Of a DNA stretch of 64,000 nt, positions 1 to 64,000 are shown in pieces. The stretch spans positions 2,241,654-2,305,653 of the forward strand of contig NZ_CP007201.1 of NCBI RefSeq assembly GCF_000568815.1, read 5' to 3'. Numbering within the stretch: position 1 is the stretch's first letter; every line of letters begins with the position of its first letter. Both the position numbers and the translations under genes were made by a program. The stretch is from Sulfurospirillum multivorans DSM 12446. GTDB taxonomy: Bacteria; Campylobacterota; Campylobacteria; Campylobacterales; Sulfurospirillaceae. The notes beneath the pieces are model-generated. The model was not told where the DNA came from and made no database searches. It worked only from the letters and a program-made list of their open reading frames with translations.

Positions 1-1672
<1,672 letters not shown>

Positions 1673-1947
1673 TATTTGTATTCTAATGCACATTTCACTC
1701 CCTTATTAAATGTAATTAAACATTAAACAAGTTGTAAATTGTTTTTTTTGCGTTTTGTTGACTTTGACAATAATAAATTAAATAACATATCTAATGCTCA
1801 AATTCCAACGAATAAATTCGTTGATCCCTAAACACTAAAGCACAACCTTTGAGGTCGTGTTAGACTAAAAAAGTCTAATATCAATCTTCCTTTATTGCTA
1901 AAGACTGATATTAAACTTCTTAATCTCTTCTACAATGTCCATTAAAA
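1673..1947 (-). other. rRNA internal transcribed spacer with three stem-loops
   Basis: This is the AT-rich spacer between tRNA-Ala and 23S. Three inverted repeats are visible. One is AACGAAT-aa-ATTCGTT at about 1807-1822. A second is a 7-bp stem with one G-U pair around 1840-1860, which pairs fully only in the minus-strand RNA. The third is TTAGACT-n5-AGTCTAA at about 1860-1878, followed by a longer imperfect stem to about 1915. Such stems usually serve rRNA precursor folding and RNase III processing; that role is inferred here. Confidence 0.6.
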
Positions 1948-2024
1948 TGGTGGAGAATAGCGGGGATCGAACCGCTGACCTCCTGCGTGCAAAGCAGGCG
2001 CTCTCCCAGCTGAGCTAATTCCCC
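1948..2024 (-). tRNA. tRNA-Ala (TGC)
   Basis: A complete 77-nt cloverleaf is visible on the minus strand. The acceptor pairs GGGGAAT with ATTCTCC, the discriminator is A, CCA is genomically encoded, and the anticodon is TGC within loop TTTGCAC. It lies in the 16S-23S spacer next to tRNA-Ile, the classical arrangement. Confidence 0.97.
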
Positions 2025-2025
2025 A

Positions 2026-2102
2026 TGGTGGGCTTAAGAGGACTCGAACCTCTGACCTTACCCTTATCAGGGGTACGCTCTAACCACCTGAGCTATAAGC
2101 CC
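2026..2102 (-). tRNA. tRNA-Ile (GAT)
   Basis: A complete 77-nt cloverleaf is visible on the minus strand. The acceptor pairs GGGCTTA with TAAGCCC, CCA is encoded, and the anticodon is GAT in loop CTGATAA. It is one base from tRNA-Ala and about 90 bases after the 16S 3' end. Confidence 0.97.
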
Positions 2103-2190
2103 CTTTTTCATTCAATCTCTCAAAACTAAATAAGCTTCCCTAGCTATGCTCGCCGGAGCACCATTGTGAGATAGTGCCCCTATACTCTAG

Positions 2191-3700
<1,510 letters not shown>

Positions 3701-3980
3701 AATGTTTCTTCAAAGCGAAGTAATTCGCTTTGAATTCATTACACTAAAGCTAGACCTTTCGGTCAGAATCGACGAATCGAAATCTTTAGTTTTATGAAGT
3801 TTGATTAATATCTCTTTTATTAAGAAGAGTTGATAATCTCTTACTTTTCGCGTCCTGGCTAAGGTCACTTATTTAGATTTCAAAGATTGAATTTGACATT
3901 GTTAAAATGGTAATGAACTTGAAGCAAATCCCCTACTTTGGGCGCCTCTCTTTAACCCCGTTCTCTCAAACGAGGACGAA
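3701..3980 (-). other. rRNA operon leader with hairpins
   Basis: This non-coding stretch of about 280 bases lies between the putative rRNA promoter and 16S. Directly upstream of 16S is a perfect 9-bp stem CAAAGCGAA-gtaa-TTCGCTTTG (3711-3732), followed by a short GACC-tttc-GGTC hairpin near 3753. These resemble the 5' half of a 16S processing stem or an antitermination leader. No gene is seen. Confidence 0.5.
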
Positions 3981-3986
3981 ATTATA
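3981..3986 (-). promoter_or_regulatory. Candidate -10 box of rRNA operon promoter
   Basis: On the minus strand this reads TATAAT, followed by a GC-richer discriminator, and points toward 16S about 280 bases away. No good -35 match is seen, which is common for Campylobacterota sigma70 promoters. Assignment is by position and motif only. Confidence 0.4.
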
Positions 3987-4032
3987 TATCCATACACCTT
4001 AAAAACAGGTTAAACCATTTTAGGGATATTGA

Positions 4033-4707
4033 TTAGTCATTTTGGGAAGAAATATAAGTGTAACCTGTTTCTGGTTTTATCGTTATTACAATGTTTTGTT
4101 GATTATATGAAAGTGTTATATTGCAATCTGTAGAGATTATTTTTCCACTTGGATAAGAAGAATCATAGCTTCTTATAGGACCTTGTAATGGTCTTCCAAG
4201 ATAATCAAAGCCTATCTTGCTTCCTGAACTACAATTATTTGTCCATGCTAACCCTGTAATACCATATTTTGTTCCTAAATTTAATTCTTTCGTTCCTGCA
4301 AATAAGCTGTCATTTGTAATATCTAAATTAGTATACCCTGGAATTCCTCCTGTAAGGTATTTTTCTGGACTCAATGGGTTTTTTGCGAGTTCACTTCTAT
4401 CCACGGCAGTATCATAATCCAAATTTCTAAAGATAGAGTAAGAAGGTTGACGATTTGCAGTTGCATCATTTGTTGAAAAAACAATTTGCCACCTTGTCCT
4501 ATACCAATATTGTGAATCAGGGATAGATGGATCGTTAAACCTATCATCCTGCATCGCAAGATGTTGTGTATAGCGAATATGACTCACAAGTTGGTCAGCA
4601 GCTTCACGAAGTGGATTGCGTTGAAAACTTGATGCTGCAAAGTACGATAAAATGCCTACGACAACAATGACAAATACCAGTTCAAGCATCGTAAACGCTT
4701 TTTTCAT
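4033..4707 (-). CDS. Type II secretion/type IV pilin-like prepilin (pseudopilin)
   Basis: A 224-residue protein with a short basic leader MKKA followed by FTMLELVFVIVVVGIL. This is the class III prepilin signature: prepilin peptidase would cut before Phe5 and leave Glu at +5, followed by one hydrophobic helix (about residues 5-28). The remainder is a globular domain with two cysteines that might form a disulfide. It probably acts as a pseudopilin of a transformation or type II secretion-like apparatus at the inner membrane. The upstream gene on the same strand is a membrane glycosyltransferase 15 bases away, so the two are likely cotranscribed. No other pilus gene is in the window. The specific subclass is uncertain. 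Confidence 0.75.
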   Translation of the reverse strand: MKKAFTMLELVFVIVVVGILSYFAASSFQRNPLREAADQLVSHIRYTQHLAMQDDRFNDPSIPDSQYWYRTRWQIVFSTNDATANRQPSYSIFRNLDYDTAVDRSELAKNPLSPEKYLTGGIPGYTNLDITNDSLFAGTKELNLGTKYGITGLAWTNNCSSGSKIGFDYLGRPLQGPIRSYDSSYPSGKIISTDCNITLSYNQQNIVITIKPETGYTYISSQND

Positions 4708-4722
4708 CTTCCTGTCCTCTTT

Positions 4723-5913
4723 TTAGTTAACGCGGTAAAGATAAAAAGTCTTGACGACTTTACCATAATAGGCAATATCAATCTTCTCATACCCCTCTTC
4801 TATTTCTGGTTGAGTTGTGAGTTTATAATTTTTACCTTGGTCTATGCCATAAAACTTAAGTCTTAGAGCCATTTTATCATCTTTCATCATCACTTTTGTG
4901 ACGCCTTTGGCTTTGAGTGCTTCTGCTAGCTCTTTTGCAATATTGTATTTAATAGCAAAATGCTTTGTTGGTTCATCCATCAGTGCATAGAGTGGTTTGT
5001 TGAGAAAGATAAGCATCGTGTTAAACACCAAAGAGACAAGCACGAGTCCAAAGACAAATGTATGAAGTTTACGAAAAGCTGGAAGCCTGACACGATAGCT
5101 GTTGAAAAAGACTTTAACCATTAAGGGAACGGAAAGCACGACAAAGGGAGCAAAATCTTCAAGCAACAATCGTTGTCGCATGGAAAGAAGCAAGGATACG
5201 ATAAGCGAGAAGAAAGAGATATACCATAAAAGGGTTTTTTCCTCTTTAATCAAAATGCGATACATCGCATACACAAAATATAAAAAGAGTAATGGTGAAA
5301 AAATAACCGCATAAACACCCAAAGTATCGACAAAATACCCTTTTGGTTTTCCCCCTATATCAAACCCATACAGGTACATGGAGGCGCTAAATAAGATAAG
5401 CGTTAAGATCAAAAGATCGGTTTTGCGTTGAAAAAGGGCATAAATGAAAAGAGCAATGAAAAAAATACTAAACGAGTTATCGATAAAAAGGGCAGCGATA
5501 AGCACAAAATGTGAAGCGATTTTGTACTCTTTGAGGTATAGATAGGTAAATAATAGACTGAATAAAATAAGCACAATGCCACTATTGACCAAAAGTGCAA
5601 CACCATTTACCCCTGGTAAAAGAGCGTAAATAGCAACCGAAACAATACGATCTGCCCGTTTTTTTAAAAAAAGTTTGCCTATTTTATAGAGCAAAATAAT
5701 GGATATAAGATGAAAAAGGATAAAAGGCAAGCGCAATGCAAAATCATTTTGCCCAAAAAGTTGTGTCGAAGTAACGGCTAGGTAGTGAACAAGATTGGTG
5801 CCATAAAAAAACGTATTGGCTTCATCATAGCTAATAGAGATACTCTGCGTACCATAGGAGAGCAACGCACCACTGAGAACAAGAATAAGGAGTAAAAAAA
5901 GTCTTTCTCTCAT
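4723..5913 (-). CDS. GT-C membrane glycosyltransferase (ArnT/PMT-like, family 39)
   Basis: A 396-residue polytopic membrane protein with about ten hydrophobic segments. After the first membrane helix comes a loop with SYDEANTFF (about residues 28-36), the acidic Asp-Glu motif expected of GT-C glycosyltransferases that use polyprenyl-phosphate sugars. The C-terminal 90 residues are soluble. It is shorter than ArnT (about 550 aa). The start codon overlaps the stop of the upstream amidotransferase by four bases (ATGA), suggesting translational coupling. Acceptor and sugar are unknown; lipid, pilin or surface polysaccharide are possible. Confidence 0.65.
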   Translation of the reverse strand: MRERLFLLLILVLSGALLSYGTQSISISYDEANTFFYGTNLVHYLAVTSTQLFGQNDFALRLPFILFHLISIILLYKIGKLFLKKRADRIVSVAIYALLPGVNGVALLVNSGIVLILFSLLFTYLYLKEYKIASHFVLIAALFIDNSFSIFFIALFIYALFQRKTDLLILTLILFSASMYLYGFDIGGKPKGYFVDTLGVYAVIFSPLLFLYFVYAMYRILIKEEKTLLWYISFFSLIVSLLLSMRQRLLLEDFAPFVVLSVPLMVKVFFNSYRVRLPAFRKLHTFVFGLVLVSLVFNTMLIFLNKPLYALMDEPTKHFAIKYNIAKELAEALKAKGVTKVMMKDDKMALRLKFYGIDQGKNYKLTTQPEIEEGYEKIDIAYYGKVVKTFYLYRVN

Positions 5914-6497
5914 AGTTTTAAAAAGTTATTTAAGATGGCATGTCCGTGCTCACTCAAAATGGATTCGGGGTGAAACTGTACGCCATAGATTTGTTTATCT
6001 TTAATTTGCAGTGCCATAATCTCATGATCGTCCGTACTATACGCGGTTGGAACGACTACGTCAGGCAACCCTTCTTGCTCAACGGTCAATGAATGATAAC
6101 GCGTTGTCGTAAACATTTCAGGAAGTCCATCAAATAGACAGCTATTGTGAAGTTGTTTGGTGATGGAGGTCTTACCATGCATCATGCGTTTAGCACGCAC
6201 GACTTTACCACCAAAGGCTTGCCCAATGGCTTGATGTCCCAAACAAATGCCTAAAATAGGGATTTTCCCGCCAAAGTATTTGATGACATCTAAGCTGACA
6301 CCTGCTTCATTTGGCGTTGCAGGGCCTGGGGAAATAATAATTTTTTCAGGATGTAACGCTTCAATCTCTTCAACACTCAGCTCATCATTGCGAATCACTT
6401 TAAGATCAGCCCCGAGTTCTAAGCAATACTGCACAATGTTGTAGGTAAAACTGTCGTAGTTATCTATCATCAATACCATTTGTCTTTTTTCCCTCAA
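5910..6497 (-). CDS. trpG/pabA: Glutamine amidotransferase, anthranilate/aminodeoxychorismate synthase component II
   Basis: A class I glutamine amidotransferase of 195 aa that would supply ammonia to TrpE or PabB. The nucleophile elbow GICLGHQ places Cys85, and HPES near the C-terminus gives His176 and Glu178, so the catalytic triad is complete. IDNYDSFTYN near the N-terminus is typical of TrpG/PabA. Two starts are possible: the ATG at 6497 has GGAG six bases upstream, and the ATG at 6479 (seventh codon) has GAGGG nine bases upstream and gives the more usual N-terminus. It is not next to trpE or pabB, so the partner and pathway cannot be decided from context. Confidence 0.85.
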   Translation of the reverse strand: MREKRQMVLMIDNYDSFTYNIVQYCLELGADLKVIRNDELSVEEIEALHPEKIIISPGPATPNEAGVSLDVIKYFGGKIPILGICLGHQAIGQAFGGKVVRAKRMMHGKTSITKQLHNSCLFDGLPEMFTTTRYHSLTVEQEGLPDVVVPTAYSTDDHEIMALQIKDKQIYGVQFHPESILSEHGHAILNNFLKL

Positions 6498-6654
6498 ATG
6501 CTCCGATTTTCAGGAGCTTTTCTATGTGATACACTTTGTTGAAGTCTTAGGTTTCTACCCTATTTCTACACGAAAGCGTCAATGTTGATTATTGTATCAA
6601 TTTTTGTGTTGTTTTAAAATTAAGATGTTAAAGAGTTGGAAGAAATAACGGGTA

Positions 6655-6692
6655 GAAGAAAAAAACGCTCGAACCGGGCAATCCGAGCGTTT
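6655..6692 (-). terminator. Rho-independent terminator of the arsR-aas-lplT operon
   Basis: A perfect 9-bp stem AAACGCTCG/CGAGCGTTT (6663-6671 and 6684-6692) with a 12-base loop is followed on the minus strand by a T-rich run ending in TTCTTC. It lies about 145 bases after the lplT stop, in the right orientation to end that operon. Confidence 0.75.
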
Positions 6693-6820
6693 GTCTTAAA
6701 ATTGGTAGGTTCTATACAAAAAGGAGGTAAGTGTCTTACATATAAAAGTATAGACGCTTAGCCTAAACAAGAGATGAACCATTCGTTAATAAAACCTAAA
6801 CCTTCAAAATCGTTCACATT

Positions 6821-6834
6821 CTTTACATGTAAAG
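6821..6834. repeat. CTTTACATGTAAAG palindrome after lplT stop
   Basis: A perfect 14-bp copy of the dispersed palindrome, one base beyond the lplT stop codon. See the window-wide repeat entry. Confidence 0.9.
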
Positions 6835-6835
6835 C

Positions 6836-8098
6836 CTAATCAATTCGTTTATATATCACCCAAGCGATCCATGTTGCTATGATTCCCGTTCCAATGGCAG
6901 CGCTCAAAAAGACTTCAGGAATTCGCCACGAAGCGTCCAATAAGACCATCGTAAGTACCGCACCAAGTACCATAAACAGAGCGTTTAAGATGTTGTTAGC
7001 GGCGATGATGCGTGAGCGAAATGCTGGGTCACTTTGGCTTTGCATGATGGCGTAAAGAGGAACGCTAAAGAGCCCACCAAAAAGGGCGATGAGTGTTAAA
7101 TCAATAAGAATATGCCAAAAGGTGCTGCTTGAAAAAAGTGCTTCTACGGGTACAAAGCTCGAAGAGGTGAGCGCAAAGTCGATTCCGAAAAATCCCATTC
7201 CAAAAACACCCAGTATGATCAAGGAAGGGCGAATGGTATGGTGGCTGAGTTTCTCGCAAAGAAAAGAGCCCACACCGATGCCGATGGTAAAGAGACTCAG
7301 TAAGAGCGTTACGGTGGTCTCGTCGCCCACTAAAACGATTTTGACAAAGGCAGGAAATTGTGAAAGTAAAAGTGCTCCGTAAAGCCAAAACCATGAAATG
7401 GCGATGATGGAGAGAAATACCGTTTTGTTCGCGTACGCCAGTTTGAGTGTTTGTGCCGTTTGGGAGAAGATGTTGTACGAAAGGCTCATCTGCGCATTCA
7501 AGGAAGGTGCTGTGGGAATGTAGCGACTGCACACATAGCCGATAAGCGCGATTGACATACCCATGATACCTGCGATGATGCCGCCATACGCGGAAGCCGC
7601 GATAAGTCCACCGCCAAGGGTTCCTAGCAAAATGGCGCCAAACGTTCCAGACTCGACCAACGCGTTTGCCATGACCAGTTCATTTTCACCCATGTGTTGG
7701 GGAATGATGGCGTATTTGATGGGGCCAAAAAGCGTTGAGTGTAACCCCATGCCAAAAACCACGACCAACAGCAGGCTGAACCAGTGCATGTAAAAACCAA
7801 GCGTGGCGATGCTCATCAAGCCAAACTCCAAAAGTTTAACAAGGCGCGCTAAAGCGGCTTTGTCGTATTTGTCTGCCAAGGCTCCTGCAAGTCCTGAAAA
7901 GATGAAAAAAGGCAAGATAAAAATCGCCCCAATGAGTGGCGCTAAAATGCCTAATGGCAAACTCGTCCATGATGCTGCGTGAAACGTCACCAAAATGGCG
8001 AGGGTATTTTTGAAAATGTTGTCGTTAAACGCACCTAAAAACTGCACCACAAACAAAGGCGCAAATCGCTTTGTTTTTAAAAGATAAAAGGAGCTCAT
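6836..8098 (-). CDS. lplT: Lysophospholipid transporter LplT-like (MFS)
   Basis: A 420-residue major facilitator protein with about twelve membrane helices. The N-terminal FLGAFNDNIFKN stretch is characteristic of LplT, which flips lysophospholipids inward across the inner membrane so that Aas can reacylate them. The gene starts within the last four bases of the upstream aas homolog (ATGA overlap), matching the known LplT-Aas functional pair, which is often adjacent or fused. Length fits the family (about 400 aa). A terminator follows 145 bases downstream. Confidence 0.85.
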   Translation of the reverse strand: MSSFYLLKTKRFAPLFVVQFLGAFNDNIFKNTLAILVTFHAASWTSLPLGILAPLIGAIFILPFFIFSGLAGALADKYDKAALARLVKLLEFGLMSIATLGFYMHWFSLLLVVVFGMGLHSTLFGPIKYAIIPQHMGENELVMANALVESGTFGAILLGTLGGGLIAASAYGGIIAGIMGMSIALIGYVCSRYIPTAPSLNAQMSLSYNIFSQTAQTLKLAYANKTVFLSIIAISWFWLYGALLLSQFPAFVKIVLVGDETTVTLLLSLFTIGIGVGSFLCEKLSHHTIRPSLIILGVFGMGFFGIDFALTSSSFVPVEALFSSSTFWHILIDLTLIALFGGLFSVPLYAIMQSQSDPAFRSRIIAANNILNALFMVLGAVLTMVLLDASWRIPEVFLSAAIGTGIIATWIAWVIYKRID

Positions 8099-10230
8099 GC
8101 TATCTCGCTTGCCATGGATTTTAAAGTGACATAATCGGTCTTGCCCGTGCCTAAAAGTGGAAGTACTTCCACATGGACGATCTTTCTTGGGACAGCGATT
8201 TCGGGGTATCCGTTGCTTTGCGCACTTTTTTGCAACGCATCACGATTGAGGTTTTTATCGGTCGTAAACAGTACGATCGCTTCGCCTCTGGCGACATCAG
8301 GCACCGATGAGCTTGCATGCAAAAAGCCACTGGAGGTCAGCGTCGCTAGTTTTTCGACGGATTCCAGAGAAATCATCTCGCCTGCGATCTTGGCGAAGCG
8401 TTTGACACGCCCTTTGATCTGCACAAAGCCCACATCATCGATGCTCACAATGTCTCCCGTGTTGTACCACCCCTCGCCTGCTTCGGAGGTCGGTTTTTCC
8501 AAAATGCCCGGTTTTTCAGCGCGCAAATAGCCGCTCATGACATTCGCACCTTTTACATGTAAGATGCCACCCTCCTCGATGCCAGGAACGGGAATGAGTT
8601 TATGCTCAATGCCCGGCAAGATCTGCCCCACGGTGCCTTTTTTGTACGCCATCGGCGTATTGACTGCGATGACAGGTGCTGTTTCGGTTGCACCGTACCC
8701 TTCAAAAATGCGCAAACCAAACTTCTCAAACCAAAGCTCGCGCACGTTTTCAGAGAGTTTTTCCGCCCCAGCGATGACATAACGCACTTTATAAAAATCG
8801 TACGGATGCGCGTGTCGTGCGTAGTTGTGCAAGAATGTACTCGTTCCTAGTAAAATCGTGCAAGAACGATCATAAGCGATCTCAGGAATGACGCGGTAAT
8901 GAAGCGGCGATGGGTACATAAAAAGGTGCATTCCTCGAAAGATCGGAAGCAGTGAGCCTGCCGTTAAGCCAAAGGAGTGGAAGATCGGCAGGGCATTAAG
9001 CATTTTATCTTCGGTGGAAAAATCAACGATGGAGCTGATTTGAGCGATATTGGCAAGCAGTGCTTCATGCGAGAGCACCACGCCTTTAGGCTTGCCTTCG
9101 CTTCCAGAGGTAAATAAAATCACCGCAGGCTCTTTTTCATCTTGAGCGCTTGTAACAAGGCATGGAAAGTGAATCGCATAGAGCATCAACCACAGTTTAT
9201 CCACCAAGCGCATCGATACTTTTAACTCTTCGAGGTAGACAATGCGCACACCCTGCAATGCTTCCAATTTAGGAGCGAGTTTAGCTTGTTCCACAAAGGC
9301 TTTTGATGTGACGATGGTCTTGATCTCAGCCGCAGTACACGCACTTTGCAAGCCATCGACACCTGCGGTGAAATTTAGCATGGCAGGCACTCGTTTCATG
9401 CCTGAAAGTCCCAAAACAAGCGCCAGCGAAGCAACCGCCGTTGGCATCAACACACCCACCGCTTCTTCTTTTTGAGTGATAGGGCTTATGAGTCGCCCCA
9501 AACCTAGCGCCATTTTAAGGAGCTGCGCGTAAGTGTATTCGATCTGCTTGATATCTTCCACGATGGCTTTGTTTTTGCCGTGCGTTTCCATCGCCTCTAA
9601 AAAAGTGCCAAAAAGATCGTTGGCAGGACGTGCGTCAAACGAGCATTCTTGCATCAAACGTCGCATCGCATCGCCTGAGAGAAGACGTCTTTGGTGCGAT
9701 GTTCCCTCATGCGGAACATTGAGTTTGGTTGGCGTGCAATAGTTCAATGTGATCTGGGGAAACAGCCTGTGTGGATAGGTTTTTGGCATACGCGAAAGCG
9801 TGCTAAACGTCGCGCCTTGAATCATCACTGGCACGACCGTCGCATTGGTTTTCACCGCAACAAAGGCACTTCCTTCGTAAATTTTCATCAAACTGCCCGT
9901 TGTCGTGATGCGCCCCTCTGGGAAAATAACCACAGGGCGTCCGCTCTCCACCAAACGAATCACTGCCTTAATCGCCATCGGATTGGACGGATCGACCGTG
10001 AGATGATCGGTGAGCATCAAGCAAAGCCTCACAAAAGGGTTTTTGGCGATTTGCGTGTTGATGATAAACACAGGCGAAACGGGCAACATTACACCTAAAA
10101 TTAAGCCATCTAAAAACGATTGATGGTTGGCGATGATGAGCATCGGCTCGGCTTTGTTGGCTATAAAATGCCCCTGAACACGAATTTTAAATAAAAAACG
10201 AAGGATGATGCGAAGGAGTGTTTTGATCAT
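8095..10230 (-). CDS. aas: Bifunctional acyl-ACP synthetase / 2-acylglycerophosphoethanolamine acyltransferase
   Basis: A 711-residue two-domain enzyme. Residues 1-190 form a PlsC-type acyltransferase with NHQSFLD (His36, Asp41, the HX4D box) and FPEGR (103-107). From about residue 220 an AMP-binding acyl-activating domain follows, with the P-loop-like FTSGSEGKPKG near residue 372 and YNTGD further on. This is the domain order of E. coli Aas, which activates fatty acids to acyl-ACP and reacylates lysophosphatidylethanolamine. It lies one base after the ArsR-type regulator gene and overlaps lplT. One TTTTACATGTAAG repeat copy encodes an LHVK near residue 557. Confidence 0.88.
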   Translation of the reverse strand: MIKTLLRIILRFLFKIRVQGHFIANKAEPMLIIANHQSFLDGLILGVMLPVSPVFIINTQIAKNPFVRLCLMLTDHLTVDPSNPMAIKAVIRLVESGRPVVIFPEGRITTTGSLMKIYEGSAFVAVKTNATVVPVMIQGATFSTLSRMPKTYPHRLFPQITLNYCTPTKLNVPHEGTSHQRRLLSGDAMRRLMQECSFDARPANDLFGTFLEAMETHGKNKAIVEDIKQIEYTYAQLLKMALGLGRLISPITQKEEAVGVLMPTAVASLALVLGLSGMKRVPAMLNFTAGVDGLQSACTAAEIKTIVTSKAFVEQAKLAPKLEALQGVRIVYLEELKVSMRLVDKLWLMLYAIHFPCLVTSAQDEKEPAVILFTSGSEGKPKGVVLSHEALLANIAQISSIVDFSTEDKMLNALPIFHSFGLTAGSLLPIFRGMHLFMYPSPLHYRVIPEIAYDRSCTILLGTSTFLHNYARHAHPYDFYKVRYVIAGAEKLSENVRELWFEKFGLRIFEGYGATETAPVIAVNTPMAYKKGTVGQILPGIEHKLIPVPGIEEGGILHVKGANVMSGYLRAEKPGILEKPTSEAGEGWYNTGDIVSIDDVGFVQIKGRVKRFAKIAGEMISLESVEKLATLTSSGFLHASSSVPDVARGEAIVLFTTDKNLNRDALQKSAQSNGYPEIAVPRKIVHVEVLPLLGTGKTDYVTLKSMASEIA

Positions 10231-10231
10231 G

Positions 10232-10540
10232 TTAGTTTCCGTGTAGATAATTTAAGACATTGCTAAAGGTCGCTTCTAAAAGCGGCTTATTGACCCAAAA
10301 CCAGACCTCTTTGCCGATCTTTTCGCTTAAAAGCACTTCGGCTTGATGGAGGATTTTGAGGTGATGCGAGACAGTGGTGCGCGCCAAAGGCGATACTTCG
10401 GCGATCATTCCTGCGTTGAGACGCTCACCATCTTCAAAAAGTAAAAGAATTTTTTGACGATGCGCGTCGCCTAAAGCCATAAAAATGGCAGACATCGGTT
10501 TCCATTCAAGCGGTAAATCTTTGGCATATTCCATTTGCAT
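10232..10540 (-). CDS. ArsR-family winged-helix regulator
   Basis: A 102-residue single-domain regulator. The ArsR-type helix-turn-helix lies at about residues 38-75 (LARTTVSHHLKILHQAEVL), followed by a beta-wing (KIGKEVWFWVN). The ELCVCDL metal-binding motif of ArsR/SmtB is absent, so it probably does not sense metal through that site. It is the first gene of the aas-lplT operon, one base from aas, so autoregulation and control of lipid repair is the simple inference. Start at MQMEY (10540) or two codons later. An alternative SD-like AGGAG precedes the first ATG. Confidence 0.8.
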   Translation of the reverse strand: MQMEYAKDLPLEWKPMSAIFMALGDAHRQKILLLFEDGERLNAGMIAEVSPLARTTVSHHLKILHQAEVLLSEKIGKEVWFWVNKPLLEATFSNVLNYLHGN

Positions 10541-10621
10541 CTTATACTCCTAAATGTTTAAGTTTATCAACAAAATAATCTTTTTTGTCTTAAGGATTTC
10601 TTAGAAAAGAGTGGTTTTACT

Positions 10622-10635
10622 CTTTACATGTAAAG
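10622..10635. repeat. CTTTACATGTAAAG palindrome after amidohydrolase stop
   Basis: A perfect 14-bp copy, four bases past the stop codon of the amidohydrolase gene and about 80 bases upstream of the arsR start. Confidence 0.9.
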
Positions 10636-10639
10636 TACC

Positions 10640-11626
10640 TTACTCCAAACACAAAACTTTTCGATAATTGGAATAAATAGGATTATTCGCAGGGAAATAG
10701 ACCAACATTGCTTTGGCGTAACGATCAAACACATTCTTCTCTTGGGCGATGCAAATGCGTTTCAACAAAGACACATCGTAACTGTTCCACACCGTTGTAA
10801 ATGGTACAGGATAGTCGCTTCCAAAGAGCAGTTTGGGGTGAATGTCGCTTTGCGTGGAGAGATGGCGCAACACTTTGGCGCGCACGGGTGTTAGAAGTGC
10901 TGACACATCGGCGTAGAGATTATCGTGCGTTTTTAGCATCTCAAGCAAGGTAAAATAGTCATCGTTAAAGCGTTTGGGATTGGATGAGAGTGCTTTAAAG
11001 AGGTGACGAGGCTCGTAACTGAGCGCCATGTGCGCGCAAATGACTTTCACGCCCACTTCCAAAGGTTGGCGCAACATCTCGATGCTCTCGCAGGTTTTAT
11101 ACGAATGCACGCTGCTCTCGCTTCCCACATGAATGATCAAAGGCAGATCCAGCGCCGCAAGCTTCTCAAAATAAGGACGATACCGCGCTTCACGCGTGTC
11201 TACACCCCAATAATTTTGCAAAAATTTTGCCCCTTTAAAGCCTAAAGTGTGGTACTTTTCTATAAGTTCCAACGCATCGGGTCGTTTAGGATTGATGGAG
11301 AAAAATGGGATGATGAGCTCAGGATACTGCGCGTACAACACCGCCACATCTTCATTGCTCGCGCAAACGGTTTTATCTTGGTGGAGGACATTGCCCTCAT
11401 CGTCGACCTTTGCATCCACACCAAAAAGCACGATTTTTTCGATGTGTTCTGAGGTTTTCACCGAGTTCATCAGCGCATCGGTGTAGGCTTTGTACGGCTC
11501 TTTTGAAAGCGCTTTAGCATCGATGCCGAAGCGTTTCGCAAAAAAATGTAAAGCAACTTTGTCGTAAACTCGGTTGAAGGAGACTTCACTGCTGAGCAGG
11601 TGAACATGCGTGTCGATTGTTTTCAT
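10640..11626 (-). CDS. Amidohydrolase-family metal-dependent hydrolase (amidohydrolase_2)
   Basis: A 328-residue TIM-barrel protein. The metal-binding HVHL (His7, His9) opens strand 1. IIHVGSES and ICAHMALSY supply the later histidines, and FGSDYP near residue 270 supplies the C-terminal aspartate. This pattern matches the amidohydrolase_2/ACMSD-like subfamily, which includes decarboxylases and lactonases; the substrate cannot be told. It appears to stand alone, with about 100 bases to arsR downstream and 86 to hipA upstream. No promoter is clear. Confidence 0.72.
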   Translation of the reverse strand: MKTIDTHVHLLSSEVSFNRVYDKVALHFFAKRFGIDAKALSKEPYKAYTDALMNSVKTSEHIEKIVLFGVDAKVDDEGNVLHQDKTVCASNEDVAVLYAQYPELIIPFFSINPKRPDALELIEKYHTLGFKGAKFLQNYWGVDTREARYRPYFEKLAALDLPLIIHVGSESSVHSYKTCESIEMLRQPLEVGVKVICAHMALSYEPRHLFKALSSNPKRFNDDYFTLLEMLKTHDNLYADVSALLTPVRAKVLRHLSTQSDIHPKLLFGSDYPVPFTTVWNSYDVSLLKRICIAQEKNVFDRYAKAMLVYFPANNPIYSNYRKVLCLE

Positions 11627-11712
11627 TTCTATATTCCTAATATCTTAAACATATTGGAATGTTAGTATAGAGAAGCTGAAAAAATTCTGAAAAAAAACCT
11701 CCTCTCTTTCTC

Positions 11713-13041
11713 TTACAAAAACTTCAAGCGTAAAGCACTATGTACTGTCTTTTTCAGCGCATCGGCAACCGCATACTCTTGTGCCAAAATTTCAAAATCA
11801 GCAAACGCATCCACTGTTTTTGCAACAACCTCTTTGACCTCTTTTTCGGAAAGATTGCATTTTTTGCCAAAAGCTATCACATCGTTCATCGTAAAATCAT
11901 CTTGTTTGCCGTTGAGGCGAATTTGGTGAACCCTCGTCCATTTGCCGCTTGGGTCGTACGCATAGGTCATATCAAACGCGGGAGCCAACGACCAAACACC
12001 CGTTCTATCCATCAAAAAGCCGAAATTTTTGGTATGGTCATCTTGATTTCTTCCGACAAGGTTGAAAATGGCTCGGCGAAACAGCTCTTTGATCTGATGT
12101 TCCCCAACGCCTAGCGCTCTTGCGCTTAAGATGAGTTGCTCGTACGAGTATGCTCCTGTCACTTCTCTATCGGCATGACTTAAGCCTGCCCATGAGGCGT
12201 AGTGTTTTTTGCGCACGATTTTTTTGTCGTTTTGTACAACGATCTCTCGATCAAACCGCTCGATTAAAAAGTGAAAATCCCCGTTTTCTTCGATGAATGA
12301 AGTTTCAGGAAGTTCTATGCCACACTTTCGCGCGATGATGCTGTAAATATACTCAACTTTTGTCATCCCTTTGGGGTCTTTTGCATCTTTATCTTGGTTC
12401 GCCGCACCATCAAACTTGAGCAGATAGTACCGACACTGCACACCTTGGTCGATTGTGCCATCGTAAAGTGTACCCTTTTCATCGATGGCAACTAAGGCTT
12501 TTGACCGAGCCCCACCCGCACTCGAACCGACACGAATGATATTAAGCGCATCTTGCCTATTTTGGGCACTGTGAAGCTTTTGCGAAAAGAGCTCTTTTTG
12601 GGTTAAAAGTAGGTTAGAAAGCGCTGAAAGTGTGTGCAAGTCAAGCGCTATGCCCACGGTCTTATTTTCATCAAATAGGGGATGATACTCCAACGCGCCC
12701 ATACCTCGATTGCCGACATAAAGGAGTCTATCAAGTGCTGTGACCTCGCTTTGGGGTATATTTTTATCTGCCATAAACTGATCGATGAGTTGATTGCCAA
12801 ATTTATCGGGTAAGGAGTCGGCAAAAATACCCGCAAGCCCATGAAAACTTCGTTGACTAATCGTCTCAAAGGTGTGTAAAAGGGGAGGATGTTTCATAAC
12901 AAGGGGCGAGAGTTGGATGGAGCTTTGCGCAAATGTTTTGGTGTATTCAAAGGTCGCGATTTGCGTTTGGTTGGGAGCATAGCCCAGAAAACCGATGGTG
13001 GTACCCCAGAGTTTGACTTCAACGACCTGCCCCTCTTTCAT
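11713..13041 (-). CDS. hipA: HipA-like serine/threonine kinase toxin
   Basis: A 442-residue kinase of the HipA family. The N-terminal HipA_N lobe contains FADSLPDKFGNQLI (residues about 73-86). SSAGGARSKALVAI (about 173-186) is the ATP-binding glycine/lysine loop. NQDDHTKNFGFL (about 337-348) is the catalytic loop with the Asp base and the metal Asn, and LAPAFDMTYAY is the DFG-equivalent. HipA kinases phosphorylate translation targets such as glutamyl-tRNA synthetase and induce dormancy; the target here is unknown. It overlaps the upstream HTH antitoxin gene by four bases. All key residues seem present, so it is probably active. Confidence 0.85.
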   Translation of the reverse strand: MKEGQVVEVKLWGTTIGFLGYAPNQTQIATFEYTKTFAQSSIQLSPLVMKHPPLLHTFETISQRSFHGLAGIFADSLPDKFGNQLIDQFMADKNIPQSEVTALDRLLYVGNRGMGALEYHPLFDENKTVGIALDLHTLSALSNLLLTQKELFSQKLHSAQNRQDALNIIRVGSSAGGARSKALVAIDEKGTLYDGTIDQGVQCRYYLLKFDGAANQDKDAKDPKGMTKVEYIYSIIARKCGIELPETSFIEENGDFHFLIERFDREIVVQNDKKIVRKKHYASWAGLSHADREVTGAYSYEQLILSARALGVGEHQIKELFRRAIFNLVGRNQDDHTKNFGFLMDRTGVWSLAPAFDMTYAYDPSGKWTRVHQIRLNGKQDDFTMNDVIAFGKKCNLSEKEVKEVVAKTVDAFADFEILAQEYAVADALKKTVHSALRLKFL

Positions 13042-13376
13042 TGTTCATCTCCCCAAATCATTGTTTTAGCAGCAACACTTTTTTTCTTAAATATCCTCTT
13101 TTTGGGCTCACTCGTCTTCCCTGTTGGGCTGTACATGCTCTGGCTTGCCAACAGTTTTTCAAGCATGTCAAGCTCGCCTAATCCACGAAGCAACGCCACA
13201 AATGTTTTGAGTGAAACACCGTTTTTGCCGTTGACTAAGTTTCGATACGCTGTGTATCCAGCACCACCTTTTTCACACAACTCTTTGGATTGTAACCCTT
13301 TAAGGCGTCTTGCATACTCTATTTTTTGCCCTAAATCCTTGACGATCTCTTCATCATTGAGCAGTTGATATGCCAT
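13038..13376 (-). CDS. hipB: HipB-like HTH antitoxin
   Basis: A 112-residue protein with a helix-turn-helix at about residues 15-70 (LGQKIEYARRLKGLQSKELC, then a recognition region with TAYRNLVNGKNG) and a basic C-terminal tail. It precedes hipA with an ATGA overlap, the standard HipBA order, and would neutralise HipA and repress the operon. A good SD (AAGGAG) precedes the ATG at 13376. The tail after residue 80 is lysine-rich and may contact HipA or DNA. Confidence 0.8.
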   Translation of the reverse strand: MAYQLLNDEEIVKDLGQKIEYARRLKGLQSKELCEKGGAGYTAYRNLVNGKNGVSLKTFVALLRGLGELDMLEKLLASQSMYSPTGKTSEPKKRIFKKKSVAAKTMIWGDEQ

Positions 13377-13419
13377 TAAATCTCCTTAATAGTAGCGTAA
13401 AAAGAAACTAATTGAAGAT

Positions 13420-13425
13420 ATTATA
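13420..13425 (-). promoter_or_regulatory. Extended -10 promoter of hipBA
   Basis: On the minus strand the sequence TTGCTATAAT gives an extended -10 (TGnTATAAT) 44 bases before the hipB start. No -35 is evident, consistent with an extended -10 promoter. HipB operators are expected to overlap it but are not clearly recognisable. Confidence 0.5.
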
Positions 13426-13456
13426 GCAAATAATGGCGGATAAAGAGTTTTATTTT

Positions 13457-13462
13457 ACATGT
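13457..13462. repeat. TTTTACATGTAAG repeat between citXG and hipB
   Basis: A copy of the dispersed palindrome core in the 120-base gap, 35 bases past the citXG stop codon and about 30 bases upstream of the hipBA -10 box. It might affect either unit. Confidence 0.8.
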
Positions 13463-13496
13463 AAGCGCAAATGGGGACAGTTTCCACCTTTTATCT

Positions 13497-14843
13497 TTAT
13501 GATGAGAGAAGAGATGACACCAACCACGTCATCGCCAAAAGATCGGCACTGCCGCCGGGTGAGAGGTTTTTTGAGATCATATCAGCGTCCAACTCACGCA
13601 AGTGTGCATCTAAATTTTCCACGTTTGGCTTTACATGTAAAAGTGCTTTTGCTTGTGTTTTGGCGTAAGCGAGCCCTTCGATGCCACCTCGTGACCAGAG
13701 CGTGCTGTCATCTAAACGTGACATCAGCAACAGCAGTGTTTTTTTAAGCGCTGTCTCTTCGCCCTCTTCTTCTTTGCATGCTTGGAAAAACGGCAAAGTG
13801 TGTTCAAAAATGATGGCAAAACCACTCTGGGCGATGCCACGAATGCCACTGCTTCCGCTCTCATAAAAGAAGCGTGCCCCTGCGCTGTTGGGCTTTACAT
13901 GTAAAAGATCGTCTTCGACCAACGTGTCGCACAGGGCTTGCATTTGGGCTTGTAAGCTTTTACATGTAAAGCTCTGATCGCTCGCTTTGATGCGACCGAT
14001 GGCACCGCAGAAGACGGCGAGGCAGAAGATCATCCCTTTATGGGTATTGACCCCCGATGTGGCTTCAAACATCGCTTTTTCGCAAGCGATGCCGATCTCT
14101 CGAAGCCTTTTAAAACTCTGTTTGGCATCCTCATGGGCGTAGGTTTGTGCGATGTGAATCCATTGTGGCACAAACGGTTTGATCGCTTGAATGCTTGCGT
14201 AAAAGGTGTGAATGTCCATATCGCGGTGCGCACCGCTGTTGGCTTGGTCGACCAGACCTGGTTTTGGGGTGAGTTCCACTTCGGTTTTCATCGCGCGTTC
14301 ACACCACAAGGCGATGGAGTCGGAAAATGCGTGTTTTTCGACCAAGGTTTTTATATGCGCACCCAGCTCAGTATACGAGTGCTTTTGCGACCGCGCGCAC
14401 AACTGTGCTTCCTCTTCGCAGACAAAACATTTACGTTTGGGAAGTACAAGATCACTTCGGGAGAGAATTTTTCCCGTACAATCGAGCACATCTATATCCA
14501 TCAAACGTCCTAGTGGATGGGCGTTTTCGAGTTTACATGTAAAGACTTTGAGCGCCTTGGCCTCGGCGTTACATGTAAAGAGTGATTCGGCTCCCGTTGG
14601 GGAGCGTTTGCTCTCGCATGCCAGCAGTTCGATGCCCTCGTTTTGAAGCATTGTTAACAGCGCATTGTGCGCGATTTCATGCACGACCACGGCTTCGTGC
14701 GAGAGTTTGATAAAGCTTGGGATGTTGATGCAAAGAGAAATGAGGGACGCCAAAGGGTGGCGGCTTAAAAGCTCTTTTTGCTTCCAAGCACGCTCCTCTT
14801 TGGCGTGTAAAATAGCGTCTAACGATGTTGGTTTGCCTATCAT
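13497..14843 (-). CDS. citXG: CitX-CitG fusion: citrate lyase prosthetic-group biosynthesis and transfer
   Basis: A 448-residue fusion. Residues 1 to about 175 resemble CitX (apo-citrate lyase phosphoribosyl-dephospho-CoA transferase), with HPLGRLMDIDVLD. Residues about 185-448 resemble CitG/MdcB (triphosphoribosyl-dephospho-CoA synthase), with the conserved TPKPGLVDQANSGAHRDMD region. Together they make the 2'-(5''-triphosphoribosyl)-3'-dephospho-CoA group and attach it to CitD. Fused CitXG also exists in Haemophilus. It is the last gene of the cit operon; the citF stop codon abuts its ATG. Unusually, five copies of the ACATGT palindrome lie inside this one gene, encoding FTCN, FTCK, FTCK, LHVK and LHVK. 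Confidence 0.88.
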   Translation of the reverse strand: MIGKPTSLDAILHAKEERAWKQKELLSRHPLASLISLCINIPSFIKLSHEAVVVHEIAHNALLTMLQNEGIELLACESKRSPTGAESLFTCNAEAKALKVFTCKLENAHPLGRLMDIDVLDCTGKILSRSDLVLPKRKCFVCEEEAQLCARSQKHSYTELGAHIKTLVEKHAFSDSIALWCERAMKTEVELTPKPGLVDQANSGAHRDMDIHTFYASIQAIKPFVPQWIHIAQTYAHEDAKQSFKRLREIGIACEKAMFEATSGVNTHKGMIFCLAVFCGAIGRIKASDQSFTCKSLQAQMQALCDTLVEDDLLHVKPNSAGARFFYESGSSGIRGIAQSGFAIIFEHTLPFFQACKEEEGEETALKKTLLLLMSRLDDSTLWSRGGIEGLAYAKTQAKALLHVKPNVENLDAHLRELDADMISKNLSPGGSADLLAMTWLVSSLLSS

Positions 14844-16343
14844 TTACGCGAGTTGTTTCACCACGTCGATGACCGAACCATCGCGGTAGCGAATGACCGC
14901 AACGACTTTGTCTTTATACTTAATTTCAGCAGGCTCACCGCACAGTGCAATCGCGCGCTCATACAGCTCTTGCATCTCCACAATCTGAAGCCCCGCTTTT
15001 TTGAGGCGTTCTTTGAGCTCCACATTTTTAGGATTGACCGCGATGCCTTGATCGGTCACGACAACATCCACGCTACACCCCGGTGTGACGATGGTGTTGA
15101 CCCGTTTGGTCACCGTTGGAAGGCGTCCGCGTGTGAGCGGTGCTACGATGATGGAGAGTTTTGCCTCCGCTGCTGTATCACTATGACCTCCCGAAGCGCC
15201 TCGTAAAAAGCCTTTGGAGCCTGTGATGACGTTGACGTTAAAGTCAAGGTCGACCTCAAGGGCGCTTAAGACCACGATGTCAAGCTGTTTGATCGCCGCA
15301 CCTTTGGAGCTTGGGTTGGCGTATTCGTTCGCACTGATTTCGATATGGTTTTTGTTTTCACCCAACGATTTGGCGGCAAATTCATCGAAACTTTGCACGT
15401 CTAAAAGCGTTTTAATGAGACCACGTTTAAGCATATAGACCATCGTTCCCGTGATGCCGCCCAGTCCAAAACTCGCGTGAATGCCCTTCTCTTCCATCTT
15501 TTCACTCAAAAAGACGGTCGTTGCCAAAGAGGCGCCACCCGTTCCTGTTTGGATGCTAAAACCCTCTTTGAAAAGCCCTGAATGCTCGATGAGTTTCGCG
15601 GTGTGACTCGCAAGTAAAAGCTCTTTAGGATTGGTCGTCATACGCGTCTCACCCGCACCGATTTTAGAAGGATCGCCCACCTCATCGACCAAAACCACCG
15701 CGTCGACTTGGTCTTGATGAAGGCTGGCAGGCACATTTGGGTACTCCTCTAACGATTCGGTCAAAACAACAACATAGTCTGCATACTGCGCGTCGATCAT
15801 CGCGTAACCAAGTGAGCCACATTTTGAGCGACCCGAATAGCCATTGGCATTACCAAATGCGTCACACACAGGCACACCTAAAAAAGCGACGTCAATTTTA
15901 AGCTCGCCCGATTGGATTAAGTGTACACGTCCACCGTGTGAGTGAATTTGCACCGGTTTTTCCATGAGCCCTTTGGAGATCGCTTCGCCCAGTTTACTGC
16001 GAAGTCCAGAGGTATAGATCTGCGTGACCACGCCATTTTTGATATGCTCGATGACAGGATCGTTCACAGAAGCGAGTGAACTTGAAGCCAAGGTCAGGTT
16101 TTTAAAGCCCATTTTTGCGATGACATTTATCACGTTATTGATCAAAAGATCGCCACCGCGAAACGCATGGTGAAAGGAGATGGTCATACCATCGCTCAAA
16201 CCGGAGCGTTTAATGGACTCTTCGATGCTCTCACACAGCTTTGCTCTGCGGTCTTCGCCCTTGGTTTTTGCTTTACATGTAAAGAAAGGCGCATTGATAG
16301 GTGTTAACGCTTTTGTGTCGAATTGTTTTTGTATATCTTTCAT
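14844..16343 (-). CDS. citF: Citrate lyase alpha subunit (citrate:acetyl-ACP transferase)
   Basis: The alpha subunit swaps citrate for acetate on the acyl carrier protein CitD. The protein is CitF-like along its length, with GGDLLINNVINVIAKMG, GVPVCDAFGNANG, QTGTGGASLA and GITGTMVYML blocks. The reading frame continues upstream to 16391. However, the ATG at 16343 has AGGAG at proper spacing and overlaps the citE stop as ATGA, so a 499-residue product is preferred, close to the usual 505-510. A TTTACATGTAAA copy near the N-terminus encodes FFTCKAK in a variable region. Confidence 0.93.
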   Translation of the reverse strand: MKDIQKQFDTKALTPINAPFFTCKAKTKGEDRRAKLCESIEESIKRSGLSDGMTISFHHAFRGGDLLINNVINVIAKMGFKNLTLASSSLASVNDPVIEHIKNGVVTQIYTSGLRSKLGEAISKGLMEKPVQIHSHGGRVHLIQSGELKIDVAFLGVPVCDAFGNANGYSGRSKCGSLGYAMIDAQYADYVVVLTESLEEYPNVPASLHQDQVDAVVLVDEVGDPSKIGAGETRMTTNPKELLLASHTAKLIEHSGLFKEGFSIQTGTGGASLATTVFLSEKMEEKGIHASFGLGGITGTMVYMLKRGLIKTLLDVQSFDEFAAKSLGENKNHIEISANEYANPSSKGAAIKQLDIVVLSALEVDLDFNVNVITGSKGFLRGASGGHSDTAAEAKLSIIVAPLTRGRLPTVTKRVNTIVTPGCSVDVVVTDQGIAVNPKNVELKERLKKAGLQIVEMQELYERAIALCGEPAEIKYKDKVVAVIRYRDGSVIDVVKQLA

Positions 16344-17227
16344 TGCTCTTCTCCTAAAACGCCCGATGCACGCGCTAAATCCATAATCCACTCTGCTCTT
16401 AAGATGACCGGTGCATCCACCATTTTTCCATCAAGAGAGATAACGCCAAGCCCACGCTCTTTCGCATCTTTGGCTGCTTCAAGCACCTCTATCGCCCAGT
16501 TGATATTTTTCTGACTCGGTGCAAAGGCACTGTGAAGCCATGGGATTTGATTGGGATTGATGAGGGATTTTCCATCAAAACCAAGCCCTTTGATCAGCTC
16601 CACTTCGTGCATAAAACCCTCTTTGTCTTTGACATCCGAAAAGATGGAGTCAAATGCACCGATTTTTGCGGCGCGCGCTGCGAGTAAGATTTGGTTACGT
16701 GCTGCCATCAGCTCGTGTCCTTCTTTGGTGCGTTGCGTATGAAGGTCACGTACAAAATCTTCCGCGCCTAAAGCAATGCCCATCATCCGCTTAGAACTTC
16801 GTGCGATGTCGACGGCATTGACCACACCGAGTGCGCTTTCAATAGCGGCTAGAAGCATCGTTTTTTTCGTTGCACCAATCTTGGTCTCGATACGCTCAAT
16901 CTCACGCTCCATGTCCAAAACATCTTCGACCGTGTCGGTCTTTGGAAGCCTGACGATGTCCACACCTGCTCTAATGACCGCTTCAAGATCGAGCAGTCCA
17001 AACGGAGTGTCCAGAGGATTGACACGCACGGCGGTTTCAATATCTTTGTAGGTAAAATGCTGCAACGCATGAAATACCATCATGCGTGCCGAGTCTTTTT
17101 CACTGAGTGCCACGGAGTCTTCAAGGTCAAACATCACCGTGTCAGGCTTGTAGATAAACGCATTACAGACCATGCCCGTGTTTGAGCCTGGTACAAAAAG
17201 CATACTTCGTCTTAGTTTTGGTTTCAT
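16340..17227 (-). CDS. citE: Citrate lyase beta subunit (citryl-ACP lyase)
   Basis: CitE cleaves citryl-ACP to oxaloacetate and acetyl-ACP. The roughly 295-residue HpcH/HpaI-type TIM barrel has LRRSMLFVPGSN at the start, MFDLEDSVAL, the arginine AVRVNP, an AAIESALGVVNA acidic metal ligand and GALGAEDFVRDL-like strands. The ATG at 17227 overlaps the citD stop (ATGA) and has GGAG upstream, so it is preferred over the ATG four codons earlier. It sits in the canonical citCDEF order. Confidence 0.95.
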   Translation of the reverse strand: MKPKLRRSMLFVPGSNTGMVCNAFIYKPDTVMFDLEDSVALSEKDSARMMVFHALQHFTYKDIETAVRVNPLDTPFGLLDLEAVIRAGVDIVRLPKTDTVEDVLDMEREIERIETKIGATKKTMLLAAIESALGVVNAVDIARSSKRMMGIALGAEDFVRDLHTQRTKEGHELMAARNQILLAARAAKIGAFDSIFSDVKDKEGFMHEVELIKGLGFDGKSLINPNQIPWLHSAFAPSQKNINWAIEVLEAAKDAKERGLGVISLDGKMVDAPVILRAEWIMDLARASGVLGEEQ

Positions 17228-17520
17228 AATACACTCCAATCAGGCTCAGCTTCGCCCAAAGCTCTTAAAATGGCGGTTTGAACGCGCGCTTTGATCACAT
17301 AATCAAGTGCGCCTTTGTCTTGAACGATAAGCTTCACACCCTCTACGCCCATCGCCATCGCTGTTTCCAACACAAGGGCTCTGATCGCATCGCCGTAAAT
17401 CTCTTCAACACTGCTTTCTAACTCAATTTCAATGCCTTTCACATCCACAGGAATCACGCGTACAAACGCATCACTCGACTCCAGTGTTCCTGCGTGGGCA
17501 GTCTCTAGCTTTTTGCTCAT
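17224..17520 (-). CDS. citD: Citrate lyase acyl carrier protein (gamma subunit)
   Basis: A 98-residue acyl carrier subunit of citrate lyase. AGTLESSDAFV near the N-terminus holds the serine (Ser15) that by family analogy receives the phosphoribosyl-dephospho-CoA prosthetic group made by CitXG. It overlaps both neighbours by four bases, so citC, citD, citE and citF are translationally coupled. Length is normal for CitD. Confidence 0.95.
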   Translation of the reverse strand: MSKKLETAHAGTLESSDAFVRVIPVDVKGIEIELESSVEEIYGDAIRALVLETAMAMGVEGVKLIVQDKGALDYVIKARVQTAILRALGEAEPDWSVL

Positions 17521-18536
17521 TTTTCTTCCTCTTTAGACATCATGTGTGCAATCAACGCGTACGTTGTCGGAGGTACCAACGGGAGGATCTCTTCCAAACG
17601 ATTGTGTTGCATTAATTTTCTGACTCTCGAAGCCGAAATTGGCTCACCACCATACTCAATACGCCCTAACTCAACCACCTCAATGGCTGGAAATTCACTC
17701 GGGCGAACCAGTAATTTTTTCATCTGTTGGTTATACTCATTCGTCACGGCACATAACGGCTCTTCTCCCACAAAACGGTGCGTAATGCCCAGTTGTGGCG
17801 CTAGATGATTTCTAAAAATATTGAGATCCAGCTCCGTATAGAGTGAATCAATCTGACGCTTGTCCTTAATAAAATAAGTCGGAAACGTCGCTTTAGAGAT
17901 AATGTAGTCAGAACCCTCATGTATCGTGAGGTTTTCAAGGTCCACTAACCCTTCGCAAATCAGTCTGTAGCGATCTTTAAAGGTAAAAAAGGAAGCGTCT
18001 TCCTTCACCACAAATAGATGCACCCAATGCGACCTTTCACAGGCTTGCTCGACTAAAAAACGGTGCCCTAACGTAAACGGGTTGCAGTTCATCACGATGC
18101 TTCCAACCACGTCGCCCGTATGTTTATACTTTCGCAATCGTTTTTTATACAGATCAATATTGTAGCTATTCTCCATCAAAATGACCTGATGATGCGCCTG
18201 CTCAATATACTTAAACCCACACGACTCAAACACCTCCTGATAATCTGGTTTCGTAAACAAAAAAAGTTCATGCCGTCCTTCACGAAACGCCACTTTCAAA
18301 AGCTCGCTCATCAGACTCAGCGCCAAACCTTCGCCGCGCAAAGACTCATCGAGCGCGATGTTTTTAAGCACTTTCCCGCTCACTCCTCCGCACGCTACGA
18401 TGCGGTCATCCTCTTTGGCAACCACAAACACTTCGACATCCTCAGACATCTCAAGATCAACACTGTCTAAAAAATCCTTCACTTTTTGCCATCGCACGAT
18501 ACTCGTGTGTGGCACTTCAGAGAAGACAAAACTCAT
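17517..18536 (-). CDS. citC: [Citrate (pro-3S)-lyase] ligase
   Basis: CitC acetylates the CitD prosthetic group with ATP and acetate, switching the lyase on. The 339-residue protein has an N-terminal GNAT-like domain (about 1-130; SLRGEGLALSLMSELL is the acyl-CoA loop region) and a C-terminal nucleotidyltransferase domain starting at IVMNCNPFTLGHRFLVEQA (about 145-165, HIGH-like GH). Both match CitC family architecture and length. It overlaps citD downstream and the AbrB-type permease gene upstream by four bases each. Confidence 0.93.
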   Translation of the reverse strand: MSFVFSEVPHTSIVRWQKVKDFLDSVDLEMSEDVEVFVVAKEDDRIVACGGVSGKVLKNIALDESLRGEGLALSLMSELLKVAFREGRHELFLFTKPDYQEVFESCGFKYIEQAHHQVILMENSYNIDLYKKRLRKYKHTGDVVGSIVMNCNPFTLGHRFLVEQACERSHWVHLFVVKEDASFFTFKDRYRLICEGLVDLENLTIHEGSDYIISKATFPTYFIKDKRQIDSLYTELDLNIFRNHLAPQLGITHRFVGEEPLCAVTNEYNQQMKKLLVRPSEFPAIEVVELGRIEYGGEPISASRVRKLMQHNRLEEILPLVPPTTYALIAHMMSKEEEK

Positions 18537-19588
18537 CGGTCCTCTTTGGGGCGAAGGTATTTGACAAATACGGGTGCAACACTCATCACCAAAAACATTC
18601 TCACAATGTGATGAAGCGCAACATACGGTAAATTCGCTGCGATAATGATCGCTATCAAATTCATCTCCGACTGACCGCCTGGTGAGAAGGCTAACAAAAT
18701 CGAGATCAGTGGAAAATCGGTCATCTTAGAGACAATAAAGACAAACACGGCTGAAATCATCGCTAAAATCACAAAATACCCCAGCGTTTGCATGAAAATT
18801 TTTGTAATTTCTTTACATGTAACGCCAACAAAGACAAACCCAACGGTCGTTCCAAGTATCAGCTGAATGATCTTAATGATCTCATTGGGTGGGCGCGCAT
18901 GCACGATGCCCGAACCATACACAACCGCCCCTAAGATCATAGGCCCTAGCATGGTTCCACCCGGTATTTTAAGCTTCAAAGCGCCCCACCAGCCCACCAG
19001 CGCACACACAGTTAGGATGAACATATCGTGAGGATCACTCTGTAAAAATGGCTGAGTAATGCTGACTCTGCCATCCAGTGAGACATGCGAGAGGGCTTGA
19101 ATGATGAAAGGAAGCGTGAAAACAATGCACAACAGCCGAACGGATTGGGTCATTGTCACTTTGTACACATTCGCACCCGTCGCTTCTGCTAGCGTTACCA
19201 TCTCCAAAAGACCACCGGGCATCGAGCTAAAATAGGCGGTCATCTTATCAAACTTCAACCACTTCCAATAGTAAATCATCCCGCAAAACGTGATAATCAG
19301 GACAAACGGTAAGATCAGAACAATGCTTGAAACAAACTCTCCTAAGTAGTGCAAAATCGTAGGATTAAAGGCACTACCGATGGTAATACCAAGCACTGCG
19401 CGTGCAGGGGCTGAAAACATTTTAGGCGTTCGAAGGGGAATTTTGGGAAAACGACTCGCAATGGCAATGGCAACAATCGAGCCCAAAAGCCATGGGAGGG
19501 GTACATTGATAAACGAGAAAAGTATGGCTCCTAGAATCCCTATCAAAAGTGATGCTACGACAGGTAAAAAGCCTTTAAGCCATTGCAT
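18533..19588 (-). CDS. AbrB/DUF-type membrane permease (PF05145-like)
   Basis: A 351-residue membrane protein with about ten helices and two repeated halves. Each half contains a PGG motif before a hydrophobic stretch (SSMPGGLLEMV and AFSPGGQSEMN), the duplicated signature of the AbrB (misnamed ammonia monooxygenase) family. These genes frequently accompany tripartite tricarboxylate transporters. As the first gene of the cit operon it is a candidate for citrate, oxaloacetate or product transport, but no substrate is established for the family. A conserved 24-bp box lies 95 bases upstream of its start. Confidence 0.75.
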   Translation of the reverse strand: MQWLKGFLPVVASLLIGILGAILFSFINVPLPWLLGSIVAIAIASRFPKIPLRTPKMFSAPARAVLGITIGSAFNPTILHYLGEFVSSIVLILPFVLIITFCGMIYYWKWLKFDKMTAYFSSMPGGLLEMVTLAEATGANVYKVTMTQSVRLLCIVFTLPFIIQALSHVSLDGRVSITQPFLQSDPHDMFILTVCALVGWWGALKLKIPGGTMLGPMILGAVVYGSGIVHARPPNEIIKIIQLILGTTVGFVFVGVTCKEITKIFMQTLGYFVILAMISAVFVFIVSKMTDFPLISILLAFSPGGQSEMNLIAIIIAANLPYVALHHIVRMFLVMSVAPVFVKYLRPKEDR

Positions 19589-19682
19589 TGAATATCCATT
19601 AAATGATCTTTGTTTTTCAGATTTATAGTAGCCTTTTTTTCATTAAGAATAACTAAGATAGAAGAAGCTCCAAAATGGCTAT

Positions 19683-19706
19683 TTATGGGCATTTTGTGCA
19701 TAAAGT
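19683..19706 (-). promoter_or_regulatory. Candidate CitB operator upstream of the cit operon
   Basis: The 24-bp box (plus-strand TTATGGGCATTTTGTGCATA then AAGT) is 95 bases upstream of the permease-cit operon start. It matches the box at 21105-21128 at 23 of 24 positions with the same orientation and spacing. The similarity extends another 15 bases or so on the AT-rich side. A response-regulator site is the simplest explanation. Confidence 0.55.
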
Positions 19707-19773
19707 TTGGTCAAAATTAAACCAAGCTTTTTTGTTCTAAAACCAACCCTTCTTTTAAGGAAATCACAATCAA

Positions 19774-19794
19774 GCGGTGGCATGACACCACCGC
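19774..19794 (-). terminator. Hairpin after the porin gene
   Basis: A 7-bp GC-rich stem GCGGTGG/CCACCGC with a 7-base loop lies 25 bases past the porin stop codon. On the minus strand it is followed by TTGATTGTGATTTCC, only moderately T-rich. It probably terminates or protects the porin mRNA and separates it from the cit operon. Confidence 0.5.
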
Positions 19795-19818
19795 AATGAA
19801 TCATCGTTGTGTGACGGG

Positions 19819-21009
19819 TTAGAATTTATAAGAGGTCTTCACTCTTAGCTCCTCATCGTTACCATCTTTACCCTCTTTCTCATACTGGACAAGAACGCTT
19901 AAGCCTTTGAGTGCGCCACTAAACGCGTAGGAGCCATACACCGCGCTGTAAGAGAGGTCACCTCTGGCAGGATCATCCGTTTGGGTATAATCCACACCGA
20001 TTTTAGCATCTGCGTTAAATTTGTACGCAACGTCGATCGCATACGCTTCTGTGTCAGGTTCGTAGTTATCGGAGATAATGGGCGATTGGGTGTAAAGTGT
20101 ATCGGCGCCATAGCCAAGACCGTATTTGACTTTGCCATCATCGGATATTTTAGAGTACGCCACATACGCATCAATACTACCGACACCCACGCCTGCTTTA
20201 AGCGCGTAGCCATTGGCATCTTTCGTAACTCCGCTGTATTGCGTACTAAAATATTGTGCGCCAAGGTTATAAGTAAAATCCGTCGCTTTACCATCATAAC
20301 GCGCTTCAAAACGGTACAGATCCAAATCTTCGCCTGCCGAAAACTCTTCAATCCCTGCCCATGCGCCTGAGAGCATCAAGCCTGGAATAGATTTGTTAAT
20401 CGCAAAGAGAGTGTACGCACCATCTCCCACCTGTTTAAAATCTGCCATTCCTGTAGACTTAGGAGCCCATCCTTGATTGGTTCGTGCCTGCCATTTATCA
20501 ACATAACCAAATCCAAGTGTGGTGTTTGGTAAGTCCGTATTGATAAGCGTTGCACCTTCAAACGAGTCTTTAATCACACGAGAACCACTGCTTGCAACTA
20601 AAGGAGAGCTAATAAACTGTCGACCTATCTTTGCCGTCGTTTTAGCAAACGTGTATTCCAGATAAGCTTCGGAAAGTACCGCGCCTGAACCGTACATATC
20701 CTTTGCAAAAACATCCTTCGCATCATCGCTTGCAAAAGGGGCACTGCTCGATTGTACGGTTGTGCCAAATTTGAATCCCATCAAAGAGTCTGTTACATAA
20801 TTTAACATAACACCTGTTACAAAAATCGAAGTATCTCCTGCGCCAACAGAGGCAACATCGACACCCGTATCACGATCAAAATAAAAAGCCTTCAGCTCAC
20901 CCGTGATCTTGCCATTTTTAAAAGCATCTGCCAAGGTATCTGCTGCAAATGAGCTGGATGTAAGCCCCACAACTGCGATAGCCGCCAAACTAAGTCTCGC
21001 TAATTTCAT
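19819..21009 (-). CDS. Outer-membrane porin, OprD-like
   Basis: A 396-residue protein with a cleavable signal peptide (about residues 1-22, ending SSFA) and alternating amphipathic segments typical of a beta-barrel, ending in Phe (TSYKF) as outer-membrane barrels do. The pattern matches the OprD-type porins common in Campylobacterota, which include uptake channels for organic acids. Its place between the cit operon and citAB, and its shared 24-bp upstream box, suggest a tricarboxylate or citrate channel; that is inference. Confidence 0.78.
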   Translation of the reverse strand: MKLARLSLAAIAVVGLTSSSFAADTLADAFKNGKITGELKAFYFDRDTGVDVASVGAGDTSIFVTGVMLNYVTDSLMGFKFGTTVQSSSAPFASDDAKDVFAKDMYGSGAVLSEAYLEYTFAKTTAKIGRQFISSPLVASSGSRVIKDSFEGATLINTDLPNTTLGFGYVDKWQARTNQGWAPKSTGMADFKQVGDGAYTLFAINKSIPGLMLSGAWAGIEEFSAGEDLDLYRFEARYDGKATDFTYNLGAQYFSTQYSGVTKDANGYALKAGVGVGSIDAYVAYSKISDDGKVKYGLGYGADTLYTQSPIISDNYEPDTEAYAIDVAYKFNADAKIGVDYTQTDDPARGDLSYSAVYGSYAFSGALKGLSVLVQYEKEGKDGNDEELRVKTSYKF

Positions 21010-21104
21010 CTTCTCTCCTTCAAAATGTTTCTGAATACATGAAGATTTTACTTCATTAAAATTAAGAGAATGTAAGATAAAATGCGTTTCGAAAAATAGC
21101 TAAA

Positions 21105-21128
21105 TTATGGGAATTTTGTGCATAAAGT
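21105..21128 (-). promoter_or_regulatory. Candidate CitB operator between porin and citA
   Basis: This near-identical partner of the box at 19683-19706 is 96 bases upstream of the porin start on the minus strand and 75 bases upstream of citA on the plus strand. Matching position and orientation relative to the porin favour control of the porin promoter, with possible autoregulation of citAB. Confidence 0.55.
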
Positions 21129-21164
21129 GCTCGCAATTTTGTTACGTTAAGTAACCATAAAACT

Positions 21165-21178
21165 CTTTACATGTAAAG
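21165..21178. repeat. CTTTACATGTAAAG palindrome upstream of citA
   Basis: A perfect 14-bp copy, 26 bases before the citA start, in the divergent porin/citA promoter region. Confidence 0.9.
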
Positions 21179-21203
21179 CCAAAACCAAGGAAACGCTCTT
21201 CAA

Positions 21204-22790
21204 ATGCAAAAATTCAAAAGATTATCCTTCCCCAATGAGGGATTATTGCTTAAATTACTCATTTTTTCGACGATGCTGGTTTTGGCGACCTTGTTGACTT
21301 TTAGCCTCTTTTTGGGGCATATTTTAAAAGAGCTTATGGAAGAGCAGATCGGTCAACGCGCCCTTGCTATCTCAAAAACGATCTCGTTGATGCCAGAAGT
21401 CATTGAGCTGGTTGAAGCAAAAGACCCAAACGGAGAGTTAGATGCGATGATGACGTTCCTTCAACGCTCCATTGATGCGAGGTTTATCGTCATTGGCGAT
21501 CAAAATTCCATTCGTCTGACCCACCCAACCAAAGAGCTTATTGGTGATCGGATGATGGGAGAAGACAATGAAAAAGCCCTTATGGATGGACTCTACTACA
21601 CCTCCAAAGCCACAGGGACACTCGGTCCCTCGATCCGAGGGAAGTCTCCTGTATTTGGGAAAAATGGTGACATTGTAGGCATTGTCTCCGTGGGGTATTT
21701 GGAAGAGAACGTGCGCAAGATTATCGCACAGCGTCATCAGCAGTTTCTCATTTACCTGTATGGTGCCATGCTTTTAACCGTTATTATGGCGTTTATCCTC
21801 TCACGAAAGATCAAAAATTCTCTTTTAGGCTACGAACCCAAAGAGATCAGCCGTCTCTTTTTAGAAAAGGAGGCGATTTTAAATGCTGTCAAAGAGGCGA
21901 TCATTGCGACCAATACAGAAGGTGAAATGACGCTGTGCAATGAGGTGGCACAACGCTATTTTCAGTTAAGTGAAACAACGAAACATCCACCTCTTGGATT
22001 AGAAAAATATCTCCTTACATGTAAAGAGATGAAAGATGTCAATATTGACATTGATGGGGAGGATTACATCTGCAATCTCGCACCCATTAGCCATGAAGGG
22101 AAAACCATCGGTATGGTCTCAAGTTGTCGAAAAAAAGAGGAGATGGATGCGCTGGTGTGGGAACTCACCCGTGTTAAGCAGTATTCGCAGAGGCTGAGAG
22201 AGAAAAAGCATGAATTTTCCAACCTTCTGCACCTGATCTCTGGGCATATTCAAATCGGAGAGTACGATAAAGCCATCGCATTGATCAGCGAAAACCATCT
22301 GCCCGATGAAAAAATTATCGAGCAGTTTCAAAATGTGATTCATGATCCCCTTGTCGCTTCAATTTTTATCGGGAAATACTACTTTGCCTTTGACAAAGGA
22401 GTGAAGATTATTCTCGATGAAAACAGCTTTCTTCAAGAGAGCATTGATCCTTCCATCTCCAAGCATCTTTTAACTATTTTGGGCAATATCATCAACAATG
22501 CGATTGATGCAGCTGAACTCTCAGAGAAAAAAGAGGTTACGCTTTTTGTCACAGACATTGGCAACGATCTTATTTTTGAAGTGGAAGACTCAGGACTGGG
22601 AATTGATGAAACACTTCATGAAAAGATTTTTGAAAAAGGCTTTACCACCAAAGGCGAACTGCACAGTGGTTATGGTCTCTTTTTTGTGAAAAGTACCCTA
22701 GAGTGGCTTGGTGGATTTGTCTCCTTTGGCAAAGGAAATTATGGTACTATTGTGAGCATTCATATTCCAAAAGGGAACCGTAATGATTAA
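21204..22790 (+). CDS. citA: CitA/DcuS-type sensor histidine kinase
   Basis: A 528-residue membrane kinase. TM1 is at about 15-37. A periplasmic PAS-like (CitA/DcuS) domain follows (about 45-178), with the family blocks THPTKELIGDRM, TGTLGPSIRGKSPVF and VSVGYLEE. TM2 is at about 185-200, then comes a cytoplasmic PAS and a kinase core with KKHEFSNLLHLISGH (phospho-His), NNAIDAAE (N box) and DSGLGID, GYGLF (G boxes). It would sense external citrate or a related acid and phosphorylate the RR that starts inside its 3' end (8-base overlap). The cit/tct neighbours favour citrate as ligand. One repeat copy encodes LLTCK. Confidence 0.86.
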   Translation: MQKFKRLSFPNEGLLLKLLIFSTMLVLATLLTFSLFLGHILKELMEEQIGQRALAISKTISLMPEVIELVEAKDPNGELDAMMTFLQRSIDARFIVIGDQNSIRLTHPTKELIGDRMMGEDNEKALMDGLYYTSKATGTLGPSIRGKSPVFGKNGDIVGIVSVGYLEENVRKIIAQRHQQFLIYLYGAMLLTVIMAFILSRKIKNSLLGYEPKEISRLFLEKEAILNAVKEAIIATNTEGEMTLCNEVAQRYFQLSETTKHPPLGLEKYLLTCKEMKDVNIDIDGEDYICNLAPISHEGKTIGMVSSCRKKEEMDALVWELTRVKQYSQRLREKKHEFSNLLHLISGHIQIGEYDKAIALISENHLPDEKIIEQFQNVIHDPLVASIFIGKYYFAFDKGVKIILDENSFLQESIDPSISKHLLTILGNIINNAIDAAELSEKKEVTLFVTDIGNDLIFEVEDSGLGIDETLHEKIFEKGFTTKGELHSGYGLFFVKSTLEWLGGFVSFGKGNYGTIVSIHIPKGNRND

Positions 22791-23469
22791 AGTTTTGATT
22801 GCTGAGGATGATCCACGCATTGCGCTGTTGCACCAAAATATGGTGGAAAAAATAGCCAATTTTGAAGTGATCGCCATTGCAAATACTATCAGCGAACTCA
22901 AAGAGTACATCGAACTCATGCACCCCGATCTGCTTCTTTTGGATGTCTATTTTCCCGATGGCAATGGCATTGATTTTCTAAGCTGGATGCGAAGCAATGC
23001 TGTCCACACCGATGTTATCTTAATTACCGCCGCCAAAGAGATGGCTTCACTTGAGAAGTCCTTAAGGTATGGCGTTTTTGACTACCTCATCAAACCTATT
23101 ATGTTTTACCGCTTCCAATCCTCTTTGCAAAAATTTCACGACTACAAAGAGAAAGTCATCTCTCAAGAAGAGCTCTCTCAAAGCAAAGTCGATGCGTTTT
23201 TTAACAAAACCATGCAGACGAACAAACCGTTACATGTAGGATTGCCAAAGGGGGTTGATAGCATTACGTTGGAGAAGATTTTAAGTGCGTTGCACCAAAG
23301 TCAAACGTTTTTCTCTGCGAGTGAAATAGCAGAAATATTGGGAATTAACCGTACAACATCACGAAGGTATTTGGAGTATTTGGTAGGAGAGCACAAAGTC
23401 GAAGTGGACTCACTGTATGGCTCAGTCGGTCGTCCTGAGCGCAAGTACAAGCTCAAGACAACCGAGTAA
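22783..23469 (+). CDS. citB: CitB/DcuR-type response regulator
   Basis: A 228-residue response regulator. The receiver domain (1-120) has the acidic pair in AEDDPR, phospho-acceptor Asp54 (LLLDVYFPDGNG) and Lys in YLIKPI. The C-terminal domain (about 165-225) has the CitB-type winged helix-turn-helix, FSASEIAEILGINRTTSRRY. It is translationally coupled to citA. Likely targets are the conserved boxes upstream of the permease-cit operon, the porin and tctC. It converges with tctA, with only five bases between stop codons. Confidence 0.87.
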   Translation: MIKVLIAEDDPRIALLHQNMVEKIANFEVIAIANTISELKEYIELMHPDLLLLDVYFPDGNGIDFLSWMRSNAVHTDVILITAAKEMASLEKSLRYGVFDYLIKPIMFYRFQSSLQKFHDYKEKVISQEELSQSKVDAFFNKTMQTNKPLHVGLPKGVDSITLEKILSALHQSQTFFSASEIAEILGINRTTSRRYLEYLVGEHKVEVDSLYGSVGRPERKYKLKTTE

Positions 23470-23474
23470 AAAGT

Positions 23475-24983
23475 CTATTTTTTACCTAAAGCGTAACGTT
23501 TTGATACCATCTTGGCAATCATAGGAACAAACAGAATAAACAGTGTCAATCCCCAAAGAATGTAGTTAATCGTTCCTTGGAAAAAGATTCCAATCTCACC
23601 ACCGCTCATTGCAAAAGCGCGTCGTAAGTTGTCTTCCATGATTTTTCCCAAAACAAAGCCTAAAATAACAGGCGCCATTGGGTAGTGAAGTTTACGCAAG
23701 AAGTAGCCTAAAACACCCAATATAAGAGAAAGTAGCAGTGCAAAAGTACTCATATTGACCGAGTAAACCCCCACAAACGCTAAAACAATTACAGAAGGTA
23801 CCAAGAGCCAATAAGGCACTTGTAAAATCTTGGTAAAAATACGTACCATTGGGAAGTTAATGATAAGCAACATTACGTTACCAATGTACATCGAAGCGAT
23901 CAATCCCCAGACCAATTTAGGCTGTTCAACAAAAAGCATCGGTCCTGGATTAATGTTATAAAGCATCAAAGCGCCCAAAAGCACTGCCGTTGTTCCGCTA
24001 CCTGGAACGCCAAGGGTAAGCATAGGCACCAAAGCACCGCCCGCACATGCATTGTTTGCAGACTCAGGCGCTGCAAGTCCTCGCATATCGCCTTTGCCAA
24101 ACGTACCTTCTTTATCGGAGATCTTTTGTGCAATGGTATACGAAACCGCACTGGCTATCGAAGCGCCAGTTCCGGGGAGTGTTCCAACAACAAACCCAAT
24201 CAACGAAGAGCGAACCATCGTCCATTTACAATAAAGCAGCTCTTTCATCGTGACATAGACACGGGTAATTTTTGGCATCTCAAAATCTTCACTGCTGTGG
24301 TGCTCTAACATCAGCATAATCTCACTGACTGCAAAAAAGCCTACGATAACGATTAAGAACTCAAAACCATCGTAAAGCTCAGCTTCCCCAAGCGTAAAGC
24401 GAAGTACCCCCGTCGTAGAATCCACACCGACAACCCCAATGATCAAACCAATGGTGACACCAATAAGGCTTTTAACAGGATTTGAACCCATCAAAGCACC
24501 GATGGTAGCAAAAGCAAAGACCATTAAAACAAAATATTCTGCAGGACCAAAGTAGATGGCAACACTGGCTAAAAGAGGTGCAAAAAAGGTCAGTCCAACA
24601 ATCGCAATGGTTCCTCCAATAAAAGAAGCCACACCCGAGAGGGCCAAAGCAGGACCGGCTAAGCCTTTTTGGGCCATTGGATAACCATCCAAGCAGGTAA
24701 AGACCGCTCCAGCGTCGCCTGGAACATTGAGCAAGATACTCGAAATCCTCCCGCCAAATTCAGCACCATAATAGATACCCGCAAGCATAATCAAAGAAGA
24801 CTCAACAGGAAGCCCTAGGGTATAACAGATAGGAAGCAAAATTGCCACTCCATTGATAGGCCCAAGTCCAGGAAGTGCTCCAAAAAGCGTACCCAACAAA
24901 CATCCAAGGAAAATCAAAAAAAGATGGGTTGGTGTTAAGACAACAGCAAAACCTGCTGCTAAAGACGATAAAACTTCCATCAT
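23475..24983 (-). CDS. tctA: Tripartite tricarboxylate transporter, large permease TctA
   Basis: A 502-residue membrane protein with about twelve helices. The TctA signature GTLFGALPGLGPINGVAILL lies near residues 30-50, with repeated small-residue motifs such as GTLPGTGASIASAVSYT. It forms the main channel subunit of the TTT family, powered by the ion gradient. It overlaps tctB by four bases. Length matches the family (about 500 aa). Confidence 0.93.
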   Translation of the reverse strand: MMEVLSSLAAGFAVVLTPTHLFLIFLGCLLGTLFGALPGLGPINGVAILLPICYTLGLPVESSLIMLAGIYYGAEFGGRISSILLNVPGDAGAVFTCLDGYPMAQKGLAGPALALSGVASFIGGTIAIVGLTFFAPLLASVAIYFGPAEYFVLMVFAFATIGALMGSNPVKSLIGVTIGLIIGVVGVDSTTGVLRFTLGEAELYDGFEFLIVIVGFFAVSEIMLMLEHHSSEDFEMPKITRVYVTMKELLYCKWTMVRSSLIGFVVGTLPGTGASIASAVSYTIAQKISDKEGTFGKGDMRGLAAPESANNACAGGALVPMLTLGVPGSGTTAVLLGALMLYNINPGPMLFVEQPKLVWGLIASMYIGNVMLLIINFPMVRIFTKILQVPYWLLVPSVIVLAFVGVYSVNMSTFALLLSLILGVLGYFLRKLHYPMAPVILGFVLGKIMEDNLRRAFAMSGGEIGIFFQGTINYILWGLTLFILFVPMIAKMVSKRYALGKK

Positions 24984-25429
24984 GACGAGACTCCTAAGAG
25001 CTTCGCAAAAAGTGAACCCACAGGAAGTGGCACTTCAAGCAAAAAGCTAAAGATCAGATAAACAACACCGCTCACGCCCACACCTGCACCGAAAGCTTGG
25101 GAGGTTGTTCCTTTAAAAATTTTAGCGATACAAAAAACAAGCAGTGCGGTGGAGAGTAAAAAGCCTAAAAAATCAAAACCGAGTTGATAAACAAACAACA
25201 ACAGAACAATCAAAACCGTTTTTAACTCCGTATTCAGTCCTGGGAATTTAGCATTTTGAGGTTTTGCAATCACAAAAAGTGAAAGAAGGACTAAAACGGC
25301 ACCTAAAGCAATGGGAAACGCCGTTGGCCCTAGAGGGTCATAGGAAAAAGGGACCTCCAAAGAGAATCCCCCATACAATACATAGAGTCCTAAACATAGG
25401 AGAAAGACTCCAAATAGCCTGTCGATCAT
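24980..25429 (-). CDS. tctB: Tripartite tricarboxylate transporter, small permease TctB
   Basis: A 149-residue membrane protein with four predicted helices, the size and topology of TctB. The PFSYDPLGPTAFPIALG segment after the first helix is typical of the family. It sits between tctC and tctA with four-base overlaps at both ends. Confidence 0.9.
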   Translation of the reverse strand: MIDRLFGVFLLCLGLYVLYGGFSLEVPFSYDPLGPTAFPIALGAVLVLLSLFVIAKPQNAKFPGLNTELKTVLIVLLLFVYQLGFDFLGFLLSTALLVFCIAKIFKGTTSQAFGAGVGVSGVVYLIFSFLLEVPLPVGSLFAKLLGVSS

Positions 25430-26406
25430 TTGATAAGTCCTGCCTCTTTCGTAAGTTCTTTAAACTTTTTCTCTTCTTCTTGCATAAAGGTTTGGTACTC
25501 TTTGCCTATCTTGGTAAAAGGGTAAAGCCCTCTGAGTTCTCTCTCTTTTGCAAATTCAGGTGTTTTAACCAATGTTTGAATTTTTTCTACCCAGTAGTTG
25601 TACTGCTCTTCAGTGACATTTGGTCCAAGGTAAAAGCCTCTCCAAATAGTCCAAACGGCATCATACCCTTGTTCTTTGGCTGTAGGAATGTTTGCCATTT
25701 GACCCGGAAGTCTCTCCTCTGAGAGAATCGCAAGCACTTTGTATTTTCCAGAAGAGAGTTGACCTGAGAACTCTGCGATGTCACCTGGGTAAATTTGAAT
25801 GTGATTGCCAAGCAAGGCTGTCAAAGCTTCGCCACCACCTTCAAAGGCAACGTATTTCATGTCTTTAGGATTGATGCCTGCAAGCTTTGCAATGATGGCG
25901 GCTTTAAACCAGTCTTGACTACCGATAGACCCACCAGAACCCAGTGCAAAACCCTTTGGATTTGCTTTAAGATCGGCTACCATCTCTGCCAAAGTATTCC
26001 ATTTTGCATCCGCTCTAACAATAACAGCGCCATAATCAGCACCCAAAGCCGCAAGCCATTTGACAGAATCAATCGTATACTTGGCGCCAAATTTGCCTTG
26101 TGCAATGTTAAGAGCAGATCCCGTACTCGCAGCAACAATCATTTCAGGGTCATTGGAGCGTTGACCGATGACATGGTTATACGCAACCGCACCCACACCA
26201 CCGGGCATAAAGTTAACGATCATCGGTTTGTCAATGACCTTAGAAGCAGTCATTGAGTTAGAGACAAGTCTACATGTAAGATCAAATCCACCACCTGGTT
26301 TTGCGGGGGCGAGACACACGGGTTTGCTCACCTCAAACGCATTTAAAGCACTGCTTAGTGCAACGATGGCTGCCAAATTTGTTACAAATCGTAACGATTT
26401 ACGCAT
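25426..26406 (-). CDS. tctC: Tripartite tricarboxylate transporter substrate-binding protein TctC
   Basis: A periplasmic binding protein of about 326 residues that delivers the substrate to TctAB. The reading frame extends to 26523, but the ATG at 26406 (or its neighbour at 26409) has AGGAG directly upstream and starts a proper signal peptide ending ALNAFE. The mature part has KPGGGFDLTCRL, VNFMPGGVGAVAYNHV and LGSGGSIGSQDW, matching the Bug/TctC fold. One TACATGTA copy encodes the LTCR. The substrate is inferred to be citrate or another tricarboxylate from context. Confidence 0.9.
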   Translation of the reverse strand: MRKSLRFVTNLAAIVALSSALNAFEVSKPVCLAPAKPGGGFDLTCRLVSNSMTASKVIDKPMIVNFMPGGVGAVAYNHVIGQRSNDPEMIVAASTGSALNIAQGKFGAKYTIDSVKWLAALGADYGAVIVRADAKWNTLAEMVADLKANPKGFALGSGGSIGSQDWFKAAIIAKLAGINPKDMKYVAFEGGGEALTALLGNHIQIYPGDIAEFSGQLSSGKYKVLAILSEERLPGQMANIPTAKEQGYDAVWTIWRGFYLGPNVTEEQYNYWVEKIQTLVKTPEFAKERELRGLYPFTKIGKEYQTFMQEEEKKFKELTKEAGLIK

Positions 26407-26503
26407 CATGACTCCTTTTTTAATTAAATTAGAGACATCGTAGCACGTTTTTTGGCTTCTTATCAAGAAAAAAACGATTTGCTGTTTTTTTAGCATTTTG
26501 GCT

Positions 26504-26524
26504 ATTGTGTGCACGATACACAAT
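26504..26524. promoter_or_regulatory. Inverted repeat in the tctC / kinase divergent region
   Basis: ATTGTGT-n7-ACACAAT, a perfect 7-bp inverted repeat with 7-base spacer, lies about 100 bases upstream of tctC and 160 upstream of the divergent hybrid kinase gene. It looks like a dimeric regulator site. The regulator is unknown. Confidence 0.4.
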
Positions 26525-26527
26525 GCT

Positions 26528-26546
26528 ACATTTTGTTACATAAAGG
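26528..26546 (-). promoter_or_regulatory. Degenerate third copy of the cit operator box
   Basis: ACATTTTGTTACATAAAGG resembles the core CATTTTGTGCATAAAGT of the two boxes at 19683 and 21105, with one base inserted, in the same orientation relative to the minus-strand gene. It lies about 122 bases upstream of tctC. Confidence 0.35.
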
Positions 26547-26570
26547 CATTAAAATTGCTTTTTGTGTGTG

Positions 26571-26582
26571 TTTACATGTAAA
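26571..26582. repeat. TTTACATGTAAA palindrome upstream of hybrid kinase
   Basis: A perfect 12-bp copy in the tctC/kinase divergent intergenic region, about 100 bases before the kinase start. Confidence 0.85.
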
Positions 26583-26682
26583 GAAAAAGGAAAGATCGCT
26601 TACATCGAAAGAGCTTCCTATTCAAAAAGGATTAAAGAAGATAGCGTTATACTAGTTCTAGAATCCCTTTAAGGTTTGACGC

Positions 26683-29600
26683 ATGATAAAAAGATGGGCA
26701 CTTTTTCTCACACTCTTCTTACTCTTTGTACTACCATCCTTTTTGTATTGTGCTTCTGACAAACAGACACTTCGTTATAGCCAAAGCACATTAGAGCCTT
26801 TTATGGTGATTCACAACCAAACACCCAGCGGCTTAGTGGTGGATTATCTGCACCTTTTAGAGACAAAAATCAATGTCAAATTTGACTACCGCTACTATTC
26901 TGAACATTGGAGTGTGGTGCTTCAAAAATTTAATGCGGGGGCATTTGATGTGATCCCTGGGTACATCGGAGTGGATGCCCCTTTGCATGAAGTGATGAGC
27001 AAACCTCTGTTTCACTTTAACCTCGTTTTAGCTGGGCGCAAATCCGACATCTTAATTTCCGATCTTGAAGAAGTTTCCAAACAAAATCTCTTTCTTGCCG
27101 TCGTAGCAGATTCATCGGTGCAAAAGCACCTTGTCCAAAACTACCCTAAGATCAGAACCTATTTGGTGAAAAATATCCAAGAGGGATTAATTGCCGTTGA
27201 GCATAAAAAAGTGGATCTGTTCATCGATATGGCACCCACGTTAGGATACGCTCTGCAAAACAGTGGACTCTCCAATCTTAAAATTGTAGGTATTTTAAAA
27301 GATCAATTTAAACTCATTTTGGCACTTCATGATGCCTCTTTGCTTCCTTTGATCAATCAAGGCATCGACGCAATCAGTGAAGTGGAAAAAGATGCACTCT
27401 ATAAAAAATACATCAAAATAGAGATTAAAGAAAAAGTCGATTACGCTTTGATTGTAAAGATTTTGAGCATTGCCTTTTTTGCCTTTATCTGCATTGGGGT
27501 GTGGCTAGCAATTCTTAAGCGCGAAATTCATAGGCGCAAACTCGCAGAAGAGAAAGCCACGCTTGCCAACCAACGACTTCAGCGCACCGCAGAAGAGCTT
27601 AAAATCGCTATGGCAAAAACTGCCCATGCTCACCAAGCCAAAAGCCAGTTTTTAGCCAATATGAGCCATGAAATACGCACCCCCATGAACACTATCATCG
27701 GTATGACTGAGCTTATTTTGCGCAAAGATCTTCCTGAAAAAGAGCGCCACTACCTCACCAAAGTAGCGGAAGCAGGACATCATCTTTTAGATATTATCAA
27801 TGATATTTTAGATTTTTCAAAAATTGAAGCCGACAAAATTCAACTCGAATCCATCCCTTTTCAACTCGAAGAGCTCATTGTCTCCGTGAGCGATCTTATC
27901 AGCATGAAAGCCCAACAAAAGGGACTTGAGTTACTCATAGACATGGGAAATATCACCCCCCATCACTACAAAGGTGACCCACTGCGTCTGAAGCAAATTC
28001 TGCTCAACCTGCTGAGCAATGCGGTGAAATTTACCACCCAAGGAGAGGTTATTATACGACTTCGTGCTCGCGCGGAAAAAGATGGCACACATAAAATTCG
28101 CTTTGAGATTAAAGACAGTGGCATTGGCATCACACAAGAGCAAGCCGTAGGACTCTTTAGCGCTTTTTCCCAAGCCGATATGTCAACCACGCGCCATTAT
28201 GGCGGAACGGGACTGGGGCTTAGCATCGCACAAGGACTGGTGGCGATGATGGATGGGGTTATCTATTGTGAGAGTGTTTATGGGATGGGAAGTACGTTTT
28301 GGTTTGAAATCCCTTTGCAAGTGGATTCGACCTACACACCGCCATCACAAACCATGATCACCAAAGCGCTTAAAATTTTAGTCGTGGATGACAATGAAAC
28401 CGCACTGGAAATTTTTGCTGAGATTCTCCACCAATTTGGGGTTGAATGCGTTACATGTAAAAGTGCCAAAGAGGCATTGGTGCTGCTCAATAATGGCTTT
28501 AAAGCCGATGTAGCGATTATTGACTGGAAGATGGAAGGGATGGATGGCATCACCCTTTTTCAGCTGATTCAAGAGCAATACGGTGATCAAATTACCTCCA
28601 TTATGATGGTCACTGCTTACGATAAAGAAGAACTCATCGCCAAACTAGGTGACAATCAACCTTATGCCGTGCTTGTTAAACCCATCACAGGCTCGATGCT
28701 TTTTGATGCGCTCACAGACATGTGCGGGCATAAACGACTCATCGAACCACTCTATCATGCCCATGAAAAAGAGCTACGCCAATCCTTCTTAGAGGAGATC
28801 ACGGTTTTACTCGCAGAAGACAATGAGAGCAACCAACTGGTAGCCTCTGAAATCCTAAGTGAAGTGGGCATTCACGTGCATGTGACGCAAAATGGTCAAG
28901 AGGCGTTGGATTGGCTCGCCAAAAATCCTCTGCCAGATCTCATATTAATGGATTGCCAAATGCCTATTTTAGATGGTTTTGAAACCACGCGTCACATTCG
29001 AGAAACGCTTGGATTAAGCTTGCCCATTGTTGCGATGACTGCCAATGCGATGAAAGGGGATGAGCAAAAATGCTATGACGCAGGTATGGACGGCTATGTC
29101 GCAAAACCCATTGATGCCAAAAAATTGATCCAAGAGATTGCACGTTTTTGCCATAAACAAGCTCCTGAAATAGCACATGAGACCGCTGAGACATTGGCAC
29201 TTGATGGGATTAACACGCTTCAAGCGATACAGCGTTTGGGTGGCAATGCAACACTTTACTATCAATTTCTAAAGCGCTTTGAAAAAGAGCAGATTCATTT
29301 TCTCCAAACCTATCGCACCATGGTTTTAGCCAATGATATTCAAGGTGCAAAACGCGTCTGCCACACACTCAAAGGCATGGCAGGCACACTAGGAATGGAC
29401 TCTCTCAGTGCTTTAGCCCAACAAGCAGAACTCAGCGCTCACCCTCTTGCACCCAATGATCCTCTTTTACACTCGATCGAGCAAGAGATTCGCGCCTTAT
29501 GCCAAAAAATTCAACCCCTTGTCCTACACAGCGAGATTCCCAAAATGGCTATTACTCCAGCGTCGCTGACACGCTTGGTGGCAAAGCTTAAATGCGCTGA

Positions 29601-29754
29601 TGCCACAGCCTTGGATGATGCCATGATGTTGATTCAGTCGACCGATGCAACGCTTTTGGAAGCGTTTGAGCAGATTAAAGCCTTTGAATTTGAAAATGCT
29701 GTCGAACTGATTGAGTCTATTTTACCTACACCCATCTTTAAAAAGGCAGACTAA
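26683..29754 (+). CDS. Hybrid sensor histidine kinase with periplasmic solute-binding sensor domain
   Basis: A 1023-residue BvgS/EvgS-like phosphorelay kinase. A signal anchor comes first, then an SBP_bac_3 type amino-acid-binding-like domain (about 27-245), one membrane helix (about 258-278) and a coiled linker. HisKA follows with FLANMSHEIRTPMN (His near 329), then an HATPase with NLLSNAVKF, DSGIGI and GGTGLGLS. Two receivers follow (Asp near 613 in IIDWKMEG and near 756 in LILMDCQMP), and an HPt domain with CHTLKGMAGTLG (His near 894). It is followed after five bases by an HD-GYP response regulator, its probable output. The ligand is unknown; divergence from tctC hints at organic acids. 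Confidence 0.85.
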   Translation: MIKRWALFLTLFLLFVLPSFLYCASDKQTLRYSQSTLEPFMVIHNQTPSGLVVDYLHLLETKINVKFDYRYYSEHWSVVLQKFNAGAFDVIPGYIGVDAPLHEVMSKPLFHFNLVLAGRKSDILISDLEEVSKQNLFLAVVADSSVQKHLVQNYPKIRTYLVKNIQEGLIAVEHKKVDLFIDMAPTLGYALQNSGLSNLKIVGILKDQFKLILALHDASLLPLINQGIDAISEVEKDALYKKYIKIEIKEKVDYALIVKILSIAFFAFICIGVWLAILKREIHRRKLAEEKATLANQRLQRTAEELKIAMAKTAHAHQAKSQFLANMSHEIRTPMNTIIGMTELILRKDLPEKERHYLTKVAEAGHHLLDIINDILDFSKIEADKIQLESIPFQLEELIVSVSDLISMKAQQKGLELLIDMGNITPHHYKGDPLRLKQILLNLLSNAVKFTTQGEVIIRLRARAEKDGTHKIRFEIKDSGIGITQEQAVGLFSAFSQADMSTTRHYGGTGLGLSIAQGLVAMMDGVIYCESVYGMGSTFWFEIPLQVDSTYTPPSQTMITKALKILVVDDNETALEIFAEILHQFGVECVTCKSAKEALVLLNNGFKADVAIIDWKMEGMDGITLFQLIQEQYGDQITSIMMVTAYDKEELIAKLGDNQPYAVLVKPITGSMLFDALTDMCGHKRLIEPLYHAHEKELRQSFLEEITVLLAEDNESNQLVASEILSEVGIHVHVTQNGQEALDWLAKNPLPDLILMDCQMPILDGFETTRHIRETLGLSLPIVAMTANAMKGDEQKCYDAGMDGYVAKPIDAKKLIQEIARFCHKQAPEIAHETAETLALDGINTLQAIQRLGGNATLYYQFLKRFEKEQIHFLQTYRTMVLANDIQGAKRVCHTLKGMAGTLGMDSLSALAQQAELSAHPLAPNDPLLHSIEQEIRALCQKIQPLVLHSEIPKMAITPASLTRLVAKLKCADATALDDAMMLIQSTDATLLEAFEQIKAFEFENAVELIESILPTPIFKKAD

Positions 29755-29759
29755 TCCGC

Positions 29760-30809
29760 ATGGAAACCATCCTTATCGTCGATGACACGCCTGAAAATCT
29801 TATGATTTTAAGTGAAATCCTTAAGCCTTTCTACACGGTTAAAGTAGCCAACAATGGCATAAAAGCGCTCAATCTCATTGCAGCAGGCCATATCCCCGAT
29901 ATTATCGTGCTGGATGTTATGATGCCCGAAATCAGTGGCTATGAAGTCTGCAAAAAACTTAAAAATGATCCGCTCACACGTAACATTCCCATCATTTTTG
30001 TCACGGCGCTGAGTGAGTGTAAAGATGAAGAAGAGGGGCTGAGTCTTGGCGCAGTGGATTACATAACCAAACCGGTGAACGCGTCCATTGTTTTGGCGCG
30101 TATCAAAACGCAAGTGAGCTTGATTCAGTATCAGCGCAATTTAGAGCAAAAACTAGCAGAGCGCACCGAAGAGATCGTGCTTACACGTATGGAGGTCATT
30201 CGCCAACTTGGGCGTGCGGCGGAGTACAAAGACAATGAAACGGGCACGCACATTTTGCGTATGAGTGCTTTCACGAAAATTATTGCTCAAAAAATTGGGT
30301 TGGATAATGTCAGAGCCGAACTCATCTTTCTCTCCGCACCCATGCACGACATCGGAAAAATAGGTACTCCCGATTACATTTTGCGCAAAGAGGGAGCACT
30401 GAGCGCAGAAGAGTGGAAAATCGTGAAAGAGCACCCACTGCAAGGCGCAGAAATCATCGGAAATCACCAATCCGCCCTGCTTCAAACCGCGCGTGTCGTT
30501 GCGCTCACCCACCATGAGAAGTTTGATGGCACGGGCTATCCGTATGGCATTAAAGGATTTAACATCCCTTTAGCAGGTCGAATTGTCGCCATTGCCGATG
30601 TTTTTGATGCCCTCACCTCCAAAAGACCTTACAAAGAGCCTTGGAGCGTGGAGCGCGCCGTTGCGTATCTGAATTCAGAAAAAGGAAAGCATTTTGACCC
30701 CGAACTGGTCGATGCCTTTTTAGAGTGCATGGAGGAGATCACAACGATTATGGCGCAATTTAAAGATGCTCCTCAAAAAGCTTTTGACGCTTTACATGTA
30801 AAGCGTTAA
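29760..30809 (+). CDS. Response regulator with HD-GYP domain (c-di-GMP phosphodiesterase)
   Basis: A 349-residue RpfG-like protein. The receiver domain (1-120) has VDDTPEN, phospho-acceptor Asp52 (VLDVMMPE) and the Lys of YITKPVN. After a short coiled linker comes HD-GYP (about 150-340), with HDIGKIGTPDYIL near 196 and HHEKFDGTGYP near 247, so the metal and GYP residues are intact. It would degrade c-di-GMP when phosphorylated by the kinase five bases upstream. Its C-terminal LHVKR is encoded by a palindrome repeat. It overlaps the convergent MFS gene by four bases. Confidence 0.87.
   Translation: METILIVDDTPENLMILSEILKPFYTVKVANNGIKALNLIAAGHIPDIIVLDVMMPEISGYEVCKKLKNDPLTRNIPIIFVTALSECKDEEEGLSLGAVDYITKPVNASIVLARIKTQVSLIQYQRNLEQKLAERTEEIVLTRMEVIRQLGRAAEYKDNETGTHILRMSAFTKIIAQKIGLDNVRAELIFLSAPMHDIGKIGTPDYILRKEGALSAEEWKIVKEHPLQGAEIIGNHQSALLQTARVVALTHHEKFDGTGYPYGIKGFNIPLAGRIVAIADVFDALTSKRPYKEPWSVERAVAYLNSEKGKHFDPELVDAFLECMEEITTIMAQFKDAPQKAFDALHVKR
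30787..30806. repeat. 20-bp perfect palindrome at convergent gene ends
   Basis: ACGCTTTACATGTAAAGCGT is a perfect 20-bp extension of the dispersed palindrome, right where the HD-GYP gene and the MFS gene end against each other. It could form a hairpin in both transcripts, though no T-run follows. Confidence 0.85.
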
Positions 30810-31951
30810 GAGCGCAGTGTACGTTGCAGTCTAAACGCAAAAAAAAGCGTTGCAAAGGCGATCAACGCCAAAAGTACGAGGAAGATATGCCACCCCAAAT
30901 AGTGATAAAAAACACCGGGTGCAAACGTACCAATGGTTCCTCCTGCGTAATAAAACGACAGATACAACCCATTGGAAATAGCGCGTTTTTCGTGCGCCAG
31001 TTTGCTAATCAGCCCCGAAGCAACGGAGTGAATAATAAAAAAGCCTGCACAAAAGACAAACATACCCCCAAACATCACCAGATAGTCGTTAATGTGAAAA
31101 ATCTGCAACCCCACAACATAAGTTAAAATTCCAAAAATAATCGTCTTCGTTTCATTGCCAAAAAAGCGGATCATCCACAAAATACGAATGGAGATAATAA
31201 ACCCGATGATGTAGCCTGCATACATCATGCCCACTTTGCCATACCCCATCGTCGAGCTTAAATTTTTAAGTTGAAAAGGGAGAAAATTGAGCAGGGCTTG
31301 AAACACAAAGAAGATAAAAAACATCATCAGGTAGATGTTAAAAAAAGTTTTGTTTTTAAGAACACCCATCACTTGGGAAAGTTTGGGTTTGACAAAATCG
31401 ACCTTCACCTCTTCGCTTAAAAAACTGAGTGCGCCAAACATCAGCACTAAAGCGACGCCCAAAAGCACAAAAAAGAGTCTCCAGCCAAACAGATCACTGA
31501 GGATGCCTGAGAGCAAACGCCCAATAAATCCACCCAAAATGGTCGCCCCAATGTAATAACCAATGGCTTGTTGCACTTTATCTTTGGGCGTAATAAAACT
31601 GATATAGCTCATCAAAGAGGTCAGCACTGCAGGAATCAAAAGCCCTTGCAATGCCCTGATAGTTAAAAGGATAGAGTAACTACTACTCCACGCGAAGCAG
31701 AGCTCTAAAATGCCCAAAATTAAAACCGCATTTCTCAAAAAGAGTTTGGACGAAAAGGTCTCTAAGATATAACCGTAAAAGATCGGTGCAAAACTCAGCG
31801 GTAACATAATCACCGTGGTAAAAATGACCGCCTCAAAACGACTGAGGTCAAACTCTTTTTCAAAAAGGGGTTGGATGGGCTGAACCGCGTAAAGGGTGCA
31901 GAGGGTTAGAATCGTACAGGTATAGATGATGAGAAGTTGATGGTGAATCAA
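30806..31951 (-). CDS. MFS transporter (arabinose-efflux-like)
   Basis: A major facilitator protein of about 381 residues and twelve helices, with LYAVQPIQPLFEKEFDLS after the first helix, as in the YnfM/AraJ-like drug and sugar efflux group. The open frame extends to 32134, but that part lies inside the phosphoribosyltransferase gene. No ATG exists before the first helix, so a TTG at 31951 (LIHHQLLIIY) is the most plausible start, with moderate certainty. It follows the phosphoribosyltransferase gene by about 30 bases. The substrate is unknown. Confidence 0.7.
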   Translation of the reverse strand: MIHHQLLIIYTCTILTLCTLYAVQPIQPLFEKEFDLSRFEAVIFTTVIMLPLSFAPIFYGYILETFSSKLFLRNAVLILGILELCFAWSSSYSILLTIRALQGLLIPAVLTSLMSYISFITPKDKVQQAIGYYIGATILGGFIGRLLSGILSDLFGWRLFFVLLGVALVLMFGALSFLSEEVKVDFVKPKLSQVMGVLKNKTFFNIYLMMFFIFFVFQALLNFLPFQLKNLSSTMGYGKVGMMYAGYIIGFIISIRILWMIRFFGNETKTIIFGILTYVVGLQIFHINDYLVMFGGMFVFCAGFFIIHSVASGLISKLAHEKRAISNGLYLSFYYAGGTIGTFAPGVFYHYLGWHIFLVLLALIAFATLFFAFRLQRTLRS

Positions 31952-31962
31952 AAAGTGAGCAA

Positions 31963-31978
31963 GGGAGTTTGCACTCCC
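31963..31978 (-). promoter_or_regulatory. GCAA-tetraloop hairpin before the MFS start
   Basis: On the minus strand GGGAGT-gcaa-ACTCCC forms a perfect 6-bp stem closed by a GNRA-type GCAA tetraloop, between the phosphoribosyltransferase stop and the presumed TTG start of the MFS gene. It may stabilise the upstream mRNA or modulate MFS translation. Confidence 0.4.
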
Positions 31979-31982
31979 GTGT

Positions 31983-32432
31983 CTATTTGATGTTGTCAAT
32001 TTGAAAATCCCAGAAAAACTCGATCCACTCAGTGGCTTCACGCGCAGCAAAATCGGGACGAAGCAGTGCTTTTTCTTTGTAAAAAACTGCCGCGATTTTA
32101 AAATCCACGTCAGGATACTTCGCACCAAGCACACGCTCGATCTCGATCATCGTCTCGCCGCTGTCGATGATGTCATCGACAATCACCACACGTTTGGCTT
32201 TACTCAAATCTGGGATATTAAAAATTTTGATGGTATCGAGCTTCCTCGTCTCTTCATAATGCACCGAATTGATGGCGTAAAGATTGCGCATCTCCAACGC
32301 TTCTGCTAAAAAATGACCTAGGGTCATACCACCACGTGCCACCGCTAAAATAACATCAGGGTTATAAGGCTTGATCTCTTTTGCAAGGGTGTTTACATCT
32401 TCTTTAAACTCTTCATAACTGTAATAACGCAA
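31983..32432 (-). CDS. Purine (xanthine-guanine type) phosphoribosyltransferase
   Basis: A 149-residue type I phosphoribosyltransferase. VVIVDDIIDSGETM (about residues 82-95) is the PRPP-binding loop, and VILAVARGGMTLGHFLAE matches the conserved N-terminal loop. Size and the adjacent purine permease support a role in salvaging xanthine, guanine or hypoxanthine to nucleotides. The exact base specificity cannot be read from sequence. It lies 17 bases downstream of the permease gene and likely shares its mRNA. Confidence 0.82.
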   Translation of the reverse strand: MRYYSYEEFKEDVNTLAKEIKPYNPDVILAVARGGMTLGHFLAEALEMRNLYAINSVHYEETRKLDTIKIFNIPDLSKAKRVVIVDDIIDSGETMIEIERVLGAKYPDVDFKIAAVFYKEKALLRPDFAAREATEWIEFFWDFQIDNIK

Positions 32433-32449
32433 ATAATTTCCTTTTAGTT

Positions 32450-33730
32450 TTATTGGACAATAAATACGATTAAACTGACAAATGTTAAGAATACAATACC
32501 AAAATTAATATCTTGGTACTCTTTTTTAATTAACTTTACGATCAAATACGAAATCAACCCGAACGCAAGACCGTTGGTAATCGAGAACGTTAGTGGCATC
32601 ATAATGACAATTAAAAACGTTGAAACCGCAATGGCTGTGTCTTTAAAATTGACATGGGAAAGCTCACTAAACATTAAAACACCAACCATCACCAAAACAG
32701 GGTAGATTGCATTTTCAGGAATCGCTTTAAACAGTGGCATCATAAAAAGTGTTAAGATGAAAAACAGCCCTGTTGCGACCGCTGTTAAGCCCGTTCTTCC
32801 GCCCTCTTCCACGCCTGCGGCACTCTCCACAAACGAGGTTGTGGTTGAAACACCTAAGAGTGCACCCGCAGCCGTAGCAACTGCGTCCACTTCAAGCGTT
32901 TTTTGAAGCTCTTTGCCATCGTCTTTAAAAAGCCCCGCACGATACCCAACACCCGCAAGGGTACCAATGGAATCAAACAAGTCTGTAATCAAAAAAGTAA
33001 TTACCACAGGAAACAGCGCTAAAGTAAGGGCTGATGTTACATCAAGCTCTAAAAAGATCGGGCTAATCGAAGCTGGCAGGGAGAAAAACTCTGTCGGATA
33101 CGGTGCAATACCTGAAACCCACGCAACAACCGATGTCGCAAGAACTGCCAAGATAAAAGCACCTTTGAGCTTCCATGAATGAAATGCAAACACCAAAACA
33201 AGCCCAAGCACGCCCAAAAGAACATTGGGATTTTTAAAATTTCCCACCCCCACTAAAACGGCAGGATTGGCGATAATCATGCCCATACTTTTAAGGCCAA
33301 TAAACGCAATAAACGTCCCAATACCCGCACTAATCGCACGTCTTAGATCAATCGGCACACTTTTCATAATCCACACACGAAGTTGTGTGAACGAAAGAAG
33401 TACAAACAAAGCGCCCGAGATGAAAACAACGCCAAGAGCCGTTTGCCAAGGCACTTTCATCCCCAAAACCAACCCAAACGTAAAGTAAGCGTTAAGCCCC
33501 ATTCCAACGCTCATCGCGATTGGAGTATTTGCCCAAAGACCATTTAAAATGGTCGAAAAAATGGTAATCAAAGCGGTCGCTGTGATCAACGCCTCCATTG
33601 GCATACCCGTTTTGCTCATAATGATGGCATTCACAGGCACAATGTACATCATGGTCAAAAACGTCGTAAAACCAGCTGTAAACTCAGTTTTAACCGTCGT
33701 ACCATTTTTTTCAAGTTTGAAAAAGTCCAA
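32450..33730 (-). CDS. AzgA-family adenine/guanine/hypoxanthine permease
   Basis: A 426-residue NCS2-like permease of the AzgA/PbuG group with about twelve to fourteen helices. TEFTAGFTTFLTMMYIVPVN near the N-terminus, GMGLNAYFTFG and STTTSFVESAAGVEEGGRTG are family hallmarks for substrate and proton coupling. The start is a TTG with a good upstream AAAGGA. It is transcribed ahead of the purine phosphoribosyltransferase, forming an uptake-salvage unit, and 23 bases after mqnE. Confidence 0.88.
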   Translation of the reverse strand: MDFFKLEKNGTTVKTEFTAGFTTFLTMMYIVPVNAIIMSKTGMPMEALITATALITIFSTILNGLWANTPIAMSVGMGLNAYFTFGLVLGMKVPWQTALGVVFISGALFVLLSFTQLRVWIMKSVPIDLRRAISAGIGTFIAFIGLKSMGMIIANPAVLVGVGNFKNPNVLLGVLGLVLVFAFHSWKLKGAFILAVLATSVVAWVSGIAPYPTEFFSLPASISPIFLELDVTSALTLALFPVVITFLITDLFDSIGTLAGVGYRAGLFKDDGKELQKTLEVDAVATAAGALLGVSTTTSFVESAAGVEEGGRTGLTAVATGLFFILTLFMMPLFKAIPENAIYPVLVMVGVLMFSELSHVNFKDTAIAVSTFLIVIMMPLTFSITNGLAFGLISYLIVKLIKKEYQDINFGIVFLTFVSLIVFIVQ

Positions 33731-33753
33731 AGTCGATCCTTTGTTGAAGATAT

Positions 33754-34818
33754 TTAGTAAATTTTGAGTTCGTTGTATAAACTATCGCGTTCAACGGGTG
33801 TAAAGCCACTCGTTTCGATCAACTCTAAAATGCTCTGCAACCCAAGTCCTTTAGCACTGTTGGCTCCAGCAGCCGATTGGATCGCTTCGGCTTCAATCGT
33901 TCCATCCAGATCATCCGCGCCATACTCTTGTGCAACTAGAGCAAGATTGATCGTGGAAGTTGCCCAGTACGCCTTAATGTGCTTGATGTTATCGAGCATC
34001 AAACGGCTGATCGCAAAGGTTTTGAGAATTTCAGTAGAGCTTAAAAAATCGTCTACATGTAAATAGTTATTGTCACGCTGATAGACAAGAGGAATAAACG
34101 CGTTAAAGCCATTTGTGCGGTCTTGCAGGTCACGAAGGCGAAGCATATGGTCGATGCGATGTTCGCGTTTTTCCACATGTCCAAAGAGCATCGTCGCATT
34201 GGACTCATGCCCACGTTTGTGCCAGAGTTCATGGATCTGCAACCATTCGGCGGAGCTTACTTTGCCTTTGCAGACATACTCGCGCACTTTTTCATCAAAG
34301 ATCTCAGCGCCACCACCGGGCATCGAATCTACGCCATACTCGATCATCTTGTCGATGACCTCATCAAAGCTTAGGTGATATTCCGTTGCCAAGAAGTTGA
34401 TCTCCGCCGCCGTCAACGCCTTTACATGTAAAGAAGGAAAACGTTCTTTGATTTTGGAAAAAATCTCCATATACCACTCAAATCCCGCATCAGGATTATG
34501 CGCAGAGACCACATGCACTTCGGTAATGTGGTTGTTTTTAACCGAGTTGTCCAATATGCTCAAAATCTCTTCGTGGCTCATGGTATAAGGATTTGGGTTT
34601 TTACGGTTGGCTGAAAAAGCGCAAAATTTGCAGATGTCTTTGCAGATGTTCGTGGGGTTAATGTGTCGGTTGACATTGAAAAAGACTTTGTTGCCATGAA
34701 GCGCACGCCTTCTTTGGTTGGCGTATTTGCCTAATGTAAAAAGGTCAAGATCGTAGAGCGCAACACCATCTTCTAACGTTAATCGTTGATTATTTTCTAG
34801 CTTCTCAATAAGAGTCAT
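33754..34818 (-). CDS. mqnE: Aminofutalosine synthase (radical SAM)
   Basis: A 354-residue radical SAM enzyme with the CxxxCxxC cluster motif in NICKDICKFCAFS (about residues 58-70), plus the MqnE features HVVSAHNPDAGFEWY and DSMPGGGAEIF. It makes aminofutalosine from dehydro-hydroxybenzoate-type chorismate product and SAM in the futalosine menaquinone route used by Campylobacterota. MqnC and CofH are paralogs, but the block pattern fits MqnE best. Three ACATGT sites lie in the gene; two are repeat copies encoding LHVD and LHVK. Confidence 0.88.
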   Translation of the reverse strand: MTLIEKLENNQRLTLEDGVALYDLDLFTLGKYANQRRRALHGNKVFFNVNRHINPTNICKDICKFCAFSANRKNPNPYTMSHEEILSILDNSVKNNHITEVHVVSAHNPDAGFEWYMEIFSKIKERFPSLHVKALTAAEINFLATEYHLSFDEVIDKMIEYGVDSMPGGGAEIFDEKVREYVCKGKVSSAEWLQIHELWHKRGHESNATMLFGHVEKREHRIDHMLRLRDLQDRTNGFNAFIPLVYQRDNNYLHVDDFLSSTEILKTFAISRLMLDNIKHIKAYWATSTINLALVAQEYGADDLDGTIEAEAIQSAAGANSAKGLGLQSILELIETSGFTPVERDSLYNELKIY

Positions 34819-34902
34819 AGGATACTTTCATGATTTGAAATAAAGATGGATTTTAGCAACATTTTTTATAAACGTAGGTTAAAGTATTTTTGTATCTTTA
34901 GG

Positions 34903-34908
34903 TATAAT
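34903..34908 (+). promoter_or_regulatory. Candidate -10 box upstream of the DUF350 gene
   Basis: TATAAT, preceded by a TATTTTTG tract as often seen in Campylobacterota promoters, lies 18 bases before the DUF350 start. The transcript would begin at or near the AAAGG ribosome site, giving an unusually short leader, so the assignment is tentative. Confidence 0.4.
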
Positions 34909-34926
34909 TAAAAGAAAGGTCGTACC

Positions 34927-35331
34927 ATGATTTTTCACTATTTGCTCTCCTTTGGGTTTTTCCTCGTAACCTCACTTGCCGTGCTCGCACTCTTCTTCTT
35001 TCTCTACGCAAAAGTCACACCGTACGATGACTACAAAATGATTTTTGAAGAGAATAACACTGCCTCGGCACTTGGATTTGGCGGCGCCATATTGGGGCTC
35101 TGCATTCCTCTTTACAGCGCGCTTGTCAACTCTATTTCCTACCTTGATTTTGCCACATGGGCGATCATCGCGATGGTGGTTCAGCTTCTGTTTGCTTTTG
35201 GCATGACACGTTTAGGTGGTAAATTCTCCGTTGAAAGACACATCAGCAATGGCGATGTTGCCGTAGGCGTTTTAATGGCATTTATGTCGATCGCGATTGG
35301 TTTACTTAACGCTGGGTCAATGAGTTATTAA
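34927..35331 (+). CDS. DUF350 membrane protein
   Basis: A 134-residue protein with four predicted membrane helices in two halves, fitting the DUF350 (YjfL-like) family. A conserved SALGFGGAILGLCIPLYSAL-type segment lies in the middle. No biochemical function is established for the family. It precedes the pentapeptide-repeat gene by five bases, and both are probably transcribed from the promoter just upstream. Confidence 0.72.
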   Translation: MIFHYLLSFGFFLVTSLAVLALFFFLYAKVTPYDDYKMIFEENNTASALGFGGAILGLCIPLYSALVNSISYLDFATWAIIAMVVQLLFAFGMTRLGGKFSVERHISNGDVAVGVLMAFMSIAIGLLNAGSMSY

Positions 35332-35336
35332 ACGTT

Positions 35337-35948
35337 ATGGGTGCGCCTTTAGAGACTATTAGCGACCGTATGGATGTCTTTGCAGAAACCTTTAAAGGGG
35401 CGAAGCTGCAGGGTGTAAAGATCACCAAAGCGGAGTTTGATGACTGTACGTTTGTTTCGTGTGATTTCAGTGAAACAGTTTTTTCTTTTTGCAAATTTAC
35501 CGAATGCCGTTTTGAAAACTGCAACCTAAGTCTAATGAAACCAACCAATACCAAAATGAGCGATGTGACGTTTTCATCGTGCAAAATGATCGGCATTGAC
35601 TGGACAAAAGGCGACTGGAAAAGCCTGCTCAATCCCTATCCACTTCGTTTTCACGAGTGCATTTTGGATGATAGCAACTTCTTTGGATTAGCGCTAGATG
35701 GCATCGTGATGAAAGAGTGTCGCATCAAAGAGGTCGATTTTAGGGACACAACACTAAGAAGAGCTGATCTGAGCGGCAGTGATTTGAAAGGGTCGTTATT
35801 TAACAACACCCATCTGGAAGGGGCTAATTTTATTGACGCGCAAAACACAATGATCGACATCCGAACCAATCACCTTAAAGGAGCCATTTTCAGGCGATTT
35901 GAAGCACTATATCTTCTCGAATCTATGGGCATTGTACTGGTAGATTGA
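35337..35948 (+). CDS. Pentapeptide-repeat protein (McbG/Qnr-like fold)
   Basis: A 203-residue protein made of A(D/N)LXX-type pentapeptide units, e.g. FDDCTFVSCDFSETVFSFC, then RADLSGSDLKGSLFNNTHLE. A short break near residues 85-105 interrupts two repeat blocks, as in McbG and Qnr proteins. These form right-handed quadrilateral beta-helices that can mimic DNA and protect gyrase. A role in gyrase protection is possible but unproven. It is cotranscribed with the DUF350 gene. Confidence 0.75.
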   Translation: MGAPLETISDRMDVFAETFKGAKLQGVKITKAEFDDCTFVSCDFSETVFSFCKFTECRFENCNLSLMKPTNTKMSDVTFSSCKMIGIDWTKGDWKSLLNPYPLRFHECILDDSNFFGLALDGIVMKECRIKEVDFRDTTLRRADLSGSDLKGSLFNNTHLEGANFIDAQNTMIDIRTNHLKGAIFRRFEALYLLESMGIVLVD

Positions 35949-35949
35949 C

Positions 35950-35963
35950 CTTTACATGTAAAG
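35950..35963. repeat. CTTTACATGTAAAG palindrome after pentapeptide gene
   Basis: A perfect 14-bp copy, one base after the stop codon of the pentapeptide-repeat gene. Confidence 0.9.
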
Positions 35964-35966
35964 AGG

Positions 35967-35991
35967 CGAAGAGGCTATCAAAACCTCTTCG
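35967..35991. terminator. Hairpin between convergent pentapeptide and trpB genes
   Basis: A perfect 8-bp stem CGAAGAGG/CCTCTTCG with a 9-base loop lies in the 51-base gap between convergent genes, followed on the plus strand by TAACGCTTTT. It probably terminates the plus-strand unit; T-richness on the minus side is poor. Two palindrome repeats flank it. Confidence 0.6.
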
Positions 35992-35999
35992 TAACGCTT

Positions 36000-37211
36000 T
36001 TACATGTAATCTTCTGGCTTATAATTAGCGACCACAAAATCAATGTCTTTATCGCCTCGTCCACTGAGGTTAACCAAGATCGATTCATACGGTTTTTCTT
36101 TCGCAAGTTTCATTGCAAATGCCACCGCATGCGCACTCTCAAGCGCAGGGATGATGCCTTCATAATGGCTTAGATCGTAAAAGGCTTGAATCGTCTCTGC
36201 ATCATTGGCGATGCCGACTTTGGTGCGTGCGATGGAATTCAGATAAGCGTGTTCTGGGCCAACGGATGGGTAATCTAAGCCACTCGCAACCGAATGCACC
36301 GCGGCGGGCTCACCCGCTTCATTTTTGAGCATAATGGAGTTAAATCCATGCAAAATACCCTCGCTTCCATAGGTCAAACTTGCGGCATGTTCGCCGAGTT
36401 TTGTCCCTTTGCCTCCGGGTTCAACGCCGTACATTTCGCACGGATCGTCGATGAAGGCGGAAAAAAGTCCCATCGCGTTACTGCCACCACCAACGCAGGC
36501 GACCAAGTTATCAGGTAAATTTCCTGTCATCTCAAAAAATTGCTCTCTGGCTTCGATGCCGACCACACTTTGAAAGTCTCGCACCATCATCGGAAACGGA
36601 TGAGGACCTACGACAGAGCCGATACAGTAGATGCTGTTTTCAGGGTCTTTAAGGTACGCCACAAACGCTGAGTCCACCGCTTCTTTGAGTGTTTTAGCCC
36701 CAAAGGTTACGGGTACTACTTTCGCACCCAAAACACGCATACGAACCACATTAGGATGTTCTTTGGCGATGTCGACTTCACCCATGTGAATCTCACACTC
36801 TAACCCAAAATACGCCGCCGCGGTAGCGAGCGCCACGCCGTGTTGCCCTGCTCCTGTTTCAGCGATCAATTTTTTCTTGCCCAAGTATTTGGCTAAAAGC
36901 GCCTCGCCCATGCAGTGGTTGAGCTTATGCGCTCCTGTGTGGTTGAGGTCTTCTCGTTTGAGGTAAATTCTAGCACCTCCAATAAACTCGCTTAGACGTC
37001 TGGCATAATACACCGGTGTCGGGCGACCTTGGTAATGCTTGCGAATGTCACGCAATTCGCGAATAAAATTGTGTGAATTACCGATGGTCAGGTACGCCTC
37101 TTCGATCTTTTTAAACTGCTCTTCGAGTTCAGGTGGTAAAAACGCGCCACCAAATTTTCCAAAATAGCCTTTTGCATCAGGAAACGCCTTCAAATAGGGC
37201 TTTTGTATCAT
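36000..37211 (-). CDS. trpB: Tryptophan synthase beta chain
   Basis: A 403-residue PLP enzyme that condenses indole with serine. [14 protein letters not shown] carries the Schiff-base lysine, [10 protein letters not shown] binds the phosphate, and [13 protein letters not shown] is a further family block. It matches TrpB1 in length and motif order. No trpA is adjacent, so this is a lone copy; another operon may hold the partner, or it may salvage indole. The stop codon is formed inside a TTTTACATGTAA repeat, which encodes the final Tyr-Met-stop. Another copy overlaps the ribosome-binding region. Confidence 0.92.
36002..36007. repeat. Palindrome copy that supplies the trpB stop codon
   Basis: The core TACATGTA around this site reads TAC ATG TAA on the minus strand, giving the last two residues and the stop of TrpB. 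Confidence 0.85.
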
Positions 37212-37218
37212 TTTTGTC

Positions 37219-37232
37219 CTTTACATGTAAAG
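37219..37232. repeat. CTTTACATGTAAAG palindrome overlapping the trpB ribosome site
   Basis: A perfect 14-bp copy, 8 bases upstream of the trpB start. On the minus strand its right end runs into AAAGGACAAAA before the ATG, so pairing within the palindrome would involve the Shine-Dalgarno region. Confidence 0.85.
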
Positions 37233-37283
37233 ATTTGATGAGGTATTATAGCTTAGAATGGTTGAGGGTGAAAACGTAGAAAA

Positions 37284-37359
37284 TGGTGGTCCGTGTAGGC
37301 TTCGAACCTACGACCCCATCATTAAGAGTGATATGCTCTACCAACTGAGCTAACGGACC
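37284..37359 (-). tRNA. tRNA-Lys (CTT)
   Basis: A complete 76-nt cloverleaf on the minus strand. The acceptor pairs GGTCCGT with ACGGACC, CCA is encoded, the T-arm has TTCGAAG, and the anticodon loop CTCTTAA gives anticodon CTT for AAG lysine codons. It stands alone between trpB and glnD. Confidence 0.93.
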
Positions 37360-37488
37360 AAGTAGTGTTGTCAAAGTAAAATGCTACTCCCATCTTGGTA
37401 AAACGAATGTTAATCCTTAATTTTTTTTGCTAGCACAATTTTGTCACAATTTTATTACACATTGTGTTAGAAACAAGCTTTTTTTTAG

Positions 37489-37494
37489 TATGAT
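37489..37494 (+). promoter_or_regulatory. Candidate -10 box of glnD
   Basis: TATGAT is preceded by a T-run (CTTTTTTTTAG), the pattern of many Campylobacterota sigma70 promoters, 38 bases before the glnD start. The remaining part of the 315-base trpB-glnD gap holds the tRNA-Lys gene and AT-rich sequence only. Confidence 0.4.
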
Positions 37495-37526
37495 AACTAA
37501 GAGCAACATGAAACTAGGAATGTAGA

Positions 37527-40052
37527 ATGGATATTGAAGAGATTATTGAAGATTTAATCGACCAAAATGCAAACGATTTTGAAATTTCCAAGTTGATTAA
37601 AGAGCATATCAAGAGCTATCTTGGCTCGCTCAATGAGATATTTGTTGAAAATCAAGGCAAAGACTTCCTCGTTAAACATGCCAAAAAAATCGACCAATTT
37701 ATCATCCTCATTTACAAATACACCCTGCGCAAATACTTCGGAAACTACATGCCGTTTGTCAACTCCATTCCCGTTGTTTTAGTCGGCATGGGAAGCTATG
37801 GAAGGGAAGAGCTGTGCGTCTATTCCGATGTGGATTTGATGGTGGTTTACAAAGCCCTTCCCGGTTATAACATCGAGCCGATGGTGCAATCCATGCTCTA
37901 CCTCGTGTGGGACGCAGGGATCAAACTCGGGCACCGCACCCACAAACTTGAAGAGCTCGTTCCTGCAAGCAATCAAGACCTGACCATCAAAACCGCGATG
38001 CTGGAATCTCGCTTTTTATGCGGTTCAAAACTCTTGTGGATGGAAACCGAGCGGGAACTTTTAAAAATTCAACGCTGGCAGAAAAAAGAGGTTATCGCGC
38101 AGATCGTGAATGCTTATGAAGAGCGTCGCTCAAAGCATCCGATGAGTATGGAGCCCAACATCAAAGAGGGTGTGGGCGGCTTTCGTGATGCCAACACGCT
38201 CTCGTGGATCTGTAAAATTCTCTTTGGCAGTATTCGCATTCGTGACCGTGTGCCTGAGATCATCGATGAAGAGGAGTATCGGGAGTTTCGAAGCTCTTTG
38301 GAGTTTTTATTTCGCGTTCGCTCAGCCCTTCATCTCAGTGCCAAGAAAAAACAAGATGTGCTTAACCTCGAATTCATTCCCGATGTAGCGGAAAAGCTGG
38401 GGTTTGAGAACAAAATATTGAAAAATGCCCAGATGCAACTCGCCTCAAAAACAATGTCAGCGATGCACACCATTGATGTTACATGTAAGATTTTTATGCG
38501 CAAACTCACCGCCTCTATTTTGAGTCAACCGACACGCTTGAGTGCCCTCAAAAAGGGACGCGTAGAAAAAGGGCTTTACGTGGTTGATCACTGTGTGTAT
38601 GCCTCACTCAAAAAGCCAAGCCCCAGTTTGAGTATGGTATTAGCGGAACTGCAACAGTTTGATGACCCAAAACTGAACTTTGACATCAGCTACGTCCATT
38701 ACATCAAAAGTGCTCATTTTACGTCGCACAATTCAAAGAAAATTTACAAGCAATTTCGCGCCCTCCTCTTTCAACACAATCTTTACACGCTTTTCAGCCT
38801 CTTGTACGAAGCTTCCCTTTTACAACAAGTGATTAAGCCTGTACGCCAAATCCTCAATCTTGCGCAGTTTGATGGTTATCACAAACTCCCTGTGGACATT
38901 CACTCCTTGCACACGCTCTATCATTTGGAGAACATCAAAGAGCCGTTCATCAAATCGCTTTTTGATGACCTCTGTCCAGAAGGTCGAGCTTTGATGAAAC
39001 TGGTCGCGTTTTTGCATGACATCGGCAAAGGAAGAAAAGGCGATCACAGTGAACTGGGCGCTAAAATTTTCAGAGCGTATGCGATGAAGTTAGAGTTTTC
39101 AGAACAAGCGATTGAGACGGGAATAACGCTTATTAAGTACCATACGCTGATGAGTAATACGGCGAATCGTGAAGATATTTACGATGAAAGAGTCGTGCTT
39201 GCATTTATCTCAAAACTGCAAAGTCCTCAAATCTTGAAGATGCTTTATATCCTTACCTATGCCGATACCAACGCGGTCAACGACAACATTTACACAGGAT
39301 TTGTCGCCAAATTACTGCGTGAGTTTTACAACTACAGCCTGGATATGTTTGACAAAGAAGAGCTCATCGATGAGACGACAAAACGTCTGCGTAAAGAGAA
39401 CAGTCTCAAAAAGAGTCCTGAGTTTTTAGCCCTCTCCAAAGCGCTTCAGAAAAAAACGCTCAGCGTGCAGTCGAACTTCTTCTTTCTCAAACAAAAAACC
39501 AGTGCCATTGTGCAAATCGTCAAAGAGGCGGAAGAGACACCCATTGACTCGTATCGTTACAAAATCAGCAATGAAGATCACCTCAGCATTAATGTGATTA
39601 GGGGTCAAGCCTTTAACATCGGGTATCTTTTGGGAAAACTCACCTATTTGGATCTTGTTCAGATGGACATCTATAAACTCTTTGATGGCAAGAAATACTT
39701 CCAAATCGACTTTAACGAAAAGGTTGAGGCGTGCGATATTGAACTGATTTGTGAACTTGTCGACAACTCGTTTGATATGAATAAAAAAGTGTCGCTGAAA
39801 AAGCCCATTATCCTCAAAGGGGAGATCGAGATCAACTGCGAACACTCCAAATCGTATGCGCTGATGCACGTCAACACCAAGAACCAACACGGGCTTATGG
39901 CGTACTTTATGAGTGTCTTTGATGAGCATGGTATCGACATTGCAATGGCGAAGATTCAGACCATCAAGAATCGGACGCGAAACCTGCTTTTAATCGAAAA
40001 AACAGGGCTTTTATGCGACAATGGAAAAGATATTTTAGACTATTTTTATTAA
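37527..40052 (+). CDS. glnD: [Protein-PII] uridylyltransferase
   Basis: An 841-residue bifunctional nitrogen sensor that adds or removes UMP on PII according to glutamine. The nucleotidyltransferase motif GSYGREELCVYSDVDLM lies near residues 88-105. An HD domain with FLHDIGKGRKGDHSELGA near residue 494 removes UMP. The C-terminal region after about 780 is ACT-like (NQHGLMAYFMSVFDEHGID). The family order is complete. An LTR-like variable stretch encodes VTCK through one repeat copy. It is upstream of glmS by 15 bases. Confidence 0.9.
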   Translation: MDIEEIIEDLIDQNANDFEISKLIKEHIKSYLGSLNEIFVENQGKDFLVKHAKKIDQFIILIYKYTLRKYFGNYMPFVNSIPVVLVGMGSYGREELCVYSDVDLMVVYKALPGYNIEPMVQSMLYLVWDAGIKLGHRTHKLEELVPASNQDLTIKTAMLESRFLCGSKLLWMETERELLKIQRWQKKEVIAQIVNAYEERRSKHPMSMEPNIKEGVGGFRDANTLSWICKILFGSIRIRDRVPEIIDEEEYREFRSSLEFLFRVRSALHLSAKKKQDVLNLEFIPDVAEKLGFENKILKNAQMQLASKTMSAMHTIDVTCKIFMRKLTASILSQPTRLSALKKGRVEKGLYVVDHCVYASLKKPSPSLSMVLAELQQFDDPKLNFDISYVHYIKSAHFTSHNSKKIYKQFRALLFQHNLYTLFSLLYEASLLQQVIKPVRQILNLAQFDGYHKLPVDIHSLHTLYHLENIKEPFIKSLFDDLCPEGRALMKLVAFLHDIGKGRKGDHSELGAKIFRAYAMKLEFSEQAIETGITLIKYHTLMSNTANREDIYDERVVLAFISKLQSPQILKMLYILTYADTNAVNDNIYTGFVAKLLREFYNYSLDMFDKEELIDETTKRLRKENSLKKSPEFLALSKALQKKTLSVQSNFFFLKQKTSAIVQIVKEAEETPIDSYRYKISNEDHLSINVIRGQAFNIGYLLGKLTYLDLVQMDIYKLFDGKKYFQIDFNEKVEACDIELICELVDNSFDMNKKVSLKKPIILKGEIEINCEHSKSYALMHVNTKNQHGLMAYFMSVFDEHGIDIAMAKIQTIKNRTRNLLLIEKTGLLCDNGKDILDYFY

Positions 40053-40067
40053 AAAAAGGTGACGTTT

Positions 40068-41879
40068 ATGTGTGGAATTGTTGGCTATATTGGAACAAAA
40101 GAGAAGCGAAATTTTTTAATCAATGGACTCAAAGAGCTCGAATACCGAGGCTATGATTCAGCGGGAATTGCGGTGCTTAAAGAGGGTGAAATCACTGCAT
40201 TTAAAGCGACCGGAAAACTCTCTAACCTCAGCCATAAAGTGGAGCATTTTAGCTCTTCAGGCTTTGGCGTGGGCATTGGGCACACAAGATGGGCAACGCA
40301 TGGAAAACCCACCGAAGCGAATGCACACCCACATTGGGGGCAATACTCCTACATCATTCATAACGGAATCATCGAAAATTACAAAGAGATCAAAGATGAA
40401 CTCTTAAAAGATGGCGTCAAATTTTTAAGCCAAACCGACACCGAAGTTGCTGTTCACCTGTTTGAAAAAAATGTTAAAGAGGTGGGGGATTGCTTTAAAG
40501 CATTTGAGAAGACGATTGCTTCGTTGCAGGGCGCGTATGCAATTTTATTGATCACCAAAAAAGAGCCCGATGTGATCTTTTTTGCTAAAAATGCTGTGCC
40601 GCTGCTCCTTGGTACCAACGCCGAAGGCGAAGTCTACTTTAGCTCCTCCGATGCGCCGCTTGTCGGACTTGTCAATGAAGTCGTCTACTTAGAAGATGGC
40701 GAATACGGTTGGGCAAAAGACAAAGAGATTACCCTTCTGAAAGAGTTTAAGCCACAACACCTTGATTTTAAAACCTTAACCCACGACAAAATTTCTGCAC
40801 AAAAAGATGGCTTTCGTTACTTTATGGAAAAAGAGATTTACGAGCAATCTTTAGTAGTAGCTGAGACATTGATGGGTCGCATTAAAGACAATTCGGTTGT
40901 TTTGGATGAACTCTCACATCTTGATCTAAGTAGCATTGATGCGATCAAAATCTGTGCCTGCGGGACGAGTTACCACGCTGCACTCAGTGCCTCTTATATG
41001 TTTGAGAGGCTTGCGAAAATTCGCTGTAACGTTGAAATTGCCAGTGAATTTCGCTACAAAGAGCCTTTGCTTGATCCAAAAACGCTCTTTATTGTCATCT
41101 CTCAAAGCGGCGAAACGGCAGATACCCTAGAAGCACTTAAAATGGCAAAGCAGAGCGGTATGAGCACGCTTGCTATCTGCAATGTCGATAACTCTTCCAT
41201 CGTACGCACTGCCGATATGACGATTCTTACGCGTGCTGGCATCGAAAAAGGGGTTGCAAGTACCAAAGCCTTTGCAACCCAAGTCGTTACCCTTTGGCTG
41301 TTAAGCCTTTTTGTGGGTGAAGCAAAAGGAACCATTGAAGAATCAATCTTGCAACGTGAGATTGCAGCCCTATTGCATATTCCCCTTGTTTTAAAAGTCA
41401 ATGAGAGTGTGCATGAGAAGATTCGTCGTCTCTCCAAACGCTATTTGCATGGGCATGGCTTTTTCTTTATCGGACGCGATCTTTTCTACCCGCTTGCGCT
41501 TGAAGGAGCGCTTAAACTGAAAGAGATCAGCTATTTACATGCGGAAGGTTACCCAGCAGGTGAAATGAAACACGGCCCCATCGCACTGGCGGACAGTGAA
41601 CTTTTTACGATTGCCTTAATGCCTAAAAATCTTTTGTACGACAAAATGAAAAGTAACGTTGAAGAGCTAGGTGCGCGTGATTCGACACTGCTCATTATCA
41701 GTCCAGAGCCTTTTGAATTAGCCGATGATTTTATTAAAACAACTCCTCAAACACATATGATGAGTGAGTTTTTTGAGATGATGATTATCACCCAGTTGCT
41801 GGCGTTAGAGATTTCGATCCGTTTAGGAAACGATGTGGATATGCCACGAAATCTTGCCAAAAGTGTGACCGTAGAATAA
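40068..41879 (+). CDS. glmS: Glutamine-fructose-6-phosphate aminotransferase
   Basis: Makes glucosamine-6-phosphate for cell-wall and lipopolysaccharide precursors. The mature N-terminus must begin with the catalytic cysteine, so the ATG at 40068 (MCGIVGYIG, Cys2) is the start, not the in-frame GTG three codons earlier; AGGTGA precedes it. GHTRWATHGKPTEANAHPH marks the glutaminase domain, and two SIS domains follow (CGTSYHAALSASYM, SQSGETADTLEAL), ending in the usual AKSVTVE. It has 603 residues, the normal length. Confidence 0.96.
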   Translation: MCGIVGYIGTKEKRNFLINGLKELEYRGYDSAGIAVLKEGEITAFKATGKLSNLSHKVEHFSSSGFGVGIGHTRWATHGKPTEANAHPHWGQYSYIIHNGIIENYKEIKDELLKDGVKFLSQTDTEVAVHLFEKNVKEVGDCFKAFEKTIASLQGAYAILLITKKEPDVIFFAKNAVPLLLGTNAEGEVYFSSSDAPLVGLVNEVVYLEDGEYGWAKDKEITLLKEFKPQHLDFKTLTHDKISAQKDGFRYFMEKEIYEQSLVVAETLMGRIKDNSVVLDELSHLDLSSIDAIKICACGTSYHAALSASYMFERLAKIRCNVEIASEFRYKEPLLDPKTLFIVISQSGETADTLEALKMAKQSGMSTLAICNVDNSSIVRTADMTILTRAGIEKGVASTKAFATQVVTLWLLSLFVGEAKGTIEESILQREIAALLHIPLVLKVNESVHEKIRRLSKRYLHGHGFFFIGRDLFYPLALEGALKLKEISYLHAEGYPAGEMKHGPIALADSELFTIALMPKNLLYDKMKSNVEELGARDSTLLIISPEPFELADDFIKTTPQTHMMSEFFEMMIITQLLALEISIRLGNDVDMPRNLAKSVTVE

Positions 41880-41891
41880 TTACATGTAAGG
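41880..41891. repeat. TTACATGTAAGG repeat between glmS stop and cyclase ribosome site
   Basis: This imperfect palindrome copy begins right after the glmS stop codon, and its right end supplies the AAGGAAG ribosome site of the diguanylate cyclase gene. Confidence 0.75.
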
Positions 41892-41898
41892 AAGTGTG

Positions 41899-43728
41899 AT
41901 GCAAAAAAAGCTCTCTTTGGTTATTGTTGGAACGATTTTTATCTCTTTTATGCTGTTGATGGTCATTTTAGCGTTTTCCATTCGTGACCTTGGTATCAAA
42001 AATGCGGAAGAGAAAGCACAAATCATTGCGGATCTGGTTCAAGATGGACTCTCCGCGCACATGCTCAGTGGCACGATGGATCAAAGAGAGTTTTTTCTCA
42101 ATAAAATCAGCACCGCCAAAGGAGTCGAAGCGCTTTGGGTAGTTCGCAGTGAATCGGTCATCAAACAGTTTGGAAAAGGCTTCAATAACGAAGTGGTTCG
42201 CGATGAGATTGATGATAAGACACTTAAAACAGGAACCGTTCACAAACAAAACGAAGAGAGTTCACACAGTGCAAAACTGCGCATCAGCACCCCTTACATT
42301 GCCAAAGAGAATGGCTCACCTAACTGTATGCAGTGCCACCAAGCCAAAGAGGGTGAAGTTTTAGGCGCGATCAGCATTGTGTTTAATATCAATGAAGTGC
42401 GCACCAACGGTGTTATCACCTCCTTAGGCATTTTGTTGCTTTCCATTTTCATTATGCTCTTCATTTTTTTCGTCATCAATCGTTCCATGAAACCCCTGAT
42501 GGAGCTTTTCGATTCGATTACCTTTGTCATGAACAAAGCGCAAGAGGGTGACTACAGCAGACGCGTTCGCTTTAGCGGTAGCGACAAAGAGTGCCACAAT
42601 GTGATGTTTTGGATCAATTCACTCCTTGAAAAACTTGAAAATACACTCAATGACATTGAAGTCACCGTTAAAAAGTTTTTAGCCCTTTCACCCAACCATC
42701 AACCTGACCTTCTTTTGGATGCACAAGCAATTGTGCACGAGCTCTCCGACATTTATCAGTTTAAACGCACCATCGAATTTGATGAAGACAAAGAGCAGGT
42801 GTATCGACGTATTGGTTCTATTTTACAGCACGATTTGGGGCTTGAAGATTTTGTCTTGATCGAATCAGGCAAAGATGCGATCAACCCAACCATTGTCTTT
42901 GATGCTTCCAGTCAAAAGCGTACCATTGACCCGACGTGTAGGGCACTTCGCACCAAACAAGCCGTTTATTCCGATCAGTTTAGAAATATCTGCGAATCGT
43001 GTGACTCCTGTGCGCATCATTTGTGTATTCCTTATCTGATCAGCAGTGATTTTGAACTTTTGCTTAGCATTTGGACCACGACACCTGAAGCGTTAGCGCA
43101 CACCAAAGAGCAACTGCCTAAAATTCAAAACTACATCGACGCCGCACGCCCAGAGTTGGTGAGTAAAAACCTGACGGAAATTTTAAAAATCTCCTCTACC
43201 ACTGACGCGTTAACAGGACTTTACAACCGAAAATACCTGGATGAGTACATCGAAAAAGCGCTCTCTCAAGCCAAACGCAATGGCATTGTGTATGGTATTT
43301 TGATGATCGACATTGACTTTTTCAAAATGGTCAACGACACGTACGGGCATGATGTTGGGGATCGCGCTATCAAGGCTTTATCACACATCCTTAAAGAGAA
43401 TATCCGAGAAGCCGATACGGCCTTTCGCTTTGGTGGCGAAGAGTTTTTGATCTTGCTGTATGAATGCGAAGAGACCATGGTCGAAAATATCGCCAATAAA
43501 ATACGTATGGCCTTTGAAAAAACACCGATTCAATCCAATAATGGAGCGACTTTTAACAAAACACTCAGTGTGGGTGCATCGATTTTTCCTAAAGATTCAG
43601 ACTCTATTTGGAAGTGCATTAAGTTTGCAGATATTGCGCTTTATAACGCAAAAGACAGCGGTCGTAACTGTATTAAACGTTTTGAACTCAATATGCTTGA
43701 TGAGCAAGAGCTCAAAAACGCCTTCTAA
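41899..43728 (+). CDS. Membrane diguanylate cyclase with periplasmic c-type heme domain
   Basis: A 609-residue protein. TM1 is at about 5-28. The periplasmic domain contains NCMQCHQAKEGEV (CxxCH at 143-147), a c-type heme site as in DUF3365/Tll0287-like sensors. TM2 at about 172-195 and a HAMP-like linker follow. A cytoplasmic domain with clustered cysteines (347, 365, 368, 371, 376; ICESCDSCAHHLC) comes next, then GGDEF with FRFGGEEF at about 512 and the inhibitory RxxD (READ) five residues before it, so catalysis and feedback look intact. It probably makes c-di-GMP in response to redox, gas or heme-ligand signals. The ATG at 41899 has AAGGAAG upstream. Confidence 0.85.
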   Translation: MQKKLSLVIVGTIFISFMLLMVILAFSIRDLGIKNAEEKAQIIADLVQDGLSAHMLSGTMDQREFFLNKISTAKGVEALWVVRSESVIKQFGKGFNNEVVRDEIDDKTLKTGTVHKQNEESSHSAKLRISTPYIAKENGSPNCMQCHQAKEGEVLGAISIVFNINEVRTNGVITSLGILLLSIFIMLFIFFVINRSMKPLMELFDSITFVMNKAQEGDYSRRVRFSGSDKECHNVMFWINSLLEKLENTLNDIEVTVKKFLALSPNHQPDLLLDAQAIVHELSDIYQFKRTIEFDEDKEQVYRRIGSILQHDLGLEDFVLIESGKDAINPTIVFDASSQKRTIDPTCRALRTKQAVYSDQFRNICESCDSCAHHLCIPYLISSDFELLLSIWTTTPEALAHTKEQLPKIQNYIDAARPELVSKNLTEILKISSTTDALTGLYNRKYLDEYIEKALSQAKRNGIVYGILMIDIDFFKMVNDTYGHDVGDRAIKALSHILKENIREADTAFRFGGEEFLILLYECEETMVENIANKIRMAFEKTPIQSNNGATFNKTLSVGASIFPKDSDSIWKCIKFADIALYNAKDSGRNCIKRFELNMLDEQELKNAF

Positions 43729-43737
43729 AACGCCTGT

Positions 43738-44613
43738 ATGAAATTTTACCGTGTCTATGTTGAGCTCACCAATATTTGTGGGCTCAAATGCAGCTTTTGC
43801 CCGCCTCAAGTCATCCCATCGCAGTCGATGCCGCCTGCTTTTTTTGAGCATATCTTAGACGAACTTGCTCCCTACACGAAGGAGATTGCGTATCACATGG
43901 GTGGCGATCCACTCACGCTTTCGCAGTTAAAAGCCTATTTGGATCTTACATGTAAAAAGAATTTTAAAGGCGTGCTCACGACCAGTGGCTACTATTTGGG
44001 CAAACATGACCTTCACACGCTGATGCACCCCGCACTCAAGCAGATCAATATTTCACTCAACAGCTACAATAAAAACAGTATGCCACTCTCGTTTGAAGCA
44101 TACATGGAGCCTATTATTGCACTGTGCAGGCTTAAGAGGGAGCAAAATCCAAACCTTTTTATCAACCTTCGTGTCTGGAATATGGACGCCTCTCAAAGTG
44201 AAAAAACCTTCAATGAAAGGCTCTTTACTTACCTTGAAACCGCCTTTGACATCCCTTTACATGTAAAGCGTCTTTATGAAGAGAAACCTCGTTCCATCAG
44301 GCTTGAGAGCAAGATTCTGCTTCATTTTGATCACTACTTTGAATGGCCCTCCTTGGACTCTTCGCATCACTCGGAAGGAAAATGCTTAGGACTGAGCTCA
44401 CATTTTGGTATACTCTCTAACGGAGCTGTTGTGCCGTGTTGTTTAGACAAAGATGGGGTGATGGAGCTGGGGAATTTACATGTAAACTCACTGAAAAGCA
44501 TTTTAGAAACCCCAAGGGTTCACGCCATCATCGATGGATTTAAACACCACAAAGCTGTGGAGCCTTTATGCCAAAAATGCCACTATAAACACCGATTTGA
44601 GGAGAACGAATGA
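43738..44613 (+). CDS. Radical SAM protein with SPASM-like C-terminus
   Basis: A 291-residue enzyme. CGLKCSFCPP near the N-terminus is the CxxxCxxC radical SAM cluster motif, and MGGDPLTL matches the SAM-binding GGDP/GGEP region. C-terminal cysteines (GKCLGL, VVPCCLD, LCQKCHYKH) suggest an auxiliary SPASM-type cluster. The reaction is unknown. Three palindrome copies encode LTCK, LHVK and LHVN. It overlaps the HIT gene by four bases, indicating joint translation. Confidence 0.75.
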   Translation: MKFYRVYVELTNICGLKCSFCPPQVIPSQSMPPAFFEHILDELAPYTKEIAYHMGGDPLTLSQLKAYLDLTCKKNFKGVLTTSGYYLGKHDLHTLMHPALKQINISLNSYNKNSMPLSFEAYMEPIIALCRLKREQNPNLFINLRVWNMDASQSEKTFNERLFTYLETAFDIPLHVKRLYEEKPRSIRLESKILLHFDHYFEWPSLDSSHHSEGKCLGLSSHFGILSNGAVVPCCLDKDGVMELGNLHVNSLKSILETPRVHAIIDGFKHHKAVEPLCQKCHYKHRFEENE

Positions 44614-44981
44614 GCGAAAAACTCTACGAAAATAGCTATTTTTATATATTACGTGAAAATGCCACGATTCCGTGGGTCAAGATTTTTACACAACATCCCT
44701 ACAAAGAGCTCAGCGATTGCGACCCTGAGACCCAAGCAGCCCTGCTAAAAGCGATGCTCGTTGTTGAAGAGACGATGCGTTTTTACTACAATCCTAAAAA
44801 AATCAACATTGCGATGTTTGGCAATTATGTACCACACCTGCACATTCACATCATGGCACGGTTTGAAGAAGATTCACACTTCCCTGAGTCGATGTGGGGC
44901 GTTAAGCAACGTGAAGCGACCCTTTTCCTACCGAGTTTTGAGAACTTTGTGACCATTTTACACAGCAAATTAGCCTCCTAG
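44610..44981 (+). CDS. HIT-family nucleotide hydrolase
   Basis: A 123-residue histidine-triad protein with the catalytic PHLHIHIMARF (His-x-His-x-His) near residues 75-85. The family hydrolyses nucleoside phosphoramidates, adenylylated lysine or dinucleoside polyphosphates. Coupling with the upstream radical SAM gene by ATGA overlap suggests related roles, but no pathway is known to me. Confidence 0.83.
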   Translation: MSEKLYENSYFYILRENATIPWVKIFTQHPYKELSDCDPETQAALLKAMLVVEETMRFYYNPKKINIAMFGNYVPHLHIHIMARFEEDSHFPESMWGVKQREATLFLPSFENFVTILHSKLAS

Positions 44982-45059
44982 GCGTACTTTTGGGTAGAAT
45001 TTAATCTCCCTTTTGCTAAGCTTTTTGGAAAAAATTTAAACTAATTATAAAGATACTGA

Positions 45060-46376
45060 ATGAAAAAAATCTCTCTGGGCCTTTGTCTGTTACTTTCAAC
45101 GTACGCATTTAGCGCAAATTTACACTACTCACTGATCAAAAAAGAGAGTGGCAAAGCGGGCAGCACGCTGCTTGTTATTGGAGGTATTCATGGCGATGAA
45201 CCTGGCGGTTATTTTGCACCTATGCTCCTTGCTAAACATTACAAAATTGAGAGTGGCAATCTTTGGGTCGTTCCAAACCTCAACTTCGATAGCATCGTCA
45301 AAAATGCTCGTGGCATTAACGGCGATATGAACCGTAAATTTGCCAAAGTAGAACCCAAAGATAAAGATTTTGAGATCGTGATGGAGATTAAAAAGCTGAT
45401 CCTTCAGCCTAAAGTAGACTTAACACTCAACCTCCATGATGGGCAAGGTTTCTACCGTGCTCGGCAAATCAACAAAGACTTTAACCCAAAAGCGTGGGGA
45501 CAAGCAACCATCATTGATCAACAAAACATGCCCCATGCCAAATACGGAAACCTTGCAGAGATCGCTAAAAAAGTCAATCAAGAGACCAACGTTGATCTCA
45601 TCGAAGATGTGCATGAGTTTAACGTGAAAAACACCAACACCAAAGCGCAAGATAAGGCGATGCAACAAAGCCTGACCTACTTTGCGATTACCCATAACAA
45701 ACCCGCTTTTGCGATTGAGACCAGTAAAAATATCACGGAGCTTTCACACAAAGTTTTTTACCAACTCAAAACCATCGAAAAATTTATGGACGAGATGAAT
45801 ATTAAATATACACGCTCGTTTGAGTTATCGCAAGAGACCATCAAAAAACTCTTAAGTGATGATGGCATGCTCGAGATTCCACCGACCAAAATTACATTGG
45901 ATCTCTCAACACTGAAGCCTTATATTAAATTTTTTCCAATGAGTAAAGAGGCATTGGTGTATCATAGTACCAATCCTCTTGTGGCGGTTCTTAAAGAGAA
46001 AGATGAATACAAAATCATGAATGGCAACATCTTAGTTTCCAAACTCAAACCTGACTTTTTTGAGTTTGAGGACTCGTTAAAGAGTGTTGGATTGATCATT
46101 GATGGTCAAAAAAGCAGTGCTAAAATTGGCTCATTGATTAGTGCTAAAAACAGTTTCCAAATTGACCCTATTCAGGGGTATAGGATTAATATGATTGGTT
46201 ATTCTAAAGAAGGTGTTACGAGTGAAGGTGGCATCCACGTTACCCCAAAAGACTTTATGGAAAATTACGCCATTGATAAAGATGAAACCACCTATATGGT
46301 ACAATTTTACAAAGATAAAAAGTTTTGCGGTATGATCAATATTAAATTTGAAGATGAGAAAAAAAGCAAAAAATAG
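45060..46376 (+). CDS. Peptidoglycan carboxypeptidase, Csd4/Pgp1-like (M14/M99)
   Basis: A 438-residue periplasmic zinc peptidase. The signal peptide (about 1-18, TYAFSA) is followed by GGIHGDEPGGYF, the HxxE zinc pair, and LNLHDGQGF supplies the third ligand. Related H. pylori Csd4 and Campylobacter Pgp1 are DL-carboxypeptidases that trim tripeptide stems and produce helical cell shape. This fits a curved or spiral Campylobacterota cell. C-terminal domains of about 170 residues match the three-domain layout of that family. Confidence 0.82.
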   Translation: MKKISLGLCLLLSTYAFSANLHYSLIKKESGKAGSTLLVIGGIHGDEPGGYFAPMLLAKHYKIESGNLWVVPNLNFDSIVKNARGINGDMNRKFAKVEPKDKDFEIVMEIKKLILQPKVDLTLNLHDGQGFYRARQINKDFNPKAWGQATIIDQQNMPHAKYGNLAEIAKKVNQETNVDLIEDVHEFNVKNTNTKAQDKAMQQSLTYFAITHNKPAFAIETSKNITELSHKVFYQLKTIEKFMDEMNIKYTRSFELSQETIKKLLSDDGMLEIPPTKITLDLSTLKPYIKFFPMSKEALVYHSTNPLVAVLKEKDEYKIMNGNILVSKLKPDFFEFEDSLKSVGLIIDGQKSSAKIGSLISAKNSFQIDPIQGYRINMIGYSKEGVTSEGGIHVTPKDFMENYAIDKDETTYMVQFYKDKKFCGMINIKFEDEKKSKK

Positions 46377-46406
46377 CCTTCCGTAGTATTAAAAAAGGAG
46401 CGCCAT

Positions 46407-47648
46407 GTGAGTACCTATGTCGGTAGGCAACCGATTTTTGACAAAGAGGGTGTATGCTTTGGGTATGAGCTCCTCTACCGCTCATGCGATGCCAACAATG
46501 CGGCAACCTTTCAAGACAATGCCAAAGCCACGGCGCGCGTTATTGTCAACCTCATTCACAATATTGGATTGGCTCCTATTATTGGCAACAAGAAAGGATT
46601 TATCAACGTCGACGAGACGATGCTCTTTAGCGATGCGATTTTACTACTTCCTAAAGAGCACTTTGGTTTTGAGATCTTAGAGCATACCAAAGTCTCCCTC
46701 GCCCTTTATGAGCGCGTCAAACACCTTCATTCGCTTGGGTATCATTTTTCACTGGACGATTTTGACTGCAGTGATACGATGATCAAAAACTATGAGCCCC
46801 TTTTTCCGTACATTGAGATCATTAAAGTTGACATTCAAGCCATCACCCTTCCCCATCTTTCAGAGTCCGTTGAGAAGATTCAAAAGTACAACATCCCTCT
46901 TTTAGCCGAGAAAATTGAGACGCACGAAGAGCATGAAGCCTGCTTACAACTGCCTTTTCAGTTTTTCCAAGGTTACTTTTTTGAGCGACCTATCATTTTA
47001 AGCGGTCGTAAAATCGAACCCCATACGGAAAATGCGTTAAGGCTGATCACCTGTATTCAAGAAAACAGCGATGTTCTCTTCATCTCTCACAAATTTGCAA
47101 CCTGCCCTGATCTTGTCTACAACCTGTTGCGCCATGTCAACTCTGGCGCGTACCATTTTAAACAAAAAATTACCTCCATTAAACAAATGGTAACCCTTTT
47201 AGGCCCTCAAAAAATCACCTCATGGTTGGGACTTTTCCTCTATGGAACCCCGCACAACCGCCCTTTTGGCACGGAGATCTTTAACAACGCCAAATTTCGC
47301 GCCAAAGTGATGGAGGAACTCACCCTTACATGTAAAAAACCAGAACTTGCCAACAAAGCCTTTTTAACCGGCAGCCTCTCGTTGATTGACGCGTATCTTA
47401 GCATTCCGATGTATGAGTTTTTAAACCATGTTCAGCTGGATGATGAGATCAAAACGGCACTGCTTTTTCGCGAAGGCTATTTAGGAGAATTGCTGAACAT
47501 AACCATTGAGATGAACCATGCGAATGACGCAGAAGAGATTCTTAAAACACTCAAAAACAACCCCTGCTTTAGTGCGAAAGAGCTTTATGAAGCGTGTATG
47601 AAAGCCACGATCTTTGTCGAAGAGAGTGAGCAAGAACATGAAAGTTAA
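46407..47648 (+). CDS. EAL-HDOD signalling protein (YuxH-like)
   Basis: A 413-residue protein. The N-terminal EAL-like domain (about 1-205) has YVGRQPIF at its start, but YELLYR in place of EALLR and DDFDCS in place of DDFG, so c-di-GMP hydrolysis is doubtful. The C-terminal HDOD domain (about 205-400) follows. Such YuxH-type proteins act as protein-binding regulators. The start is GTG at 46407 with AGGAG six bases upstream. It is followed after nine bases by the SelW-like selenoprotein gene. Confidence 0.8.
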   Translation: MSTYVGRQPIFDKEGVCFGYELLYRSCDANNAATFQDNAKATARVIVNLIHNIGLAPIIGNKKGFINVDETMLFSDAILLLPKEHFGFEILEHTKVSLALYERVKHLHSLGYHFSLDDFDCSDTMIKNYEPLFPYIEIIKVDIQAITLPHLSESVEKIQKYNIPLLAEKIETHEEHEACLQLPFQFFQGYFFERPIILSGRKIEPHTENALRLITCIQENSDVLFISHKFATCPDLVYNLLRHVNSGAYHFKQKITSIKQMVTLLGPQKITSWLGLFLYGTPHNRPFGTEIFNNAKFRAKVMEELTLTCKKPELANKAFLTGSLSLIDAYLSIPMYEFLNHVQLDDEIKTALLFREGYLGELLNITIEMNHANDAEEILKTLKNNPCFSAKELYEACMKATIFVEESEQEHES

Positions 47649-47657
47649 GGAGATAAA

Positions 47658-47903
47658 ATGGAGATAGTCATTTTTTATTGTACCCGTTGAGGTTATATGC
47701 CACGAGCTTTCCGTGTGAAAGATGAAATTTTAAGTGCGTACCCCAATGCCAATGTAGCGTTAAGTCCCAAAACAGGCGGTTTTTTTGATGTTGTCGTCAA
47801 TGAAAAAACGCTTTTTTCAAAAACAGAGAAAATTGGCACCACCATGGAGCGTTTTCCTGAAAGTGGCGAGATCGTTTTATTGCTTCAAAAAGCAGGTTTT
47901 TAA
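47658..47903 (+). CDS. SelW/Rdx-family selenoprotein with in-frame UGA (Sec11)
   Basis: An 81-residue protein if UGA at 47688-47690 is read as selenocysteine. The ATG at 47658 has AAGGAGA just upstream. Translation gives FYCTRUGYMPRAF, the CxxU redox motif of the SelW/Rdx thioredoxin-like family. Further downstream, VALSPKTGGFFDVVV matches the conserved (L/I)xPGxGGxFE(V/I)-like block, and the C-terminus ends in LLQKAGF. Without recoding only a 68-residue fragment from the ATG at 47697 would be predicted, and it would lack the active site. A candidate bacterial SECIS lies 16-30 bases after the UGA. It is cotranscribed with the EAL-HDOD gene. A role in thiol redox is likely by family. Confidence 0.82.
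47707..47721 (+). promoter_or_regulatory. Candidate bacterial SECIS hairpin
   Basis: CUUUC-cgugu-GAAAG forms a 5-bp stem with a G in the second position of the loop, starting 16 bases after the UGA. Known bacterial SECIS loops lie roughly 16-37 bases downstream with a G at the top of the loop. The assignment is by this fit alone; alternative pairings (CACG/CGTG) exist. Confidence 0.45.
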
Positions 47904-47919
47904 CCTTTACATGTAAAGG
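47904..47919. repeat. CCTTTACATGTAAAGG palindrome after selenoprotein stop
   Basis: A perfect 16-bp copy beginning at the base after the TAA stop. Possible 3' hairpin of the EAL-HDOD/selenoprotein mRNA. Confidence 0.9.
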
Positions 47920-48015
47920 CTTCTATTTATTAGAGTTTTTACAGAACTCTTGGTGCTTTTTACTTCTTGCAAAATGAGTTTTGTAAGAAGTCTATTATTT
48001 TTAAAAAGGTTTATC

Positions 48016-49576
48016 GTGGGTTATTTAACAAGCTATTGTGTACGATTTGCCTATTTTTTAGAGGCGTCAGCTCGTTATCATCGCGCCAAAGAGTTTTGCA
48101 GAATGGTTTTGGAACACCAACATTCCAAACTCAAATTTTATTTCGATATTTTTATGGTTGCTTTGGTGGTCATCAGTGTTTTGTTTCTTCTGTATGAAGT
48201 CAAACATCCCGATGGGCACCCTTTTTTAGATGCATTTGTACAGTTCTCTTTGGTTGTTTTTATTATGGAATACCTGCTACGTTTTTGGATTTACTCCGAT
48301 AGTCACAAACTCTTTTTAGAACGTTATGAGTATGCGATCAACAACAACCTTCCTTTTTCACTCCGCCAAACCCTGTATATGGTTGTAAAGAAAAAAGTGG
48401 AATACGTCTTTTCACCTATGGCGATTATCGATCTTTTGGCGATTCTGCCAAGTTACCGTCCACTACGTTTTTTGCGTATTTTCTTGCTCTTTAGAATTTT
48501 TAAACTCTTCCGTTATGCCAGAAGTATGAAAACATTTACAGCGATCATTACAGAGAAAAAGTTTGAACTTTTCACCTTAGCGATCTTTGCCAGCTTTGTG
48601 ATTTTTACAGGAAGCTCCGCCATTTATATCTTTGAAACACACCAAAATCCTAAGATCAACACCCTTTTTGATGCGCTCTACTGGGCGATTGTCACGATGG
48701 GTACGGTAGGATACGGCGACATTGTTCCTGTGACGACCGAGGGAATGGTTGTTGCGATGATTCTTATCATTTTAGGTATTGCCACCATCGCTTTTTTAAC
48801 ATCCATCATCGTATCCTCGTTTCAAAACAAGCTGATCGAACTGAAAGAGAGCCGCCTTTTCTCTGAGATCGAAAAACTGGAAAATTATATTGTTATTTGT
48901 GGCTATGGACGTGTTGGCGAAGTGGTCGCGAAAATGTTGCATGAAGATGGCTATAAACTGGTCATTATCGATAATGATGATGAGAAGATAAAGCTGGCAC
49001 AGCAACGTGGACTCATCGGTATTGTTGCCGATGCTTCCAAGAGTCGCATTTTAGGCGAGCTAGGTGTTGGTCAGCGTGCATCACAAATTATTTGTGCAAC
49101 CCAATAGCGATGAGCTCAATGTCTTTATCACCCTAACCGCTCGAAGCCTGAGCAAACAGATTATTATCATTGCGCGTGTGATCAAAAATACCCATAAAAA
49201 GAAGTACTTTTTAGCAGGGGCTAACTACGCATTTAGTGCCGATGAGACGATAGGACTTATGGGAGCACTTTACATTACGCAACCGATTTCCTATGTAGCC
49301 CTTGATGAGATGGTGACTGAAAACACGGGTGTTGTTTTTGATATGCTGCCTATTCACGAACATGCTTATTTTGTTGACAAACCCCTTGAAACACTGGAAC
49401 TTCAAGACAAACATCTGATACTTTTTGGAATTTTACGAAAAGAGTCTGAACCTGTATTCCAGTTCAATCCAAGTCCTAGTTTTGTGCTTCAAAACCATGA
49501 TATTCTGATTGTTATGGGGCGTAAGCACCACATTAATGCCCTGCGCAAACTGAATGACAAAGGAAGCATGCGATGA
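48016..49576 (+). pseudogene. Voltage-gated-type K+ channel with RCK domains, frameshifted
   Basis: One coding region split into two frames. The first part (start GTG at 48016 with AAAAAGG upstream; an earlier ATG at 47974 is less likely) has S1-S6-like helices, an arginine-rich S4-like RFLRIFLLFRIFKLFRYAR and the filter TMGTVGYGDIVPVT. After it comes a TrkA_N/RCK domain with CGYGRVGEVV, ending at TAG 49105 in RASQIICATQ. The second frame resumes at NSDELNVFITLTARSLSKQ, the natural continuation of CAT, and runs to 49576. Deleting one C from CCC at 49100-49102 would restore ICATNSDELN. It is either a true mutation or a sequencing error. It probably regulated K+ flux together with the next gene. 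Confidence 0.8.
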
Positions 49577-50268
49577 GAGAAAGCAAAATTCTCCTTTTTG
49601 GCTTTAGCCGATCTGCCATTGAAATTGGAGCCAGACTTAAAGCGCAAGGGTTGGCATTTATCTGTATTGACAATGACGCAAGCCTTCTGCCTAAAGCTAA
49701 AAAATTAGGGTTTGAACTGCTGATTGCAGACTACAGCGATGACGAAACGCTTTTGAGTTTGGGCATTGGAGAGGATGTTAGCTTTGTTTTCACTCTTTTT
49801 GATGAAGATGTTCACAATGTCTTTTTAACCCTCTCCATTCGATCCTTAGATCCAAAAGTGCAAATTGTCTCTACCACGCACACCAAAGATGCCATTCATA
49901 AGCTCGAAATTGCAGGTGCAAGTACCATTTTAGACCCGTATCAGATTTGTGGAAAACGTATCTATAAGCTCATCACACAGCCTGAGATTATGCAGGTGAT
50001 TGATGCGACTATTTTTGGTGAAGAGGATATTAATATGGAGCAGATCACCATCACTGCCCATTCACCGCTTAATGGGTTACTGCTCAATGAGTGTTACCCC
50101 ACAGAGCGTTACAATATGCTACTCATTGGCTTACACGACAAAGAGCTCAAAAAAGAGTTTCTCTTTATCACCGAAGGGCATAACCACAAGTTAGATCAGG
50201 GCGATATTTTAGTTGTGATTGGAAAAAGTGCTGAGATTGAGCGCTTTAGAATGGATTTTAGTCTATAA
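49573..50268 (+). CDS. TrkA/RCK-like potassium regulatory protein
   Basis: A 231-residue protein with an N-terminal Rossmann-like TrkA_N domain (LLFGFSRSAIEIGARL, a modified GxGxxG lacking some glycines; CIDNDASLL) and a C-terminal TrkA_C-like part after residue 150. It overlaps the channel's second frame by four bases (ATGA), so it is probably a further regulatory subunit of the channel. The altered glycine motif may weaken nucleotide binding. It converges with the AEC gene with a six-base overlap. Confidence 0.75.
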   Translation: MRESKILLFGFSRSAIEIGARLKAQGLAFICIDNDASLLPKAKKLGFELLIADYSDDETLLSLGIGEDVSFVFTLFDEDVHNVFLTLSIRSLDPKVQIVSTTHTKDAIHKLEIAGASTILDPYQICGKRIYKLITQPEIMQVIDATIFGEEDINMEQITITAHSPLNGLLLNECYPTERYNMLLIGLHDKELKKEFLFITEGHNHKLDQGDILVVIGKSAEIERFRMDFSL

Positions 50269-51174
50269 AAGGGGTACGATCAAAAAGAGTGTTCCCACAC
50301 AGGCTAACGTCTCAAGCGTCGTAATGGAAGCCATCAAAGAGACATCGCCACCCAGTTCGCGCGCTAAGATATGCGAAGAGGTCGCCGTTGGCATCGAAGC
50401 AAACAAAATGGCAATGCTCAAACTCATACCAGAGAGTCCAAACAAAAGCGATAATCCATAAGCAATCATAGGAAAGAGAACCAGTTTTGCCACGGTTGAG
50501 ACAACGAGCTCTTTTTTAGCCTCTTTCAGATACTTAAGCTCCAACCCCACACCCACAGACAAAAGTCCCATAGGAAGGGCTGCATGACTGAGGATGGAGA
50601 CACTTTTTAGAATGAAAAGAGGCACTTCCACGCCCGTAATATTGATCAAGCCACCGATCGCACACGCACCAATCAAAGGATTTTTAATGATCGTTTTGAA
50701 AAACACCATCAGTGAAAATTTTCCCTCACGCAGATAAATAGCAAAGACCGAGATGCACAAAACATTGATAAACGGAATGGCAAAAGCGATCACAATGGCA
50801 GCTAAAACCAACCCCTCAACACCGTAAACCGCATTGACAAGGGCTAAAAAGACATAGGTATTAAAACGAATGCCGCCTTGCACGATTGAGGTAAACGCCC
50901 TATTTTCAAAATGGAGGATGAGATTCAGCATGATCAAAACAACCAAGATGGCAAAAATGCCTCCCAGTGATGTGGCAACCAGAGAGAGGGTGTACGTCAA
51001 ATCGATTTTGGCAACGGCTAGCTCATACACCAAAAGAGAAGGCATCAGAACATAATAGGTGAACTTATCCATCTTGGGCCAAAAATCCGTTGAAGGAAAT
51101 TTCGCATGCTTAAACGCATACCCCGCAAAGATGATCAAACAGATCGGTAAAAGAGCACCCAGTACGTAATTCAT
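50263..51174 (-). CDS. AEC-family (auxin efflux carrier) permease
   Basis: A 303-residue membrane protein with about ten helices in two repeats. LLPICLIIFAGYAFKHAKF near the start and KFTYYVLMPSLLVYELA are typical of AEC family members, which include malate and other carboxylate transporters. The substrate is unknown. It is two bases downstream of the SUI1-like gene and probably in the same mRNA as the ABC-F gene. Confidence 0.78.
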   Translation of the reverse strand: MNYVLGALLPICLIIFAGYAFKHAKFPSTDFWPKMDKFTYYVLMPSLLVYELAVAKIDLTYTLSLVATSLGGIFAILVVLIMLNLILHFENRAFTSIVQGGIRFNTYVFLALVNAVYGVEGLVLAAIVIAFAIPFINVLCISVFAIYLREGKFSLMVFFKTIIKNPLIGACAIGGLINITGVEVPLFILKSVSILSHAALPMGLLSVGVGLELKYLKEAKKELVVSTVAKLVLFPMIAYGLSLLFGLSGMSLSIAILFASMPTATSSHILARELGGDVSLMASITTLETLACVGTLFLIVPLL

Positions 51175-51176
51175 GC

Positions 51177-51512
51177 TTATCCCTTAAAGCGAAATTCCTC
51201 AGCCATTAAAATCATTTTGAGTTTTTCGCGACATTCGCCTTGAAACTCCATCCACGATTCTTTACATGTACCGCCACTGCCAAGCTTTTTTTTGACTAAA
51301 GAGCAGAGCTTTACCAGTGTTTCTTTCTCCAGAAAAAAAGGACCCACGATTGAGACAGGTTTGCCTTGGCGCTTTTCCATTTTTAACACTAAAAAATGCT
51401 TTGTTGGCAGTTTGATCTCATGAGTCGTTGAGGAAGCTTTCTCTTCCTCAAACTGCCATGCGGTACCTCGATCTAATGCAGAGACGATGGAAAAGAGGGG
51501 CTTATTTGCCAT
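51177..51512 (-). CDS. yciH: YciH/SUI1 (eIF1-like) translation factor homolog
   Basis: A protein of about 111 residues whose C-terminal half has LVKKKLGSGGTCKESWMEFQ, then REKLKMIL, the SUI1/eIF1 fold signature of bacterial YciH, which can discriminate against incorrect initiation. The start is probably the ATG at 51512 inside the end of the ABC-F gene (11-base overlap) rather than the longer frame at 51551. One repeat copy encodes GGTCK exactly in the conserved glycine loop. Pairing with the translation-linked ABC-F gene fits the role. Confidence 0.8.
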   Translation of the reverse strand: MANKPLFSIVSALDRGTAWQFEEEKASSTTHEIKLPTKHFLVLKMEKRQGKPVSIVGPFFLEKETLVKLCSLVKKKLGSGGTCKESWMEFQGECREKLKMILMAEEFRFKG

Positions 51513-53097
51513 GCGTCTCTCTAAAGGCTTCGTAATCGCCTTTAAAATCAATCATCGTTCCATCCGCATGGAGTTCAATGATGCGGTTTGCAAACGCGTC
51601 AATAAGCTCCCTATCGTGTGTGACACAGATAACATTACCAGGGAATTTATAAAGCCCCTCACCCAGAGCGATAATCGCTTCAAGATCAAGGTGGTTATCG
51701 GGCTCATCAAGGACTAAAAAGTTACCTCGTTGAAGCATCATTTTAGAGAGCATCATACGGTGTTTTTCACCACCACTGAGCTGACTCACACTCTTTTTTT
51801 GCTCCTCACCAGAGAAAAGCATACGCCCTAAACACTTTCTAATTTCGTCCAAATCTTTTTTATCATCGTACTGTTGCAACCACTCAAAGAGTTGAAAATC
51901 TCCCGTGATCATATCGGTAGCATTTTGAGGGAAATAGCTCGACGTGATCGTAGCACCCCATTTTACACTACCCGTATCAGAATCAAGTTGTTCCATAAGG
52001 ATGTTGCACAGTGTCGTTTTACCCACACCATTGTGTCCAATGAGGGCAATTTTTTCACCTTTTTCCACTTTGAAGCTGATGTTATGAAGTACTTTTTGAT
52101 CCCCATAACTCTTCTCGATGCCTTCGACGTCCAAGACTTCGTTGCCAATGTCACGTCCCATGCGAAACACAATGCTTGGATCTCTGCGCGAAGAGGTTTG
52201 GATGTCTGCAATGTCCAGTTTTTCAAGTCTTTTTTGACGTGAAGTGGCTTGTTTGGCTTTAGACGCATTGGCAGAGAAGCGTCTTACGAACGCTTCAAGA
52301 TCTTCTTTCTCTTTCAATTTCTTATCGCGATCAGTCTCTTGCTGTTTCGCAATCAAGTTGGCCGCTAAATACCACTCATCATAGTTACCTGAAAATTCAC
52401 GAATTTTCTTAAAATCGACATCTAAGATATTGGTCACAACTGAGTTAAGGAAGTGTCTATCGTGCGAGATGACAACCATCGTGCCTTCATGGCGAATGAG
52501 TTGCTCTTCTAACCACGAGATCGCTTCAAGATCTAAGTTGTTGGTAGGCTCATCGAGAAAAAGGACGTCAGGTTTTGGGTAGAGCACTTGGGCAAGCAAA
52601 ATCTTAAACTTATCGCCTCCGGTGAGTTCACTCATTAACGTCTCTTGTGCATCAACAGGAAAACCTAAAGAAGCCAAAATTTTCTCGATATTCACTTCCA
52701 CTTCATACGTCGGATCTTCTTCCGCACAGATGATCTCTAGCTCGGCTAAACGATCATTGACCTTCTCATCGGAAAAATCGCCCGTAACATACAAGTGCTC
52801 TTTTTCTTTAATCGCATCGTACAGTCTTTTGTTACCGTACATAACGGCATCTTTGAGCGTAAACTCTTCAAAAGCGTACTGATTTTGATTTAAAACGCCG
52901 ACACGAAGACCATTTTCAATCGAAATATTGCCACTCGTTGCATCAATTTGCTTCGACAAAATTTTCAAAAAGGTTGTCTTACCTGCACCATTCGCACCGA
53001 TAAGTCCGTAACGTTTGCCTTTGTCAAGCTTTAAACTAATATTTTCAAATAAAAGCTGATGCGCAAAACGCATCGTTAGATTGTTCACTTCGACCAT
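51502..53097 (-). CDS. ybiT: ABC-F ATPase (YbiT-like)
   Basis: A 531-residue protein with two ABC domains and no membrane helices. Walker A motifs are GANGAGKTT and GHNGVGKTT, signature regions are SELTGGDKF and SQLSGGEKH, and Walker B is FLDEPTNNLDLE and LDEPDNHLDLE. The inter-domain linker with KDKKLKEKEDLEAFVRRFSA matches the P-site tRNA interaction motif. ABC-F proteins act on the ribosome. The first signature has GGD instead of GGE. YbiT is the best subfamily guess by architecture; other ABC-F types are possible. Confidence 0.85.
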   Translation of the reverse strand: MVEVNNLTMRFAHQLLFENISLKLDKGKRYGLIGANGAGKTTFLKILSKQIDATSGNISIENGLRVGVLNQNQYAFEEFTLKDAVMYGNKRLYDAIKEKEHLYVTGDFSDEKVNDRLAELEIICAEEDPTYEVEVNIEKILASLGFPVDAQETLMSELTGGDKFKILLAQVLYPKPDVLFLDEPTNNLDLEAISWLEEQLIRHEGTMVVISHDRHFLNSVVTNILDVDFKKIREFSGNYDEWYLAANLIAKQQETDRDKKLKEKEDLEAFVRRFSANASKAKQATSRQKRLEKLDIADIQTSSRRDPSIVFRMGRDIGNEVLDVEGIEKSYGDQKVLHNISFKVEKGEKIALIGHNGVGKTTLCNILMEQLDSDTGSVKWGATITSSYFPQNATDMITGDFQLFEWLQQYDDKKDLDEIRKCLGRMLFSGEEQKKSVSQLSGGEKHRMMLSKMMLQRGNFLVLDEPDNHLDLEAIIALGEGLYKFPGNVICVTHDRELIDAFANRIIELHADGTMIDFKGDYEAFRETHGK

Positions 53098-53255
53098 AGA
53101 TTCTCTCTTTGTTTTTCGCGGATTATAGCACTATGTTGCTTGTTTCAAAATTTAGCATACACAAAGTCACCTACTCTCTTAAAAGAAAACCTTGGTCCTT
53201 TGGTTCAAAAAATGTTACAATTTAAAATGCTTGAACCTTTTTTAAAGGATATTTC

Positions 53256-55546
53256 GTGGCAATTTTTAAAAAAAACATTTGGCTTATTTTTTATGTTTTA
53301 GCACTAAGCGCTGCTCTATTCTTTTTAATCATCTCCTATTTTAAATGGCAAAACACCTACCTCAAATACCAAACTTCGCAAGAAAACATCGTTGAACTCA
53401 TGGCAAATGCAACACACTCTGTATTTGATACCCAAGAGCGATTGATGGATATATTGGGTGTCACCATCCAGACAGATCAGCACTATCTTAATGATCCTCA
53501 AGGCATCGAAAAACATGTCAGCTCTTTATTGCAAAACCCAGATGTTCTTGCCTTTGGTGTGACAACCCCTGAGGGTGATTTTATTTACGGCAGTTCGCAT
53601 AAAGATCCAACCAAAATCCCCAATATTGCGAAGCAACGAGATAGTCATGCCTCTTTTGCTGAAGCACTTTCGTATGAAACCATGTTTTTGGACGAACCTA
53701 TTTTTCGCCAGCGGTTCAAAAATGGGCGATGCCGATTCGTAAAACGGTTCGTGACGAACAAGGACGTCCTCTTTTTGTGATGACAACGCTGTTTAAACTG
53801 ACCAGCACCTTTGATCGGTTGATCAACAGTGTACGTCATCGCCAAAACCTGATTGTCTCAATCATTAGAGACAGCGATCTTTTTCAACAATACAACTCGT
53901 TAGGACAAAATGAATACAACCTCACCTACCAAACACCTTTTCCCAAAGCGTCGATGGAGCGTATGTTTGAGACCATCTTTGACAACTACCACCTCACGCC
54001 TCACAATCTCAAAAGAGATGAACCGCTTGTCTCTTTTCGGTATCAAGACAGCCAAGGGATAGAGTATCTTACCTCCATCAAATACAATAAAACCTATAAA
54101 CTCTGGATCGTTGTTCACACTTATGTAGATACCATTATCGAAGATTTCCTTGAAACACTCGCACTCTATTTTGCTGTATTTATCACCTCTGGCGGACTCT
54201 TTTTCTTCCTCTTTCACTTAATCGCACATGCGGAGGAGAAACGCCGTAATGACCTTTTATATCAAGCCACCTACGATCAGCTCACAACCCTTCCCAATCG
54301 TAGCTACCTGCATCAAAATATTTTTAACTGGGCCTATAAAAATGCACCTGCTTTTAGCCTTTTTTACATTGATATGGACCATTTCAAAAACATCAATGAC
54401 AGTTTTGGGCACCAATTTGGAGACTATGTTTTAGTGGAAATCGCCAAACGTTTAAAAGAGATGCTGCCAGTAGATGCAGACGTCATTCGTTACGGTGGCG
54501 ATGAATTTGTGATGATGACGCATCTTTGTGAGCGCCAAGAGTTGATCTTTTTTGCGACACAGCTTATTGACGCACTCTCACGTCCGTATGATGTGCAAGA
54601 GCTTCACTTTAATATCGGTGCTAGCATTGGTATTGCCCTCTATCCCGATCATGGGCAAAGCCTTGATATGCTACTGCGCGCTTCGGATATTGCACTGTAT
54701 GAATCCAAGAAAATCAAAAATAGCGCGCATATTTTTGCCAATGCCATGCAAGAGGGATTTTTAAAAAATGTCCACATTGAACAAGAACTTCGCAAAGCAA
54801 TGGCGCATCATGAGCTCTTTATGGTGTATCAACCCCAGATGGATGTTGAAGGCTCGGTTTATGGAGTTGAAGCACTGATACGGTGGAACAGTTCTCATTT
54901 GGGTCTTGTTCCACCCAATGACTTCATTCCTTTAGCCGAAGCTTCGGGGCTTATGCCTAAAATTGGGCGTTTTATTGTTGAAACGGTCTGTTTGGAGATG
55001 CAAGCGCTACACCAAATTTTGCAGCACCCGTTCCAAGTCTCCATTAATATTTCGGTGCGTCAGTTTATGGACGCTGGATTTTTGGAGCATCTTCTTCAAA
55101 CCATTGAACAAACACAGATGCGCTCTCTTTCTATCACACTGGAAGTGACTGAAAATCTTTTCATTGAAGATGTTCACTCCCTTTTACCACTCTTAAAACA
55201 GATCAAAGCGATGGGTATTCAAATCTCCATGGACGACTTTGGCACGGGCTATTCTTCGTTAAGCATGCTACGCAAACTCCCCATAGATGAGCTCAAAATC
55301 GATAAAAGCTTTGTGGATGAGATGTTTGAAGATGATGCAGCACAAAAGATGGTGCAAAATATCATCGCCATTGGAAAAAACTTTGGCATGCACATTGTCG
55401 CAGAGGGCGTTGAGACGAAAGAGCAAAAAGAGCTTTTAAGCCTGTTTGGATGCGACCGTTTTCAAGGATACTACTTTGCAAAGCCACTTCCCAAAGAAGA
55501 TCTTCTGAAATTTCTTCAAGAAAACAGCTTTACATGTAACGTATAA
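53256..55546 (+). pseudogene. GGDEF-EAL protein with dCache-like sensor, frameshifted
   Basis: One gene in two frames. The first frame (GTG 53256 to 53780) encodes TM1 and most of a periplasmic sensor domain. The second (frame open from before 53729) continues as AVQKWAMPIRKTVRDEQGRP, then TM2 (about 54160-54225), GGDEF (YGGDEF) and EAL (YGVEALIRW, DDFGTGYSSL, AEGVETKEQ). One base seems missing near 53708-53715. Both catalytic domains carry intact motifs. Alternatively a shorter protein could start at the ATG at 53729 and keep TM2 and the enzymes. A true mutation and a sequencing error cannot be separated here. The last codons FTCNV are written by a repeat. Confidence 0.78.
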
Positions 55547-55556
55547 TACGTCACTA

Positions 55557-55570
55557 CTTTACATGTAAAG
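55557..55570. repeat. CTTTACATGTAAAG palindrome after GGDEF-EAL gene
   Basis: A perfect 14-bp copy, 10 bases past the stop codon. A second copy lies 20 bases to the left within the last codons. Confidence 0.9.
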
Positions 55571-55697
55571 AAATAAGGAGAAAAGCATTCTTGAAAGAAA
55601 TAATAAATTTTTAAACTACGCTATTTTCATGCTATACATTTAAGGTAGTATTCTCCATGAGAAGGGTGAATATCATAGCTAAGTCATTTGGCAATGA

Positions 55698-55703
55698 TAT
55701 AAT
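55698..55703 (+). promoter_or_regulatory. Candidate -10 box of the hyf operon
   Basis: TATAAT lies 58 bases before hyfA within the 214-base gap. No -35 or sigma54 motif of proper spacing was found. Confidence 0.4.
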
Positions 55704-55760
55704 TCTTAAATTGCTATTCTAGTTTATTTATTAAGATAAATATCCCTTAGAGGAACGTCT

Positions 55761-56417
55761 ATGTCCAAAGTTCATAAATTCGTTATTACCAATCCCGATA
55801 TGTGTATTGCCTGTAATGCCTGTATGAAAACATGTATTAAACATGCCTACATGCGTGGCAAACTCTCCAAGAAAAGACTCGATGTGCTTACACTAGAGAG
55901 CGGGAAAATGCCCAACCAGTGTCGTCAATGTGACGATGCGCCGTGTGCCAATGTCTGCCCAACCGGTGCACTTCGTATCGCCAATGCGTGTGTTGAGCTG
56001 TGTGAAGAGATTTGCATCGGCTGTAAGCTCTGTACGATTGCCTGCCCTTATGGTGCGATCAACATCGATGCAGAGTTTCCCCCTTCTATTATCGAAGAAG
56101 TAGAGCGCCACCTAGAAGCAGGTTGCATCAGTGGGCTCAAAAGCATTGCCATCAAATGCGATATGTGCGATGGTATCGAAAGTGGACCTGCCTGTGTAAG
56201 TGTCTGTCCAACGGGTGCACTGGTGATGATTGACCCAGTGCTAGGTGAGTGCAAATTTGGCAAAAAAATCAAAGGCGATCTGGCACCTTTTTTAAAAGCA
56301 GTTGTACCGGATGTTACGTTTGAAAACATTCCTGCACCTGAGGTGAAAAAGCCTAAAGAGCCTAAACCTGCGCCGACCCCTACGGAAACGTCAGAAACCA
56401 ATCAAGAGGAAGCATAA
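55761..56417 (+). CDS. hyfA: Hydrogenase-4 iron-sulfur subunit A (HycB-like)
   Basis: A 218-residue ferredoxin-like electron carrier with four cysteine groups: CIACNACMKTCIKHAY, CRQCDDAPCANVCPTGAL, CIGCKLCTIACPYGA and CDMCDGIESGPACVSVCP. These bind up to four [4Fe-4S] clusters. The tail is Pro/Glu-rich. By family it links an electron donor such as formate dehydrogenase to the hydrogenase. It opens the operon, and its stop overlaps the hyfB start by one base. Confidence 0.88.
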   Translation: MSKVHKFVITNPDMCIACNACMKTCIKHAYMRGKLSKKRLDVLTLESGKMPNQCRQCDDAPCANVCPTGALRIANACVELCEEICIGCKLCTIACPYGAINIDAEFPPSIIEEVERHLEAGCISGLKSIAIKCDMCDGIESGPACVSVCPTGALVMIDPVLGECKFGKKIKGDLAPFLKAVVPDVTFENIPAPEVKKPKEPKPAPTPTETSETNQEEA

Positions 56418-58357
56418 TGCAAACAATATACACTCTCTTTTTGTTAACCTCCCTTCTTTCCCTAGCTCTTTACAAAAAACCACTCCTTGCCCAAAAGATA
56501 GGATTTGGTTTGTCCAGTCTCATTTCACTTTATGCAGCGATCTTTTTCTTCTCTCATCTTGGTGAAACGATGACATGGCAATTACCGGGGAATTTTATCA
56601 GTTCACCTCTTTTTAGACTGGATTCAATTGAAATGTTCTTTAGCTTTTTGGTAAGTTTAATTGCGTTTGCAGTTTCACTTTTTAGCTTTGATTATGCGAA
56701 GTTCTATGAGAAGAAAGCAAATTTAGCCGTTTTTGCTTCGTTGTTTAACGCGTTTATTCTCTCCATGCTCTTAGTCATTGCAAGCGATAATGTCTTCTCG
56801 TTTATGCTTTTATGGGAAATGATGACATTAATATCCGCACTTCTGATTTTAATTAACGATGGTGAGGGTGCTGGGAAAAAGGTTATGATTTACCTAGGAA
56901 TTGCCCAAATCGGAGCCTCTTGTTTAATGGTTGCGCTTTTAATTATGGCAAGTTTTGCAGGCAGTTTTGAGTTTAGTAAGTTTGCAGATCTAAACATTGG
57001 TTTTGGCATGAGCATCACACTGTTCACCTTGCTTCTTGTCGGTCTTGGTTCCAAAGCAGGTATGTTTCCTTTTCATGTATGGTTGCCTTTAGCCTACTGC
57101 CAATCTCCATCAAACGCCTCAGCACTGATGAGTGGTGTTATGATCAAAGTAGCCCTCTTTGCGTTTATCAAATTTTCACTCCTTTTGCCACAGTTTGCCC
57201 AGTTTGGGTATATCTTACTCTTCATGGGAGCACTCAGCTGTATCTTTGGAATTATCTATGCACTTGCTTCCAACGACTACAAAGCATCCATCGCGTACAG
57301 TTCATGTGAAAACGTCGGCATCATCTTTTTAGGATTAGGTGGCGCTTTTTATGGACTGGGAATCAATTCCCCAATGATTGCACTGATGGGCTTTATCGCA
57401 GCCTTCTTTCATATTTTGAACCATGCCGTTTTCAAATCACTCCTGTTCATGTTAAGCGGTAATGTCTTCACGGCAACCAAAACACGCGATATGGACGCGC
57501 TTGGCGGACTTCATAAAAAGATGCCTATCACCTCTATCATCTTTTTTGTTGCCGCTATCTCCATCTGTGCACTGCCTCCGCTCAATGGATTTGCAAGTGA
57601 ATGGGTCATCTATAAAACGATGGTGATGGGCGGTATTGATGAAGGTGTTGCATCACGCTTCTTCTTTACACTCGCCATCATCGCTCTTTCCATCACGGGT
57701 GCTATGGCTATTATGGCATTTTCAAAAATGTACGGCTCCGTTTTTTTAGGTATAGCTCGTAATACCAAATGCGTCGAAGAAGCAAAAGAGGTCTCTTTCA
57801 TAAGACTTCTACCACTAGGACTACTCGCAAGTCTTTGTGTGGGAATAGGCATCTTTATGAGTGATGTTGTGGGTATGCTCTCAAAGATTGTTCTAACATT
57901 GATACCCCAAACAAGCCAGAGTGTTTTTGGATTGATCTCCATGCCTATCATTATTATGATTATGCTTCTATGCGCCATCATTCCGTTTGTGTTCCTTTAC
58001 CTCTTAAAGGCAAATCATAAAGAAGTGAGAGTTACCGAGCCATGGGCATGTGGTTTTCTTTACAACAAAAATATGCAAATTGGTTCAAACTCCTTTACGG
58101 GTGATATCCGCAAAGCATTGAGCTTTATTTTGAGACACGAACAAGAGATTAAGATTGATGGGTACTTTTCAAAAGCAGTCTATACGCAAAAAGTCCATGA
58201 CCTCTTTTGGGATAAGCTTTATGCACCCGTGATTCATTCTGTCATGGTGATTGCGGATAAGATAGGTATCTTTCAAAATGGTAGAACCAATCTTTATGCG
58301 GGCTATATCTTGATTTATCTTTGTTTTGTACTCATCTTTGGGTATTACTATCTATAA
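56417..58357 (+). CDS. hyfB: Hydrogenase-4 membrane subunit B (antiporter-like)
   Basis: A 646-residue protein with about fifteen membrane helices, homologous to HycC/HyfB and NuoL/M. LLWEMMTLISALL (Glu in helix 5), SKAGMFPFHVWLPLA and HILNHAVFKSLLFML (Lys/His channel residues) are conserved for proton pumping. A C-terminal cytoplasmic-side motif VTEPWACGF is typical of HyfB. It is the first of several membrane subunits. Confidence 0.92.
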   Translation: MQTIYTLFLLTSLLSLALYKKPLLAQKIGFGLSSLISLYAAIFFFSHLGETMTWQLPGNFISSPLFRLDSIEMFFSFLVSLIAFAVSLFSFDYAKFYEKKANLAVFASLFNAFILSMLLVIASDNVFSFMLLWEMMTLISALLILINDGEGAGKKVMIYLGIAQIGASCLMVALLIMASFAGSFEFSKFADLNIGFGMSITLFTLLLVGLGSKAGMFPFHVWLPLAYCQSPSNASALMSGVMIKVALFAFIKFSLLLPQFAQFGYILLFMGALSCIFGIIYALASNDYKASIAYSSCENVGIIFLGLGGAFYGLGINSPMIALMGFIAAFFHILNHAVFKSLLFMLSGNVFTATKTRDMDALGGLHKKMPITSIIFFVAAISICALPPLNGFASEWVIYKTMVMGGIDEGVASRFFFTLAIIALSITGAMAIMAFSKMYGSVFLGIARNTKCVEEAKEVSFIRLLPLGLLASLCVGIGIFMSDVVGMLSKIVLTLIPQTSQSVFGLISMPIIIMIMLLCAIIPFVFLYLLKANHKEVRVTEPWACGFLYNKNMQIGSNSFTGDIRKALSFILRHEQEIKIDGYFSKAVYTQKVHDLFWDKLYAPVIHSVMVIADKIGIFQNGRTNLYAGYILIYLCFVLIFGYYYL

Positions 58358-58369
58358 AAGGGAGAATAA

Positions 58370-59290
58370 ATGGACTTTTTTTATCTATTATTACAACTTA
58401 TTTCAGCAATACTAGTCGCTCCTCTCTTTGATGGAATTTCAAGGAAACTCAGAGCCAAATTTCAATCAAGAGTGGGACCTAGTATTTTTCAAACCTATCG
58501 TGATCTTTTGAAACTGTTAAAACGGGGTCGTACAAAGTCGCACAGTACAAGCTATATTTATCAAATCGCACCTTATGTACTCTTTGTGAGTGCGGCGGCG
58601 ATGTTTTGTGCTTTACCCATTGCGTATGACATCCGTTCTTCTGTTTTATCACAGTTTTCTGATATCTTTGTCTTGCTCTATTTGGGTGCCCTTTTTCGAT
58701 TTATGTTTATCATTGCAGGTATCGATACCGCCAACCCTTTTGCAGGGGTGAGTGCGAGTAGAGAAGGCACACTTGGTTTTTATACCGAAGAGATTGCCGT
58801 CATTTGTCTTGTCGTTGTCATGATGGGGACAGGAAGCACAAATCTAGCGTATATTACTAACTTAGTGCAAGAGGGTCAATACGGTTATGCTTTTCCTTCG
58901 TTTTCGATTGCAGCCACAGCATTTTTGTGGGTCATGTATGTTGAAACGGGTCGAAAACCTTATGACTTGGCTGAAGCTGAACAAGAGCTCCAAGAGGGTG
59001 TTTTGGGTGAATATTGCGGTAAAGACCTTGCCATCATTGATGTAGCAATACTGCTTAAGCAATTTACGATGCTGGGATTTTTCCTCGTCATTTTTATACC
59101 GTGGAGTTTTGAGAATCCAATTTTATCCTTGATTGCTTTCTTGGCTGAAGTAGGATTTCTTTATGTTATGGGCGTTTTTATCGATAACTTTGGACCAAGG
59201 TTTACGGTCAACAATGGAATAAAAAGAACCATGCTCTTTGCTCTTGCAATTTCATGTACTTCATTATTACTCTATATTATGGGAATATAA
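58370..59290 (+). CDS. hyfC: Hydrogenase-4 membrane subunit C (NuoH-like)
   Basis: A 306-residue membrane protein with about eight helices. SRVGPSIFQTYRDLLKLLKR is the classic NuoH/HycD/HyfC loop, and VETGRKPYDLAEAEQELQEG carries the acidic residues facing the quinone-like cavity. It connects the peripheral hydrogenase arm to the membrane arm. It starts 12 bases after hyfB. Confidence 0.93.
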   Translation: MDFFYLLLQLISAILVAPLFDGISRKLRAKFQSRVGPSIFQTYRDLLKLLKRGRTKSHSTSYIYQIAPYVLFVSAAAMFCALPIAYDIRSSVLSQFSDIFVLLYLGALFRFMFIIAGIDTANPFAGVSASREGTLGFYTEEIAVICLVVVMMGTGSTNLAYITNLVQEGQYGYAFPSFSIAATAFLWVMYVETGRKPYDLAEAEQELQEGVLGEYCGKDLAIIDVAILLKQFTMLGFFLVIFIPWSFENPILSLIAFLAEVGFLYVMGVFIDNFGPRFTVNNGIKRTMLFALAISCTSLLLYIMGI

Positions 59291-59292
59291 CT

Positions 59293-59946
59293 ATGGCAAA
59301 TATTAATATTATTGATGTCGTTGCAGTGTTAATGATGATCACGAGTTTTGCGGTATTTGGTTTAAGACAATACCGTCATAGCATTCAAGCGTATGCACTG
59401 CAAACGCTTTTGTTGGTCATTATCTTTTTGGCTTTATATTTTAAATACGGCACGCATGAACTTCTTATCTGGGCAGGCACCGCTTTTGTGATCAAAGTGC
59501 TCTTTGTGCCTTTATATTTAATGAGCCTCGTCAAAAAACTGGGTCTTGTTGTTGAAGATGAACCCGTGGGTGGGTTTTTTATATCGCCTGTTGTAGCGCT
59601 TAGTTTTTCACTCGCAGTTGCCATGATGCTGTACAAAGTATTTATACATTTTTCACTTTTTCAAGATGTCTTGCCACTTTATGCGGCTTCATTTATCTTT
59701 ATGATGGGTATTTTTGGATTTATTTTGAGAAACTCATTTCTCAAACAAATCCTCTCGTACTGCCTCTTTGAAAATGGCATACACCTAAGCCTAGCGCTTA
59801 TGGCATACAGTTCTCATGAACTTGTTGAGATTGGTATTTTAACCGATGCTATCTTTGCAGTTTTGATTATGAGTGTTTTGGCGAAGCGATTTTATGCCGC
59901 TTATGGAAGTCTTGATACCTCCAAAGCCGTAAATTTAAGGGGATAA
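59293..59946 (+). CDS. hyfE: Hydrogenase-4 membrane subunit E (NuoK-like)
   Basis: A 217-residue membrane protein with about six helices, matching HyfE in length and the NuoK-like part (LSYCLFENGIHLSLALM). The frame is open from 59254, but that lies inside hyfC. The ATG at 59293 is just after the hyfC stop and gives MANINIIDV, so it is preferred. A hyfD gene is missing between C and E. Confidence 0.85.
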   Translation: MANINIIDVVAVLMMITSFAVFGLRQYRHSIQAYALQTLLLVIIFLALYFKYGTHELLIWAGTAFVIKVLFVPLYLMSLVKKLGLVVEDEPVGGFFISPVVALSFSLAVAMMLYKVFIHFSLFQDVLPLYAASFIFMMGIFGFILRNSFLKQILSYCLFENGIHLSLALMAYSSHELVEIGILTDAIFAVLIMSVLAKRFYAAYGSLDTSKAVNLRG

Positions 59947-59947
59947 A

Positions 59948-61417
59948 ATGGATATTTTAGTATTAATACTCACCGTACCTTTTGTTTTTGGCGTGATCAT
60001 GTTTTGCATGCCACTCCATTTTAAGCTCTTACAAAGTCTCCATATCGTTTTAAGTGTGGCTGTTTCTATTCTTTTGCTGAGTGCTGTGGGAAAAGTGGTC
60101 AATGGAGAAGAACTTTCTATTTTTCATAACTATATTTTCTTAGATTCCCTAGGCGCTATCTTTTTATCATTGATTGCAATTACTGGCTTACTGGTCAATG
60201 TCTATGCCACGACCTATATGAAGTGGGAGTTAGAAGATGGACATATCGATATTAAAGAGGTCAAAAACTACTTTGCACTGAGTTTCATCTTTACGTGGAC
60301 AATGAGTTTAAGTGTCGTTTGTAATAACATCGCCTTTATGTGGGCGGCTATTGAAGCAACCACACTCGCTTCGGTGTTTCTTGTAGCGGTTAAAAAAGAT
60401 AAAAAATCCACAGAGAGTGGATACAAATACATCGTTTTATGTAGTATTGGTCTAGCGTTTGCCCTGTATGCAACGATATTACTCTTCTCAGCAGCCAATG
60501 GCAAAATTGATGGTGAAGCAATGCTTTACACCAATCTTCTTGCCAATGCCGCCAACTTAGACAGTGTGGCTTTAAAGCTGGTCTTTATCTTTGCACTCAT
60601 TGGTTTTGGAACAAAAGCGGGACTTGCCCCTACACATACATGGTTACCCGATGTTCACGCAGAGGGTCCTGCACCTACATCGGCTCTACTTTCAGGCATA
60701 CTTTTAAAATGTGCCATGTTAGGGCTTATTCGTTACTATGCCATTGTCGCTAATGGAGTTGGTTTTGACTTTGTTCAAACGGTGATGGTTGTCAGTGGAA
60801 CACTCACTCTTTTTATATCTGCTTTCTTTCTTATTCGTCAACACAATGTCAAGCGTATGTTTGCGTATCACTCGGTAGCCCACATGGGTGTTATCGCGTT
60901 TGGACTAGGAGTCGGTGGCGCTATCGGTCTTTTTGCAGCACTCTTTCACTGTGCGGCGCACTCATTTACCAAAGCGTTAGCTTTTTGTTCAACGGGAAAC
61001 ATTGCTCGAATTTACGGCACCAAAGATATGACGAAGATGGGTGGCATGATACGCATAGCTCCACTTACGGCAGTTTTATTTGGTATTGCCATCTGTTCAT
61101 TGGTTGGTGTTCCTGGATTTGCGATTTTTGTGAGTGAATTTTTGATTTTTAAAGCTGCCGCTATCGGTGAGCAGTACCTTTTGATGGGTATTTTTGCTGT
61201 TGCCTTAGCTATTATTTTTATAGCTGACTTTTCACACTTCTTTTTAGCTTCGTTTGGTAAAGTAGAAGGAGAAGTGGTTCATAATAGTGAGATGAAATTC
61301 AGTGAAAATTTTCCATTGATTGCCTTAGCCATTTTAATTGTAGCATTTGGTATATGGCAATTCGATTCCTTTACGTTTCTTTTAGATGAGAGCGTAAAAA
61401 GTATAATGAAAAAATAG
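59948..61417 (+). CDS. hyfF: Hydrogenase-4 membrane subunit F (antiporter-like)
   Basis: A 489-residue antiporter-type subunit with about fourteen helices. WAAIEATTLASVFLVA (Glu), GFGTKAGLAPTHTWLPDVHA (Lys) and ALFHCAAHSFTKALAF (His/Lys) match HyfF and NuoN/M channel residues. It starts one base after hyfE. With hyfB it gives two pump-like subunits here. Confidence 0.93.
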   Translation: MDILVLILTVPFVFGVIMFCMPLHFKLLQSLHIVLSVAVSILLLSAVGKVVNGEELSIFHNYIFLDSLGAIFLSLIAITGLLVNVYATTYMKWELEDGHIDIKEVKNYFALSFIFTWTMSLSVVCNNIAFMWAAIEATTLASVFLVAVKKDKKSTESGYKYIVLCSIGLAFALYATILLFSAANGKIDGEAMLYTNLLANAANLDSVALKLVFIFALIGFGTKAGLAPTHTWLPDVHAEGPAPTSALLSGILLKCAMLGLIRYYAIVANGVGFDFVQTVMVVSGTLTLFISAFFLIRQHNVKRMFAYHSVAHMGVIAFGLGVGGAIGLFAALFHCAAHSFTKALAFCSTGNIARIYGTKDMTKMGGMIRIAPLTAVLFGIAICSLVGVPGFAIFVSEFLIFKAAAIGEQYLLMGIFAVALAIIFIADFSHFFLASFGKVEGEVVHNSEMKFSENFPLIALAILIVAFGIWQFDSFTFLLDESVKSIMKK

Positions 61418-61425
61418 GACTCAAA

Positions 61426-63165
61426 ATGAAATGCGATAAATTTATAGAAGCTCTAGGAACTAGAGTAAAAATTTCAGAAGTCACCAGGCAATGCGACGAT
61501 CAAGTCACCGCCTTGGTTGAACTAAATGACCTTCCTGAAGCAGTTCGCTTCTTATATTACGATATGGGTGGCTATCTCACGACTATGGTTCCTAATGATG
61601 AGAGAAGCATCAATAAACACTATGCACTCTATTATGCTCTCTCTATGGAGGGTGGAAAAATGTTTGAAGGTGATGAGATAGCGCAAGATGAAAAATGTTT
61701 TGTCACCATCAAAACGCTCATCTCGCCTGATAGCCTTGTTTACCCCTCTGTTACGCCATTGGTTCCTGCTTGTGTTTGGTATGAAAGAGAAGCCTACGAT
61801 ATGTTTGGACTCGTAGCAGAAGGGTTGCCTGATAAAAGGCGTTTGGTACTCAGTGATGATTGGCCAGATGATCTTTTCCCACTACGAAAAGATGCAATGG
61901 ACTACCGATACCGCCCTGATATGAAAGATCATTATATGGAACCTGAATATGAGTTCCTAAGACCTGAAGGCTCAGGAATCATTGACGTGCCTCTAGGACC
62001 TTTGCATATCACGGCTGATGAGCCTGGACATTTTAGACTTTTTTGCGATGGCGATACGATTATTGATGCCGATTATAGACTCTTTTACCAACACAGAGGC
62101 ATGGAAAAACTCGCTGAAAACCGTATGAACTATGACCAGATGGGCTATTTGGCTGAGCGTGTGTGTGGCATCTGTGGTTATGCCCATGCCATTGCGTGTA
62201 TCGAAGCGGCGGAAAAAGCGATCAACTTAGAGATCCCAGCTCGAGCGCAAGCCATTCGTGTGATCTGTTCAGAAATTGAACGTCTCCACAGCCATTTGCT
62301 CAATATCGGACTGGCGTGTGAAGTAACAGGTAACTACAACGCGTTCATGCACATTTTTAGAATCCGTGAATACTCTATGAAACTAGCAGAACTGGTTACG
62401 GGTGGACGAAAAACCTATGGTAACGTGGTTATGGGTGGACTTAGACGCGATATCACCGGCGTTGAGATCAAAGAGAGCTTACGCATCTTACAAATCATCG
62501 AAACACAAGTTGATGAAGTCTGGGATGCTGTTATGGATGACAAACGCCAAATGAGCCGTTGGAAGGGTGTGGGTATCCTTGATAAACAAGTAGCGCGTGA
62601 TTTCTCGCCTGTGGGGCCTAATATCAGAGGAAGTGGAATCAAGCGCGATACCAGATATGACCATCCGTACGACTTTTTCAAACAGATTCAATTTGATGTC
62701 GCGGTTGTTGAAGGTGGCGATGTGTTTGCTAGGGAGATGGTTCGTTATATGGAGCTTAAAAGCTCTGTTTCTATCATTCGTCAATGTTTTGAACTTATGC
62801 CACAAACACAAATCATCGTCGATCCAAAATTCCATGTCAAACCTGAAAACTACGCTTTAGCGTATGTGGAAGCACCAAGGGGAGAGAATGTTCACTGGAT
62901 TATGCAAGGTAGTGCGCAAAAGGTCTTTCGTTGGAGATGTAGGGCTGCTACGTATAATAACTGGCCAAGCCTTCGCTTTCAGTTCCGTGGAAACAATCTT
63001 GCCGATGCCGCCCTCATCGTGTGCAGCTTAGATCCGTGTTATTCGTGTACAGAGCGTGTAACCGTTGTCGATATAAAAAGCAAAAAAAGTAAAATTTTGA
63101 CCAATGACGATTTGAAAAATTTCGCTAGGACACAAAAAGATAGTCCGCTAAAGGATTTAAGATGA
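61426..63165 (+). CDS. hyfG: Hydrogenase-4 large catalytic subunit
   Basis: A 579-residue fusion of NuoC-like (about 1-160) and NuoD-like [NiFe] large subunit parts. RVCGICGYAHA near residue 244 and DPCYSCTERV near residue 540 hold the four nickel-binding cysteines, so hydrogenase activity rather than a complex I role is expected. The C-terminus extends about 30 residues past the last motif without an obvious cleavable peptide, as in HycE-type proteins after maturation sites further on; this deserves a check. It overlaps hyfH by four bases. Confidence 0.93.
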   Translation: MKCDKFIEALGTRVKISEVTRQCDDQVTALVELNDLPEAVRFLYYDMGGYLTTMVPNDERSINKHYALYYALSMEGGKMFEGDEIAQDEKCFVTIKTLISPDSLVYPSVTPLVPACVWYEREAYDMFGLVAEGLPDKRRLVLSDDWPDDLFPLRKDAMDYRYRPDMKDHYMEPEYEFLRPEGSGIIDVPLGPLHITADEPGHFRLFCDGDTIIDADYRLFYQHRGMEKLAENRMNYDQMGYLAERVCGICGYAHAIACIEAAEKAINLEIPARAQAIRVICSEIERLHSHLLNIGLACEVTGNYNAFMHIFRIREYSMKLAELVTGGRKTYGNVVMGGLRRDITGVEIKESLRILQIIETQVDEVWDAVMDDKRQMSRWKGVGILDKQVARDFSPVGPNIRGSGIKRDTRYDHPYDFFKQIQFDVAVVEGGDVFAREMVRYMELKSSVSIIRQCFELMPQTQIIVDPKFHVKPENYALAYVEAPRGENVHWIMQGSAQKVFRWRCRAATYNNWPSLRFQFRGNNLADAALIVCSLDPCYSCTERVTVVDIKSKKSKILTNDDLKNFARTQKDSPLKDLR

Positions 63166-63701
63166 TGAAACTTCTTGATATCAGCAAAAAATACGGTGAA
63201 ATTACCCATAAATATCCGTTTGAACCTTATAAAGTTTCGGATAATTTCAGGGGGAAACCCGCCTATATCTTTGATTTGTGTATTGGCTGTGCGGCGTGTG
63301 GTATAGCATGCCCCTCCAATGCCATAACGGTTCAATTTAACGACGATAAAAGTAAGCTTGTTTGGGAGTTTGACTGTGGACGTTGTATCTTTTGTGGTAG
63401 ATGTGATGAAGTCTGCCCAACAGGTGCGATTAAGCTCAGTGAAGAGTTTGAACTTGCCGTCAAATTTGATAAATCAGCCCTGATTCAAAGAGGCGAACTT
63501 GATACCCAATATTGCACAACCTGTCACAAACCCTTTAGTGCCAAAAGACTGGTGAAGTATAGCTTTGAGTGTTTAAGCAAAGCCAATGTCAGTGAAAAAA
63601 GGCTTGAAGAAGCTAAAAATTATCTGTGTATGTGTCCTACATGTAAAAAAACTGCTACGGTGGCAACCTTTACCAGTGGCAAAGAGATGGTGATAGAATG
63701 A
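63162..63701 (+). CDS. hyfH: Hydrogenase-4 iron-sulfur subunit H (NuoI-like)
   Basis: A 179-residue protein with two [4Fe-4S] motifs, [15 protein letters not shown] and [15 protein letters not shown], plus later cysteine pairs (CTTCH, CMCPTCK) as in HycF/HyfH. The final pair sits in the only palindrome copy of the hyf operon (TACATGTAAAA encoding PTCKK). It bridges electrons between hyfI and the membrane-arm side. It overlaps hyfI by four bases. Confidence 0.92.
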
Positions 63702-64000
63702 AAACGTATGAAATTCCAAACGAAATCGAACTTGCCAATACGTTAGAGCAAAAACTTGAGCTTTTAAAGCAGATAGGCAGAAGTTTTAGTGTTTTCCGTA
63801 TCGACTGTGGCAGTTGCAATGGCTGTGAAATCGAAATTTTTGCTGCCATTACACCGCTTTGGGATCCTGAGCGCTTTGGTTTTAAACTGGTTGCTAACCC
63901 AAGACATGCCGATATTTTACTCTGTACGGGTCCCGTTACTCGTCAGATGTATTACCCACTTCTTCGTGCTTATGAAGCCACACCTGATCCAAAAATTGTT
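63698..64000 (+). CDS. hyfI: Hydrogenase-4 small subunit I (NuoB-like), partial
   Basis: The first 101 codons of the small subunit, cut by the window end. [16 protein letters not shown] gives the first two cysteines of the proximal [4Fe-4S] cluster, as in HycG/HyfI/NuoB, and [12 protein letters not shown] is the next block. The ATG at 63698 overlaps the end of hyfH (ATGA). Confidence 0.92.

Follow-up and report, generated by a model that had tools for sequence, protein, structure and literature searches.

Results

The selW locus

The window, that is, the whole stretch of 64,000 nucleotides of Sulfurospirillum multivorans DSM 12446 DNA that was analysed here, contains a small gene, selW, lying between two larger genes on the same strand. 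The features of the locus, with the evidence for them where it is of a particular kind, are the following.

46407..47648, + strand: upstream neighbour, a protein with EAL and HDOD domains; 9-nt gap to selW
47647..47652, + strand: ribosome-binding site AAGGAG, which shares bases with the EAL/HDOD stop codon (sequence reading)
47658..47903, + strand: selW, SelW/Rdx selenoprotein of 81 amino acids with predicted Sec at codon 11 (UGA) (translation, Pfam Rdx, TIGR02174, homologs with the same UGA)
47679..47690, + strand: CxxU redox motif Cys8-Thr-Arg-Sec11, TGT ACC CGT TGA (translation; UGA kept by 82 of the order's 83 copies)
47707..47721, + strand: bacterial SECIS hairpin, stem CUUUC/GAAAG, loop CGUGU (covariation and RNAalifold)
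47950..49107, + strand: downstream neighbour, an ion channel with a TrkA_N domain (start taken from the mechanical ORF list; the gene may really begin further in)

The frame opens with the ATG at 47658, 5 nt downstream of the end of the AAGGAG, and closes at a TAA whose last base is 47903, being open throughout apart from the UGA at codon 11. This in-frame TGA occupies positions 47688-47690, in the context Cys8-Thr-Arg-UGA-Gly, and the read-through translation continues with the GG-F block of the family, here KTGGFFDVVV. All of this agrees with the initial annotation, which had described a well-placed ATG with its ribosome site, a UGA at codon 11 within a CxxU motif, and the GG-F block. It had also anticipated that standard annotation would report a 68-residue product devoid of the active site; indeed, the only ORF that translation table 11 yields in this frame is one of 68 amino acids, starting at the internal ATG 47697 and lacking the CxxU motif.

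Family membership

The read-through protein matches the Pfam Rdx family (PF10262) over residues 3-76, covering nearly the full profile, with an E-value of 3.5e-19 and 69.2 bits against a cut-off of 22.6, and it also passes the curated cut-off of TIGR02174 (CXXU_selWTH; 50.2 bits against 34.2). Whole-domain scores above the cut-off for both families are accompanied by a CxxU motif near the N-terminus. The top-scoring NCBIfam model is NF041051 (SelTWH_Campy), described as a SelT/SelW/SelH family (seleno)protein, although the score, computed with Cys substituted for Sec, is 82.1 bits (E 2.5e-23) and thus lies under the curated cut-off of 88. Consequently, members of this particular group may still be misnamed. 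A thioredoxin-like fold is assumed for the product from solved relatives located by sequence, namely selenoprotein W (2npb) and bacterial Rdx proteins including 3dex, 2fa8 and 2oka; in all three alignments shown (3dex, 2fa8 and 2oka), a Cys stands opposite the selW UGA.

Conservation of the UGA across the order

Across 399 genomes of the order Campylobacterales, selW was found in 81, in a total of 83 copies. Exactly one in-frame TGA is kept in 82 of these copies, which are spread over 14 genera, and no Cys version of the gene was found among the 83 copies in the 399 genomes. Homologs lacking Cys or Sec at this position, which had been named as grounds for abandoning the selenoprotein reading, are thus not what the order contains. 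The sole exception is a frameshifted selW pseudogene in genome G274 (L103, G274:C1:253075-253275), in which the frameshift falls just before the UGA and the outer pair of the SECIS stem is broken; this genome has no selA or selB above the cut-off, and its best tRNA-Sec-like match is below the cut-off as well. Taken together, the retention of the UGA, the lack of any substitution by Cys and the decay of the gene where the machinery is missing suggest, at the level of comparative sequence analysis, that the gene depends on Sec.

Several individual copies deserve mention in their own right. Genome G297 carries a second, divergent SelW copy (L091, about 750-980; G297:C96:103766-103966) that reads FYSKUHYG, and which seems to have lost the Cys of the CxxU motif while retaining the UGA. 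In G250 (L104, G250:C1:2109628-2109798), the frame diverges past approximately residue 55, likely through a frameshift, with the UGA and the SECIS intact. Finally, an Rdx match in G233 was rejected as spurious, being weak, below the cut-off and interrupted by five stops.

The SECIS hairpin

The hairpin consists of five base pairs, 47707-47711 with 47717-47721, and is separated from the UGA by 16 nt. In an alignment of 47 distinct sequences, gap-free from the UGA on, the G in the loop (47713, alignment column 26) is invariant, and the five pairs show standard pairing in every cell (100%). What is more, two-sided compensatory changes occur in 47 cells as compared with 11.8 in shuffled alignments, a value reached by none of 500 shuffles, while shifting the partner strand by 1-3 columns lowers the pairing to 48-70%. 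RNAalifold independently recovered the same helix. The stem variants include CUUUC/GAAAG, CUGCA/UGCAG, CUCUG/CAGAG, CUACC/GGUAG and CUUCU/AGAAG, so that the RNA partly dictates which amino acids are encoded there. Single-sequence folding of the window hairpin does not rise above shuffled sequence (z 0.13 to -0.40), and the proof of the SECIS is therefore entirely comparative. With the 16-nt spacing, the invariant G and the covariation, the earlier description of a hairpin with a G in its loop at the distance of a bacterial SECIS is borne out.

An Rfam search gave no credible match at the selW locus. Searching with the SECIS model R1 revealed no second clear SECIS, the next best matches having E-values of 0.4 in the genome and 0.66 in the window; R1 was derived from SelW sequences and would consequently miss the SECIS elements of other selenoproteins. 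In G358 (L063, G358:C1:1224553-1225188), selW occurs as a tandem pair with a UGA in both copies. The first of these has a one-codon insertion between the UGA and the hairpin, which still reads CUUCU-AGUGU-AGAAG, and it was excluded from the SECIS alignment.

Selenocysteine machinery

The host genome is a single contig of 3,175,729 bases, and the search for selA, selB, selC and selD that the initial annotation had called for found all four in it. Those relatives found that carry a name belong to Sulfurospirillum.

2707385-2707481: tRNA-Sec (selC), 51.7 bits against a gathering score of 47; ARAGORN tRNA-SeC, anticodon tca
2795401-2796711: selA, directly before selB
2796742-2798559: selB, directly after selA

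The tRNA-Sec call is supported by two methods, namely by a score above the gathering threshold and by ARAGORN, and selD is present in its Cys form. An absence of the machinery, the other ground on which the initial annotation was to be given up, does not apply, and the genome combines a conserved in-frame UGA and a downstream SECIS with a loop G with the complete set of selA, selB, selC and selD. Beside selD lies a stretch of approximately 60 bases (G000:C1:2744170-2744233; L114:4171-4234) with many partial copies in genomes of the same genus, which looks like a dispersed repeat.

In the order as a whole, selB (E<=1e-60) is present in 73 of the 81 genomes with selW, as opposed to 114 of the 318 without it. 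Six of the eight selW genomes without selB at this threshold, which are fragmented assemblies, do have selA (G271, G289 and G313) or tRNA-Sec (G319, G295 and G337) next to an intact UGA-containing selW, consistent with these assemblies being incomplete. A different case is G172, a genome of the same genus as the host, where both the UGA and the SECIS of selW (L086, G172:C13:227950-228171) are intact, searches for selA, selB and tRNA-Sec yielded nothing above the cut-off, and a DNA comparison with the selD segment was negative. This could be a real loss or a gap in the assembly, and a gap is possible because the Sec genes lie within approximately 90 kb of each other in the window's genome; in the 40 kb of G172 that were compared, the match to this stretch was limited to a single 1.9-kb piece. 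It is rather unlikely, in our estimate, that an intact selW with its SECIS has here outlived selA, selB and tRNA-Sec, and perhaps selD, in which case the loss would be very recent or the UGA would be decoded otherwise.

Neighbourhood and a dispersed palindrome

The EAL/HDOD gene upstream of selW, which is followed downstream by the TrkA_N ion channel gene, is probably co-transcribed with selW. In 18 loci selW is flanked by both of these genes and in 2 more by the upstream EAL/HDOD gene alone, giving 20 Sulfurospirillum-type loci, while the other 64 selW loci examined have neither the EAL/HDOD nor the TrkA_N neighbour. This suggests an operon inside the Sulfurospirillum group and no functional link across the order.

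As a feature separate from selW, the window contains 17 copies of the palindrome TTTACATGTAAA, against 0.01 expected, at sites including 6822-6833, 10623-10634, 13630-13641, 44256-44267, 47906-47917 and 55558-55569, and a separate 100-kb segment of the genome adds 21 further copies. Its core, TTACATGTAA, is the most frequent 10-mer in the window (29 copies against 0.1 expected), with 19 of the 29 sites within long ORFs in a window that is about 90% coding. The palindrome resembles HIP1 in its dispersed occurrence; a full-text literature search found no paper describing TTTACATGTAAA in bacteria.

Discussion

Our preferred reading is that the gene encodes selenoprotein W of the SelT/SelW/SelH (Rdx) family and that SelB and the SECIS direct the insertion of Sec at codon 11, to which we assign a probability of roughly 96%. 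The gene, its family, the conserved UGA, the SECIS and the Sec machinery can be regarded as established, as far as sequence can establish them. In mechanistic terms, SelB carrying Sec-tRNA(Sec) would bind the hairpin that begins 16 nt past the UGA, and the bound complex would lead to the insertion of selenocysteine. That Sec is incorporated in this organism as well is probable by extension from the results in C. jejuni. The product would be a small thioredoxin-like protein, in which Cys8-x-x-Sec11 most likely alternates between the selenenylsulfide and the thiol-selenol forms and could thereby reduce a partner protein or a peroxide, a redox role that the family points to.

How might the in-frame UGA be understood otherwise? 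One could argue that the 68-residue protein is what functions in the cell, with the upstream part being a leader stopped at the UGA; after all, the standard code allows no other ORF in this frame, and the ATG for this one exists. However, dozens of species conserve the upstream frame together with its Cys8, Met14, the residue that this ATG encodes, is absent outside Sulfurospirillum-type sequences (where residues such as K, R or L occur instead), and a SECIS 3' of the UGA is under compensatory selection, all of which makes such a product very improbable. Less probable still is an in-frame stop that arose by chance, in a pseudogene or through an error of sequencing: one stop inside a short gene would normally point that way, but the recurrence of the same UGA in copy after copy and genus after genus refutes it, and the true pseudogene in G274 looks different, with its frameshift and its broken stem pair.

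An equally slim chance attaches to a readthrough of the UGA that inserts Cys, Trp or some other standard amino acid in place of Sec. The case for it is G172, which retains the gene although the search for Sec machinery gave nothing above the cut-off and which, as an exception, also counts against the Sec reading. That said, such a readthrough would leave the SECIS hairpin without a role, and the occurrence of selW tracks that of selB in nearly all genomes. For these reasons, we retain the reading as a SelW/Rdx selenoprotein, which is how the gene was initially annotated.

Was the gene in fact overlooked, as was claimed? Only in part: it is easily missed, and this copy scores under the NF041051 cut-off, but the family has been published (PMC4607533, PMC11955535) and an NCBI model for it exists. 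Namely, by 2005 a SelW had been predicted in C. jejuni (PMC1242214), epsilonproteobacterial SelW genes with a UGA and a SECIS, missed by annotation, were described in 2015 (PMC4607533), and in 2025 Ribo-seq and proteomics revealed full-length C. jejuni SelW past the UGA (PMC11955535). The finding raises no new mechanistic question; rather, a Sulfurospirillum-type genome gains a well-supported selenoprotein, and an example is provided of how standard gene calling loses an active site.

The selW of the window is, in this sense, a further member of the known SelW family, the same protein being known in related bacteria. With PF10262, TIGR02174 and NF041051 it shares a full-length match, the CxxU/CxxC motif and the GG-F block, and it differs from NF041051 in scoring under that model's curated cut-off. 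The covariance model for the epsilonproteobacterial SelW SECIS describes a 5/6-bp hairpin with an invariant loop G (PMC4607533), and the window has such an apical hairpin soon after its UGA, whereas the main text of that paper makes no mention of Sulfurospirillum. The closest parallel is C. jejuni SelW, an ORF on CJnc60 (PMC11955535, PMC3847290), which likewise belongs to the SelW family, has an early UGA in a frame of 80-81 residues and was missed by annotation, having once been listed as a non-coding RNA (CJnc60). Its neighbouring genes, however, are other than those of the window selW and, while the group of the window reads CTRU-GYMPRAF, our sequence group f11, probably Campylobacter, reads CN(L/S)U-NY or -SY.
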